A model generated the notes under the pieces. The model did not search any database. It was not told the origin of the DNA and saw only the letters and a list, made by a program, of their open reading frames with translations. The position numbers and the translations under genes are program-made. A DNA stretch of 64,000 nucleotides from Rhizoctonia solani (lineage: Eukaryota; Basidiomycota; Agaricomycetes; Cantharellales; Ceratobasidiaceae): the NCBI RefSeq assembly GCF_016906535.1, contig NC_057378.1:992001-1056000 (forward strand), read 5' to 3'. Shown here one piece after another: positions 1 through 64,000 of this stretch; the stretch's first letter is position 1; every line of letters starts with the position of its first letter.

Positions 1-2498
1 CTCTGTTCGACCTTTGTGCCATTTTCACCTGGGTTTTGAGCAACGATGGACTCGAGGACGGATGGTGCGTCCCAGACCGAGAAGAAGCGCGCGTAGCCGA
101 GGAGTTCGCCGTTGGCAGATGAGCCAGTCAGGGCATCTGGGAGGGAAGAGACGAGTAGTCTAGCTGCGTGCATGCGACCCATACCTATATTTGTTATGTA
201 TTTTAAATTTCGGCTGTCTTGGGTTTTGGATGAAGAGGGGGAACGTACCAAGCATGTACCTCAGAACTGCGTTACTTTGATAGATTGCCGTCTCCCATGT
301 CTCTTGGTTAAATAACAACCATTCGACTGATTTGACCAGTCTCAACTCGATCGGTGTTGCTTCATCGTTCATATCCGCCGGAGTAGGCAGTGGGCCCCTC
401 AATGGAGGCAGCTCCTACGCTTATGCATTAGCACAATGTCTTGTTTTTTTATTGTTATCTAAGGAAATTACCTTGATAGCTTTTTTAGCAATCAAATCAG
501 CCGTAGCAACTGCCACCCGCTCAACCACCAAGTTATGCTGCCTGGCAAGTTTGAGTGCGTCTGCGCGCTGGTCGTATGGTAGGTCGTCCGGTAAGCCTGT
601 TCATCACTTGTCAATTCCTGTTCGCCAAAGTAAAAAAAATAAGGAACGTACTCGCCAAGTAAGCGGCATAACGATCGACAGCGTTGTCTCCTAGTGCCGA
701 GACGTAAAGTGCAACGAGGTCTCGCTGGTCTTCAGCCTGTTGTTTTCGTTGGTTAGAGATGTTTTGAATGTTCATTTGTTGTGGGCAAACCAGATTTAGA
801 TGAGAACACGTACCTCGAGAACTCGAATATACCCCTCAAGAATGACTGCGCTCGCAGTGACAGGTACGGGTTGTTGAATAATAGTCAAAAATAGGCAAAG
901 GTGTGCAAAGAACCGAATCCAGCCTTTACGCATTCTTTACATCCGTTTGTTAGAGTATAATCTAAATTAGCCGAGTTTGACGTACGTGTCTAGGCCGCCA
1001 CTCAAGCGTTCCGCAACGAGTGAAAGAACTTCCGACATGTCTCCAAGAATACAGTACACCTATCCATAGGGTAAGTATGGTTGAGATTTAGGCGCGTTGG
1101 TCGGTACGTACCTGAGTCCAGTGCAATGGGTGATCGGCCCCAGCGCCCTTTTCTACTGACGCATGTTTTAAGCCCGAAATCACGGACTTGACATCTTGTT
1201 CCCATACTCGAGTCGACTCTTCCAAGTCGGCCGCTACCAGGCAAACAAGCCAGTAAGCGAAAGCTGAGGCGAAATTGGAGATAAAAACACCAACTGTGAT
1301 CAATCTCGATGCCTTCGTCTTCGACTTGCCACCAGCTACCCGTACTCTCGATCACATTCCCTACGCGTTCTTCGATCAGCGCACTAGTATGAGCCCATGC
1401 GTGGTCAGCCCAAGTTCTACATTGCGGAAGGAGAGCAGGAAGGGTTCGGCGAGCTGGAGAGAGTGCTGCTGATATAGCACGTGCTTCAGGGGATAGCTTG
1501 GGCTTTCGCCAGTTGTGAGCAATAAGATAAATGAAGAGTGGATAGGCTCACGTTCATCGCCGTTCTCTGACATACATCAGACCAAAGCTTTCGTCTTCTA
1601 TTCCCTACCCATTCTGTACTCTGAACAACATCCATCCCGTCCTCTGCTTCTTCCTTTTCCACTTTATTTTCATTAGCGCACGCTGACAAAGTAAAAATAC
1701 GTTGAAACTTACGAATAGAATCCCACTTGAATGCAGTAATGCCTCCGATCTCGGCAGCTTGCCAATCGTGTCCTGCAGCTCTGCACAAGGCTTTGGCATC
1801 CTCAAATTTGCCAGCCCTAAATAAACCAAGCAAGGCCCTGGCGAGAGCCTTTTCGGAGGCTGCGTCGTCTGGATCTAAAGCGCCTTGTGCATCTGGGTCG
1901 AGTGTGGAAACAAATGATCCTCCGCCTCCTCTCTTAGCGTGTAGAACCCTGTGACGGGTAAGCGCTCGATAAGATGATGAGGTAGGAAGCTGAGACTGTC
2001 TGGGGGCAGTATCATGGAGCCATTCCCTGACGAGAAAGAGTTCGCGAAGAAGGGGATGCTGTTGGATTGTTCGCTTGGCCAAAAGAGAAGTCGGTGTGTA
2101 TGGGTTAGACTGGACTAATTGGTGTGGCGTAGGGAGAGCAGAAGAGACATCGTCTGTGATTGTTCGTTCTCTACGACAAACAATGAGATTGAGCAATATG
2201 AGAAATGATAAACATACGCGTATAAACGAGATATCAAATCCCACGTATCTCTTTCTACTCTCCACTCCTCTTTTTCATCCTCTGGGATTGAGTTATCTTC
2301 ATACCTGTAAACCCAGGTCAGCAACCAATAACAATGCCAACACCCGACTCACTCGGCCGCACAAATCTGCATTAACTTGTTTGCCAGCCCCACATCCTGC
2401 TCAAGCACAACATCCAATACATCTTGTCCCTTTAGTTCTCCTGTTCTAGACTTGAAATGTGCTAAAACATCTGCAAACGATTTCGAGACCGATGTCAT
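1..2498 (-). CDS. NUP84: Nucleoporin Nup84/Nup107, 5' part (runs off the left edge)
   Basis: Structural subunit of the Y-shaped (Nup84/Nup107-160) complex of the nuclear pore. The start ATG is at 2498 (reads MTSVSKSF). Exon 1 ends near 2350 at a GTGAGT donor, and short introns follow. The diagnostic stretch lies at about 1720-2080: a HPLLRELFLVREWL helix, then DPDAQGALDPDDAASEKAL, then LFRAGKFEDAKALCRAAGH followed by DWQAAEIGG. This is the family's conserved 'RAG..EA..LC...G..WRAA' repeat. Further exons continue to the window edge, so the C-terminus is missing. The gene faces away from the SAC3 promoter relic at 2560-2770, and its upstream region carries two CACGTG boxes also found before SAC3. 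The family call is firm; individual exon borders before 1500 were not all resolved. Confidence 0.85.
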
Positions 2499-2583
2499 GG
2501 TGGAGAGAAACAATCGTGTGGCACGTGACACATGGCACGCGCCCACGTGCGACGACAGAACTTAGCCACCTTGCAAGGGTATG
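2451..2583. promoter_or_regulatory. NUP84 promoter, left copy of a duplicated bidirectional promoter
   Basis: This covers the first codons of NUP84 and its upstream region. It aligns with 10871-10997 in front of SAC3. Both carry CACGTGAC, then a CACGCGC(C/T)CACGTGCGACGAC stretch, in the same order. CACGTG is an E-box-type site, so a bHLH or similar regulator shared by the two genes is an inference. The divergent-promoter origin is inferred from each copy retaining a piece of the other gene. Confidence 0.6.
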
Positions 2584-2770
2584 CTCTACAGGGCCCCCAG
2601 GAGCGCTCTGGAGTGCTCCGGTTTTGGGAACCTCCTCGTTAGGATCCGGATTGCTCGGCGAGCACTTTCGAGCGTCATACCAAACGCTCAGGAGTGCTCG
2701 CCGACAATAGCAAGTCCGGGAGCACTCCCGAGATTTTCGGGGCCCCGTAGAGTGTTTGGCGGTTTGGGAG
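2560..2770 (+). pseudogene. Relic of the SAC3 5' end, interrupted by a hairpin insert
   Basis: The bases at 2570-2587 (CTTGCAAGGGTATGCTC) match the SAC3 start region at 10985-11000 (CTTGCAAGGCGTGCTC). After the palindromic insert, GGCGGTTTGGGAGG at 2757-2770 matches the continuation GCGGTTTGGAAAGG at 11002. The start codon is lost. Only about 35 nt of SAC3-like sequence survives, so this rests on a short alignment, but its position directly opposite NUP84 supports it. Confidence 0.5.
2584..2752. mobile_element. MITE-like palindromic insert
   Basis: A 169-bp block bounded by 14-bp inverted repeats, CTCTACAGGGCCCC at 2584-2597 and GGGGCCCCGTAGAG at 2739-2752, with one mismatch. Inside is a second imperfect hairpin with 20-nt arms around 2653-2705 (arms end CGGCGAGCAC / GTGCTCGCCG). 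It has no coding capacity. No convincing target-site duplication was seen, so a non-autonomous DNA element is only the likeliest reading. Confidence 0.45.
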
Positions 2771-3572
2771 GGTCGTGGTGCAAAAAAGATTCGTAGAATG
2801 TAAATAGAAATGTGAGACTGGTTATCGAAGTTCACTCTTGAGCTTGTTATTTGGCAGCTGATACTTTCTGGGCTATTCTACTATGAGTTCAAGAGCAGAA
2901 TGAAGCTAGACAATGACTGATTCTTCCAAATAACAGGAGAAGAGGAAAGGAGTGCCCGAATATATCTCATCATAAGCATAGACTTTGTTGGCAGTGGCTA
3001 TCACTGCATGTAGATGATTTACTATGGGCAATATCAGGAGGCTAATTGATAGTGTCGACCGAAGCCATCCATTTGCTGACATCCTTCTTACTTCTGAAAA
3101 TGCCATTTAAAGGCAAATGTTCCTACTTTGACGAGCTATCACGATTCATTCTCGTTGATATAGCCAGTCATCCGCGGCTGCATTTCAATGCTAGTGGAGA
3201 TAGAAGTGTTACGACGATGCATGTATGCATACCCTCTTAGCTTTCCTACGTATGCCAAACCAAAAAAAACCCTTCGCACTGTAGCTGGACAAAAAGCCGG
3301 GTCTTATTATGTTTGTGGAAACTATCTTTTTTGGTATGATATCTGAAAGCAGCCATTTCAGCATGCATTGCTCGGTATGAACTATGCTATAGCTAGTGAA
3401 CTCGGGCTAAAAGCTATAATATAGAGACCATCTAGATAGCGATATCAAGTGCCCAAGCTTCGAAAACAGTGATTAACGATAGTAGCATTATTGAGGGGGA
3501 AGAAAACAAATCTCAGATGTCATATACATGCAAAAAGACGGTTGCGTATACATATAAACAGAATAATAGGGC
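2771..3572. other. Intergenic, nothing recognised
   Basis: About 800 nt between the SAC3 relic and the 3' end of the polygalacturonase. It holds only short open frames with no family resemblance, and will include the polygalacturonase 3' UTR next to 3573. Confidence 0.5.
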
Positions 3573-4991
3573 TTAGTAGCTTCCAGCCTTGATGTTCTTG
3601 TAGTTATCGATCTTGCCAGCCGTGCCGCCAGTGACCTTTAGGCCTGACCAGTCCCAGGTACCTGAATCGTAGGTCAATAATTGAGCGCAGGTATGACCGA
3701 TACATAGATACTAACCAGTGCACTTAGAACCGCAGTCAACGGCAACACGCTGAGCGCCAGAGGTGACAGCGATGTTGTTGCCGGCGCCGAATGTGATACC
3801 CTGGACAATTAACTTAGTCAGAACTCACGCCGCCGAGACAACTGTATACTCACGGAAATCACGACATTGTTTCCGGGGGTACCAAGAGTAGAGGGGTAGC
3901 TTTGATCAACAATAACACCGAACCGTTTGATACCAGTTGCGGTGTTGCCCTTGTATGTAACGGTGGCCACAGAGGCGTTGGTCGCATCGGACTTGGTCTT
4001 GATGCGGAGAGCCTGATCGCTGTCGACAACATTGTTGTTCAGGATCTGGATGTCTTTGACAGTAGCATCAGTCGAGACCGATCCGATGGAGATGCCGTGG
4101 CCGCCAGAACAAGTGTTTCCCTGGAAAATGATGTTGGAGCCCTTGTTGATGGCAATGCAATCGTCTTGGTTGTAGATAGTGCTATTTTCAATGGTAAGGT
4201 CATTGGTCGAGACGTCGAAGCCATCGCTACGAAGCGCGGCTGTGGGTTAACATCATATCCTATATGCAAGAAACGGGTGATCTTACGTGTTGTGACCAGC
4301 AGCCTTGCCGCCTGACTTGCTGTTGGGTTTGTCACCGGCAGCTGGAACAGGAAATGAGTATGGCACGCTAGCTTAGAAGGAGATCGATTTACAGTTGTCG
4401 ATTGTGAGCTTGGACATGACCAGCTTGGCAGGGTTGCTGACGCTGTATACATGCGCGGGCGAGTTGAGCACCTTGACGTTCGAGTAGGTGCCCGACATCT
4501 TAATCTTCATCATCGGGTGAGGTTTGGTTACACCCCCGTTTCCGCCTTGGCCGTCCCAGTAAGAGGCGCCTTGGCCGTCGAAGGTGTGTCCATTTCCGTT
4601 AACTAAGCCAGAATGAGCGGGCGCGCCAAGGGGTAAAGTAGATAGTACTAACAGATTAGGTTGTTTCCGGTGACAGAGAAAAGAGGACCGGCCCAGTTGG
4701 CGACACCAAACTTGACGTCTCCGACAAGGTTGATGGTCGCACCGTCAAGAGCAGAGATAGCAAAGGTCTTTCCAGCTGGGACGGTGAAGGCATTGATGTT
4801 TACCTGTATATAAATATGCGCATACATGAGCTCCATCTTGTTTAGATGTCACGCAGCTAACTCACCGTTGTGCATTTCTCGGCAGCGGCGACATCATCGA
4901 GAGATGAGATTGTGCCAGTGCATCGCTTTCCTGCGGGAGTGGCAGCTACCAAAGCGACGGGGAGAGTGAAAAGAGCAAGGGAGTAACGCAT
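3573..4991 (-). CDS. Endopolygalacturonase, glycoside hydrolase family 28, secreted
   Basis: Hydrolyses alpha-1,4 links in the homogalacturonan of plant cell-wall pectin. The ATG is at 4991, followed by a signal peptide (MRYSLALFTLPVALVAATPA) and a KR site. The protein then has the family's beta-helix sequence, for example VPAGKTFAISALDGA and GHTFDGQGASYWDG. All four GH28 catalytic motifs are visible: NTDGFD, QDDCIAINKG, GGHGISIGS and RIKTK. It ends NYKNIKAGSY, as usual for fungal endoPGs. Several short introns interrupt it (for example near 4810-4870, 4600-4660, 4240-4290 and 3660-3720). A TATA-like element on the minus strand (5106-5111) lies about 115 nt upstream. A close paralogue is at 62420-63828 on the same strand. 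Intact and probably functional. Confidence 0.93.
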
Positions 4992-6680
4992 GTTGAAAGA
5001 TGGGAACTGTGCAGTGTGCGATCAGAGAGCGGAGTAGTACTGGGAAAGAGAGACGAGAACGAGAGAAAGCTTAGTTGTGAGAAAAGCGGTTGAATCGTTA
5101 CTCGCTTTATAGTACGCTTGATTCGTATAGCTTGTACCACGCTCGAATGGTTTCCCGACTTGCCAGCGAAGTGTATTTTCAATCCAGTACAAAAATAGAT
5201 ATATTCGTCGGGAAGCTACAAGCATCGCAATAGTAGCATGATATTTCGATGAAATTGGCATCATGTGGTCAGGAATGCAATCTTGAAATCAGCAGGGGAA
5301 TTGGTATTCGTATTCTGTGACGAGCGGCTATGTAAGCCCACTTATTTGTGCCGTGAGTATGCGATTGACCTAGCTTGGCTTTACTATCGGCTTTTACACC
5401 ACCAGCATGTTATCTTATTGATCTTATTGAATGTCCACAGTCGACCTGTAGTGGTCCTATAGCGCTCGTTGCAACAAAGCATAACTGCACGTATTCGAGA
5501 TATTAAACGCGCCGAAGCTCCGCTCTGACGGACGTATAGCAAAAGAATTAGTCGTGGGAAGCTACACAATCTAGCATGGAGCAGTGACGTGTAGGTCAAA
5601 AATAGATTCAGTTGCTATATTGTCTCCTCGCCTTGGTGATCCACTAGGCGCTGTTAATTTACCATTTGACTGCTGACGTAGCAGGGGTGATCAAAGCTCG
5701 TTCCCTGTTTCAAAAAGTAACGATCGTACTGGGCTGAATAACTAATGAGATGGACCATCGTCAAACTGGCCACGAAACTTCGGGCTCGTAAGGGCTAAAA
5801 CATACAACTACTTCCTTTTAATCCCTCAATACTTGGAGATTGGGCTTCAATGGAGCTGCAGTGCCTTTTAATCTGGGTATATGATAGGGGCGGAGGAGCG
5901 TGCTTTAAGGGCTTCCAATCCTGCGGCCATTTTGACGATGTTCATAGATGGAATATCTCGTATACGACCCAACCTAGTAGGCGTATGCGTATGTTTCTTC
6001 TGTACGCTGTGGCAGAACTTCATACTCATCGATACTTTTTTTGAGGTGAGTAGTTCGGGAGCTATACGAATGTATCTTAGCTCGTACTACGTTCGCGTAG
6101 AGAACTAAGGAAAGAGAGAACACGCGTTCGTTCATATACAACACATCACGATCGTAAGAGGTAATAAGTATGTAACGTGAATGCGAGATATTGAAAATCC
6201 AACAACTTTTACACCGAACCAGAGCACGGTAGGTAGGATTGCTTCATTTACCAAGATCAGTACGTCTCTTAAAGACAAACATTATCAGTGCTGTTTATAC
6301 TAAGTCAAACCCACTGTTCTACCTATTTTTGGGTGAACTCGACTAGTAGTAGTTATATCAAAAGCTCACTCTAATTAGGATGTTCTGCTTTAAGTCTCGC
6401 GATTGGCTCCAACATTCATCCAACCTCCGATCTTAATGTGTGTAAGTAAGTTATTGCTTTAATGTATAGAGTGAAATGAGACAAAGACACTGGAGCCTCA
6501 TTAGATTATTGAAATCACTCCCATTCTTGGAATTGCACAAAGTTACACTTTTCACCCCGGGTCCACTTACAATCGCCCGGATGAACCAAATCTACTGCCT
6601 CTGCCCCGACTGGGTCTCCACTTCGCCTGGGGTGGAGTATTGTTGGACTCGATCTCGCTTTCATTTCTACGATTTAATTG
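4992..6680. other. Intergenic, polygalacturonase promoter plus unassigned sequence
   Basis: The first about 120 nt are the polygalacturonase leader and TATA region. The remaining 1.5 kb contains only short unrelated open frames. The longest plausible one (6476-6727, plus) has no recognisable domain and is not called. Confidence 0.45.
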
Positions 6681-7741
6681 TTATTGGGTGTGCTGAGGCA
6701 TTGTTGAATGGCTATCAGAACTCCTAGAAGCGGCGGTCATGGTTGCAATCCTAGCTGCTTCACGCGCACGCCATCCACCAGCTGTTGAGGTAGTCACACT
6801 AGGACGAGCTCCCAGGATTACATTGGGTATGAAAGGTTCCGCTGCTATGAAGCGGCGGCCCGGGGGTACCCATCTCCCACCGGAAGTAGAAGGCAAGCAT
6901 GGAGTAGTAAAATAAGAGGTCGTTGAGGCTCTACTTTGCCACCCCAAATCGCTTGAATTGATGCCGCTTAGCCTCGAAGAGGTTGCGCCTATAACTCCTT
7001 GCCCGCGATGGTCGTCTTCGCCACATTTCTCTGCCTCCTGCTTTTCGCCCCCAACGCATCCAGCCGTTTGTGTAGTTCCCCGCAAGTGATTGCTGCATGT
7101 AATATAAGAATGGTTGGTTAGCGTATAATATAAACACGTAAGAAGCTGCGAACTTGTTGATAAACGTATCTTGTAGCTGATAATGGGCTAAGGGCGTCTG
7201 GCACAGTTTCTCTGACTCAACTATCCTGTTTTCCGCCTGAAATAATCTACGTGCAAGTTCCACAGCTACCTGGATATTCTTTATTAATTATAAGAGGAAA
7301 TATCTCAGTTCGTATAATCGCATTTGCCAGTTTACTCTAACATCTGATGCTCCTATTTTCCTTAGTTCCTGGTTTGACGGCAGGGACGGTAGTTCTGGAG
7401 GATTGGAGTTCGCCTTGACATAACCTTTCAACTTATCCCATAGTTCGGTTTCTTCTTCCGACTGATTGATACCGATAATGAGCCTCACTGACTGGAGCTC
7501 GAACCGAGCGCGACATATCGGACACTTGGCCTCGAGTTCGGCGGAGTTCAGCAACCGTCCCCACTCATGGCTAATAGAGCCCAGACAAGGACGGCAGAAT
7601 ACATGGCCTTGAAATACGTGGTACGTTAGATTTCATTTGTAGAGATATGAATATAATGTAATTACCGCACGGTATAACATAAGACTTGTGCTCAGCATCA
7701 AACTCCTCAAAGCAAACCGGGCAGTTGTGTAACGCCAACAT
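6681..7741 (-). CDS. RING-finger protein, probable E3 ubiquitin ligase (3' end uncertain)
   Basis: The ATG at 7741 opens directly into a RING: HNCPVCFEEF, then a 59-nt intron after the codon for C25, then GHVFCRPCLG, and CPICRARFE after a loop of about 20 residues. The Cys/His spacing fits a C3HC4 RING, which recruits an E2 enzyme. After the RING the text is LIIGINQSEEETELWDKLK and then a helical stretch (AVELARRLFQAENRIVESEK) reached through a probable 66-nt intron ending at 7272. The last exon is ambiguous: after an acceptor near 7090 all three frames are open for some distance, one giving a coiled-coil-like ELHKRLDALGAKSRRQRN. The 3' boundary given is the outermost candidate. The substrate is unknown. 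Confidence 0.7.
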
Positions 7742-8480
7742 ATCAACTAATAAATTCTGGCTAAATGTGTGCTTTGAACATAAGCCTTTTTACTAATACT
7801 AACTCAGTCAATTGGGGAGACTTGAGTAGCCGATCTAGAGGGCGTTTTGGCTTGATGGTAGTTGATCACGGGTGGCAAAGAATTAACCATTCTTCTTAGT
7901 ATAGAGGGCACGTGTTTAGAAACAATATGATGCAACGATTAGCGCTTGATTATTTTTTTTTACTTCGTTGGTAAAGGAGGCGACATCGACCGGAGTTATC
8001 AAGCTTGAGTGAGTGTTGGCTATATGCGTAAACGTGCGCTATTTGGTTCCATGGTCACCTGGTCTATTTTAAGCAGCTGATAAACACATAAGGAAGGTGT
8101 GGGAAGCATTACCTAAGGGTTGTTTTTCTTTACCACAACTCTTGCCAATCGAAATTCCTCGCTTTACCTGGGCTTGCAGAGGTTGATGCGTCACTCGTAC
8201 AACAATTTTCCCACCATAAACATTTACGCTCCCACAATTATTCCCTTCGGCAAGGGTCCTCAAATGCACCACTCTTGTATAGTACCAATATGTGTGAGTT
8301 GCAGACGGAAACCATGCGAACACGATCAACTTCTGACAAATCTTATCTGATACAAGCCGGAGCCCTCCGCAGCATGACTGCGCAGCTAGGCTAGGCTATC
8401 CCACTAGATAAGGTGAAGGAGATAGGCTGAATTCACGTTGGACTCTGCTCTCCACCCTTTGGCTCTGTACCCGACCAGTA
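7742..8480. other. Divergent promoter region
   Basis: About 740 nt between two genes transcribed away from each other (RING protein, minus; secreted protein, plus). No open frame or RNA gene could be supported. Confidence 0.5.
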
Positions 8481-10429
8481 ATGGGGCTCACTGGTTTACT
8501 CACATGCTTACTGGCTGGATCTCAGCTCGCATATGGTTTGGTTGTACCTGCCAGCACTCTAGCTCAAAAATCGTTTGCATCACCTCCAGCCTTGGTTTCA
8601 CAACACAGCTCCGGGGAGCAGCTATGGGACTCCCCTCCATCGGATGATAGTTACGATAACCAAATCTTCTTCAGACTAGCAACGCTTCTCCAGCATTGGC
8701 CCAATACAAGGTACCCGAGTGGTAAGATTTCCGGATCGGATGAGACCCACCAACGACCCGCTCACTGTGATTTGCATATAGGCTCGTCGATAGTTCCCGG
8801 GACTGTCCCCGTGGGTACTGTTCTGTACCACGGTCGGAGCAGCGCTGAGATTCCATCAACACCTGAGTGGCTAGCGTTTGACTCGGAGCACTCGGTACTC
8901 TTTGCTCGGGGTTCAGACAGTCACTTGTTTACTTTTATCACTACACGTCCTCTTCGGGTGGTCTATTTTGATGGGTCTAGCGCCGCTAAGTTAACATCCG
9001 GAGCAGCGGATACCCAGAATTTGTTAGCTTGGGGCCATATAAGAAACCAAACGTTCTCCGAGGAGCGCGCACTGATCAACGATTTATGCGAATGGGGAAA
9101 AGCCTCCAACATTGATGGATATGTGAGAATGGAGATGAGCTTGTATGTGCTTCTCCTACGATCAATCGCCCCGATTACTTATATCCATTGGTCGAACACT
9201 ATAGTGAGATCATGTACTGCGACTTTAATCAAGGCCTTGAGGTTGTATCCAATATGCATCTTCTTCCTCCAGAAAGTGATGACCGTATGCCGGGTGGACC
9301 TCCCGGAGAAGGACCAGGAGGTCCGCCACCCCCAAATAAACCCGACCTGCCCGACCGTCTTTCCAGTTTGCTCCCCCCACCCCCTCCACCGCCAACGCGA
9401 CCTGGCCCACATTTACCGAAAGCGCCTCGTCCATCCAACTGGAAGGGAGCATTGACATCCATGAAGGAGCGTAGTTTCGAGGCCTTCCAGGCAGGAGCAT
9501 GGCACCGCCGAGCTCCAGGCGAAGTTCGTATACGGCTCGATGCAGCTAGACTGGTAACAATTTATGACCCGGCACTCCGAAGCGGAGCTCAAATAAGAAA
9601 AGGGCTCGAGAAGGTCCAACATCGAGGGAAAGGCTTATCCAAAGCGGATATTGATACTTTCCGGGGCTGGGTTACTGACTCCGTCCAGCTAGATGCTCCA
9701 GTGACGAGCGGTATCGATTGGCCAGCTCTGACGACGGTGATTATGGATCGGTATGGCTCTCGACTAGAGTACCTTCAGTACCTCCTCAACCCAAACCCTT
9801 TCTCCGCAAATTCCACTGCTATTGTTCAAGCTGTTCGCAAGCAGCTTATGATTATTCTTATGCCCGACCTCACCCCCGATACTATTCCCCACAACGCTAC
9901 ACGCACCAGTTCAAGCGCAGCGGCACAGTATTCTCAAATCCGAAGACGCGAGACTCAAATTCGGACTCATGAATGGGTCAAACCTATCTACGATCATTGT
10001 TCCTCGTACTTGGTTTCGCATCTGCCCCACGAGGCATTTGCTCGCGAAGAGCAGACGTTGTATGCGGGTATTCGGGGCACGCTGCGCGAAACGTGCAGGG
10101 TTTTGTCGTTAATCTGGTCTGAAGCATATGATCCCTTGCCAGAGACAAAATCTGCGGATTTGGTTATTCGTTGGAGAACTCAGATTGGCGGATTAATGCA
10201 ATGGTTGGATTGGCCGATGTGGAATAAATGCACACCAGAATGCGATTTAGATGTGAGTGTTTGATTTGCTTTCCTCGACAAGTTCGATCTCATGTTTCTC
10301 CACTAGTCAATGTGCTTCATTCCGACATGGCCAATGGGCATCGGGAGAGGACGGGCCGGGGAAGGGGAAGAAGATTTAACCAAGATTGATTGGACTCCAA
10401 AATGCCTTCCCAAAGGTGGCAGGATTTGA
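8481..10429 (+). CDS. Secreted protein of an uncharacterised fungal family (GTVLYHG type)
   Basis: A four-exon model closes without adjustment: 8481-8721, 8782-9142, 9205-10252 and 10307-10429. Introns are 60, 62 and 54 nt, and the product is 590 residues. Residues 1-19 form a signal peptide. A conserved-looking block follows: IVPGTVPVGTVLYHGR (about residue 85), EWLAFDSEHSVLFARG, RPLRVVYFDGSSAAKL, then YVRMEMSFEIMYCDFNQGLE across the second intron. A glycine/proline linker (about 232-270, with a PPPPPPP run) leads to a C-terminal half ending WPMWNKCTPECDLD and SMCFIPTWPMGIGRGR. I do not assign a function. The LYHG/EWLAFD/RPLRVVYFDG layout loosely recalls ADP-ribosyltransferase-like folds, but that is a guess. 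It lies in the block inserted between NUP84 and SAC3. Confidence 0.8.
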
Positions 10430-10963
10430 TAATCTGGGGTGAACGTGATGTAAATATACCCAAGGACTCATTGGTTTTCTAGGTTGGAACTAGTCATAAA
10501 TACGATAGACCCAAATCTTATTCATTATAACGTTGCTTTAATAGGCCCGGGTCTGAAATGTCTGTTCATCTATGCGGACAAAAGCGTAGGAAGCCGATGT
10601 GAATAGCCTATATATGGCTCTTGCGCATACAATTAGACACAGCACATCGAGTTCTTATTAGAAACTTCCCTATCCGCCCATCTCATTCATACTCTTAAAT
10701 TGAAGGAACCTGATGCACCAGAACGACATGTTAACGCCCACTTTATAAGAAAAGATCCAATTCAATTGAATAATTGTACATCAACCAGTCTTCTAAACTC
10801 AACATCGAGTTTGAGAACAGCTAGAATATCCTAACAATAACACCTTATAACTTCCCTTTCTCCTTCGGAGCTCGAAATGCACCAAAGACCTGTGTGAACG
10901 ATTTTGATATGGTCCAGCGAGAAGCACGTGACAACCCACAACACGCGCTCACGTGCGACGACC
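10430..10963. promoter_or_regulatory. SAC3 promoter with a relic of the NUP84 5' end
   Basis: Bases 10871-10963 align with the NUP84 start region at 2451-2565. On the minus strand, 10865-10905 still reads KSF..VF.AFRAP, comparable to KSFADVLAHFKSR of NUP84, but the ATG context is degraded. Two CACGTG boxes (10925 and 10950) are conserved with the left copy. The rest (10430-10860) is featureless apart from the 3' flank of the upstream gene. Confidence 0.55.
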
Positions 10964-13900
10964 ATGGACGATGGAGCCGACGCACTTGCAAGGCGTGCTC
11001 AGCGGTTTGGAAAGGCTCCAGCTGCAGAAGAGGGGGTTGAACATGTAGACGAGGAAGCTAGGTTGACCGAAGTAAGCTATTGATTAATGGTATTGTTATA
11101 TGGTATTGATTGTTTTGTAGCTTATTCAACTGCGGGCCCAAGAGAGGAAAGAAGCCGAACAACAGGGAGTTTTGTCCACAGGAAAGACGAGACTCGAAGA
11201 GGCTAAGGATCTGGTTGGGATATGTCCTGGGTTTGTTCATATTGTACTTTTTCTAGCTCGCCTGCTGATGCCTTGTAGGATGATTTCAGAGTACCAATAC
11301 CTGTGGCGGAAACTGCGATACAATAACATCCATTCTCTCGAAAAGGTGTGTTTTTTTGATGATCATGGAATAGGAGCTGGTTGATGTCTCTGTACAGGAC
11401 GAGCATGGCGTACCACAGTGGTATCTGACTATTAAAGATTATGCCCGGTCTGCAGCTGGGAACGAACAAGAGCTGCCAAGTGATGTTCGACCACCAGATG
11501 TACTTCTCGTATGCACTCTTTTCTTTAACTACTGATAGCTATGGCTAACAGATAAACCGTAGAGAACAACCGACTATCTTCTCTCCCATCTGCTCTCCAC
11601 ACACCCATTCACAGCTGTTAACCAGGCGTTTATACGAGACAGAGCCCGTGCAATAGTTAAAGACTTTACCATGCAACACGTCAGGTGCGCCCATTTACCC
11701 TCTTATCCCGCTTCTACTCTTACTCCGATCACTTGTGGTTGTACAGGAATGCGCCAGCTATCGAGGCCCATGAACGCATTGTCCGTATGGCAGCTATAAG
11801 CATGCACGTCTTTCGGGACCAAAGACAACCAGACGGACCATTCGATCATGATGGAGAGCGAAAACAATTTGTCAATGGTTCGCGCACTGACCACTCTCTC
11901 TCCCGCTCGCTAACCCATCATTGAATAGCCTTATCATCACTGACCCAATTCTACACCGACTCCCGTACACCCACCCTCCCCAAAACCTTTATCTCGCCAA
12001 CACACACATCTCCAAATGAACCAGAACTCCAATCGTACTGGCACGCATTCTCCATCCGCAAACCCCCCACCCTTCACGGCCTTCCGATAGATGTAACGAC
12101 TCATCCGCTCTTCACGTTGACCAGGAACATGATCAAGTTATGGGACCAAAGCACTCGACTGATCAAGGAGGTCGAAGGGATGTTACTCTCCCCTTCTGAA
12201 CGCGCAGCCAAAGAACGCGCAGAAGCCAACAAGGGTGTACACCGTTTCAAGAGGCCTGTTACGCCCGACCCGGCTGAAGCAGCACTAGTAGAAGGAGACG
12301 AAGGGTGGAAGCCACAACGATTCGACTATCCGCCAACGTTTGCGTTTCCTGCGTTGGCGCTCTTGAGGGTAATTGCGGATCCGGGTGTACCATGGGTGTT
12401 GGCTGCGGTGTTTGAGGCTAGCGCGCTGGATGAGTTGAGGGCGAGAGCATTGTGGGAGATTTGGCAAGTTCGGAGAGGGGGGGATGTCACCGTGAGTGGT
12501 TATTCCTCATATGCTCTTTCCTTGTTGTCTTCGTTTCCATTTGCAGATCTCTTATTCTTCGTGTTTTTCTTTCTTTCTCGTCTTTCTCATTTTAATCCTG
12601 GGCATGTGGGCTAACAACATAACCAGGTTCTGGAACTGGTCGAACAACTTGGTTTCGACACACCCGAGGACGTCCGGACACTCGTGGACGCGATCGCCGA
12701 AGCATCAGGTCGCAACGTACGTCGTCTAAGACCTAAAGGAGCGGGAGCAGAGGTCAAAGCTTATCGCTTGGTGGGAAGTATGAAATGTGCGTACCCGTTT
12801 TCATTCTGTTTTTTTATAATCCTTTTCCTTGCTGTCATTATTCTCATCCTCCTCCCCCTTTTTATCTATTTATTTAAGAAATGTAAAGGAGGGCTGACGA
12901 ATGGACAAACAGTTCCAACGCATTTCCACAAGGTCGGAAGAAACGTCCGGTTGATAGATAGTAAACGTCCAGCCGGATTAGAGTTGGCACAGGTCGTCAA
13001 TCAGAGCTGGGAGAAATCCAGTAAGTTCCTCTACTCGCTAAACTAGTATCCTTCTGTACTCATTCCTCTTTTTATTCGTCCATCTCATCCAATCATTCAT
13101 CCACCCAACCCAGCAAATGGCTATGACCTCCCACAAGACGACATACCCGAGCTCACATTCCCCGAGCGAATTGACATCGAACCTGGAGATACACAACCTA
13201 AACCGGCCTTGAACAGACTGGAATCAAGTAGGACCGGCACGCCTGCTAATGCTACAGGTGGCGGGGTGTTTGCTGGGTTTGGAGCAGTGGGCAAGCCGGG
13301 GAATGCTTTTGGGGAAGCAAAGGCCGGGAATACGTTTGGAGAGGGAAAACCGGTAAATGTCTTTGGCGAGACGAAACCTCCAAACATCTTTGGTAGGCCC
13401 GAATCGAAACCCAGTAACCCCTTTGGAACGGCTTCGACCAGCTCGTTTGGTGTCCCTTCTGCGAATCCGTTTGGGAAACCAGCAACCTCTGCCCCGACTG
13501 CGAATCCATTCGGCGCTGGTTTGTCGTCTTCATCATCGTCGGCTTCTGCATTCGGAGCTGGCGCTTCGGCGTTTGGTGCGGGGTCAAATGCGTTTGGAGC
13601 CGGAGCCACCGCGTTCGGAGCCGGCTCATCGGCATTTAGTGCAGGTCCTTCAGCCTTTGGCGCTGGTTCACTTGTTGCATCGGGTACCAAATCTTCTGAA
13701 CCTATGAAACCATCACCCGAGCCGACCAAGGCTTCCCAACTCGCAAAAATCGATAGTCCCTCGGGGTCGAAGCTTTCCCCTTTTGCAGCGAGCTTTGTTC
13801 CCAAGTTCGGGTTGACTGGGTCGTTGCCTGTTCCTACACCCGCAAAACCAGCTCCGGTCGAGAGCGAGGTCACTTTAGATGACACAAGTACTACCCAGCA

Positions 13901-16373
13901 TGAGGAAGATGGAACTGTGGGAGTGACGGAAGAAGAGGAAGAAGAACTGGAAAGGGCAATAGAGGAGGAAATGGCAAGAATGGCGGAGGAAGAGACCGCG
14001 AGAAAACTTGTCGCCCAGCAAGAAGCGGCCAAAGCAGCGCGAGAAGCAAAACTTCGTGATAAACTCGAAGCTGCGAGAAAGGAGGAAGAGATCCGCAAGA
14101 AAAAGGCCGAAGAGGAGCGGGCGAGGAAGCAAGTAGAAGAGGAAAGGAGACGGGCAGAGGAGGAACAACGACGGTTAGAGGTGGAGCAACATCAACTTGC
14201 AGAAGAACGAGCACGTTTGGAAGCAGAACGCCTTAGACAGTTAAGGCTCGAGACACTCCACTCTACAACAGCTGAACTCTTATTCGCTGATATCCTCGAA
14301 ATCCTTGTGGTTCCAGAGGTTCAACACGCCATTCAGAAAGAGAAACAAAATCGATTCATACTAGCCAAGGCATTCGAGCACTGGGAATTCCGAGTTGCGA
14401 AACGGATCAAGCGGAGGCGGGTGTTGGATAATATGGGATTGGGGCGAGTAGGTGTGGCTGGTGCGGCTGAAGAAGTTGGGGAATTGTTCGATGAGGATGA
14501 GATCGAAGATGAAGATTCTTCGTTTGTTCGGGAACGAAGGCGGATTAGCTTCAGGGAGGAAAGGAATGATGCTGACTTGGCTGCTGCCATGGCCAAGGTA
14601 TGTTCTTTGTATGCGCGCATATATGCATCTTTCAAATGCATCGAGATAGGCTGCGGCAGAACGCGAAAGGTTATGGGCTCCCGGAGTGTTTTTGGATATT
14701 ATCAAGGATACGGTCACCAGCGTTGCAAAACAACAGAACAAGAATCTTGACGAGATACAAGGGTGGGATGTTTGGTTATGCACAAGCGGGGCAAACAAAT
14801 CTTCAGCGGAATGGCTGCGGAAGAAGCTCAATGCAAGGCCTACTCAGTTGGTTGATGGGACGGTATCTGTCGTTTCTATAACACCCAAGGCTCATAAGGT
14901 TCGATTCACACAAATGTCCCGAACGAATTGTTGACATTTCCATTTCAGAAGGAATCGGCTCCTGGGCTGGTTGTGTTTGAGTGCTCACCTCATTTGGGTG
15001 CGGCCATGAATGATCAGGAATGGTGCGTTGATTGAGCTAATACGAAGCACCGACTCATTTCTATTAGGAATGATGCATGGTCCGGTGAAGCAAATCGAAT
15101 AGCACGCCTCTTCTCTGCGATGTCCAATCACGCATCATATACCCCTTCGCTTATGTTCGTTCTTTGGTCGACAGACCACGTTGCTCAACATTCAGAAATC
15201 ATCACACGCAAGGTAGGCATTTAAACCAGGACATTTATTCGTTTCAACTGACGTCTTGATGTAGCTCAAGCAAGCTGCATCACACCTGGCTGACGTTTCT
15301 ATCCGGGGCGAACCCGCGGTGGCGGTCCTGGTTGATGAAACTGTGGAAGAGGTATTCCAAGCGGCTTTAGCGTCGCTCGAACTGGACATTGATGGCCATC
15401 AAGTTGTCGAACGATCGTCTGTGACAGGTATATCTACCATCCGGTAATTGGCCCACCGCTAACCCTATCTCAGAATCGCTATCAAAACAAATCTCCGTCT
15501 GGCACCAATCGCTTTCGAGTGTTCTCTCCAAATTGCCTACCTTTGATGACGAAGGTTAGTACAAAACACCCCTCTAAGTGACCCGTCTAATTCCAGCTTC
15601 ATATAGAGAGTACAACACACATTGCACATGTGATATCATTATTCCTCAAATTATTCAACATCATGACTACCGGAATCATACGACTCGCTGCACCACATCT
15701 TGAACATTCGGTTTCCTTGCCTGATTTCACCTTTACTGCTGTGCATGATAATAGGCAAGTTCGATTTTTCGATGATATCATCACTGTTCTTATATCCTTT
15801 CAGGGCACTATATAACCTAGCCGACACCTATGCAGCCTCCCTCTCATTTTGTGAGACAGTGGACTTGAACGTCCTCCGGACCTCACTACGACAAGTGCGG
15901 CACTCGTCACGGCGTAAGTTACCTTAGACGACTATTCAGCAAATAACCAACATCCCCCAAATAGCCTTCCCAGCCCGGTTTTTCTGCGAACGTGTAGCCC
16001 AGCTTGTTGACATCGCTATAACACCGTCGGTATCCGGGAACCGACCACGATTTGAAGTGGCAGCCGCGGAGCGGGTCTTTGAGAGCGCTCTACAGGAGTC
16101 CTTGAACGCACTTGAAGCACGTCCCAAAAAGCGCATGCAGAATGAAAGTCCAGTGTGAGTTTCAAACACTCTGTTTAATTTCGTCAGTTCTAACCGGCTT
16201 TATTCAGTCGTGACAACAAAAAGGCCCGATTATCCCCCCGCGCTACTCCGTCCGATGAAAATGTGTTCTCTAGCCCGGAACCGGCCATCGAAATCTCCGG
16301 GGCTGCTAAACTACGTGCTCTGCTGACGAAAACCCGGAACCGTTGGGCGGAGAGCGATAGTAACGATTTATAA
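10964..16373 (+). CDS. SAC3: SAC3/GANP-type mRNA export factor (TREX-2 scaffold) with internal FG repeats
   Basis: Scaffold of TREX-2, which links transcription and mRNA export to the nuclear pore basket. The ATG is at 10964 in CCATGG context (MDDGADALARRAQRFGK). Multiple short introns interrupt the coding sequence. Exons then read EEAKDLVGICPGM, DVRPPDVLLRTTDYLLSHLL, FIRDRARAIVKDF and AHERIVRMAAISMHVF, the SAC3/GANP/PCI core. A winged-helix-like stretch follows (DPGVPWVLAAVFEASALDEL to about 12.8 kb). At 13.25-13.7 kb is a run of about 16 FG dipeptides (AFGEA, TFGEG, PFGKP, AFGAG), then a charged coiled coil (13.9-14.25 kb). A Cdc31/Sus1-binding-like helix (ELLFADILEILVVPEV) and a long C-terminal domain end at the TAA at 16371. 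No frame break was noticed in 5.4 kb. Confidence 0.9.
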
Positions 16374-16628
16374 TGTACTAGTACTTGTACATGCTATTTT
16401 CTTTTTCATTGTGTTTTCTCTCTTTGCATAATTGCAGTTATTCATATTCAGCATACAAATGCTCGAAGTCGAGGTCCCTGAGTCCCGATTTTTGCCGCAT
16501 ACACTCACTCACTTTCCCCGAAAATTCATCAGTAAACGATCTTTAAGACATACGAATTCAAGATATATACAGGCTGAGTACAAAGCACCACTGCCCACCG
16601 GCTATTCGATAACAACAACCCAATCTCT

Positions 16629-18680
16629 TCAGAAGTCAACATCATAGGCGTCTTCATAGATGTCACCCAGACTGTCAATGTAATCATCCTGGCCATAGTC
16701 ATAACTGTCGTAGTCGTAGTCATAGCCATCGCCATCGCCATAATCGTCCCAACCTCCACTGTCTTCCGAAAATTCCCCACCATCATATTCACCGAGACCA
16801 TCATAACCGTAGAGCCCGTCGAAGTAAACATCAGTGGTAAACGGGTCGAAATCTTCATGATATCCTTCATAGGGGCCCCCAGGGTTATCCAAACCATAGA
16901 TGTCGTCCAGGAAAGTATTATCATCAACCCAGCATGCTGGAAAGTAAAAATCTTCCGAATAACCCGCGGTTTCACTATACCCATCCGACGGTTCGTACTC
17001 CTCCTGTTCATATTCCACCGGATATTCGTGTATCGAGTCGCTATCATTTGAATCAGTTCCAGCACCTTCCATCCATTCGCTCTCAGTACCAAGTTGATAT
17101 TCATAGGGGTCGTTGGCTTCGTCCTCCCAATCGCCCGCTTCACTTCCATCATTGTCTGATATGTCTTCTAACTCCGGGTATTCTGTAACAGCGACACCGT
17201 CGGGTAGAGTACTGAGCCAGATATCTCGGTCTTCTTGGTCCCAGTATTGGTAGTTTTGCAGCTCTACGAATGGAATGGGGTACCCAGCTGAATTCCGGCG
17301 ACGGAGCACGTTCCCCAGGTCCGAACACAAAAGGCCGCTCAATCTCAAAACTTTCAGTCTGGGGAGTAACCACGGTGACCTTCCTAAACAATCCATTTGG
17401 TGACTGGCGATGGAGAGAGATGATATGGATGGGAACGAAGATAATAGGGTGATCATCGTTCTCCCTCCACTCTGGCACGAAACACGGGAAACATCGAGCT
17501 CATGCAGTAAAGCATAAATTGATGTAGTTTCTGTCGAAGTAATGGGCTCGCTGGCGTCTCCATCCAGGTCGCTACCAGATAAATAGTTCAGGAGCCTGAG
17601 CTCATAATCTGTTGTTCCGCTGGCATAATCGGCATATAACTCGGTGGCCAAGGTGAAGGTTTCAAGGTTGGGGGCTCGGATTGCCTTGAGAATATCAAGA
17701 ATCCAATCACCTCTACTATAAGCGCTCTGAATGGATAATGAACGAAGTGAGATTAGGGGAACACATTCTGTGTGTGAAAATCGGTCTAGGAAACTTGAAT
17801 ATGCAGTTTTTAGCTCATCTGGTTCAGAGCTTGGTGAAGGGACTCAAGTCGGGGATTCCGCGGAGCAATGCAGTTAAATTGGCAACAGAAGTGAGCCGAG
17901 TCGCCGCAGTGAGGGACAGGCTTATTAGCCCAGTAAACAACGGGGAAGGGCGCTCCAAAATAAATGGCCAAGGAACAGAAGTGGACTCCACATGACGTAG
18001 GCAGGGTGCTGAGGTGCCAGAAAGTACAAGAGATCGTAGCGACATTTCCATGCCGTTGATTGCTCTGCTCTCTTCGTGACTTTGCATGCTTTTCGAACCC
18101 CATCTGAGGGAGAGACATTGGAGCACTGGGGTAGCATGGCTGTGCAAGAAGCTGACTACTTCGAATAGAGGTTCAGGTTGCCTAACCCAGACCGATAGTG
18201 TTCGCCATCGGTCGGGAGTCGCACCCATAGTCTTCAAGGTCTCGAGTAAATCATACGTATGTGCTCGTTGTGCTATCCAATCAATTGGAGAGATTTCAGC
18301 CTGGTGCCAAAATTCAGTCCGCATCTCGATTTCGATGTCGAGGATATCAGTCAGACCAGTACGGCTAACGTAGCGCATCGCCACTTCACGCTCCCCGGGA
18401 CGCTTCATGACAACATAAGTCCACAATGCTGGGTTGTTGATAGCGACAATTCTCCAGTGACGACACACTTGCTAATTAAATTAAATTATATCAAAACGAC
18501 GCTGAAAAATATGGAGAGCCTTACCGATGCAACATCTGGAAACCTGACATGCTCAGTGGCTTGATTCGTCCGAGTAAAGCGCTCTGCTTGTTCGCCAAAA
18601 ACGAATATGTAGGATAACAGCTCCGGAGGCAAATTGTTAATATTCAGAATATCTCTTCCGGGCTGAGCAAGAGAACTCAT
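16629..18680 (-). CDS. F-box / leucine-rich-repeat-like protein with acidic tail (two frame breaks)
   Basis: The ATG is at 18680. The N-terminus carries an F-box-like motif (INNLPPELLSYIFVFGEQ), then VCRHWRIVAINNPALWTYV after an intron near 18475-18540. F-box proteins recruit targets to SCF ubiquitin ligases; the target here is unknown. LRR-like blocks follow, then a very acidic Asp/Tyr/Gly-rich tail (16629-17150, with repeats such as YDYDYDSYDYG). The frame breaks twice near 17840-17865. If the CCCC run at 17856-17859 and the single C near 17825 (plus-strand G) were each one base longer, the text would read LLRGIPRLESLHQALNQM and then SLKTAYSSFLDRF. I therefore think the gene is intact and the breaks are consensus errors, but a real pseudogene is possible. 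Confidence 0.72.
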
Positions 18681-18967
18681 TGGTGCACTGGGTTCGTGAT
18701 GCTGGCTTGTCCACTAGCTGTTTGATAAGTGGCAAGTCCCGCCATAGTGGAGACAGGACTCGGATTGTTTGTATCCGGTGGCGTTATAAGCCAGTTAAAC
18801 TATCACGTGACAGCATACACCGTCAGCTGGGGGTTGTGAACGATAACCATGAGATAATTATTGAGAGAAAGGCAACTCTGCAAAATAATATCGCGTATAC
18901 AGTTAGGTCAATTGTGATCTATTTCTCAGTACCTCTATCCCATGACAGGCCAGTGATACAGAGGCGA

Positions 18968-20562
18968 CTATAGCAGTTTGCGTGCTGAAGCACCTTCAAT
19001 CAACAAAATATCACCATCGTCCCTTGTCCTTAACACGGTTCCGGGAAACTTTTCCTCAAAGCCTGGCTCAGGCTCTGGATTTCTGGGCACGTTAACAACG
19101 GCAACGGGTGTACCGTTCTGCGCCCTCTGGCGCAAGAAATCCTCAATCTTTTGATAGTGTTGGTGATCCCCCCAGCAACTCAACGAGATAGATTTAGGGA
19201 TGGGAGTGTGTGGGGTGAACTATCCAAATATGATTCGGCTGCATGACAGCCAATCGCCAGATGAGTAAGTAATGGGAGTGAAGCTAATAGATCCATTACT
19301 ATTTGGCCATTCACGGATAAGCCTGTAATATCCAGTTTGCGGAGAAGCGGAACGCTGATTTATTTATAGAAGCAATAGCAGAATTCTCGGTCATAGGTGG
19401 TTGACCAGTTGCAAGATAATTAAAGATTTTAGACACAAACTCATCATCATTGCTTACTCCATGGCTTCCTAGCATCAGACCATCGAGTGAGGGAGCAGTG
19501 ATGATCGAGAGGATATCCGACACCAATGATATGTTGTCTCCTCCCTCAAGTGACAAGAATTTGAGGGACGATAAAAGGACAGGCTTTGGACATTTTTCGT
19601 CAGGAAGGCGATCAAATTCGTAATCATATGCGAACTCCGCGTTGATGCGCAACCATCGTAGGTTTGGATTTGCCAATAGGAGAATTTGAATGTTTGGGAG
19701 TACTAGTTCAGGGATCACAGTGCCAGCCGATAGTTTGAGTTTAACTAGACCACTAAGCAAGGGTTTTGGTCGGTCAAAAATATATCTCCAAGATACGTAA
19801 GTGAATTCTGCATGGCGGAGATTGGGGACGGCATGTTCAGATGGTGAATACCCTTTACAATAGTGAGCATCAGTCAAGCATCTTTCTTTGTGAAATTCAT
19901 CGTCACTCCGGTCGGGTTCAGAGCACAAGTACAAGTGACTCAGGTTCGGAGCAGGATGTTTGTTCAAAAGCTGGATAAATTTGTACATCGGCTCAGGTTG
20001 TAGGACAGAAAGGGACAAGGATCTCCAACGTTGAGGCCCAGCCTTGACAGAAGAGAAAAACTTGAAAATTCTTCCAATATGTGACACTTGCTCTTGCCAA
20101 TCAGTGATGTCAAAGAATGCGACGCCGCAATACGGCTCGAGCATATCGATCTCGATATCGAATAATGCATCGGGACCTGCACGAGACACCCAAAGTGCAA
20201 CATTGTCATCGTCGAAGTGCTCCACAATATGGATATGGGTCCAGAGGGCGTGGTTTGCAAGTGCGACCTTCATCCATTGGCTACAAACTTGCTGGAACGA
20301 TCGGGAAATAATTTGATACATGAACACCTCTGCGGTAGATGTTTAAAGGATCTTACAATCGCAATATCGGGAATAGAGTAAACTGATAAGCCCCTCTTAG
20401 CCTGATGGATGACTGTGTAGTGACAAGGAAAATTCGTGCCAATAATTCTTCAGGTAGATTATTGATTGGCTGCTTTTTATTATGAGTTCTCCTTTCAGTC
20501 AGGTTCCGGTTATCTATCTTCGGGATGAACTTCATCTCTGGAGGCTCAGTATTAGGAGGCAT
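18968..20562 (-). CDS. F-box / LRR-like protein (paralogue of the preceding gene, two frame breaks)
   Basis: The ATG is at 20562 (MPPNTEPPEM). The F-box stretch is PINNLPEELLARIFLV, followed by VCSQWMKVALANHALWTHI after an intron at about 20330-20400. The central exon runs unbroken from 20327 to about 19350, with LRR-like segments (RHAEFTYVSWRYIFDRP, LLLANPNLRWLRI). The frame then breaks near 19342 and near 19224. One extra C at each site would give AFPLLRKLDITGLSVNG and SSPPHTPIPKSISLSCW, continuing to the stop at 18968 (ends EGASARKLL). It shares layout and wording with the gene at 16629-18680 (PxRWRSLS, QPEP(L/M), FILERP/IFDRP), so the two are tandem paralogues. Confidence 0.72.
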
Positions 20563-21121
20563 GATGGTGGTTGGATGCAAGACCAGTACTTCCCATGACG
20601 TAATGCACACGCCCTCATGGATGATATTCTATTATTTTAGATGCATGGCTCTATATATGCACTTTCTCACTTTGTGCCTCGGATCCTTTCAGGAAAAACC
20701 TATGTCTTTGTTATTTGCTTATATATTTGAAAATTTAGCATTAGCATGAATACTGTGGTGTTACAGCGACGATGGACGAACGGTAAGTCATATTAGTTCG
20801 TTAAACAATTGCGTAATGCCTTGGTTCCACTTTGACTTATTGACGAATGAATACATACATACAACCTCGAGGTTAATAGCAATTAAGACATGACTCCCTC
20901 AAAGTTGGCAAAACTAGATCTGTGTTCAAAAGAGGAGGTGATGCTGAGTCCACGGGAGTTCAAGCGTACATTTCAGATCAATTACTCCACCATATTGGCG
21001 AGGGGAGTTGCATGTACTAATGCCAAACACTGGCTGTCAATTTCATTCTGTTCCGATTTTGGGTATTACCACATATATCTCTCGTACGTTCTGCACAGTT
21101 AATATACCACTATAGATGTAT
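20563..21121. other. Intergenic, nothing recognised
   Basis: About 560 nt of AT-rich sequence between the F-box gene start and the 3' end of BUD32. A 70-codon open frame (20890-21102, plus) resembles no known family and is not called. Confidence 0.45.
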
Positions 21122-22214
<1,093 letters not shown>

Positions 22215-22397
22215 AGCAAATCTCAAGCAGTTGTTTCGGATACAGCAACCAGACAGTCAAACTTCCAACAAGTTTGCTTCCTCTGAAGCTGATCGCCGAG
22301 TCAAGAAGGAAGATCACACATTTCCAATCGAATGCTACTGAATGACGTAATCTAATTTATCCAGGGACTCGCGTCAACACAACAACGACGACGCGTG

Positions 22398-23977
22398 ATG
22401 CCACCCAAAAGATACTCCGCCAAGCGATCCAGCCAGGCTGCTCCCTCTCAGTCCCAGGCTCCTAGACCTTCGCAGGTGCCGAGAACTACACAAGCTCCTC
22501 GAGCACCGCAAGCCTCTGGTAGTCTTACCCAGAGAAGGCGAAGAGTAATCGAAGAAGAAGACGAAGACGACGAGCCAGAGCAGGAGGGTGGAGAGAATGG
22601 CGAAGGCGACGAGGGAGGAGAAGCTGTGAGTAAATTTCACCACTAGCTCTATTCAACCTTATCTCTGAACGAGGGGATCAACTATAGGAACTCGAGCGCC
22701 GAATAGCTTTGCTTGTCAGATTGGCACTCTCTGTTGAGCATGCCAAGGGCAGTTTAAGAAGAGATCAAATTAACAAAATCGGTTGGTTGACTTTCTTATG
22801 CCGTATCCGCGCTCTAAGTCTTTGTTAGTCTTTCCAAACGGCGGTCGCACTTTCAATGCCGTCCTACGAGGCGCAAATCACAATTTGCGCAAGGTGTTTG
22901 GACTTGAAATGGTCGAGCTGATGACACGTGCGGAAAGGGACAAAGTCGGTGCGGGTGAGGGCGAAGATGAAGACGATGATGAACGGACTGCAACTGGGAG
23001 GAAGAAGAATAAAGGTGCGAATAGGTTATATTTCATTACTTTTGCCGTTCTGACGGCGTGCATTCCCAGTCGGAGCATCATCCAAAACATATATTATTCG
23101 CTCCGCGCTCGATCCCGCCCTTGTCACACTCGCGAATAAACCAGATGCTGATCTTAGTGCGGCTGGGGACCTTGATCTCGAACGTCTCAATTCAAAAAAC
23201 AAGACCGTCAATCCTGATGAAGAAGAAACGGTCGCTGCCGCCTCACGAGCTGGAACCTCTATTCTGGGTTGGGATGTCGGAGGCGAGGGAGAGGGCGACT
23301 GGTACAGTGTGATGTCTATCCTACTGGGACTAATATTGGTCAATGGGAGAAGTGTTGCAGACAGTGAGTTTTGGATATTCCATAAATCTTTAAGCATCAT
23401 CACTTACTAATCGGTAATAGACACTCTCAGAGCATTAATTAAGCCACTTGGTCTAACACCGAATGCTGAGATGTTCGTCCCGATCTCAAACCACCGTCGT
23501 CGGATGAAATTCCCCGAGTTTCTCGCACATCTCACCAAGTTGGGGTACCTCGAGCGTGCACGCGCTACTCTAGCCATGGCCGGTACGCAGCAGCCAAAGA
23601 AGCGAGGGCGTCAATCTCAAGCTGCTGCCGTGGACGACGACGACGATGGAAGTGCGATAGAATGGAAATGGGGTAGTCGAGCACATGCTGAAATGGGAGA
23701 AAAGGCCGTGGCAGAGTTCATGGTCGATTTTATGGTTGAACGGGCGATCAAGGACGCAGCTAGGCAGCTCAGACGGAATGGTCAAACCCAGGGCGGGGAT
23801 GAAGACGAAGAAGACGAAGAAGCTAATGTTGGGAGGACGGAGAGGAACGAACGAGCAAAGGACAAGGCCGCGTTGGAGGCTCGAGCAGAGAAGATGCGGG
23901 AGGCCATGATGCGGGATGTAGAACGATCGGCTGGTGGGCATTTGAGTGACGCTGGGAAGGGTGTTCCTACCAGTTAG
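22398..23977 (+). CDS. NSE3: MAGE-domain protein Nse3 of the SMC5/6 complex
   Basis: Nse3 forms, with Nse1 and Nse4, the Nse1-3-4 subcomplex of SMC5/6, which acts in DNA repair and chromosome segregation. The ATG at 22398 begins a Ser/Pro/Gln-rich, then acidic, disordered head (MPPKRYSAKRSSQAAPSQSQ...). The MAGE homology domain begins after the first intron (ELERRIALLVRLALSVEHAK) and continues with FNAVLRGANHNLRKVFGLEM and VELMTRAERD. Winged-helix B is KFPEFLAHLTKLGYLERA, ending with WKWGSRAHAEMGEKAVAEFM, the family's closing signature. Introns near 22627-22688, 23014-23070 and 23363-23420. A charged C-terminal tail follows. It is divergent from BUD32 with only about 180 nt between the start codons, so the two may share a promoter. 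Confidence 0.88.
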
Positions 23978-24786
23978 AAATGTGCGTGTGATGGCTAGTG
24001 TATTTTTATTTTGATACAAGCCAACTTAATAACTGCGTTAATTATACATCAAACCCCTTGCGTTTTCTCAACAATCCTGTGTGTCCTTTTAAAAGTCAAC
24101 AGTTTATGATAGTTGGTATCTGTTTAGCTCTGTGGTAAAGACATTTTGGCTGGACCGGAGTGCAAATACAAAGTCGCATATGCATGTGTTGAAGAAAGTA
24201 CCAAAACCTGATACCGTGTACAGAACGCGTGGTTGTTCGCACTGTCGCCCACTGTACAAGGTTAATACACTGAGAATAAGGTATGCGTATTTAAGTCAAA
24301 TTTGAGCTAAAATGAAAATCAGTATGTACTGACTCTGCGCACCGGTTCTCTTAGTCTGATTCATGCTAATTAATGCGTACTAAGGCTGTGGCTTTTAGAC
24401 CATATCATTCTGAAAAAAGACACTTTTCACTGACACGCTAATTTTCAAGATCTTGTCGCACCACACTACCGGGCCAAGTGTATTCCAGGTGCCTACCTGA
24501 ACCTCGTAAGCAGTTCACAAGCATTGATATTCTCATCGAGTTGAAAGTTCCTCTAGCTTCACATCGATATGGACAATATTGACAAGGCTAAACCCCCTTG
24601 TAGCAGAAAAGATCAATTTCGCCGGCTGGCAACGCGGTCAGGGATACTATGATGGCCCTTCGACCTTTGGGGTGCGGAAACAGAATTCGCCAGGGTTGGT
24701 ACGGGCAATGTTATAAGTGCCGAAGAGATCACCTTCTGGGACGGCCATCATAGCCGAGACGTGCCCCTTAAAGCCGTGGCGTAAGA
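23978..24786. other. Intergenic, possible gene remnant
   Basis: About 800 nt. The part at 24560-24780 has a moderately long open stretch with composition like coding DNA, directly upstream of and co-directional with the F-box gene. I could not match it to a family or connect it by a good splice site, so it is left unassigned. Confidence 0.35.
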
Positions 24787-26546
24787 ATGGCTAGAGGTCA
24801 CCATCACATGCCTTTTTCTTTTACTCAAGTTATGCAACTCGGCTCAAAGGATCTCCCACTTGAAATCGTTCAGATGATTTTGTCTTTGATCCCGAGAAAA
24901 CGTCTACCTTCGATATCTCTCGTCTGTAAATCTTGGAGATCCATGATCTTCCCTGTGATGTACCAGTTCGTTCGTCTTCTATCAGCCAAGGACCACGAAC
25001 TCGATCACTTGCCAGAATACATCCGTGCAAGGTTCGAGAATTGTCCAGAAAATCTTGTAGATCGAATTGAGCTACAAGCCGATATCGATTGGCAGTCGAT
25101 GCAGTTTTCCAGCTGCATACGCCACCTTAGGGTTGAATGGAAGATGAACGAGCAACAGCTGCAAAGCTTCAGTTCAGCAGTCTTGAAATTAAAAACTCTC
25201 GAGCATCTAGATTGGAAGGTTTCGGCAGTAGACAGCAGCAAGTGGTACAACATTTTAGTACAGTTTGTTGAAAAACTGCCTCAAATTCAATCTCTAAAGC
25301 TAACTCTACCCCTGAATGACATTCATCTGGTGCGTGTATAGTATCTTTTAGATTTCAGTCCTTTTATATCTAACCGTTGTACGCAGGATGATTCGGGAGA
25401 GGTAAACAAAAAAAAACGGCTCGGTAATGTTCCAGAACTTACGCTATGGGAAAGATTATAGACCTAGCTAATTTGAAGAGTCTCGCCATTGAATTGGATC
25501 AATATACTGGTCCGATCCTAGTTCTATCTTCGTTGGCCGATGTCTAACGTCTATTATGGATAGGAAAGCAGCCCGACGAACAAGTACCATCTAATATCAT
25601 TCGATTAATTTGCGGCGCGCGCAATATCGAATCACTGGCCTTAGATATTGAAGTAGATTTTACACTGATGGAAGATCTATATTTGGACTGGGAGGCTGAG
25701 GACATGTTTGCTGCAATATTCTCGCACCAATTTCCTCGTCTACGTGAGCTGTCCATCGGCTCATATTATCAGCTTACGTCCGTTGAATGTTTTAGCGATG
25801 CTCCTTCTGGTCTTCGGCAATTCCTTCAGAGGCACCCACTACTAGAGAAAGTAGTCTTGTATATGCATGGCCGCCAACTAGAACCAGACTGGTCCATTTC
25901 TCCTCAAGATATGGAGGATATCATTCCCTCAATTCGACATTTCGCAGGCCCGGCTTTAATGGTCAACACCTTGGTGAATTCGAGGCTTGTCAGTCAATTG
26001 GAGGTCCTCCAGATTATCCAACTAGAGAACATCCCTGACAGTAACTTATCCGATCTACTCCAAGGACCGGATATCTTACCCCTACAAGTACTATCACGCT
26101 TGCGGGGGATAGGGATATACGTCGAAAGAGACGTATCATGCAATAATACAGAAAATGGGATACTCGCACTAGCGAAACTTGTTCCAGTTGTACCAGGGTT
26201 AGAGGAGATAGTGTTTTGTACGAAGCAGAGACCCACGCAGGATAACAAGGCGAGTGCCTTCAACTTGATATTTAACATCCCTGATAACAGCGTCTCACTA
26301 TTTATTCAGGAAGATCTACTCAAGACGATTGCACAATTGCCTCACCTGCGTAGGCTAGCCCTGCCGGATTGGCTGCTTCTTTTATTTAACCAACTACCTG
26401 GCGCCCATAGCTTTTCTGAGCGTGCAAAATCCCTTTGTCCTGGTATAGAGATAGTTGGCAGCTTCGAATTCAGTCCAAACATAACATCAGCGATCAATGA
26501 AGGGCTCGCTGGATCCATGGATACATATAGATATCCCCCACCCTAA
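24787..26546 (+). CDS. F-box protein (LRR-like), third F-box gene
   Basis: ATG at 24787. The F-box is KDLPLEIVQMILSLIPRKRL followed by SISLVCKSWRSMIFPVMYQ. A first intron starts near 25332 and ends at 25387, and a second lies in 25400-25460. The frame is broken at about 25512 and 25565. One more C at the first site would give LDQYTGPDPSSIFVGRC, and a two-base shortfall explains the second. The long final exon (25566-26546) is unbroken and ends MDTYRYPPP. It is a paralogue of the gene at 45636-47283: both have PIEIV/PLEIV F-boxes, SPQDMEDIIPSIRHF / SPRDIEEAMPSIRHI, and LAQLPHLRRL-type endings. Likely an SCF substrate receptor with unknown target. Confidence 0.72.
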
Positions 26547-26716
26547 TTTATGGCATGATATTATTTGAGAGTTGGATCCTCATCGCGATATCAGAACTAT
26601 CACTGCATCAGCGAATATCTGTATCCCATTAGTATAGTTCATTGATGTTTCCCCCCCCAATACGTTGTTGTGCGCAAATCTTTATAATGCTATCAACTAC
26701 ATAAAATATAGCTTCG
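26547..26716. other. 3' flank of the F-box gene
   Basis: Short intergenic run leading into the 109-bp repeat. A CCCCCCCC tract at 26650 is the only notable feature. Confidence 0.4.
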
Positions 26717-26825
26717 ACGGTGGAGACGGGGATGTGTAGCGGTGGAAGGGATGAATCTCCGCGTATGCGGGCACGTGCTATGTACATGCGACTGGGGAGC
26801 ATACCCCCGTGTACCCCCTGCTCCA
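26717..26825. repeat. 109-bp direct repeat, left copy
   Basis: Identical, as read, to 35485-35593 and in the same orientation. It starts ACGGTGGAGACGGGGATGTG and ends CCCCGTGTACCCCCTGCTCCA. The GGAGCA...TGCTCC arms make a small hairpin. It has no open frame of note. Together with the right copy it brackets an 8.7-kb segment. Confidence 0.85.
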
Positions 26826-27005
26826 GGTGCCCCCCCACATAACGACGTCTGCCCTCAGACGCATCTGACGACAGCCATAAAACCGCTGTATATACATAAA
26901 AAGAGAGAATGTTATAAATAGTGGTGCGGAGATGTGCGATTGCCAAGAATACAACACACAAAACATGAGTATTTAACAGATGCAACTACAGTGTACACAA
27001 CGAGG

Positions 27006-27973
27006 TCAATGATTGGGCAACAGCTTGCTAGATTCCTTCCAAGACTTTGGTACAACCAACCAACCACGTACAAGATCTATTACGGTTGTTGCAAGGGGCG
27101 GAAGAAGTGAAATCCGCTTGGATTCCCCATTTCCCTCAACCGAGAATGCGTGAAAAAGGGAGGAATAGAACTCATGGGCCACGTACTCCAGCACGTATAA
27201 GTCCCCGGCAGCATCTTGTATGGTATAGCCATCCTCAGGTGCTCTCAGGTAATGTCCAACAGCCACAAAATATGCTAGGTCCTCCTGCATGAGTGTATCT
27301 TTGACCCATAGAGATCCGTTCTCTGGGTATGGCTCTGGGAATGGCTTGCATTGTGCGGCTTCCTCAGGCACTTGTTCTGTGACAGGCTCTGGGCCAGATT
27401 CAGGCTCAGGTGGAGTATTGGGCACTTTGGGTGAGCGGCATTGATTGAGAGTGACCGGTGCATACCCAACGGCGTCGCATGCAAGTGTTGCAATGGCTGA
27501 CAAAGCATCACAAAGCTCATTGGGAGTGGTAGGTCTGGCAGGTACCGTATATTGGTTGGCCTTGACTGCGGGTTTGAACGTTGGGTGATTAGGAGACAAT
27601 TTGACTCTGGTGGGTTGCGGTGATAGATATTCACAACAAGTTTTGGGTGGTCTTGACCGGGCTACCTTGCAACGTTGGCGGTGGCCAATTGATTGCCAGG
27701 GTTTGGTGGGCGCTTGGATCTCCTCCACGGCTAAGCATGAACGAGTTGGGGCTCGCCAATTACGCTGATAGTAGCAAGACTGCCGCAAAAGGTATTTTTG
27801 GGTTGTGTCCTGGTCAATTCGCGCCTCAAGGATTCGCATATAACTACATCTAGTCTCAAGGGAAGCTGTAAGAACCAGACAAGCTCCCAGTAGTTGCCGG
27901 GATCAAGATCGGCTTTCTGTTGCAGCTCAATCTCAAACAAGTTGGCCAAGTGGCGGTCTTTGGAGTCGGACAT
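27006..27973 (-). CDS. Unrecognised protein next to the CACTA element (one frame break)
   Basis: The ATG at 27973 gives MSDSKDRHLANLFEIELQQK. The frame breaks near 27873; one more T in the coding-strand TT would join ELVWF to LTASLETRCSYMRILEARI, after which the frame is open to 27006. The middle is Pro/Glu-rich (VPNTPPEPESGPEPVTEQVP), and the C-terminal half looks folded (LAYFVAVGHYLRAPEDGYT, EYVAHEFYSSLFHAFSVEG, TTVIDLVRGWLVVPKSW). No family recognised. The start codon is only 72 nt from the left end of the CACTA element, so any original promoter has been displaced by the insertion. Being inside the 109-bp repeats, it could belong to an older mobile unit. Confidence 0.5.
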
Positions 27974-28045
27974 TGTGTGTGTCAAGAAAGGAAGGTGTGG
28001 TTTAGGGTAAAATAACTTGGGGTGCCAAGAGTCCAGAGGCACGAG

Positions 28046-28059
28046 CACTGCAAAGAGGG
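28046..28059 (+). repeat. Left terminal inverted repeat of the CACTA element
   Basis: CACTGCAAAGAGGG, the exact reverse complement of 35187-35200. It is preceded by the GAG target duplication. Confidence 0.85.
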
Positions 28060-29035
28060 ACCCCGCGGACAGGGCTGTGGGCGTCTGTTTGTGCTTGTAT
28101 GGGCTAAGCAAACAGACACAGACAGAGGATGTCCGTCTCACCCAGACCAACACTGACGGAATCTGAGTGTGCATGGTGTGACCATCTGGACAGCCGCCAA
28201 AGGTTGTGATCCGCATCAATCTCCGTGACACGGACAGGCGCGTACTTACGCATCATACTTGGGTTTGCTCTGTGCATACATGGCCGTATATACATGTCCG
28301 CACTTGTCTGTGCAAGAAATACCAACGCTGACCCTGCCCTACGACGTCTATTGTATGTGTTCTGTTTTCTGTAAATATTGATATTTATCACAGTTTTGAT
28401 CAAATAACCGTTGGATATATAAATCACACAAAATCACGAGATCGGAGCAAAATGCGAAATGGCCCATTGGTTGGGATATATAACTACTATGGTATGATAC
28501 AATTACATTGCTCAGGGCGTAAATCATAGCAGCAACAATTCATAACACAGGAAAGACAGGTCACCAGGTGCCAAACAATCAACAATGATTGGAGTTGAAG
28601 TGTAAGCGACAGCTGGCTGGAGCAAAAGCATGAGTTCAATCAATCACGGCCGCAGAGAATAATTAAACTCACTAAGGCCAAGTTATAGGTGAAGTTAGCT
28701 ATCCTGCTTTGAAAGAAAATGTGTTAGGAGGTGGAGTTATCAAGCAAGACAGCCAACTTACCTTGCAGTGGTGGTAGTTGTGACGAGGGGGCATCCCAAG
28801 CCCCGCGGGCATTAAATATAACAATCCGCATCCAAGCTTGCAATCCGACAATCACATGGGTGTGGAATAATGACAAGGTAGTGGGGGATATCCGCGTTAG
28901 ATTACAGTGAGACAAACAATACCTGGATGATCAAGGATGGTGCGCGGTGCATATAAGGCAATTTGGACGCTGGTAGACACGTATTGACCCCCTCACCCCC
29001 TTGTGACTTCACCTATCCGCACCTGTTGTACCTCT
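28060..29035. other. CACTA subterminal region and accessory-gene leader
   Basis: The first 270 nt are GC-rich with repeated GTCCG/CGGAC motifs. The rest is non-coding sequence leading to the accessory gene. No further open frame is supported. Confidence 0.55.
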
Positions 29036-30464
29036 ATGTCTGAGCACGGCTTGAACAATGGCAGCAGCAACAACCAAGCCTCCAACCAAGCGCTTGCCGT
29101 AGCTATTGCAGCCCAGATTATGCAACCTATAGCGGTTCAATTCCAAGCCCAGGAAGCGCGTTTCAAAGCCCTTCAAAGCAACCTGCATACGATGATGGCT
29201 GGGGGAGCTCCTCAACCAGTTCCGCCGCCAGCTGCCCCATCAAATGGGCCTTGTTTGCACCGGAGAGCCAGCAACACAACAAACCCTTGCCCAGATAAGA
29301 CCTCAGAGAATCATATGAGAGTGAGTACTGAGTATAAACTTTGAATAAACCTAATACGCAATTGCTCACCTAGAAAATCTCTACCAAAATCATCCTTTGG
29401 GCTTGCGGTATGGAACAGCTGAAGGATGCACGACTTGGGCTCACTCCGGAGCAACTTCAAGAGCGGATGCGTACTAACCCACCTGTACCCTGGGATCCCG
29501 ACTGGCTCAAATCAATCAACGACGCAGCAAACAAGTTCTGGCGTGATAAAATGATTCTTGCAGTGTTAACAGATGACAAGGTGAGCCATATTGCTACACG
29601 TACCATTGTGGTCTTGTTTGCTCAAAAGGTCCGTCAGGCGATTGGTTTAGTTGACAAGGGGAATATCAAGCGACAGTTCTGGACAGAGGACTGTCTAGTC
29701 AAGTACATTCTGAAACCAATGTGGAGCGCAGCAAGGAGGGAGGCTAAGAAGCTTGTGGATGCCAACGCTGCAGCCCGAGGCAGAGCTAACCATTCAAAGA
29801 CCAATCAAGATGGATGTAACAAGCGGGTAAGTAGCAGCTTTTCTCTCTGAGAAAGATTGGATGAGCTCACTTTTGGATAGCTGTGCAAAGCACAAGCCAA
29901 GTTGGCTACCGGAAACAACACGGTCCCAAGGTTGGAGTACAAGATTGATGGCAAGATGCGTCACATCCCACCTGAGCTGATGGTTGAGGAAGTTATGTCC
30001 AACGTAGTTGATGACCAGTACAATTTGGACAATATACCTACCAAGGTTACTCACCACAAGTACCGTCAGGGCCATCCCAAGTTTGCTTATGAAGGTTGTC
30101 CTCCATTCTTTTGCCGTTGAGAGGTATGTCTTATGCGCTGCATACATCTGGTTTTAGTATATACTAAACATTCTGTTAGCCTTGGAATGGTATTTTTGAG
30201 TCAATGGATAATATTACTTGCCAGAAGAAGAATGGGTATGGGATTGAAGCGCGCTATTATGCTGGTAAGATAACCCGCGGTCAGCATAACAATGTGGACC
30301 CCAAGATGGCTCCCAAGATCCCAACTTCAAAGCTCTACCGTTGCCACCTATCTAAAGAGTGGTTTGATCGACTTTCCAAAGCCCAGCGCAGGGTGCTCAA
30401 ACCAAGTCCGGCGGGATGGGAGGTTGATGAGGAGCGGGTTGCAGTTGGAACATTGCAGCAATAG
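29036..30464 (+). CDS. CACTA accessory protein (unknown function)
   Basis: ATG at 29036 (MSEHGLNNGSSNNQASNQ). Exons are separated by short introns near 29320-29373, 29580-29630, 29826-29880 and 30120-30180. The head is Gln/Ala/Pro-rich with a probable coiled coil (IAAQIMQPIAVQFQAQEARF). A folded-looking core follows: PVPWDPDWLKSINDAANKFW, KGNIKRQFWTEDCLVKYILK and HHKYRQGHPKFAYEGCPPFF. It ends near SKLYRCHLSKEWFDRLSKAQ with the stop at 30464. Many CACTA elements carry a second gene (TnpA-like in plants); equating this one with that role is by position only. It faces the transposase gene tail to tail. Confidence 0.6.
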
Positions 30465-30584
30465 GGGCAGTGTATAAGATTATTTTATAGCTCTAAACTT
30501 GTAAATATAAGCAAACGGACTTGGGTTATTGACTGCTATCACTCCTGTCACAAACAGTTAAGCCAATAGATATACTCAAGTTGG

Positions 30585-33500
30585 TTAACTCACTTGGTCC
30601 AGCCCAATTGCCACCCAAACAGGGCAATTGTCAATATTCACAGTCATCCAAGCACAATGACACTGAATATTGCTAACAGGAATAATTGCTTCCCAGTCTA
30701 GGTATTGGTCTGGGACATATATTTCTACATTGGCATCTGGGCTAGTTGCACAGTAAGTTCAACAAATTAAAGACGCCATGAGCAATATACGTACAAGTCC
30801 ACAGTCCATAGCCAAACGGCTTGCAAAGCAAAGATTGGTGAAGCCTTGTACCATTGTACAAGTACAAAGGTGTTTGAAACACTAGAAGTTGAAGAAATAG
30901 CTTGCTTATGTTCCCAAATGTCGATAATTTTGCCTACTTGCTCCGCAAGTTGACCATTTTCCATCACAACTGCCTTGATAATTGAGTCGCAAAAAGAGGA
31001 CATACTGAAAATACAACCTCTGTGCTTCACCTCTCGAAGAGGATTTACCTCTAGTTCAAGAACAGGCGCGTTTCCATGCTTGTATGCTGCTTGTTGAATT
31101 GGGATATCAGGTTGAGCTTGCACAAAAGCACTGTAAAATGCGTCAATTTGTGCGAGTTTGAGCAAAACAGAGGCGCGGCAAGCAATGGAAGTTTCAATGT
31201 TGTCTACTAGAACATGTCAGCACTTGTTGATTAATATTTTGACAACATACCATGTGAGTCTAGCTCTTTGGTCTTGGCAGTTCCTCAAGCCTGTTTGTGG
31301 TCAAGGTGGAGCATATATGCAGCCCAATCCGCTAATGAATCCTTGCTGTTGTTGGCAATATTTGATAGCTATCTCATCAAAGTAAATAGTAGGTCAAAAT
31401 ACTGGCAATAAATAATGACTTGCCCAAGTAATGCAGCCACGGCGTCAATGGAAAACCGTGGCAAAGGTTATCTCACGTTTGCCACCACTGTGCCAATTGC
31501 TGCTTGTATTTTTGAGGTTGTAGTTGAGGCGCTCACCGGAGTATGTCCAAATTTGTGACATTGGGCCGTATCTTACAATCTGCTCAGGGAGATGAGAGCT
31601 GCCATGATGGTTTGGGCGCATTTGCTCAGCACCACGCAGCTATTAAAATATTGCTGTAAGCGTATCAACAAATAGAGTAGAAGATATTTTTGCCCTACCT
31701 CGGCTGTTTGTGCTAAGTACTTAATCAACCTCTCTTTGCCAATCTTGATTGACTCACACCTGACTGTGCAAGAGCATAAATGTTTGATAGCTGTTGATAG
31801 AAGAGTATTCCGTCTGCGTCCTGCAACCTCCAAGAAATAAACCCGCGTTGGTCAGCATCAACCTCCTTGGTTTGTTCCAAATTAGCAACATCACAAGCAT
31901 CCAAAGGTAGATCTGAGTTGCTATCACCAGACTGATTACCAACTCGAGTGGTATGTTGTCGTTTTTGAGGGCGTGTAGTTGGATTGGTGTTTGTTAAGGC
32001 CCGCTGCCGGGCTTTTGCAGCGTTACAAGTCACTTTGTCACCTTTTCTCAGCTCAGCTTTCTTCTTTTCCTCTGCTTCTTTGAGTTTTGCCCATGCCTTG
32101 TGTGTTTGCTGCTCTACACTGCTGATATCAACTTTATCCCATAGAATAGGAATCTAGTGGGCAAATGAGAGTAGAAATATAATGTACAATAGAAACATAC
32201 TGCTATTGGAAGGTCAATTGTTGCCAGACTTTGGAGAGGATCAGAAGTCAAGGATCCAGCTGAACTTGTTCCAATACCAACTGGCGGTCGCCCACAGTGT
32301 CTGGGTTGTATTGTCTGTATGAGTAATACTGAGTAAAAGAACCAAGCAACAATAAGCAAAAACACTTGCCAAATCAATCATGTTCTGAAGCTCCTTTAAC
32401 TCTTTTCCCTGTCGTAAGTGATCCATTTCCACCTATCTTATGAAACTGAAAATCTACAAGGCCTAACGGCATACAATCTATCAGTTTGAGTCATACAAAA
32501 ACGTTTTAAGCTCACCCAGGAATAAACAGTGCATAGGGTCAACTATAACCATAGTGGAAGGATCCCAGTATGGTAAGCGTAGCAACACACTGTACCAGTA
32601 GCCACCAGGCTTGTCCTTCTGGAAATCTGCAGATATGAAGTTTTCTTTCTGCGTTTTATTAGGCAGCAGTTTGTATGCCTTGGATGCGCATTTATGCTCC
32701 TTTCTGGATCTACGCGGAAACTCTATGCAGGGTGAGCAATGTTGTTGGCTCAAAAATAGGAAATAGCTTACTTTTGTCGTATCTATCAAACTCCTTATGC
32801 AAGCACCAGCACGCAGTACATGGATATTGAGCACCTGTGCCAGGAAACCCACCAACCTTCCGTGCGGCAGGCGTATCGCAAGCACATGCAACTAGAGCAG
32901 CAAAGACCACTTCCAGTGTTCCGTCTATAAAACCTTGCTATCAGCGCTGCAAATCAAAAGGTATATTGCAGGTGCCACATACCAGGATGAGTTATAGACA
33001 TACCCTCCTTCCAGAGTTCAAGTAACTCAGAAACCATTGGCTTCAAGAAGTTATTTATTGTGTTGACATTTGGCTCATGTGGGCCAGGTGTTACCCCAAC
33101 AAGAATTTTGTTTTCCGGCCGGTTTCTGAACAGGAAACAAAGTTAGACAACATTGTCCAAACAAATTGGGGTGTACGTACCGAAGATCAGGTGGAAGGTT
33201 AGCTATGCACATGCTGATAGCACCCATGGAGTACGACGCGGCACCCTGCCGTGTAGCAGGTGAGAAGCTATACAGCCATGAAGATCATCCGCAGAATCTG
33301 GGAACAAGATATATGTACATACCCGTCGCACATCAAAATGAGTCCGATGTTGTGAGGGTTTTCGAAAAACTTGGTATCACCCTTCTGAAAGTTCCGCCAG
33401 AGCTCACCATCTTGAATATCTTCGAGTACGTTGTCTGGTTTGCCTTCTCTCCTAAGGTATTCCCGGTGCTTATTGATAGCTTCCAAGATTCCAGGACGTT

Positions 33501-34805
33501 CGAGTATTGACTTCAACTGACGCTTCACAGAGCCAAATGCATATTGTAGGATTGGCGTGTAGCGATAGGTGACTTTACGTGAACCACGGTGCCGAATTGT
33601 CTTCTGTCAAGTGATTAGTTTTTTACATTTGACGCATGTGTGTGGTTTGTCCAACTCCATTGTCGATAGTACTCTAAGGACCTGGCAGCTGAAATCCGGA
33701 CATACAGCGTAGACATTCATAATGTCGGGAGGATCGCCGGCATGTCGCTGTAGTGTCTCCAACGTCATTGGTAGTCGATGCGCTGTAGTTGTAGTGATTG
33801 AGCGATATGTTGGTCACAAAATCATACGGAACTCACCTGGGTTCGACTCAGAGCCACATTGTAATAGGCCTTTCTCCAGACACATATTGATCGTTTTCAG
33901 GAAAGCTTCTGCAGCCGTAACTGTTAGGTTACCGTCGCTCGAAAATTTGAGTAACAGCTCTTTGAATACACGCAGCCCATCAGGTAACTCGCTGCAATCC
34001 ATCGGAGTGTCAATGTTGGGCTCTTGTGCTGTTTCTTCATTCAACTCCAAATCTGGAGCGTCAGGGGTAAGCGGGACCTGTAGAATATCAGACCAACATG
34101 CAGCATACCCACCTAGGAGATATTACTCACCTGAGGCGCCTCGTCTTCAAGATTGTTTCCTATCTGATCTATATTCAGCCCAACGGTGGGCGAGGCCGCT
34201 CGAGAGTTTGCTGGAGATATAGGGAGCAGGTCATCAAGTTCCGGTGCGAATCCGTGTCTGTCTCGATATCGGCTGCTTCACCAGACGTGTAGCCCAAGTC
34301 AGAAGCCCAATCCATTTCAGGATCGTATATTGGGGTCTGGGGGGCAGTCTCAACTCCGAAGTCACTGTTATCGTCAAGCTCTAGGTCACTCTGGAAGGAT
34401 TCTTGATTCAACGCGCCATAGTCGAACGCTTCGTGATTAGGCAGACCCCAGGTTGGCAGAGTTGTATCATCGTCGTCGTGATGGTTTTGAGGTGGCGGCG
34501 GTTCGAGGTCAATATCCAGATCATCTTCCAGAGTTGAGTCATTGAGAGAAGGAGGCACCGGATCCGCTGATACAGAAGTGCTAGGCCAGAAGCCAAGAGC
34601 TACGTCTTGTTCGTGCGCCGCCTGCCGCCAATGCAAACTGTCAATTCGATCAATGCATCGCCGACGTGTACGACGAGAAACTATTGCTTCTTGAGTATGA
34701 ACCGTGCATCGAGGATCACAAGGCCCATTTTCCTAATATTTTCAAGTGTTTAAAAGGCAAATAGTTTAGACAATCTATTGATTCACATACCGACACCGGG
34801 CCCAT
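30585..34805 (-). CDS. Tnp2-type transposase (Transposase_21 family)
   Basis: Catalyses excision and integration of the CACTA element. The proposed ATG at 34805 gives MGPVS, then across an intron ENGPCDPRCTVHTQEAIVSR followed by RTRRRCIDRI, the Cys-rich 'VSRRTRRRH' start typical of basidiomycete Tnp2 proteins. Next come an acidic linker and AVCPDFSCQVL (about 33.7 kb). The core continues with EYLRREGKPDNVLEDIQDG and FENPHNIGLILMCDGY, then ACACDTPAARKVGGFPGTGA, RRSRKEHKCASKAYKLLPNK and LLRLPYWDPSTMVIVDPMHC with LFLGELK. That last run is the family's RLPYFDP...DPMHNLFLG signature. C-terminal exons (30.6-31.2 kb) end VPDQYLDWEAIIPVSN and WVAIGLDQVS. Intron-rich; whether all exons join in frame was not proven. 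Confidence 0.75.
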
Positions 34806-35186
34806 CCTTCACAAATTATCACCGCAAATGCAGAGTGTTGTAAGCGAACCAGTGTGTTTAGGGAGATGATCGTTGTATTTGAGCACGTAGTACAGATTTA
34901 ACGTATACACGAGACTGGACGAGGGTTTTACTAGAGTCCCAGTCGTCGACAGGCCCATCGGCACTCTAGTAGCCCGATAATTCATGCTTACCAACACCAT
35001 CCGTTCCCCGGTGGTACGCGCCTGTACGCACCCTATTTCATAGCGCAGGCAAGTTACGGCTGTCAGTGTAGTTTTGTGGCAGTTCGTGTGACGCGGACGA
35101 ACGAGAACAGAAGCAGACCTGCAGTCCTGCCCGCTCGGCGCTTACCACGCTGGTCCGTGCCTGTCCGCGGGTCCTGTCCGTGACCC

Positions 35187-35200
35187 CCCTCTTTGCAGTG
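35187..35200 (-). repeat. Right terminal inverted repeat of the CACTA element
   Basis: Reads CACTGCAAAGAGGG on the minus strand, identical to the left end. It is followed by GAG, the matching target duplication. Confidence 0.85.
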
Positions 35201-36140
35201 GAGGCAAAAGTAATGAGAACTTGTGAGGGGCGCAAAGCGCGTGTTTTGACGAGGTGAGTCTAACGAACTTCACGTATGGTGCAAAATGGAGATGAATATC
35301 GATTTATGGGGTTGGCAAGTAATAAAATGCAAAACTACGAGTAAAAGCGCGTGTGTCGCGCAAGGTACGCCGAAAAAGATCCTCAATTTAGAATCGCGCC
35401 GACAATTGTGCCAAACGCTGGTAAAGTGGGTAGCGGTGAGGTATAGCGGTAGGCTACGGGGCCTTCGAATCCACCCTCGTCACCACGGTGGAGACGGGGA
35501 TGTGTAGCGGTGGAAGGGATGAATCTCCGCGTATGCGGGCACGTGCTATGTACATGCGACTGGGGAGCATACCCCCGTGTACCCCCTGCTCCAACGGGAT
35601 CCAATTCTAATATACTGTACATCAAACCAATGCGAATCCCGTACATCAAGAGTGACTGCTTGAAACCATCAACTTCGAATATATTAAATATCTGGAAACG
35701 GATTATACGCATGGTGAGCGGGTTACCGGATCATGTTGGTGTGTATGCGTATCATAGAAGCACACCTACAGCAGATACAATCGATATACAAAGGAGATCC
35801 CCTGCCTTTTTTATTTCCCTTGTAATTGGCCCTCTGTCACTTTTCATCTATCAGTTGAATACCTTTTAGCGAAACTCGTGATGAAGAGCATTCACACTTT
35901 AAGCGATTTGTCTTGCCACGAAATAATCTAACTAAAACTACCATTGCTCATCATGATTTCTCAAGTAACAGTACAGTAGTACCTATATCATACAAATACC
36001 AAGTCTCAATACAAATAGTGTTCCGCTTCTATTAACAGAAGTCCGCAAGTAGTCCAACTTAAACACCCTGATGGAACGTATAAAAACATCATAAATCACT
36101 TCGTCAGTTTCAAGCCCCATAAAAATGTATTCCCCAATGT
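35201..36140. other. Intergenic with the right 109-bp repeat
   Basis: The stretch 35430-35475 (TAGCGGTGAGG, then CCTTCGAATCC about 20 nt later) vaguely resembles Pol III A and B boxes and directly precedes the right 109-bp repeat. No gene is supported between the repeat and the tyrosinase stop. Confidence 0.4.
35485..35593. repeat. 109-bp direct repeat, right copy
   Basis: Same 109 bases and orientation as 26717-26825, 8768 bp away. Sequences outside the repeat differ at both ends, so the unit appears to be exactly this block, or the surviving part of a longer SINE-like copy that extends upstream here. Confidence 0.85.
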
Positions 36141-37414
36141 TTAATTGGTATCCTCATCGTCATACTACAACATATGAATCAGTATATAATCATCGGGTTG
36201 ATTTACTGACATACCCTATAGCATAGCCCATTAGATAACGTGTCCATCAAGCTCTCAACAGGCCGGTCCTCCGCAAGACCTAAGAATCTCATCGGGTCAC
36301 CCAATGTGGCTGTATTGGTAGTGACATTCTGGACGGTGTTTCCTCCGTAATCCCAAATGCGGGTCTCGTTACGACCCTGCCAAAGCGTCCAAAGACGATC
36401 AACCTGAGAGTGGTGGACAAAGAACTAGAGCCGGGAATTGAGCCAGAGAAGAGCCTAGCGAATGACAATACATACAAGAGGTTCGTTGGGAGAATATTGA
36501 CGCCTTATGTCACCTCCAATAGCACGATGTATGTGATCATGGGGAATACCTGAATGCGAGAGAGAGTGAGCATAGAGCATCTTCTATGACAAGCGTGTGC
36601 ATACGTTCGGTATTATTCCAAAAATTGATATAGTCGGGATAGTCCATAATCCTCTTCACTACAGCACTGGTCCAGTTTCCAGGCATCTCACTAGTCAAAT
36701 TGAAACTGCGCCTCAAGCAATGAGGTTCGGGAATGTTCATCTGAGAAATTTAAGCTCAAGAATCAAGTCGAATGAGTAAATTCGTGCATACCTGCATGCC
36801 AGCATATGGCCCATTCTCAACACAGCTTGCCGTCGAGTTGTCGCCTTCTGGGAACCCCGTTCTCCCAAACCCAGTCTTGGGGTCAAAGATTTTCGCTCTC
36901 TTGAAGGCGCTCACACTATCAGCGTCGTGAGTCCAGTCCCAGTAAGGAATTCCTTCAGTGTATCCGCATTCACTCAGGTCCTTTGGGGAAAATATTAGGG
37001 GGTGTACCTTTTCGAAACAGAATTCAGTAGCCTACCCTTTCACGCATAATAAGGAAGTAGCGATGCCATGGATAGAATGCACCAACTTTGTGAACTACAG
37101 GCAATGTCAGTTTCAGTCGATCACAGACATGTTATACCTCACATACTAGTCTGATTAGTTATGAGATGAATATAGGAGTAATCATCATATAACGTCTTGC
37201 TCGCGCCCCCTGATTCAACGATACTAGGCTTAGTTTGGAGACATTTTGTTGCCTTGTGGAAAGCGTCCCGCTGCGCCTGTGACAGACTGTTCCAGTTGCG
37301 ACGAATGCGAGGATTAGTGCATTGCGTCCGCTTAGCTGGCGCCGAAAGAATACCCGGAAGGACGAGCAAAAGGGTAGCCCAGAAGAGCGTAACTTGTCGA
37401 GCTGTTGAGAACAT
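36141..37414 (-). CDS. Secreted tyrosinase-like type-3 copper oxidase
   Basis: Type-3 copper enzymes of this family hydroxylate or oxidise phenols. The ATG at 37414 begins a signal peptide (TLFWATLLLVLPGILSAPA). The mature part starts CTNPRIRRNWNSLSQAQRDA, then LYDDYSYIH. CuA ligands are the His of SYIH, the His of IHKVG (after an intron) and the His of YPWHRYF. CuB ligands are in HDHIHRAIGGD and VHHSQVDRLWTLWQ. GIPYWDWTHDAD and GPYAGMQ are also family text. The last exon is tiny (YDDEDTN, stop at 36141). Roughly 350 residues; it lacks the long C-terminal shielding domain of classical fungal tyrosinases, as in short secreted forms. Introns are short. The substrate is unknown. Confidence 0.88.
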
Positions 37415-39555
37415 ATCTAGACTAGGAGCTGACCTGCTGTTAAACAGGTTTGAGAGAAATCGAGAGGTTGATGGGTGAGCTTAGCCAGAGACGCATTCAT
37501 TTATTCTAGTGCCAAGCTCAAGAGGTTGCACAGCTTGAATATCCTAGCCGTGATTGACCATATTAAGTATTACGGGCTAACAAACCTCGTGTTAGCTTTG
37601 GATTTATGCGTGGCCTTTTCGGGCACCCGGGTGTGTACACGGAATAACAGACTATGCCACTTCTGGTCGGAGATTTACAGTTAGTGTATAAAACGAGGTA
37701 AAGGAGTCTAGGTGAATATTACTCGACAAATTTAACTGGGCGATACAATCTACCGCACATGTAGCTAACCGAGAAAATCATCGCAATTGGCGGTCTCATT
37801 CGAATAGCCACGAGATCTAGCTGTGACCATAATAGGCGCCGGTCTAGCTTGGCAAGGCCAGCTGATCGGCCATGAGGGACGAATACAATTGATTGCTGTG
37901 TGATAAATCATGCACACTGCCATCGAGCACTTTTTTTTTTGCTGAGTCTAAGTACTGGGCGGCCATTGAATTTTTAGTGTGCAGCATGGGGCCTTCGACT
38001 CAGGCACAAGGAGAGTATCAGCACCGATTGACATACTGGATAGTACCAGAAGTGAGTTGTAAAAGTGGTATGTTGACCATATCAATTGCAACTTGGCTGT
38101 GTTCGCAAGACAATCGGGCGATCAGATCGCCAATAGTGTCACTGCCACGGGGTGGGTAGCTGATGACTTCTTTGTTGTTCTCAAGTTATGTGCAAATCAC
38201 ATCAAATACGGTCCGGTCCGTCTTCTCGGGAACGGGTTCACATCAGCCCTGATTGGCTCCAAACTGCGTTCGTTTTACTCTTGTTGAAACTATCTTACGT
38301 CAAGGCCGACCCAAAGACCCCACAAGCCTCATGTCTTCGGCGCTTATTCTGCCTGTACTGTACAGGACCAAAGGGTGTTCTCAAAGGTTCCTCATTCGTG
38401 TGCTTAAATGTTTTCTTCCTACCTTTAAATAGACCTATCCCATGACGCCCGCCCTCGTACTTTCCCTCCTGCGCATTTTTTGGGATCTGCTAAAATTTAG
38501 CCTAATTTACAGAGATGGATCCATGACTAACTAGTCAGTTACCGGTGCCAGTGTGATCGGATTGGTCTGTCAAGTGGGACACATTCCTTTATATGGGACG
38601 CATGTTTACAGCTTCATATTACTATTATAAAGACCTATCTTTCAACTAGTTTATAGTGATAATATACTCTATTCGTGAGCAGAGTCACCACCGCCAGCGG
38701 CTTCATCGAAGTTCCCGGCCTGCTAAATGGATAGATTATCGATTATACACATATTAGCTTAGTGAGGCATCAGTAATACATAAAGTGTAGTTAGATATTC
38801 TGATTCATCATTAAAGTCTCAAAAGGGTGGGATCAACGGTTGCGGCCGCAAATAACGTAGACTCCGAAACTGGTCTTGGTTTTAAAATACCGCAGCGTGA
38901 ATCAAGACTCGCCAGGTAGTAGCTATATTAGCATATATGTAGAACTATGCGAGGTAGCTTTGTGACTGGATGGCTTTGCGTGGTTGGCACGAAGAGACGA
39001 GCACATTACTTTAAGTAGCCCTGGTACTAGTGGATTCGAGAGATCGCCGGAAAGTGTTTTGAAGTATGTCATTGCTTTTGGGAAATGAAAATTACTTTGT
39101 ATGATATCGATTAACTTGTCAAAAGATTAAGAGCCATCGAGGGCATTACCTATGGTACTGTATGACCCGTTTAGGAAGGCATGCAACCGTATAGCAAATC
39201 CATTTCAAAGCATAATTAAATCGGCGTCACGTGTAGTCACGTGAGTTTGTTTTGAGTAGACAAAGGATCAGATAATTATAATTCATTTCTTGATGTACCA
39301 CAACACGCGACAGTGGCGAGGAAAATCAATGAGTTGGGATTGACCATGGCCAACTGTTAGTAGCTGCGCTCCCCCCGACTTCCCTTCCGCCCCGCCTCTG
39401 TTTTTGATAATCTGAAACGAACTCATTTCAACTTGGTGTTGTGGGGGAATCATACAGCAGCCAAGCCTCCACTGCTGGCCACCACCCACTCTAGGTTCGG
39501 AAGTGAAGATCGAATAGGCGAAGCCCGATTTTACCCCGCTGGGAGTCCGCTTCCG
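37415..39555. other. Intergenic, 2.1 kb, no supported gene
   Basis: Largely AT-rich. A short minus-strand open end at about 38675-38725 (reads QAGNFDEAAGGGDSAHE, stop, after a TTTAG acceptor) could be the last exon of a small gene reading toward 38.6 kb, but no upstream exon was found. A CACGTGTAGTCACGTGAG pair at 39228-39245 may be a promoter element of the plus-strand gene that follows. Confidence 0.4.
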
Positions 39556-41718
39556 ATGGATCGACGAGGCACCGAAACTCCTTCGGAGCGACCATATTTC
39601 CAGCAACCAGGAGGGCAATACTATGAAGAGCCCCAGCAGTACGATGTATACGAAGAGGAACACGAGGTGCTACAGCCCGAGCCAGTTGTGGCGAAGCCCA
39701 AGAAGAAGAATAAAATCAAGCAAATATTCTCGCGACTGAAACGGAAGAAGACGGTCGAGCCGAAGAGGAAACCTGTTGTGTTGGACACACCCGATGACCC
39801 ACCCGGGCGACCTTTGCCCCACACACCGCGTACGGAGTCTGATCTGCAACCACCGGCGCCTGTCTTCCACCCTCCTCCGAGCGAGATTAGTAGCCGGCGC
39901 TATGAGCTACGGGATCCTGGATTTGCCCCTCCTCCGTCCTCTCTCCCTCGTCGAATGTCGGTTACTACTCCCGTGATGAGTCATTACGTGCCAGGGAAAA
40001 CGCCACTCGAACCGGTACTCGGGAGGGCAGTGTATTTGACCCACCACGAGGTGGGACTGTCGTCCCGCCATCCGAACCCAGTCTATTTGGACCCGCTCCC
40101 ACCGGACCAACCACAGCTGCAACAAATACTACCTTATATCATGAGCAACACTGGGATGAGCATCATGATAGCGTCTATGATGCTGGGCCCCCTCCTATGC
40201 TGGTCGACGAGCGATCTGGCAACCGGGTCCCACGCGATTACAGTTATGCTTCGACAGGTAGCCATCCTAGTGGAGTCCCTCCAAAGAAGAAGAAGCGCTC
40301 GCTCGGTGGTATGTTCAAACGTATATTTAGTCGCAAGAAGAAGAAGCAACCGCCGGCCGTCCATCCTGTGACTATCGTAGAGTCTGACCCAGCTGATCAT
40401 CAACCACATTATGTCGAGCAAGAGGTCTATGTTGAGCCAGCTCCTCCTACTGCTAGAACCTCTCGAACATCTGGGACAGGTAGCGCCCACAGACCTGCTG
40501 TCGTCGTTAGGCCTGGATCGTCCAGGACTCACTCGACTCGAACTTCCGCAGCCTCCCATCCTGCCATGATTCCGGTCAAAGCGCCGTCATCTAGGACCTC
40601 ATCGGCCGTTCCGCAGTGGTTTCGCCTCGCTCCTCTCGTTCGCGCCCGTCAACTCAAGAGCCGATCCTCGAAACCATGGTGCCTATCTCTCCTCGTGACT
40701 CAATGACGCTTCGTCGCGGTACGGGCTCATCAGTTGTACCCCCCAGACGATATAATACTGGTTCTTCGGTTCCTGTTCCCAACGATACAATACTGATACG
40801 TCATTCAACGGTCTCGGTCGACATGGAACAAATTCGAGCACCAGACTTGGGCGGCAGGCAACAGCTTCGACTGGGCGCACGGTCCCGATTGCTACTGCTC
40901 GATCGTCTCCCAGGTAACATCGAGTACCAATAGTCCATCCCCTTCGATCCGAACCGCAGATAAGAGCTGGGGCGAGGTACACGTTCCACCACAACCTGCA
41001 CCTGCACCGCTCCTGTCGCCTCGAGGCCTGGAGGTCTAGGACTCGGATTGGGGAGCCGCCCTCTGGCTGGACCCATACCCATCACTTCACGTCCTGCTGC
41101 CCGTCCTACCGCCCGTGCACCTCGCCGAACTTACGCCGCGCCGCCTCCACGAAAGCCATACGTCCATGTTCCACGACCTATTCCCCCACACCTCGATACC
41201 CTTCTTTGCCTACTAGATTCTTCCGGCAACAACCGGATCAGATGCTCAGGTTCAAATGATTGTACTGCCCTTAGAGATCTAGCTGCAGAGGAACGTCACC
41301 GAACTGCTGTAACAGAACAAGACTCGCCGAAGAACGAGCCTCGCGGCTTTGAGCTCGGTTACCTGGATCACACGCTGACTGTCTTTTGATATTTTTTCTT
41401 TGCATATCTTGATACGACTCGACGACGACTTGATACGACTATCTATGATTCTAGATTGAGCGACTGCTGGACATCATGCGCCAAGGACACGAAGTTACGA
41501 TGCAGACTTTCAGGGATATGATTGAGCGTAAGCATTTTTATTAGTTATCGCGTGCTTCTTCAGTAACCGTGGCTGCTTTAGGCTGGCGCAGAGATATTGA
41601 TGTTAGCCATGAACGATTCCTCGCAGAGCAAGCCGCACGAGCAGAAGCGCGCGAGCGTAAGCGCCAGAAGCCCATACGTTGGCAGCCTGGAGTTAATATC
41701 TGGGAACCAAATTACTAA
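39556..41718 (+). CDS. Low-complexity polybasic protein of unknown function (several frame breaks)
   Basis: ATG at 39556 (MDRRGTETPSERPYFQQPGG). It is Pro/Ser/Arg-rich and probably disordered. It has two related basic amphipathic segments, PKKKNKIKQIFSRLKRKK (about 39.70 kb) and KKKKRSLGGMFKRIFSRKKK (about 40.29 kb), resembling membrane-binding or nuclear-localisation helices. The C-terminal exon (after an intron ending at 41580) is helical: LLDIMRQGHEVTMQTFRDMI, then a charged run and IRWQPGVNIWEPNY. The frame breaks at least at 40014 and 40611, where one extra G or C restores reading (PLEPGTREGSVFD; SSAVPAVVSPRSS), and again near 40850, 41030, 41190 and 41240. No family recognised. A true pseudogene cannot be excluded. 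Confidence 0.55.
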
Positions 41719-41883
41719 TCATCACGAAAGGGACATTGATTTACGGACGGACTATGATTTATGCATGCCACACAATTCTTCTTTTTTTTTTCTTCGATTG
41801 GAATACTAGGGGCCGATGATCCAGTGTAATCTAGTGTAAATCTTGTACTTCAATCGTTTTATTCACACAATCAGTACTTGTAT

Positions 41884-44800
41884 TTAGCTCATGTGTCGCA
41901 AGTACTGGCGGTAGGGCATGTAGTTTAATTTTTTTGGTTCGTCAAAGATGTCAAAATCATCCATGTCTTCATAAATCAGCGGATGAATCTGAGCTTTCTT
42001 CTGCTTCATACTCGACCTCTTGTTCGGTATCTTCGATTCGTCATACAATTCATCAACTTCTGATCCGAGCTCATCGGAATCTTGCTCTCCTGGGTCAGCA
42101 GCTCCAGGTTCCCCTCCAGGCATTTCAGAGTTCCAGTATCTGCTACCATAGTGCAAGAATAGCTCGTTGCCGTTCCAAATGACCAGCTGGAGACAAATAT
42201 CAGCTCTATTATAGACAAGCAGCCAATACATTCCTCACTTGCGTATAATGCAATATGTTTCTCGTTTCCGACCCCAGACATCTGCGTGTAAGGTTTCGCA
42301 TAAGAAAGTATCACATTTATTTATCAAGTTCGAGGCTTACACTTCGCGCCACAGTTCGCATTTCCATTACTTGGGTGATTCGCGAATCTTGATTCGTTTC
42401 CTGCGTACCCAGCATCGATAGTCAAACCGAGTAGTTTGGAATATCGAATAGGTAATTCCGGTGCGTCGCATCAGCAACTAGACTAAACGTTTGCGTGAGA
42501 GATGGAGATCGGACACGGTGCCTATTACGTACCTTCTTCGAAGAGCAGTTCGCGGAAGGCAAATGTCGCCCGTGTAGTCTGTTGATCTACAGTGAGTATC
42601 AATACCGGTGGTATTTTCAAGTTACTGACCGGAGATGAGAGTGTTTTTGACTACGTTGCCAACGAGGAACAGGCCATTGCCGTATTGACTGGGCTTGACA
42701 ACAGTTTGCTGCATTCGGGTAAGTAAAGTCAAGTTGAGACAAGTGGCAAACTGGCTCTACCTTCCATTGCTTCATCAGGATCCCAACGTTCATACACGGC
42801 CCTCCATCTGCGCAAAAAATTATCATTTCATCTTAGCGACACGCATATTCGGGACAAACCTCTAAACCAGGGTTCAACATCAGTGAGTTATAGATAAAAG
42901 ACAGTGCACATACCGAGCTTTGCACCCCGTACAAAGATCTGGGTCACACTCCATTCCGCGTTATAGCATTTGCACCCATTACGGCCCTCAGTTCTACATG
43001 TATCTGTTTTCGAGTCTGCTTTGCAATCACACCCTCTGCGACGCTGTTTGCCTGCCCTCAAGGTATCAGTACCGGGAGGCTTTGAGAAAACTATCTTTAC
43101 AGTTCTTGGTGTCACACTTGCAGTCCCGAATGCAATGTCGGTTTGAAGCATAGCAAGAGCAGTGAGGGTTCTTGTAGCAAGGTCCAGGGTGATCGCATTC
43201 TTCAAGTCTGAAGTAAACGATTGTATCAGAGTATATAACGCGGTGAATTACATTACTCACGCGGGGTATGCTTCCCTTTCTACAATGGCAGAAGCTAGCT
43301 GAGTATTGCAAAGATAATATCATAAGTAACTTACTGATTGATCCTCCTCCCCTTCTTTCCTCAAATTCAGGATGATCCTCGTCCGGCTCGGGCTCTGATA
43401 AATCGCTATATAGTCTATTTCGAATATCGTAGGCCTAACACCCGTTAATTTAAGCCGGAAAAATTGCAAGAGGATGTACTTGTCGGCAGGTAACCTTGTC
43501 CCAGCTTAATTCTGCTACATCACAAGGCATTGCGTCCGGATCGACCCTCCATATAGTCTCGATATCGGCTTGTACCCGTGCGTCCGGCTCGGATTCCAGC
43601 TCGATTATATCAAGGCTCTATCCTTGACAAGAAAAGAATTACCATGATCAATGCGGCTGATCAAAACCGACCCTAGGCCTAACACCCGTTAATTTAAGCC
43701 GGAAAAATTGCAAGAGGATGTACTTGTCGGCATCGGCTTGTACCCGTGCGTCCGGCTCGGATTCCAGCTCGATTATATCAAGGCTCTATCCTTGACAAGA
43801 AAGAATTACCATGATCATGCGGCTGATCAAAACCGACCCATTGATTCAACCCACCGAATCGCCTTCAGAAGTTCCGAAAGAAAAGGAGAAACAGTTGTTT
43901 CCGCATCGTGCCCTTTTCAATCGTTTAAAACTGAGCAAGAGCTTGTGTGCCGACACGGTCGGCTTTCTCCATCGAGGAGTCTGAGGGCCACGGCCTCGGC
44001 GATTGTCAGCTTCTTGAGCTTCAACTGTGTGCGGTGTCTATTAGCATACTATAGTCATTAGCTCATATAGTACATTCAAATGACACAACTTACAATGAGT
44101 AGGGCACATTATCCCTTGACAGTCTATCTTATAGCAAATATGAAAAGCCTTTTCTCTAACTCTAGATTCGAGCGTGGCCTTTCTTCCTTGTGACACCATT
44201 CGTCTATAGATAGGTGAGGCAAGGGTGGATCCTGAGCGAATATGATGTCTAAATCAGGGTACGTCCTAAGATCTATTTAAAAGCTTGCAAATGAAAAGGA
44301 GTGAGGGGCAAACCGATGCCTCAGAGTCTTGAATAGTGCGCTAATATCTTGAGGAATTGCTTTAGTCTCATCTATCCTATCTTCGGTCATCTTGTGAATA
44401 TACAATAGTCGACGGATAGTTTCTGCTCCAATAATATCCTCTGTTGGAGCTGTGAATACCCGTGTCGTCTACAGGATATGGGCGACTGACCATCATTGTC
44501 CAACCAACGGCGAAATGTTGCCAGGCTTCAATATCCAGAAAGGATGCTTCATAACTCAGCATTATATTCTTCGCGTTCCGGCGTTTCATTTCCGGTGGTA
44601 TAAAGGGCATCGACTCTTGGTTGTTGGCCGGATTGTCGCCCGCCCCAAGGTTAACTAGCTTCTGCTTTCGAATCCTTCGCCGTGCGTCCACAGGGTCCAT
44701 TCGCCCTTCATTAACCATGACCGGAGGCTCTGGTTCTGGCTCTTTATCGTCATTCTTCTTCCCTTTACCCTTACCCTTCCCCCTTTTCTTCTTCTCATCC

Positions 44801-45276
44801 TCGATCTGAGCTTGAACTTGGACTTCAATCTCTTCATCATCACCAGTAGCCACTCTGATTCGTTCTCCGGTGCGAGTCTGAACCCAGATGTCACCACGAA
44901 TGTAGTTTTGTTGACGCAAGTGCGAGAAGCTGCTATACTGAGGAATTGTTTTTGTCGTAAACCTGTTCATCCAAAGGGCAGAGCTAGGAGAAGGCCCAAC
45001 CGTCGGTTCGAGAAGCTCGTCTTCTAGATCGATTTCCACGGGATCATAATACAAAGCCCGAAGCTCTTGTCCTACTTTATGAGCTGTACCACTCTGGAGA
45101 CTAGCTTGGAACAAACTCTCGTCGAGTTCCTCCTCGTCTTCGTCATCGAGATTGGCGAGCTGGTCAAAACGTAACGTCTCTGAAATGTGACGGGCCGCCC
45201 AGTTTTGAAATTGATCCCAGCATTCTTTGAATGTTTCATCGGCTATCTCAATGTCCGACTGCCCTTGGCGCGCCAT
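41884..45276 (-). CDS. EZH/E(z)-like SET-domain protein, divergent H3K27-methyltransferase type
   Basis: Resembles the catalytic subunit of Polycomb complex 2. The ATG at 45276 (MARQGQSDIEIADETFKECW) starts a helical, then acidic and Lys/Gly-rich head. Next come VFTAPTEDIIGAETIRRLLY and CYKIDCQGIMCPTH, an EZH-type Cys motif. A CXC-like region reads ECDHPGPCYKNPHCSCYASN and HCIRDCKCDTKNC. The SET domain reads VVKPSQYGNGLFLVGNVVKN, SRFANHPSNGNANCGAKC and NELFLHYGSRYW. The canonical forms are NHSxxPNC and EELFFDYG, so the pseudoknot has NHP for NHS and LHYG for FDYG. Activity is therefore uncertain. Introns are numerous, and one exon near 43.5-43.8 kb lies in a tandem duplication. The stop is at 41884. 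The family call is good; the exon model is partial. Confidence 0.75.
43430..43839. repeat. Tandem duplication inside the SET gene (244 + 166 bp)
   Basis: 43430-43673 is repeated directly as 43674-43839. The second copy lacks 76 bp (equivalent to 43489-43564) and two single bases. The missing part contains the 3' end of an exon and its splice donor on the minus strand, so the second copy holds a donor-less exon remnant. Joining the GTGGGT donor at about 43856 to the acceptor in the first copy (…DS | SLDIIELESEPDAR) keeps the frame and skips the remnant. Confidence 0.8.
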
Positions 45277-45635
45277 ACGAAACGTTGACACCTAGAAGAT
45301 GATCGTGATTGTGTTTCGAGTGGCACGTCACGTGACCTTGTATAGCCTAATTAAGCGCTCGATCCATAATGAGTGTGCAGTAACGGGGCACTCCAGTCAA
45401 GTGAGCTCTTGCTATCCGCAATGTTAATATTATGCCACAGACATCTATGGAGAATGAAACTTCCGCCCTTCATTTCTGGCTCATTAATGCTGGACAAGTG
45501 CTGAACATTCTCTTTCATATCATCGGTTGGAGTAATACATACAACGTGCCAGTAATTCAGATGGTATTGGCGTAATTATGCGCATCGATCATGTATCAAA
45601 TTCTACCCCGTTTAATTTGCCTACTTAAAGGAAGC
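45277..45635. other. Intergenic, SET-gene promoter side
   Basis: About 360 nt between the SET gene start and the 3' end of the next minus-strand gene. It has a TGGCACGTCACGTGACC palindromic stretch at 45320-45336, a plausible factor site. No gene seen. Confidence 0.5.
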
Positions 45636-47283
45636 TCAAACTAAACTCAGGGTTGCCCTTATACTCAATTCCGGGCACAGTGCTTTGGCACTTTCGGAAA
45701 AGCTGGGAGTACCGGGTGGGACATCGTTGAACCGCTGAAGACATTTCTCGGCAAGTCCTAGGCGACCAAGGTGCGGGAGCTGTGTGAGAATATCAAGCAA
45801 ACTCTTCTGTAGATAATTTTGTATCTTTCAATGTGAGTCCCGTATGTTACTCATAAGGACACTCGCCTGGTCATATTGACTAGGGCCATTGAGACCCGTC
45901 GTTAGGATAACCAACTCCTTCAGGACCGGCACTCTAGCTGCTATTTCGCCTAGTATGTGTATCACATTCGAGTCACCGTTAGAATCGTACGCCCCTTCGT
46001 GATTGGTAAAGATTCGTAGGGCCCTTAAACGTGAAAGTTCCGGAAAGCTGGGCCTGCTAAGCTCCTCGATATGAAAGTGATTGAGATGAGCCGGGTAGGC
46101 AATATCTAGTGTCTCTAGCTGTGCTCCAAGGCTCGAATTTAGCAAAGGTGTGACAACTGAGACCGGGGCCCTAATATGACGGATCGAAGGCATCGCTTCC
46201 TCTATGTCACGAGGAGAAATCATCGGTCCTCCCTGTTCTTCAAATTCAGATATGTCCAACTCGATGGTCTGTAAGTGCTTGTGATTTTGAATGAACCTCC
46301 ATATGCCGAAAATGTGGTGACCGAAATTATGGGTGAGTACCGGGCGCTCGTAAACACCCACGCGAAGGTGGCTCAAGTGAGGAAACTCATGTGAAGAGAG
46401 CTCCGCAAGAATATTGTCTACTCCCCATATGGGGCCCATAACTATCGTTGGAAGTTGTTCAGGATCTATCGCCAGAAACTCGATGTTGTGCGCATTACGA
46501 ATCAGTTTAACGATCATATTCGGCACCGTCCAGCTGGGTCTCTCTTTATAGTTGGTTAGCGTCAGGACTGAAGACTGGTCAGGAGTAGAAATTGTTGCCT
46601 CCCATATAGCCGTCAAATCCAATAGAAAGCATTTTTAGACCAGCCAGAGGTCCGTTTTGGTCAAATGTGATGTGTGAACTTGGACCGAATACAGAACTGC
46701 CTTGTGCCCCGTGAAAATCGACATTCACCTAGTTAGATTTTCCGCCCATTAGAGCAAAGTAAAATTATAAAAGAAAATAGAATAAAAACGAAACATACCA
46801 TCTGGAACTTATTATGCGCCATAACCAGACGTAGGGAGCGAAGCTTGGGCAACTCTAGGACAGCCGCTCTAAAGTACGGTACCAGTAGACCTCATTCATA
46901 CCCGAGACGGTCCAAGCAACATGGTCGAGATTCTTCATTTTGGATATCGCAGTTATGAATACTTCTACGTCCTCTTGTTTCAGCTCCATGTCAATCCTCA
47001 GACGGTGCGCATAACTTGGAATTCGAGATGCGCTATCTGTTTCATCGAGAACTTGTTCTGTGAATTCTTCCAGGTAATATTTGATCGTCATGACCGGAAA
47101 ACACGTAAACTGAGACCAACTAGGGTCATTGGTAGCACAGGCTAGACGGATGGATCGGTAAAGGATAGGGAGCGCGACAGATCTCCAGGCTTTACAAACT
47201 GTAGAACTCGATATGAGAGATTTCCTAGGAATTGATGGTAGAACAAGTGCAACAATTTCGATTGGCAAGCTGTCGGTGCGCAT
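45636..47283 (-). CDS. F-box protein, fourth F-box gene (paralogue of 24787-26546)
   Basis: The ATG at 47283 gives MRTDSLPIEIVALVLPSIPR followed by KSLISSSTVCKAWRSVALPI, the F-box. LRR-like blocks follow (AHRLRIDMELKQEDVEVFIT). The frame breaks near 46865, after which LELPKLRSLRLVMAHNKFQ is read. It breaks again near 46625, before DLTAIWEATISTPDQSS, and near 45830 before LLDILTQLPHLGRLGLAEKC. The single-base nature of two of the breaks matches the pattern elsewhere in the window. It ends at the stop at 45636. It is oriented opposite to its paralogue 20 kb away, and both share the SP(Q/R)D(M/I)E(D/E) motif. Its ligase target is unknown. Confidence 0.68.
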
Positions 47284-47483
47284 ATTGGGGAGCGGCAAGT
47301 CCAAGTTGCTTTGTGTAAATGCCAAAGGTCGTTTTTGGTGAAGGCAAGCGCGTTTATGATGTAAGCGCGACTAAGCACACTTAGTCACCAATGGTAATTT
47401 ACAATTCATCCATTCTAAATATAACTCTCACTCATTAAAAAATTACGGTACAAAAAAAAAAGCAACAACCATACATCAACACA

Positions 47484-48235
47484 TTACTTGGAAGCAATCA
47501 TGGGAGCCTTGAGCACCCATTGCCGCCTCGACAGCTCGGACAAACAAAACGCCGCAAACCCGGATCGAGATACGTACGTGCCCAACTTGGGAGCACCGAC
47601 ATACCCAGCGACACAGCCTCGTTCTCGGACCGGGTCAACAACGGAACTCGCACGATGGTCCATTCGATTCCGTCCCCCTCTCTTCGCACGGTTTCTCCGA
47701 TCGCCACTTCGTCCGCATAGGCGTCGTACGCGGTCAGCTTGATGCCCTGGACAAGGGTCCATATTGCCAAGTCCCGTTTATCGTTCGGGTCCGGAATCGA
47801 GACTGTGCCCAGTAATATGATCCGCTTGCACTCTACCTCTGGTTCTTTCATGATTCGCAGGATGAGCGAGTAGGCTTTGGAGAGTGGTAGATTTGAAGGG
47901 TGTGCGCCTGGAAAGTGCGAGGGCGTAGTGCCAGGCCCGAGGTTGGACAGAATGGCATGGGTGTGTCGGATCGCGTGACGTAGAGAATCTTCGTCTGTTA
48001 GTTCTCCTTTAACTACAATGATCGACTCGTGGGATGCTATGTCTGTTCACCCCCACATAATGTAATGTATCATTGAGTTTGATTCGGGTGGAGGGCTGTG
48101 GGGAAACGACACACCCTCTGGTAATTTGGCTGGGTTCCTGACGTAGACTGTAACAATGTGTCCGGCTTCCAGAGCTTTGCGGGTCAAGATGATCCCCATC
48201 TCTCCCGTCGCTCCCAGAATTAAAAGCCTAGTCAT
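47484..48235 (-). CDS. NmrA-like NAD(P)-binding (atypical SDR) protein
   Basis: Rossmann-fold protein of the NmrA / atypical short-chain dehydrogenase group, a family of redox sensors and NAD(P)H reductases. The ATG at 48235 gives MTRLLILGATGEMGIILTRK, with the G-A-T-G-x-x-G dinucleotide loop, then VYVRNPAKLPE (NADP-selecting Arg). A 76-nt intron ends near 48042. Then come VVKGELTDEDSLRHAI, HAILSNLGPGTTPSHFPG, KRIILLGTVSIPDPNDKRDL and IEWTIVRVPLLT. The frame breaks at the CCC run at 47604-47606 (plus strand). One extra base gives SLGYVGAPKLGTYVSRSG and runs to the natural end (QWVLKAPMIASK, stop at 47484). The Tyr/Lys catalytic pair of classical SDRs is not evident, as in NmrA proteins. Confidence 0.8.
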
Positions 48236-48618
48236 TGCGGGATAGAGAACAGATGGTCGTTGTAAGATGATACTATCTTACGGAACGCTTACGAGAAGGG
48301 TGCTGTAGGCACCATGTGTGTTTGCTGTGTGCAGGCGCCACATTGGCATTCAGGCATGTAAATGACGTCAGCGGGTGTCTGGCTGAGGCCGGGCTCGGTT
48401 TCAAAAGAGCCATATATTTAATTAATTAAACATTCCACAGTAGTAAACTTTGATGGCGATCTTCCAAGTTGGCCGATCACTTGTGAACCTAACCAGGCCT
48501 CGGCCATCTCACACCACCCTGCTGCCCTCGACTCGCCCGCTTCAGGTTTTCTCGCATTCCAGTATCGACGTCATCATCTAATTCAATCGTGTCAACCCAT
48601 TATCCGTGCGTCAAATAT
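48236..48618. other. Intergenic / possible 3' exon of GPN1
   Basis: A small alternative last exon of GPN1 may lie at about 48489-48560. Otherwise there is only the upstream region of the NmrA-like gene, including a TATATTTAATTAATTAA stretch at 48411-48427. Confidence 0.4.
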
Positions 48619-50210
48619 TTATTCAAGCTTACCTCGATCAACAATATCATCTTCTTCGTCCACATCATATTCCCTATTTTCATCGTCGTCAATCTCACCG
48701 TCGTCCCGGGACCTACTGATCCCAGCTCTCAGCCTCGAACCGCCCCGGAAATTGATCACAGGCTCGTCATCGTCATCTTCGCCTGCATCGGCCCACTTGT
48801 CAAGATACGGGTTCTCGCGTCCGGTCCAATGGGGGTTTGAACTCTGTGCCCGTTCCTTGTCCACAGCGAGGTCCTTCATCAATCGGTCGACCGAGTCTTG
48901 TTTGGTCGCTGCGAGTTTGTCGTCCTGTTTATTATCAGGTGAGCCTATCAGAATTTTCAACGCCGGGAAGAGACCTACTCGTTCCTTTTTGAGTTTCTCC
49001 AGTTCGGGTTTATAGTTCCTAAGAAGGGGAGGTGAGTCTCGAAATATAACAGACTGATAATCGGCCTCGACATACTTTTCGTATTCCTCCCTCGCCTCAT
49101 CCACAGCCTTGAAGAAGTCTTTTACTCCAGCCCCAGTAGCCGACGAAACTCCTACAGGCTGACACCCACCATTCCAATTTCCAGTCCGAATAAATACAAA
49201 ATAATCTCACCTTCAAGTGGCGATAAAATTCATCCAAAACAAGAGACATGCTGTTCATAAGACTGCTCATATACGTAGGCTCCCCATCCGCATCTCGGTG
49301 CTCGCGCGAGGCCAAGGCAGCTTGAAAAGCTACATCTCTCAGTTAGTATACTTGGGGAGGGTAAAGGAAGGATTAGAATTCCCCGAACCTTCAAAGTCGG
49401 ACATCCATTCTACTGCAAACTCGTGCGGCGTGACGTCTGTCTTGTTGAATACGATGATAAAGGGTAGCCTTGTCTTGTATAAAATACTGTAAAATATCAC
49501 CCCCATGAGTGTACGTGTTTTGGATAGGGTGAAATGTGGGACTTGCCTGCATGCATAGAGCATATTGCTCATAAAGGTCGCTGGAGCGACACACCGGGGT
49601 GTATCGATGATATAGGCCAAGCACGCAGGACCTGCTGCAGCCATCGCGTCGGTCAATATGGCACCCGAAGCCGACCAAGTAAAAATTTCAATTTGCCCAG
49701 GTGTGTCGAGGACGATATAGCTTGTACTCCAATTAATAAACCGACCAGCTAGGAAACAAAAAAAAAAAGCTCACTCGACTTCCGAGACCTCTTCTCGACT
49801 AGCGACAGAACTTGATCGAACTTGGTCGTGAACAAGTTGAGAGAAGTGAGAATACCGCCGTTGGGACCTAGATTGTACCTGTGGATAGATGGATTAATCC
49901 CATGGGTCTACTCACCGAGCATATCCGAAAGATCTCACTGTTTCATGACTTCTTTGTAATCCACGGTGTCTCGAATATCAATGTTAGCCTCGAATGGAAC
50001 GTTGGCTACGGCTGGGTCGAGATTAATGACATAGGGTGGGCGGGGAGCATCTGTTGTGGACGAGGCGGTAGAGCGAAGATACGAGGTGATTCGCTGGACA
50101 AACGTTGTCTTCCCAGACCCTGCCATTCCAATAGTAATAATCGTGATGGGCTTTTTGGGAGTCGCCGAGGGACCCGCTGCAGGGGCTGCTGACTCTTCCG
50201 TGCTCGACAT
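48619..50210 (-). CDS. NPA3: GPN-loop GTPase GPN1/Npa3
   Basis: Essential GTPase for assembly and nuclear import of RNA polymerase II. The ATG at 50210 begins [13 protein letters not shown]. The P-loop is [10 protein letters not shown], followed by [20 protein letters not shown]. The family-defining Gly-Pro-Asn loop is in [17 protein letters not shown]3 is DTPGQIE and G4 is VFNKTD. C-terminal helices carry SLNMSL-type text, [16 protein letters not shown] and an acidic tail ([18 protein letters not shown]). About six short introns. The frame ends with DRGKLE and a TAA at 48619. Those last codons overlap a GTAAGC donor that could splice to an exon at about 48560-48489, giving a slightly longer tail; I cannot decide between them. 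Confidence 0.92.
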
Positions 50211-50504
50211 CTTGCCGACTTGCCAAGCTATCAGCATGTGCCACACAGTTGAGTGTAATCTACTCACTTGGTATTATATTTGATCCGCGAGCCTACAGTT
50301 ATTACATCCTAAGTATCGCGTTAACTCGCCAAGTTGCAGCCAAAACTCACCGATCGTCGCCCACTTTTAATTGATTACCAATTGGAATTGCCTTGTGCGT
50401 TTCTGATTACATCATACATCCACTTTGGCGAGGGGGCGTGCGCGTTTGTGCCCAATTGCAACCACGACGCCCACAGGCCTTGGTCCCCATCAACTGTCAT
50501 CGTT

Positions 50505-51911
50505 ATGTCTGATCCAAATAACTCTGGTGGAAACACACTTGGAGGCGGTTCTGGCGAGCCTCTGCCTCCCGAATGGGCTGCTCGCAGCGGAGGGTCAGGT
50601 GGGGGTGGTAGAGGAGGTGGAGCGGGGAGACTAGGAAGGATCGGAGACTGGGGAGGAACTAATACGTGAGTAACATCCACATCGAACGACTTGTATAATA
50701 TAACTAGGATTTGTCCAGATCTCGTGGGGCTCCTCCAGGGGTGGATTTGCCACCCTCCGCGATGTTGCCTCGTCCGCCCCTCCGCCACCTTCTCGTAGAC
50801 CACCGGAGGATGATGACGACGAGGAGGAAGACGACGGCCAACCAGCTAATCTCTACACTGGAGGAGAGCATTCCGGTCTCTCTGTCCAGAACCCAGACAC
50901 GGCTCGGCGATCCGGTCCACCTAATCTCGTTCGAGATATATTCAAAAAGGCCGCCGAGGGATCGAGCTCGAACGCTGCAGCAGCACCCAGCGAAGAACCA
51001 AGGTCGAGTATATTCTCTGGAGGAGGGCATACATTGGGCAGCGACGAAATCGAATCGACATATATCCCCGATCCAAATGCGCAGACCGCCAGGCCGGAAG
51101 ACGACGTAGGCTCCCATATCGTATCCTTCCTATCTCCGAGCTAACTTGACCATGCTATAGGACGAAGTAGCGATCCGTGAAATCACCTTTTGGCGGGACG
51201 GATTCAGCATTGCAGACGGTCCGCTCCTCAAATACGACGACCCGGCAAACCAAGCGATCCTCAGCGCTATCAATTCAGGCTCGGCTCCTCCTTCCGTGTT
51301 GAACGTCCGGGTCGGCCAACCGGTCGAACTGCGTGTTGCGCAAAGGACAAAAGAGACTACCGTCCTCCCCCACCTAAACCCGCTACACCCTTTTCAGGGT
51401 CTGGGAATCGACTGGGTGCGCCAGCTCCGTCGGGAGAGGCATCCGGGTCTGGGTCTGGATCGACATCGATGCCTGGCACGTTTGCGAACTCTGAGCCCGA
51501 GGCGATTCGAACCATGTTCGAGGTCGACAACTCGCAGCCGACGACAAGCATACAGGTTCGACTTGCGGATGGAACACGGTACGGATTCGCTCATACATAC
51601 CCCCCCCCCTCCCCTCTTCTATCCGGAAACTAATGACCAATGATTCGGGATAGGCTTACATGTCGTATGAATTTGACTCATACGGTTGGGGACATCCGAA
51701 GCTTCATCAATGCGTAAGTCTGCCTGTTCTCTCGCTTCGGTGATTTCGGACTGGCTGATTGGTGGTTGGTCGGATTAGGTCTACTCCCGGAGCCGCGTCC
51801 CGTCCGTACACCATCGGAACGACCTTTCCTAATCGTATACTCGAAGACCCATCGCAAACGGTGGAAGCAGCTGGAATCAAGGGAAGCGTGGTCGTGCAGC
51901 GTTGGGTATGA
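50505..51911 (+). CDS. SHP1: Shp1/p47 (NSFL1C) UBX-domain cofactor of Cdc48/p97
   Basis: Adaptor that brings the Cdc48 AAA ATPase to ubiquitinated substrates and membrane-fusion sites. ATG at 50505. After a short N-terminal exon ([14 protein letters not shown], lacking an obvious UBA domain) a Gly-rich linker leads to [14 protein letters not shown]. The SEP domain reads [20 protein letters not shown], then [19 protein letters not shown]. The UBX domain starts [20 protein letters not shown] and ends [20 protein letters not shown], stop at 51911. Introns near 50665-50719, 51107-51162 and in the UBX exons. The frame breaks at the GGGG run 50726-50729; five Gs would give [13 protein letters not shown]. 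Because this gene is essential in yeasts, I treat that as a sequence error. The 3' end is copied at 59853-60369. Confidence 0.9.
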
Positions 51912-52464
51912 ACAAGTGTGTAAAAGAAAACTTGATGTCGAATACATGAATTGAAGGTTTTTTTTTGTTTATAATCGATCAAAAGTAGTTGTTTGGGCCA
52001 AAGCTCGCGAGCGAATACGCATGTAGATCTGTTTGGTGGATGAAAAGCTCTGACGTGTGGCTGAATGCTCAAGACGTTTCAGCGATTGGCTGGATGGCCT
52101 AGCAGCGGACTGATGGCGGCACTAGGATGATTATTATTCCTCAGATTTAAATATACGACAATATGGTGAAAGTCTACTTGATAGTATCACAAAGTGAACT
52201 TAGGAGGATCGAACAAATCGAGCTGTCAAAGGGCATAGACCGAGCTAAAGCGGATCAATGGTTTGCCATATAGCAGCGATAGCTTGAAAAGAACCGAGAT
52301 TGAATCCTCCAACCAACCGAATAGGGCCTCTTAACGACAAGTACATGTCACAAGCTCAATGTATGTACGGATGTGGCGGATCCTGGAACATTCGTTCAGT
52401 AATTCATCGGAGACACGGTAATCCCGCCAAGCCGTCCGAAACCAAACCGCATTCATCCACAATG
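51828..52464 (+). repeat. Segmental duplication, copy 1 (SHP1 last codons plus 3' flank)
   Basis: From CCTAATCGTATACTCGAAGA through the SHP1 stop and about 550 nt of flank to CATCCACAATGA. It matches 59853-60369 in order and orientation with scattered substitutions. Copy 1 has about 120 nt (around 52110-52235) missing from copy 2. Confidence 0.85.
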
Positions 52465-53480
52465 AAGAATCTAGACCACCTAGACTTCTTAAATTCATCC
52501 TAGATTCTTGGCCTTACGCGTAGTCATAATGATAGCACACCATTGAGCAAACAATTCTAAAGTAACTAATAAAATAAACCAGCTCGACTCACAGTGCATC
52601 TAATAGAGTGCCTTTGCTTTGAAATGAACTTGCCCTGAACTTGGGTCTGAGGATCAATGTCAGCCACGCCATATATACACTGGTAAGCTAAATAAAATGC
52701 AATAAATCGGGATTCTAAGTACCACCAGGCCACCTGCGCATCCCAGGATAGAAACTTCCTATCCTTTCTGCTGGATACGGTCGAATCAGTCCTCCCGCAA
52801 TATATACAGAAGCCCCCAACGCGAAACCAATCTACCAACAAGTCACGATAGCCCAGGACCCATCCGACATATCGCGCCGCGCATATTGCCTTTTTACGCG
52901 ACGGTTCTATCAGAACATAGGGCCAACAGCTTTGCTCGTTCCACCTTGGCAATCACCTTCAATGTTATTTTGAATGAGTGGTATATACGTAGACCTCAAT
53001 CCGTGACATTACAGTGTGACAATTACATCCACTCTGATCCGGGAAGTCATCCGATCAAGTGTATAGTGTTGCGAGGGCAGCATGTACATGCGTGAGATTG
53101 AAGTCGCATATCATCAGACTTCTGGGCTGGCGAGTCATGTTGCCATGCGAGGAAACGCCCCGAATTTTTGTCGGACACTCAAGCTCTAGGTCGATGGTCC
53201 GATCCCAGAAGCCATATTCGAAGCATAGCACATACATCGCTAGTATGGAGCATTGGTCACAACAACTATCGATGGGCGTTGGATAGGGTATTCACGGTGT
53301 ACAGCGCGACCGGTCGGCGAGGCGCAGCGAAATTCTACCTATTGATGAGCGCCTGGGGAAGGCATGCAGTTCGCGTTTGTTTAGTATGGTCACGGTCTCT
53401 ACCTTTAGGGCTGGCCCAAACCGGCCTGACGGTCGCCTTGAGGTCGCCTCGAGGTAGGTGCGAGCCTCTGGGTCACAGGG
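52465..53480. other. Intergenic, nothing recognised
   Basis: About 1 kb between the duplicated SHP1 flank and the promoter of the single-codon-exon gene. Only short open frames; no RNA gene, splice-chain or repeat noticed. Confidence 0.45.
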
Positions 53481-53568
53481 ATTTATAGCTCTGCACCCTC
53501 GGTTCTCCGTCCTCCGTTCTATCACTCGATAGTGAGTCGGTAGCTCCCCATAACTAACTCTTGCGCAG
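53481..53568 (+). promoter_or_regulatory. Promoter/leader of the single-codon-exon gene
   Basis: A TATA-like ATTTATAG lies at 53480-53487, 144 nt before the ATG. The leader contains a possible 37-nt intron: GTGAGTCGG donor at 53532, perfect ACTAAC branch site, GCGCAG acceptor ending at 53568. The next exon runs 53569-53633 and ends with the start codon. Confidence 0.45.
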
Positions 53569-53630
53569 ATCGCGACCAAGCGTCGAGGCCTTCAAGAATA
53601 TCATAAAACCCATATATATCGGCATTAGAA

Positions 53631-56600
53631 ATGGTACGCTCTCTCAAGGATCTACTTCCCACTCAACGAGCACCCCCGATAACCATGTACCATGATACTA
53701 TTATCGCGTTGTCTTGGCTGTGTGCGGCATATGCAGGAACCAAAGGTATGAGTCATATAAGCGTCTCAGCCACTTTGATTTGTTGAGCCTAGTTGTAACC
53801 CCCGCACATTCTGAAGGATGTAAGACCGAGTTCGGTCCAAGACGCCGTGATTCTGACAAAAGTAAAATACGATATGCCCATATAGGAAGTGAGTAGGGTT
53901 TCGGCATAGAGATGCGGATTTACAGTTCAATTAACAAATCGGTCTCAATAACCACACAGCGAGTGCGTACCGAACTCTAATGTTACTCATGTTTGGTACA
54001 AAGAAAGCTTAAATGTTTATAGGCGGTTCGTGTGCAAATCTCCAGATGGGATCTGAGTGCTGACGATGGTTGCCGCGAACGCTTCAACAGAGGGTGAGTG
54101 AGTTGTTGTACCTAGATACAAAATACATTAGGCCTCGTTTGGAAACAGGATGTGAGTACATGTTAGCCGAGATATCTATGCATGACATTATGAGACATGA
54201 GTAGTGGGTATGTCCAGATAACAATCACTTCGGGAGTTATGACCTTAGGCTGGTACCACACATCATATATAGATAGTACGTTTGAGTATTCAGCCGTGGT
54301 TGTGTTACTAACCTGACTTTCATACTCAACAGAAAGTCAGTAGTCTCCTGGGTGCATATGACTATGACCTCATTTCCCACATTGTTTACAGATGGTAGGT
54401 GTGTAAGGGTGCAAATCAGGCAAATGACTAATCTGCGTACTTTTATAGAAGGTATATATCGCATCTACTGGCCTCTCATTTATACCTCTTTTGACGTAGA
54501 AGCCATAATGAAAAATGTGATAGTTGGTAGGTCTGCCGTACCCAAGACTTACGAGATGATATATTCGATAGCACTTACGACTGGTTTGTTAGGCTGTACG
54601 TTCACGGAATGCTGAGTAGCGAGAAACAGGATGACCCGTGAGTGTGCTATGTGCATCGCCAAAACGCATGCCGGCTAATGTGAATGGGCCGCACATAACG
54701 CCAGCATTAGTAAGTCGCTCACTTCATCTGAAAACAATAGGCTGATGCGTATGGATAGTGCACAGGAAGTAAGTACTTACAGCCCAAGGTGGTAGTGTCC
54801 ACTTTGGGGCTGCCTAAATATGTGAGCACGAAAGCGTTTCGTAACCAAATTACATATAGCTTACTTATCTGGTAGAAAGGAGGGGCGTGCCGCCGGAACT
54901 AAACGCATACTATGTCAATAGGAGGTAAGCGACATTTTCTGAAGAAGAAGGGGCCTCATTCAGTGAACCAATGGGTAGAGAGTGAGCGAACTATAATCAC
55001 TTCAAAAGTAAGTATGAGTGCCATGTACAACGACTTGAGGACTAGCTAATGGTCGTAAGTAGAATTGATGTTATACTCATCAACGGGACAGGCGGTACGT
55101 GTCCAAGTGTGAATTTGGACACCTCGAGCGAGAGCTAATGGAGTTTGGGTTGCTGGGTACGAGTAGTTGGTACGTGGTTCGTGACTTTGTTGCCGAGTTT
55201 GGGTTGGGGGAGGAGGTGCTAACTGTCGAATCTCAGGAGGTACGTACGTCGTGGCCCCCCAATCGCTTGAATGATATGGAGAATCAATGGGAACCTCGGT
55301 TTCAGACAGTGAGTGAAGGGTGTTTCTGGGGAGGAAGTATGCGGGTGTAACTTTTGTACTGTTATTTCCTATTTCAGAAGGTTTGGGCAAACTACCTGTC
55401 AGGCAGAGGTGTTGGCTAACTATGTAATGATGGACACCTGGTGAAACTAAGCCGGTAGGTATGCGGTAAATATGGATAGACTACGATGCCTGACGAAAAA
55501 ATGCGTGCTGTTTGGTATATTAGCCGGTGCGTATGGGGCTGGTGTCGAGCATGGATATGCACTGACCACACACTGCGTGCTGTTCGGTATATCAGGATGT
55601 GCGTATGGGGCTGGTGTCGAGCATGGATATGCACTGACCACACACTGCGTGCTGTTCGGTATATCAGTGGGTGCGTATGGGGCTGGTGCCGAGGATGGAT
55701 ATGCACTGACCACACACTGCGTGCTGTTCGGTATATCAGCAGGTGCGTATGGGGCTGGTGTCGAGGATGGATATGCACTGACCACACACTGCGTGCTGTT
55801 CGGTATATTAGCCGGTGCGTATGGGGCTGGTGTCGAGCATGGATATGCACTGACCACGCACTGCGTGCTGTTCGGTATATTAGCCGGTGCGTATGGGGCT
55901 GGTGTCGAGGATGGATATGCACTGACCACACAGTGCGTGCTGTTCGGTATATTAGCTTGTGCGTATGGGGCTGGTGCCGAGGATGGATATGCACTGACCA
56001 CACACTGCGTGCTGTTCGGTATATCAGGATGTGCGTATGGGGCTGGTGTCGAGCATGGATATGCACTGACCACACACTGCGTGCTGTTCGGTATATCAGT
56101 GGGTGCGTATGGGGCTGGTGTCGAGCATGGATATGCACTGACCACACACTGCGTGCTGTTCGGTATATCAGTGGGTGCGTATGGGGCTGGTGTCGAGCAT
56201 GGATATGCACTGACCACACACTGCGTGCTGTTCGGTATATTAGTCGGTGCGTATGGGGCTGGTGTCGAGGATGGATATGCACTGACCACACACTGCGTGC
56301 TGTTCGGTATATCAGTGGGTGCGTATGGGGCTGGTGTCGAGCATGGATATGCACTGACCACACACTGCGTGCTGTTCGGTATATCAGTGGGTGCGTATGG
56401 GGCTGGTGTCGAGCATGGATATGCACTGACCACACACTGCGTGCTGTTCGGTATATCAGGAGGTGCGTATGGGGCTGGTGTCGAGGATGGATATGCACTG
56501 ACCACACACTGCGTGCTGTTCGGTATATTAGTCGGTGCGTATGGGGCTGGTGTCGAGGATGGATATGCACTGACCACACACTGCGTGCTGTTCGGTATAT

Positions 56601-58916
56601 TAGTCGGTGCGTATGGGGCTGGTGTCGAGGATGGATATGCACTGACCACACACTGCGTGCTGTTCGGTATATCAGTGGGTGCGTATGGGGCTGGTGTCGA
56701 GCATGGATATGCACTGACCACACACTGCGTGCTGTTCGGTATATCAGGATGTGCGTATGGGGCTGGTGTCGAGCATGGATATGCACTGACCACACACTGC
56801 GTGCTGTTCGGTATATCAGTGGGTGCGTATGGGGCTGGTGCCGAGGATGGATATGCACTGACCACATACTGCGTGCTGTTCGGTATATTAGCCGGTGCGT
56901 ATGGGGCTGGTGTCGAGCATGGATATGCACTGACCACACACTGCGTGCTGTTCGGTATATTAGCCGGTGCGTATGGGGCTGGTGTCGAGCATGGATATGC
57001 ACTGACCACACACTGCGTGCTGTTCGGTATATTAGCCGGTGCGTATGGGGCTGGTGTCGAGCATGGATATGCACTGACCACACACTGCGTGCTGTTCGGT
57101 ATATTAGCTTGTGCGTATGGGGCTGGTGTCGAGCATGGATATGCACTGACCACACACTGCGTGCTGTTCGGTATATTAGAAGGTGCGTATGGGGCTGGTG
57201 TCGAGGATGGATATGCACTGACCACGCACTGCGTGCTGTTCGGTATATCAGGAGGTGCGTATGGGGCTGGTGCCGAGGATGGATATGCACTGACCACACA
57301 CTGCGTGCTGTTCGGTATATTAGCCGGTGCGTATGGGGCTGGTGTCGAGCATGGATATGCACTGACCACACACTGCGTGCTGTTCGGTATATTAGCTTGT
57401 GCGTATGGGGCTGGTGCCGAGGATGGATATGCACTGACCACACACTGCGTGCTGTTCGGTATATCAGGATGTGCGTATGGGGCTGGTGTCGAGGATGGAT
57501 ATGCACTGACCACACACTGCGTGCTGTTCGGTATATTAGCCGGTGCGTATGGGGCTGGTGTCGAGCATGGATATGCACTGACCACACACTGCGTGCTGTT
57601 CGGTATATTAGCTTGTGCGTATGGGGCTGGTGTCGAGGATGGATATGCACTGACCACACACTGCGTGCTGTTCGGTATATCAGTGGGTGCGTATGGAGCT
57701 GGTGTCGAGGATGGATATGCACTGACCACGCACTGCGTGCTGTTCGGTATATCAGGAGGTGCGTATGGGGCTGGTGTCGAAGATGCATATGCACTGACGA
57801 CCCACTGTACTGTTCGGCACCTCAGTGGGTATGTGGAATATGACCATGCATTCCACAAGCTTATGGGTAAACATTTGGCATCTAAGATGGTGAGTCTCTT
57901 TTGCTTTTCTTATTTGAATCATAAATGTTGATGACTTTACGCAGGAGGTGCGTACATTTCTCACTGTTTGTACAAATGCTTGCTGAATTTCTCGTCGGCC
58001 TTTTTTTATAGAATGTGCGTTATACAATCACTCTTAGGCCGTAATGCGCACTCACCTCCGAGGTCCGGTGTCTCCAATCTTAGCCGGTGAGTTTACTATA
58101 GACATCAAGCTCTCATGGTGACTTATTGCTGATGGCTTGGCCTGCTTCCCTTCCAGTGGGTATGTTTCGATCTGGCCATTCACACTAGCTCTAGAGGACT
58201 CGCGTTGATCAGTCGGAACATTCTCGTTTGATGTTCCAGTATGTACGTACATGATATTAGTTTCGACGAAGTGACTCGTGCTGATAGGAGCTTATACCTG
58301 ACTTCCCAGAAGGTGCAAATGCAGCAGCAATTCGGTAGAACAGGAGCTAAAATACTCAATCGATACCTGAACCTTCTCTTTCAGGCGGTATGTACATATT
58401 CTTCTTGACAGCAAATTAGTGTTTATAACTTGAGAATGGGGATACCTACTACAGAAGGTTCGTATAACCTGTGTTCCTTGTGGGAGCACGTTGATGGCTC
58501 GAGGACCTGCATTCATTATCTTAGGCCGTATCTATATTTCCTTCATTACGCTGAGGTAGCCTTTGACTAACACACGCTGTTGTTTTACTCTTTTAGCGGG
58601 TGAGTACATAGAGCCATTTGTTCAAGCATGCGCTCCGATCTTGACTGCTGTCAATCTATCCCTCAGTTGGTGCGTACATCGTCCGCAGAAGGGCGTTTTA
58701 TTTTCTTTTATTCAAACGCTTATCGACATACGTCATTTCAGGATAGAACACTGAAAAATCATGCTCGCCAACGGGACGAGTCTCGTGACTTGGAATCCCA
58801 CCATGGTAAATCTATATTGGTCTCCGAACCGGCCGTGGATACTGAGTACTTTTGTATCCGGACCCAACTCTTCAGATCAAGCGCAATCAGAATCTCAGGC
58901 ACCACGTCAAAATTAG
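53631..58916 (+). CDS. Gene built from about 66 three-nucleotide exons (one codon per exon), function unknown
   Basis: No family recognised. The ATG (53631-53633) sits directly on a GTACGC donor. Exon 2 (53737-53745) encodes EPK. Then come 3-nt exons flanked by AG and GT: 13 between 53817 and 54595, GAA 54766 and GAG 54922, then after a 9-nt exon (55046-55054) six more to CCG 55452. Next are 32 exons at 55524 + 72k, then TGG 57826, then 12 more from 57887 to 58669. The terminal exons are 58742-58805 and 58876-58916 (stop TAG). Introns are mostly 53-80 nt with GTGAGT/GTACGT/GTATGT/GTGCGT donors and CTRAY branch sites. Phase 0 is open throughout; phases 1 and 2 hit stops in the first ten exons. 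The product starts charged (EPKDERARDWIKMKLA), has a Trp/Pro/Asp/Leu centre, and ends with a basic/acidic helix (MENPWYKAKARLDRTLKNH). Intervals 54596-54765 and 54769-55054 are not fully resolved (candidate exons of 8, 5, 9 and 21 nt). Confidence 0.7.
55527..57825 (+). repeat. 72-bp tandem array: near-identical introns separated by single variable codons
   Basis: There are 31 exact 72-bp units plus a last unit of 70 bp. Each unit is a 69-nt intron (GTGCGTATGGGGCTGG ... CACTGACC ... TATAT(C/T)AG) and a 3-nt exon. Intron variation is almost confined to GTGTC/GTGCC, GAGC/GAGG and CACA/CACG. The exon takes eight values: TGG, CCG, CTT, GAT, GAG, TCG, CAG, AAG. TCAG always precedes TGG, GAT, GAG or CAG; TTAG always precedes CCG, CTT, TCG or AAG. 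Because 72 is a multiple of three, the array is also open in long overlapping frames on both strands; I regard those as by-products. Confidence 0.9.
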
Positions 58917-59847
58917 CAAATCTGGGGATGATATTTTGGATGGTATGTAGCAAGTAGCTACAAGGCAGGCCAAAGTATTGATGATTTGAAAAAGGTACTA
59001 CAATATGTATGCGCACATGTGTTAGGACTGCTATGGGGTCGAATGTGGTTGGAGTAATATATATGGATTTCAGAGGAGCGTAAAAATTATACTTGAGCCA
59101 GTGCTCCGATCGTCGTGAGACCCATCGATAGAGGTTGTCGTTTGGCTCTAGATACGAGCGCTGGGCGATCAGGCGCACAACTCCCCGGCACCGGATAGTC
59201 TGAGGCGTTGAGACGCATACAGAACTCGTAGGTCTAGTAGGCCACGTCTCAAGACAGTAGTGATGGGTGAAGAGACGAGGAAGAGAATTCACTAACATCT
59301 GTCCAGGACCGTTTGGTCGAATAGCACGAGCATTGCGGGCATAAAACAAACTTATTGCTATCGGTGTCGTGGGTACGTGAGGTGCGAGGTTGCGCGGTGG
59401 TTTACAGAAAGGATAGATACTATCAAATAGGCGTGGTGTAAATACAATGTGCGAGTATGAACTGGGATGGATACGGTACGGAGAGGGGGCCCCTGGGGTC
59501 ACGTTAGACGTTAGCGATGCTGGTAGGAAAGACCGGGGCACCCAGACACGACGGAGGCTTGCTATCGGTCGCGTGCCCGCCGCTAAGGAATGGGTGATTG
59601 TATGTGTCGTTAGTGCGCAAGGACGATGAGGAAATAAGTAGACGACGGGAGGGCCGAATGGGTGCGGGGTGGAGCCCGATGGGTAGATCTGGCTCACCCT
59701 TAGCGTCGCTGGGCTCGCGAGGGGCGTGCGAGTGTGCGGGATCGTGAGGTACGCGCCGAAGAGATGTTCGTGACGGCTGGATCCAAAGGGGGATGCGAGG
59801 GCAAGTGGAGCTGGGGGATGTGTGTAGTTTTGCGACGGAGCTTGCAA
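58759..59847 (-). CDS. Long antisense open frame, uncertain
   Basis: A continuous minus-strand frame of 362 codons with no intron. It has no ATG near its 5' end (it opens with TTG); the first internal ATG is well inside (MLVNSLPRLFTHH). Composition is His/Pro/Ser/Arg-rich and no domain is visible. It overlaps the last exons of the single-codon-exon gene in antisense and begins 6 nt from the SHP1 duplicate. The length without a stop is unlikely by chance, but I would not call it a gene without a transcript. Confidence 0.25.
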   Translation of the reverse strand: MQAPSQNYTHPPAPLALASPFGSSRHEHLFGAYLTIPHTRTPLASPATLRVSQIYPSGSTPHPFGPPVVYLFPHRPCALTTHTITHSLAAGTRPIASLRRVWVPRSFLPASLTSNVTPGAPSPYRIHPSSYSHIVFTPRLFDSIYPFCKPPRNLAPHVPTTPIAISLFYARNARAIRPNGPGQMLVNSLPRLFTHHYCLETWPTRPTSSVCVSTPQTIRCRGVVRLIAQRSYLEPNDNLYRWVSRRSEHWLKYNFYAPLKSIYITPTTFDPIAVLTHVRIHIVVPFSNHQYFGLPCSYLLHTIQNIIPRFANFDVVPEILIALDLKSWVRIQKYSVSTAGSETNIDLPWWDSKSRDSSRWRA

Positions 59848-59852
59848 CCTCT

Positions 59853-60369
59853 CCTAATCACATACTTGAAGACCCATCGCAAACGGGAGAAGCAGTCGGA
59901 ATCAAGGGAAGCGTGGTCGTGCAGCGTTGGGTGTGAGCAAGACTGTAGAAAAAAAGTCAAGTTTGATGTCGGATACATGAATGGAAGTTTTTGTTTATAA
60001 TCAATCAAAAGTAGTAGCTTGGGGGCAAAACTCGCGACCGAATACGCATGTAGATCTGCTGGTGGATGAAAGGTTCTGACGTGTGGCTGAATGGCCAAGC
60101 TACTTCAGCTATTGGTCAAATAGCTCAGCAGCGAACGCACGGGCCGAGCTGAGGTAGGTCAATGGTTAGCTGCATAGTAGCGATAGCTCGAACAGAACCG
60201 AAATTTAATCCACCAACCAACCGAATAGAACCTCTTGATAGCACGTACATGTGACAAATTCAATGTGTGTACGGATGTGGCGGATCCGGAAACATTCATT
60301 CAGTAATTTATCGGAGACATCGTAATCCCGCCAAGCCGTCCGGAACCAAACCGCATTCATCCACAATGA
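59853..60369 (+). pseudogene. SHP1 3'-end fragment, segmental duplication copy 2
   Basis: Carries the last 27 codons of the SHP1 UBX domain ([20 protein letters not shown], then VVVQRWV and a stop) and the homologous 3' flank. It has no upstream SHP1 exons and so cannot make the adaptor. Differences from copy 1 are scattered substitutions plus a deletion of about 120 nt. It marks the right border of the segment that separates SHP1 from the metalloprotease gene. Confidence 0.85.
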
Positions 60370-60588
60370 CACTGAACCAAGTTCTTATACAGTCAATCAA
60401 CCAACTTGAACTTCTCGAGTGTTCGACGATCAATAGCGCCAGGCATTAATCTTGTGGGTGAAGCTTCGCATTGGATCTCTTCTGACGGGGGATGCCGCGT
60501 AAATAATACAACACTATGGGAGTTGTTCCTATAAGAACCTAGAGCCCAAGGTCCGTATGGAACCTCACCACTACAATCATAGCTAACG

Positions 60589-62026
60589 ATGGTTGCACTC
60601 TCTCGTTTCTTCATCGCCGCACTCGCACTTGCCACTAGCTCTTTAGCTCTCCCATCCAATGCGACTCTCTCTGCACGGGATTTAGACGATCTAGACTCCC
60701 CATGTGCCACGGATGACCCTTACGTTGGTCTCTCAGAGGCAGAGATCGCAGGTATCACTGCCAATCCCCCGCTCAATATTCCCGAGACTCGGACTATCAA
60801 GGTGTATTGGTAAGAGACATAAAATAGACCACCAATGCTTGGCCATTGTACTCAATTTGAACCATAAAGGAATGTAATCCACGCGAATGAAAGTAAGTCC
60901 AGGGCTCGGTTGTCCTAGAAGTTCGGTCATTAAGATACAAGTAGCCTATAACGGGGGTATCTTTCATCTGCGCAGGTCGACTCGGCCATCCTCGCTCTCA
61001 ACTCGCAGTTTGTTGGCTCCGGATTTACATTCCAACGTGCTCAGCTCAAGTATACTAAGAACGCCAAGTGGTTCAACGAGGTCGATAAAAAGTAAGTCGG
61101 GCTCTTCGATTGTATCTATATGCACACATGTTTATTGGGACTCCTTGCATAGCCAACTCACCTTGGATATGAAGAACAAGTTACATACTGGGACCGCCAA
61201 AGATTTGAACATCTATACTGTATGTCCCCATAGTACAAGTGACCTGGATCTTATCTTGACGCCTGTTGCATTGGCGATAGGTTAGCTTCACGAATTCGAA
61301 GCGCGGTGGATTCGCTACCTTCCCATGGTGAGTTCATACTATCCTAGAGTCCGTGGGCTACTTATTTATCTGGCTATTTAGGAAGTATACCAAAGAGCCC
61401 AAGCTCGATGGTGTTGTCATGAAGTGGAACACTACCCCTGGGGGAGCCTGGTAAGATCATTCAATTCATATTGCGCTCGTTTAGACTCAATCCTATATAC
61501 CCTTTAGTCCAACTACAACCAAGGAAAAATCTTAACCCACGAAGTTGGCCACTGGGTGCGCTATTACGATTGCATACAGTGATACCAGACCTGATCCATT
61601 CAATCACCCAGGCGGGTTTGTTCCATACTTTCCAAGGCGGGTGCTCCGAAAAGGGAGACGAAGTTTCCGAGTCAGTTTCCATTCTACTTATATCCACCAA
61701 GGGGTTCAAAATCACTTACATAGTTGAATTTAAGCACCCCCGCTGAGGAAACTGCCGCAACCGGGTGTCCCGTTAGTCGTGATACTTGCAAGGACATACC
61801 TGGCCAAGACCCGATCCATAACTATATGGTAAGCGCAACGTTTTAGCACCACTCATGATTCTGATAGTCTGGTTTATAGGACTACACTTATGATCGCTGC
61901 AAGACCGATCCTTTTACCGCTGGTAAGTTACTCATAATTTTACTCAATGCTATCAACCTTTTAACTATGCATATAGGTCAAATTAAGCGTATGAGGGAGA
62001 TGATGCAGCAGCATCGTGCAAAGTGA
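60589..62026 (+). CDS. Secreted metalloprotease, M43 (pappalysin-like) family
   Basis: Zinc endopeptidase of the fungal extracellular M43B group. The ATG at 60589 begins a signal peptide ([20 protein letters not shown]). The mature region includes [27 protein letters not shown] (across an intron), [20 protein letters not shown] and AKWFNEVD, and [17 protein letters not shown]. The zinc motif is THEVGHW plus, after a 56-nt intron, [20 protein letters not shown]. The HExxH, the third ligand H in FHTF and the conserved Cys are present. Later exons give [40 protein letters not shown] and the end QQHRAK (stop at 62026). Length and architecture are normal for the family. About seven short introns. 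Confidence 0.88.
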
Positions 62027-62419
62027 TGTATGCACACTCCATATCTTTCCTTTCGATTTTATTTTGTGTGAATCATTTCAGTTCTGGTATTTTGTTTAAG
62101 CACTTCGTGCGTCGATGGTGTAGCAGTCTTCGGAATTTCACAAACCTTAAGACGCAAAAGTGCGACCCGAGCCAACTTACGGCTCACTGGTGACATGTAA
62201 GGATACCAAATTGAGAGCATAATGCCACAAGAAAAGAATTTATTTACTATCCCACGGTATACTTATTTAACAAACAATAGACGAGTATCCAACTCGCAGA
62301 CAGACCCAGCAGCCTACAATATTAAGAGAAAAGATTGAAGGCTGTCGAGTCTGTGTACGTCCAGCAGCCAACAAAGATCACGAAAGCAGAATATTGAATG
62401 CATATCATGTTGCTAGCGT
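62027..62419. other. Convergent 3' intergenic region
   Basis: About 390 nt between the tail-to-tail ends of the metalloprotease and the second polygalacturonase. Only UTR-like AT-rich sequence. Confidence 0.5.
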
Positions 62420-63828
62420 TTAGTAGCTTCCAGCCTTGATGTTCTTGTAATTGTACACCTTGCCGGCCTTGCCACCGGTGACCTTGAGTCCAGACCAGTC
62501 CCAAGAACCTGTATTACCAATTAGCCAATGAGGTATATGAGCGGCCGATATATTGCTACTACTAACCAGTGCATCCAGCACCACAGTCAACAGCGACACG
62601 TTGAGCATCAGAGGTGACAGCAATGTTGTTGGTACCGAAGGAGATGCCCTACCCATTGTGTTAGACTAGGTCTCTGAAGAAAAGAGTGAAATATACTTAC
62701 AGACATGGCGACCTTGTTTCCAGGAGTGCCAAGGGTAGAGGGGTAGCTCTGGTCAACAATGACACCGTACTTCTTGATGCCGGTCGCAGTGTTGCCGTTG
62801 AAGACGACGTTGGTCACAGAGGCGTTGCTAGCGTCGGCCTTGGTCTTGATGCGGAGCGCCTGATCGTTGTTGACAACCTTGTTGTTCAAGATTTGAATGT
62901 TCTTGACAGTAGCATCAGCCGAGACCGATCCAATAGAGATACCATGCCACCAGAGCAGTGTTGCGCTGGAAGATAATATTCGAGCCCTTGTTGATAGCGA
63001 TGCAATCATCCTGGTTGTAGACGGTGCTGTCCTCGATCGTAAGATCGGTGGTAGAAACATCGAAACCATCGCTATGAAGTAGATGAGATTTAAGCATTTC
63101 ATACGCTATTGGGTAATAATTAATCTCACGTGTTGTGACCAGCAGCCTTGCCGCCCGACTTGCTGTTGGGTTTGTCACCGGCGGCTAACATAAAGTAAGT
63201 ACGAAGTGCAAAGGGCGAAATTGATGTGCACATACAGTTGTCAATTGTGAGCTTGGACATGACCAGCTTGGCAGGGTTGCTGACGCTGTATACATGCGCG
63301 GGCGAGTTGAGAACCTTGACGTTCGAGTAGGTACCGGACATCTTAATCTTCATCATGGGTGAGGCTTGGTCACACCTCCGTTTCCGCCTTGCCCATCCCA
63401 GTATGAAGGTCCTTGGCCGTCAAAAGTGTGGCCGTTTCCATTGACTACACATTTTAGTATCAATTCTGGAAATATAACTGGGCGGGACCTACAGACAAGG
63501 TTATTGCCGGTGATAGAGAAAAGAGGACCGGCCCAGTTGGCGACGCCAAACTTAACATCACCCAGCATGTTGACGGTCGTGCCATCGAGAGCAGAAATTG
63601 CAAAGGTCTTCCCGGCGGGGACGGTGAATGCATTGATGTTGATCTGTATAAACATGCGCATATATGAGCTCCCCTTTCCACAATAGCGTGCGGCCGACTC
63701 ACAGTTGTACATTTCTGGGCGGCGGCGACATCGTTCAATGATGAGATCGTTCCGGTGCAACGTTTTCCAGTAGGGACAGCAGCCACCAACGCAACCGGGA
63801 GAGTAGCAAGAGCAAGTGAGAAACGCAT
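62420..63828 (-). CDS. Endopolygalacturonase GH28, second copy, with a 2-nt shortfall at the catalytic His
   Basis: Close paralogue of the gene at 3573-4991, with matching intron positions and near-identical protein text. The ATG at 63828 gives a signal peptide (MRFSLALATLPVALVAAVPT) and KR. NTDGFD-, QDDCIAINKG- and RIKTK-type motifs are present (DGFDVST, DDCIAINKGSNIIF, ALRIKTKADAS). At the fourth motif, 62941-62960, two bases are missing relative to copy 1, which breaks the frame inside GGHG. Adding one base to each of two runs (TT and CC on the coding strand) would restore NTCSGGHGIS. This is either a recent pseudogene or, as I think more likely given similar breaks elsewhere, a consensus error. 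It ends IKAGSY at 62420. Confidence 0.85.
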
Positions 63829-64000
63829 CTTAGATGGTAAAGATTGTAGAATTTGGATAGAGAATGTGGTATTTCTGATAAGGAGAGACAAAAACAATAG
63901 AAAGGAAAGGAAGAAAACTCGATTGTGAGGGGTATGGGCCGATTCGCATCCATTTTTATAGTCCTATCGAATATACGCCGTTGCTACTTCATTATTATTG
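63829..64000 (-). promoter_or_regulatory. Promoter of the second polygalacturonase
   Basis: A minus-strand TATAAAAA element (63952-63960 on the plus strand as TTTTTATAG) lies about 125 nt upstream of the ATG. The first polygalacturonase has the same spacing. Confidence 0.5.

Follow-up and report, generated by a model that had tools for sequence, protein, structure and literature searches.

Can a protein-coding gene consist largely of exons one codon long? A 5.3-kb locus (53631-58916, + strand) raises this question in the stretch of Rhizoctonia solani DNA that we analysed (64,000 nucleotides, hereafter the window), where the original prediction described a gene of about 66 single-codon exons. 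All 66 AG|NNN|GT sites that it listed (21 + 32 + 1 + 12) are present at the coordinates and with the codons given, and alignment added one that had been overlooked, AGA at 54979-54981, bringing the number of one-codon exons to 67. The revised model comprises 71 exons and 70 introns, all of them GT-AG, with a predicted product of 105 residues, and contains the following features.

53631..53633, + strand: putative start codon ATG, the final codon of exon 1, with the donor GTACGC directly 3'
53737..53745, + strand: exon 2, GAACCAAAG (E-P-K), 9 nt, preceded by CAG and followed by GTATGA
53817..55454, + strand: 5' chain of 22 one-codon exons, resting on coordinates, chain test, conservation and codon tests; exon starts 53817, 53886, 53960, 54023, 54091, 54149, 54205, 54273, 54333, 54392, 54449 (first half) and 54524, 54593, 54766, 54922, 54979, 55092, 55167, 55237, 55306, 55378, 55452 (second half)
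54979..54981, + strand: one-codon exon AGA within this chain; AG|AGA|GTGAG is the same in 7 of 7 aligned copies, four of them with the acceptor TAG and three with CAG
55502..57807, + strand: array of 72-bp cassettes in 32 tandem copies, each made up of a 69-nt intron and one codon; exon starts 55524 + 72k
57826..58669, + strand: 3' chain of 13 one-codon exons, resting on coordinates, chain test, conservation and codon test; exon starts 57826, 57887, 57945, 58012, 58084, 58157, 58240, 58310, 58385, 58455, 58525, 58597, 58667
58742..58805, + strand: penultimate exon, 64 nt, DRTLKNHARQRDESRDLESHH and one further base; also 64 nt in 5 of 5 paralogs tested
58806..58875, + strand: last intron, 70 nt, GTAAAT...CAG; lengths compared among paralogs (see below)
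58876..58916, + strand: last coding exon, DQAQSESQAPRQN, with the stop TAG; the aligned TAG also closes the frame in 5 of 5 paralogs tested

The sequence AATGGTACG at the putative start codon is without difference among all seven aligned copies, and its context in the window has a purine at -3 and G at +4. Against this choice stands an alternative ATG at 53731-53733, which reads into exon 2 in the phase of the model. The N-terminus predicted from the chosen start, MEPKDERARDWIKMK, is charged. An ATG at 53685, from which MYHDTIIALSWLCAAYA reads like a signal peptide, was rejected: it is out of phase with the chain and is kept in none of the six other aligned copies.

The introns of the window gene have a median length of 69 nt and a maximum of 170 nt, with four exceeding 100 nt (103, 170, 153 and 110 nt). 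Within the 170- and 153-nt introns, conserved-looking candidates for further exons, one of 8 nt (54630-54637) and one of 5 nt, were discarded, since their sum is not a whole number of codons; the 8-nt candidate would also leave an intron of 34 nt. One long intron of the window gene holds a conserved donor-like element that has no place in the gene model.

Exon chain and splice-site signals

The chain was tested against first-order Markov resamplings with a simple home-made splice-site score, allowing introns of 45-85 nt. The 5' flank of the array (53747-55520) gave a longest run of 13 exons with a score of 42.1, against a longest run of 4 and a top score of 7.6 in 300 resamplings. For the 3' flank (57829-58741) the run was 12 exons and the score 38.2, against 3 and 6.2 in the same number of resamplings. 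Exon lengths of 1, 2, 4, 5, 6 and 9 nt yielded runs of 0 or 1 in the same test, so that the chain is specific for a length of 3; the remainder of the window, on both strands, gave runs of at most 2. The resampling and the other exon lengths together exclude a chance origin of the AG|NNN|GT chain.

The splice sites conform to the U2 type, with GT-AG at all 70 introns, donors near GTRNGT and YAG acceptors. Among the 39 introns outside the array, the donor has G at +5 in 35 and T at +6 in 32, and the acceptor has C or T at -3 in 36. The branch motif YTRAY occurs in 23 of these introns (mean 13.0, maximum 22 in 500 shuffles); it is absent from the stretch searched in the other 16, which counts against the model.

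The gene family in R. solani

The genome holds six further loci (C12a, C12b, C12c, C13, C16 and C11) and one fragment. A search with the array region of C16, in which the best candidates were scored and very common words skipped, found the gene family and one fragment on C3. We call five genes intact (window, C12a, C12b, C13 and C16), a class set after the other two loci proved to have lost sites: in C12c three flank exons have each lost one of their sites and no 3' half is present within the 9.1 kb examined, and C11 has lost one AG and is otherwise nearly identical to C13. The intact genes have 47 to 83 one-codon exons each (71, 72, 63, 87 and 51 exons in the full models), GT-AG introns throughout, a complete frame from ATG to the same aligned TAG, and predicted proteins of 85 to 123 residues.

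The original prediction had offered to stand or fall by the conservation of donors and acceptors at related loci, which we checked on these same-genome paralogs. Intron interiors differ at 0.269 of sites among the five intact genes, whereas AG and GT at the 35 flank exons show no difference in any of the ten pairs. Exon 2 is 9 nt long in the window and C16 and 15 nt in C12a, C12b and C13, a difference of whole codons. The last intron measures 70 nt in C12a, 71 nt in C13 and C11 and 63 nt in C16; in C12b it measures 70 or 128 nt, depending on which of two acceptors is used, and only the second leads to the common TAG. A tandem duplication of 58 to 59 bp in C12b spans the end of this intron and the following exon.

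Counting against the model, the spliced protein of the window gene had no match in Pfam or PDB, and a search of 5.8 billion predicted proteins that requires shared 5-residue words returned three candidates, none of them reaching E <= 10. A partial protein encoded on another R. solani contig, P0121, resembles C12a with three predicted introns taken out; four of the seven units in its array decode to 6-nt, two-codon exons.

Substitution in the joined codons

Joined in order, the flank codons of the window run in phase 0 without a stop, as had been claimed, and stops occur in the two remaining frames, at the 8th and 1st codon. They also evolve as the codons of a protein-coding gene would: pN/pS is 0.27 in the predicted frame versus 1.06 in either of the others. 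The 73 shifted control offsets had a median of 0.75 and a mean of 0.86. One offset fell below the real ratio (+4, 0.25) and two came close (+8, 0.29; +7, 0.37), all three coinciding with or adjoining the donor; a stop was present in 194 of 455 pairs at +4. When columns were permuted within exons, a ratio as low as the real one had P = 2/10000, and none of the 10000 permutations combined it with an absence of stops. Differences are most frequent at the third codon base (0.203, against 0.129 and 0.109 for the others), which is the opposite of the pattern expected from donor constraint on the last exon base. Synonymous series such as ATA/ATT/ATC, CCG/CCA/CCC and TTG/CTG/TTA occur at the flank codons.

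The 72-bp cassette array

Tandem Repeats Finder describes the window array as 32.0 copies with 95% matches. AG and GT are intact in 32 of 32 cassettes, and codon positions 1 and 2 are the two most variable of the 72 positions in the unit. All five intact genes contain such an array of 72-bp cassettes, and per site its codons are 2.5 to 19 times as variable as its introns. All 150 array codons of these genes are flanked by AG and GT and none is a stop; counted once per codon type, this stop avoidance is weak evidence, 1.65 stop types being expected among 24. One unit in C13 is 68 nt long, which puts the unspliced frame out of register but does not disturb the spliced one.

We also considered whether the flank introns could be ancient copies of the array unit. 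Only two of the 32 tested match it well, both adjoining the array (55455-55523, z 7.9; 57759-57825, z 12.3), and the next-best values are z 2.8, 2.4 and 2.3; a shared origin of the whole chain through tandem growth is therefore unsupported. The multi-copy nature of the family, and the finding that array codons vary most within units that are otherwise uniform, go beyond the original prediction.

Probable gene model and alternative explanations

The conserved paralog splice sites, the codon-like variation in the phase first proposed and the complete ATG-to-TAG frames point to a gene of single-codon exons. On this comparative evidence we consider it very probable that the five intact paralogs are conserved chains of 47 to 83 such exons, spliced intron by intron into messages for proteins of 85 to 123 residues. 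A quite unlikely alternative is that the sites are stations of recursive splicing, at which long introns are removed stepwise and the three bases are discarded or irrelevant, the product being a short end-exon protein or a non-coding RNA. Stepwise removal at paired AG and GT sites is known in Drosophila (PMC6110457), where 3' and 5' splice sites likewise stand side by side and are used in order, and the splice sites here are more strongly conserved than the codons. However, the sites described in that source join AG directly to GT and serve very long introns, whereas three bases separate AG from GT at 66 of 66 listed sites and one codon per step would be kept. Moreover, these bases evolve like codons in phase 0 and contain no stop in any of the five intact genes; the length of exon 2, like that of the exons decoded from P0121, varies by whole codons.

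The array might instead be an unspliced repetitive coding region, 72 bp being 24 codons. Two + frames are open across the window array (826 and 787 residues), as are two on the - strand (801 and 820). One + frame is free of stops in three of the five arrays (window, C12b and C16) and is interrupted by one stop in C12a. This is also the frame in which an NCBI gene model on another R. solani contig translates part of such an array without splicing. Nevertheless, no + frame is stop-free in all five genes, the best one having 56 stops in C13, where the 68-nt unit breaks the unspliced frame and spares the spliced one; the 35 non-repetitive flank exons are left unaddressed as well. On these array frames across genes we rejected a satellite or an unspliced repeat protein, a reading that we regard as extremely improbable. 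It is very unlikely, too, that the family is a relic, a real old gene type whose sites persist through recent duplication after expression was lost. The lesions in C12c and C11 fit such a history, as does the failure of the spliced window product to match a database protein in the word-based search. Yet five copies retain every AG, every GT and an open frame despite intron divergence of about 27%, and C12c shows that sites can be lost.

Proposed mechanism

If the single-codon-exon genes are spliced, translated and functional as we propose, splice sites 3 nt apart could hardly be bound together, so each intron would have to be recognised as a unit by intron definition, a conclusion that we regard as sound. 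The introns (median 69 nt) would be recognised one by one and removed in sequence, each step adding one codon and exposing the next donor in a ratchet that keeps its codons. Gain, loss or exchange of a cassette would change one whole residue with the frame unbroken, and the family suggests a route to single-residue protein variation immune to frame shift. Selection would maintain the diversity of the array codons and recombination the likeness of the introns. The variable stretch, in which D, R, W, P and L are abundant and which lies between conserved ends, is probably the acting part of the protein; its most likely role would be in recognising self, a partner or a host, which is the weakest step of the explanation.

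On balance, we favour the view that the amino acid may be the unit of both splicing and evolution in these genes, with cassettes gained, lost or swapped always in frame and codon diversity under selection. With every one of these exons a single codon long and in one phase, and with donors and acceptors closely similar within the array, skipping of cassettes could give many in-frame protein versions from one gene. The predicted 105-residue protein would require 70 splicing events from a 5.3-kb gene, and at 99% accuracy per step only about half of the messages would be correct. The gene would thus be a strict natural test of the fidelity of intron-defined, ordered splicing and of the limits on splice-site proximity.

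Comparison with described systems

Among the papers listed in our literature searches, whose scope left out preprints and most subscription papers, none described a gene built of one-codon exons. None of the described genes that we found is divided into exons as finely as the five R. solani genes would be. The micro-exon genes (MEGs) of Schistosoma mansoni consist mostly of very short exons, mainly multiples of three, and encode small variable proteins; PMC10526429 gives 10 to 20 such exons, sizes of 3-81 bp in its abstract and of 6-81 bp, mostly 15 bp, in its text, introns of 0.1-5 kb, and a signal peptide as the main common motif. The R. solani family likewise has many consecutive very short 3n exons (67 in the window gene, 47 to 83 in the four paralogs), but these are exactly one codon long, a tandem cassette array is present, and the introns are short, with a median of 69 nt and a maximum of 170 nt in the window. 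Aphid bicycle genes have many small internal exons, almost all in phase 2, with an average of about 17 exons and fast-evolving proteins, and the megacycle gene has more than 100 microexons for a protein of about 2000 residues (PMC9168663). This corresponds to about 20 residues per exon, against one residue per exon, in phase 0, in the R. solani genes.

Exons of 3 nt or less are described singly or in pairs: one of 3 nt in mouse Ncam (PMC8042270), two of 3 nt in the duplicated lipS of a Dactylellina (PMC5639578), and one of 1 nt in Arabidopsis APC11, for which recursive splicing is offered as part of the model (PMC4674806). Each lies between two introns as in R. solani, but there are only one or two per ordinary gene. 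Introners multiply across genes, whereas in R. solani, among the best candidates scored in the search with the C16 array, one intron is repeated in tandem, together with its codon, inside one gene family. The fungal introner-like elements of PMC4457414 are near-identical introns in many copies, described as 'invasive'.

The family also points to a blind spot, as the window product was not found among the predicted proteins when shared 5-residue words were required. In an automatic gene model that covers a relative, only part of the introns seem to be taken out, and the array seems to be translated as unspliced sequence.

Predicted Organization of the Gene in the Window

The gene at 53631..58916 (+) had been proposed to consist of about 66 single-codon (3-nt) exons framed AG|NNN|GT. 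We located all of these AG|NNN|GT sites (21 five-prime, 32 in the array, one joining, and 12 three-prime) exactly at their proposed coordinates; the list had overlooked only one 5′ one-codon exon, AGA. The resulting model comprises 71 exons separated by GT-AG introns (70/70).

Features of the window gene model (+ strand)
Exon 1: ATG at its end
Exon 2: EPK
One-codon exons: 22 (5′ chain, AGA included) + 32 (array) + 13 (3′ chain)
Penultimate exon: 64 nt
Last exon: TAG stop ending at 58916

The predicted product reads, in order, MEPKDERARDWIKMKLAEERALETKP, PDWQPPLDWWSWWESSWDWPPPLKEPLDPLWE (array part), WMENPWYKAKARL, and DRTLKNHARQRDESRDLESHHDQAQSESQAPRQN. A second in-phase ATG at 53731-53733 (ATGCAGGAACCAAAG), immediately upstream of exon 2, could serve as the start if the first intron were retained.

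In a chain search that scored donor and acceptor and required introns of 45-85 nt, the longest runs of consecutive 3-nt exons reached 13 (5′ flank) and 12 (3′ flank). Resampled flanks (300 first-order resamplings each) yielded maximum runs of 4 and 3, respectively, and alternative exon lengths of 1, 2, 4, 5, 6, and 9 in the flanks gave runs of 0 or 1. Elsewhere in the window, the longest run on either strand was ≤2.

A Gene Family in R. solani

The genome (40.7 Mb, 16 contigs; the window is on contig C9) was searched at the DNA level with the 5′ flank, revealing six further loci of 71-82% identity: three on contig C12 (C12a, C12b, C12c) and single loci on C13, C11, and C16, of which the C16 locus was recovered as two pieces. 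All six contain a 72-bp array of their own, made of tandem intron-plus-codon cassettes and degenerate in C12c. Contig C3 carries, within its first 62 kb, a fragment (C3:61736-61933) in which three array units stand without a flanking chain on either side. C12a has the decayed C12c as its tandem neighbor (C12:473864-483320), their starts ~7.6 kb apart, and the third C12 member is ~114 kb from this pair. In C12c, three flank exons are each missing one splice site, the chain skips two array places, and the 3′ half is absent from the 9.1 kb fetched. C11 and C13 are near-identical on separate contigs, differing inside the array only in introns. Since C11 resembles C13 but lacks one flank-exon AG, it is either a young duplicate carrying a lesion or contains a sequence error.

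The window gene, C12a, C12b, C13, and C16 were taken as the intact set, chosen after the lesions in the other two loci were known. In the gene models, one-codon exons make up 68 of 72 exons in C12a (108 residues), 59/63 in C12b (99 residues), 83/87 in C13 (123 residues), and 47/51 in C16 (85 residues). All four models have GT-AG introns throughout and a common aligned TAG as the stop; that of C12b uses the second of two acceptors. The final unit of the 13-unit C16 array occupies the place of the window joining exon at 57826.

Conservation of Splice Sites and Codons in the Flanks

Splice-site conservation, named in the original prediction as a test at orthologous loci, was borne out among the paralogs: the framing A, G, G, and T differ nowhere across ten intact gene pairs and 35 flank exons, one of which (AGA) was itself discovered by its conservation. 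Among the same five genes, differences per site were 0.057 and 0.067 at donor +5 and +6, 0.129, 0.109, and 0.203 at codon positions 1, 2, and 3 of the flank exons, and 0.269 in intron interiors. Indels in the alignments fall in introns and never in one-codon exons; exon 2 is 9 or 15 nt. In the long intron 54596-54765, CAG-GATGACCC-GTGAGT (54627-54643) resembles an 8-nt exon followed by a good donor. Five other copies preserve it, C12c with GC as the donor, and C16 has it in altered form. We rejected it as an exon, since it is incompatible with any whole-codon model.

The joined flank codons gave a pN/pS of 0.27 overall (0.16 in the 5′ flank, 0.42 in the 3′ flank) for six genes, with C11 omitted as a near copy of C13 and C12c represented by its 5′ part only. 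The same letters without C12c, read in frames shifted by one or two bases, gave 1.06 and 1.06. The 73 shifted control offsets had a mean of 0.86 and a median of 0.75; the lowest, +4 (0.25), +8 (0.29), and +7 (0.37), all lie on or beside the donor, and the minimum among the 61 offsets clear of motifs was 0.42. When the three columns were shuffled within each exon of the five intact genes, preserving relatedness, the observed ratio was reached in 2/10000 permutations, zero stops in 280/10000, and both jointly in 0/10000. Of the 35 flank exons, 16 show no variation, six show only synonymous changes, and in 13 the encoded residue differs.

Near-Uniform Introns and Variable Codons in the Arrays

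Differences per site among array units, in codon versus intron, were 0.61 vs. 0.03 in the window, 0.64 vs. 0.08 in C12a, 0.56 vs. 0.04 in C12b, 0.64 vs. 0.16 in C13 (47/48 units, a short unit excluded), and 0.52 vs. 0.21 in C16. Ranked by variability among the 72 positions of the unit, the first two codon positions take the top two places in four of these five arrays and places 1 and 5 in C16. AG and GT are kept in 150/150 array units of the intact genes, with 0/150 stops. Across seven loci, 216 codons from 224 units contain no stop once the C11 register is corrected. Base frequencies predict 13.1 stops if codons are independent; because only 1.65 are expected when counting is by codon type (24 types, each taken once), stop avoidance in the arrays is weak evidence of coding. 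The third codon base is G or T in 207/216 codons, matching donor preference.

Neutral homogenization would leave the codons as uniform as the introns, and the codon diversity is therefore likely to reflect selection for diversity; alternatively, it may have a mutational cause that targets the exon. R. solani is known for hyphal compatibility groups and plant infection. Given such a biology, the combination of conserved ends with a variable stretch that is likely under diversifying selection suggests that the protein may act in recognition.

Proposed Splicing Mechanism and Nearest Known Systems

Exon definition across microexons is considered sterically infeasible and short introns are processed via intron definition (PMC8378409), and ordered removal by intron definition plus recursive splicing has been proposed for a 1-nt exon in Arabidopsis (PMC4674806). 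For the predicted transcripts of this family, whose splice sites, conserved framing, reading frame, and variable codons are seen in the sequence, intron removal would likewise be ordered, combining intron definition with recursive splicing as many as 70 consecutive times per transcript. The nearest systems in the portions of the literature searched were the micro-exon genes of Schistosoma, the bicycle genes of aphids, and isolated 3-nt or 1-nt exons; as described there, none consists of one-codon exons or contains cassettes of an intron plus a codon.

Database Relatives and Neighboring Genes

The spliced window protein had no match in a large protein set (E ≤ 10) or in PDB (E ≤ 1), and four spliced family proteins had none in Pfam (E ≤ 1). 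The single protein retrieved by an unspliced-array query was P0121, an unnamed, partial R. solani product from a contig of 7,726 bases. P0121, known from its protein alone, resembles C12a minus the introns CAA to GGT, CCA to TGG, and TAT to AAG, and has Q at two positions where C12a has stops. The gene model behind it apparently removed three of our predicted introns and translated across the others. Decoding the array part of P0121 from the protein sequence yields seven exons, three of one codon and four of two; the latter (6 nt, 4/7) look as if the intron between two codons had been cleanly lost.

An antisense open frame of 364 aa without a Pfam match (58759-59853, −) overlaps the 3′ end of the gene. 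The neighbors at 46858-51640 are ordinary by Pfam (F-box-like, NAD(P)H-binding, ATP_bind_1, and SEP domain), and a piece of a glycosyl hydrolase family 28 gene (Pfam) lies downstream at 62611-63105.
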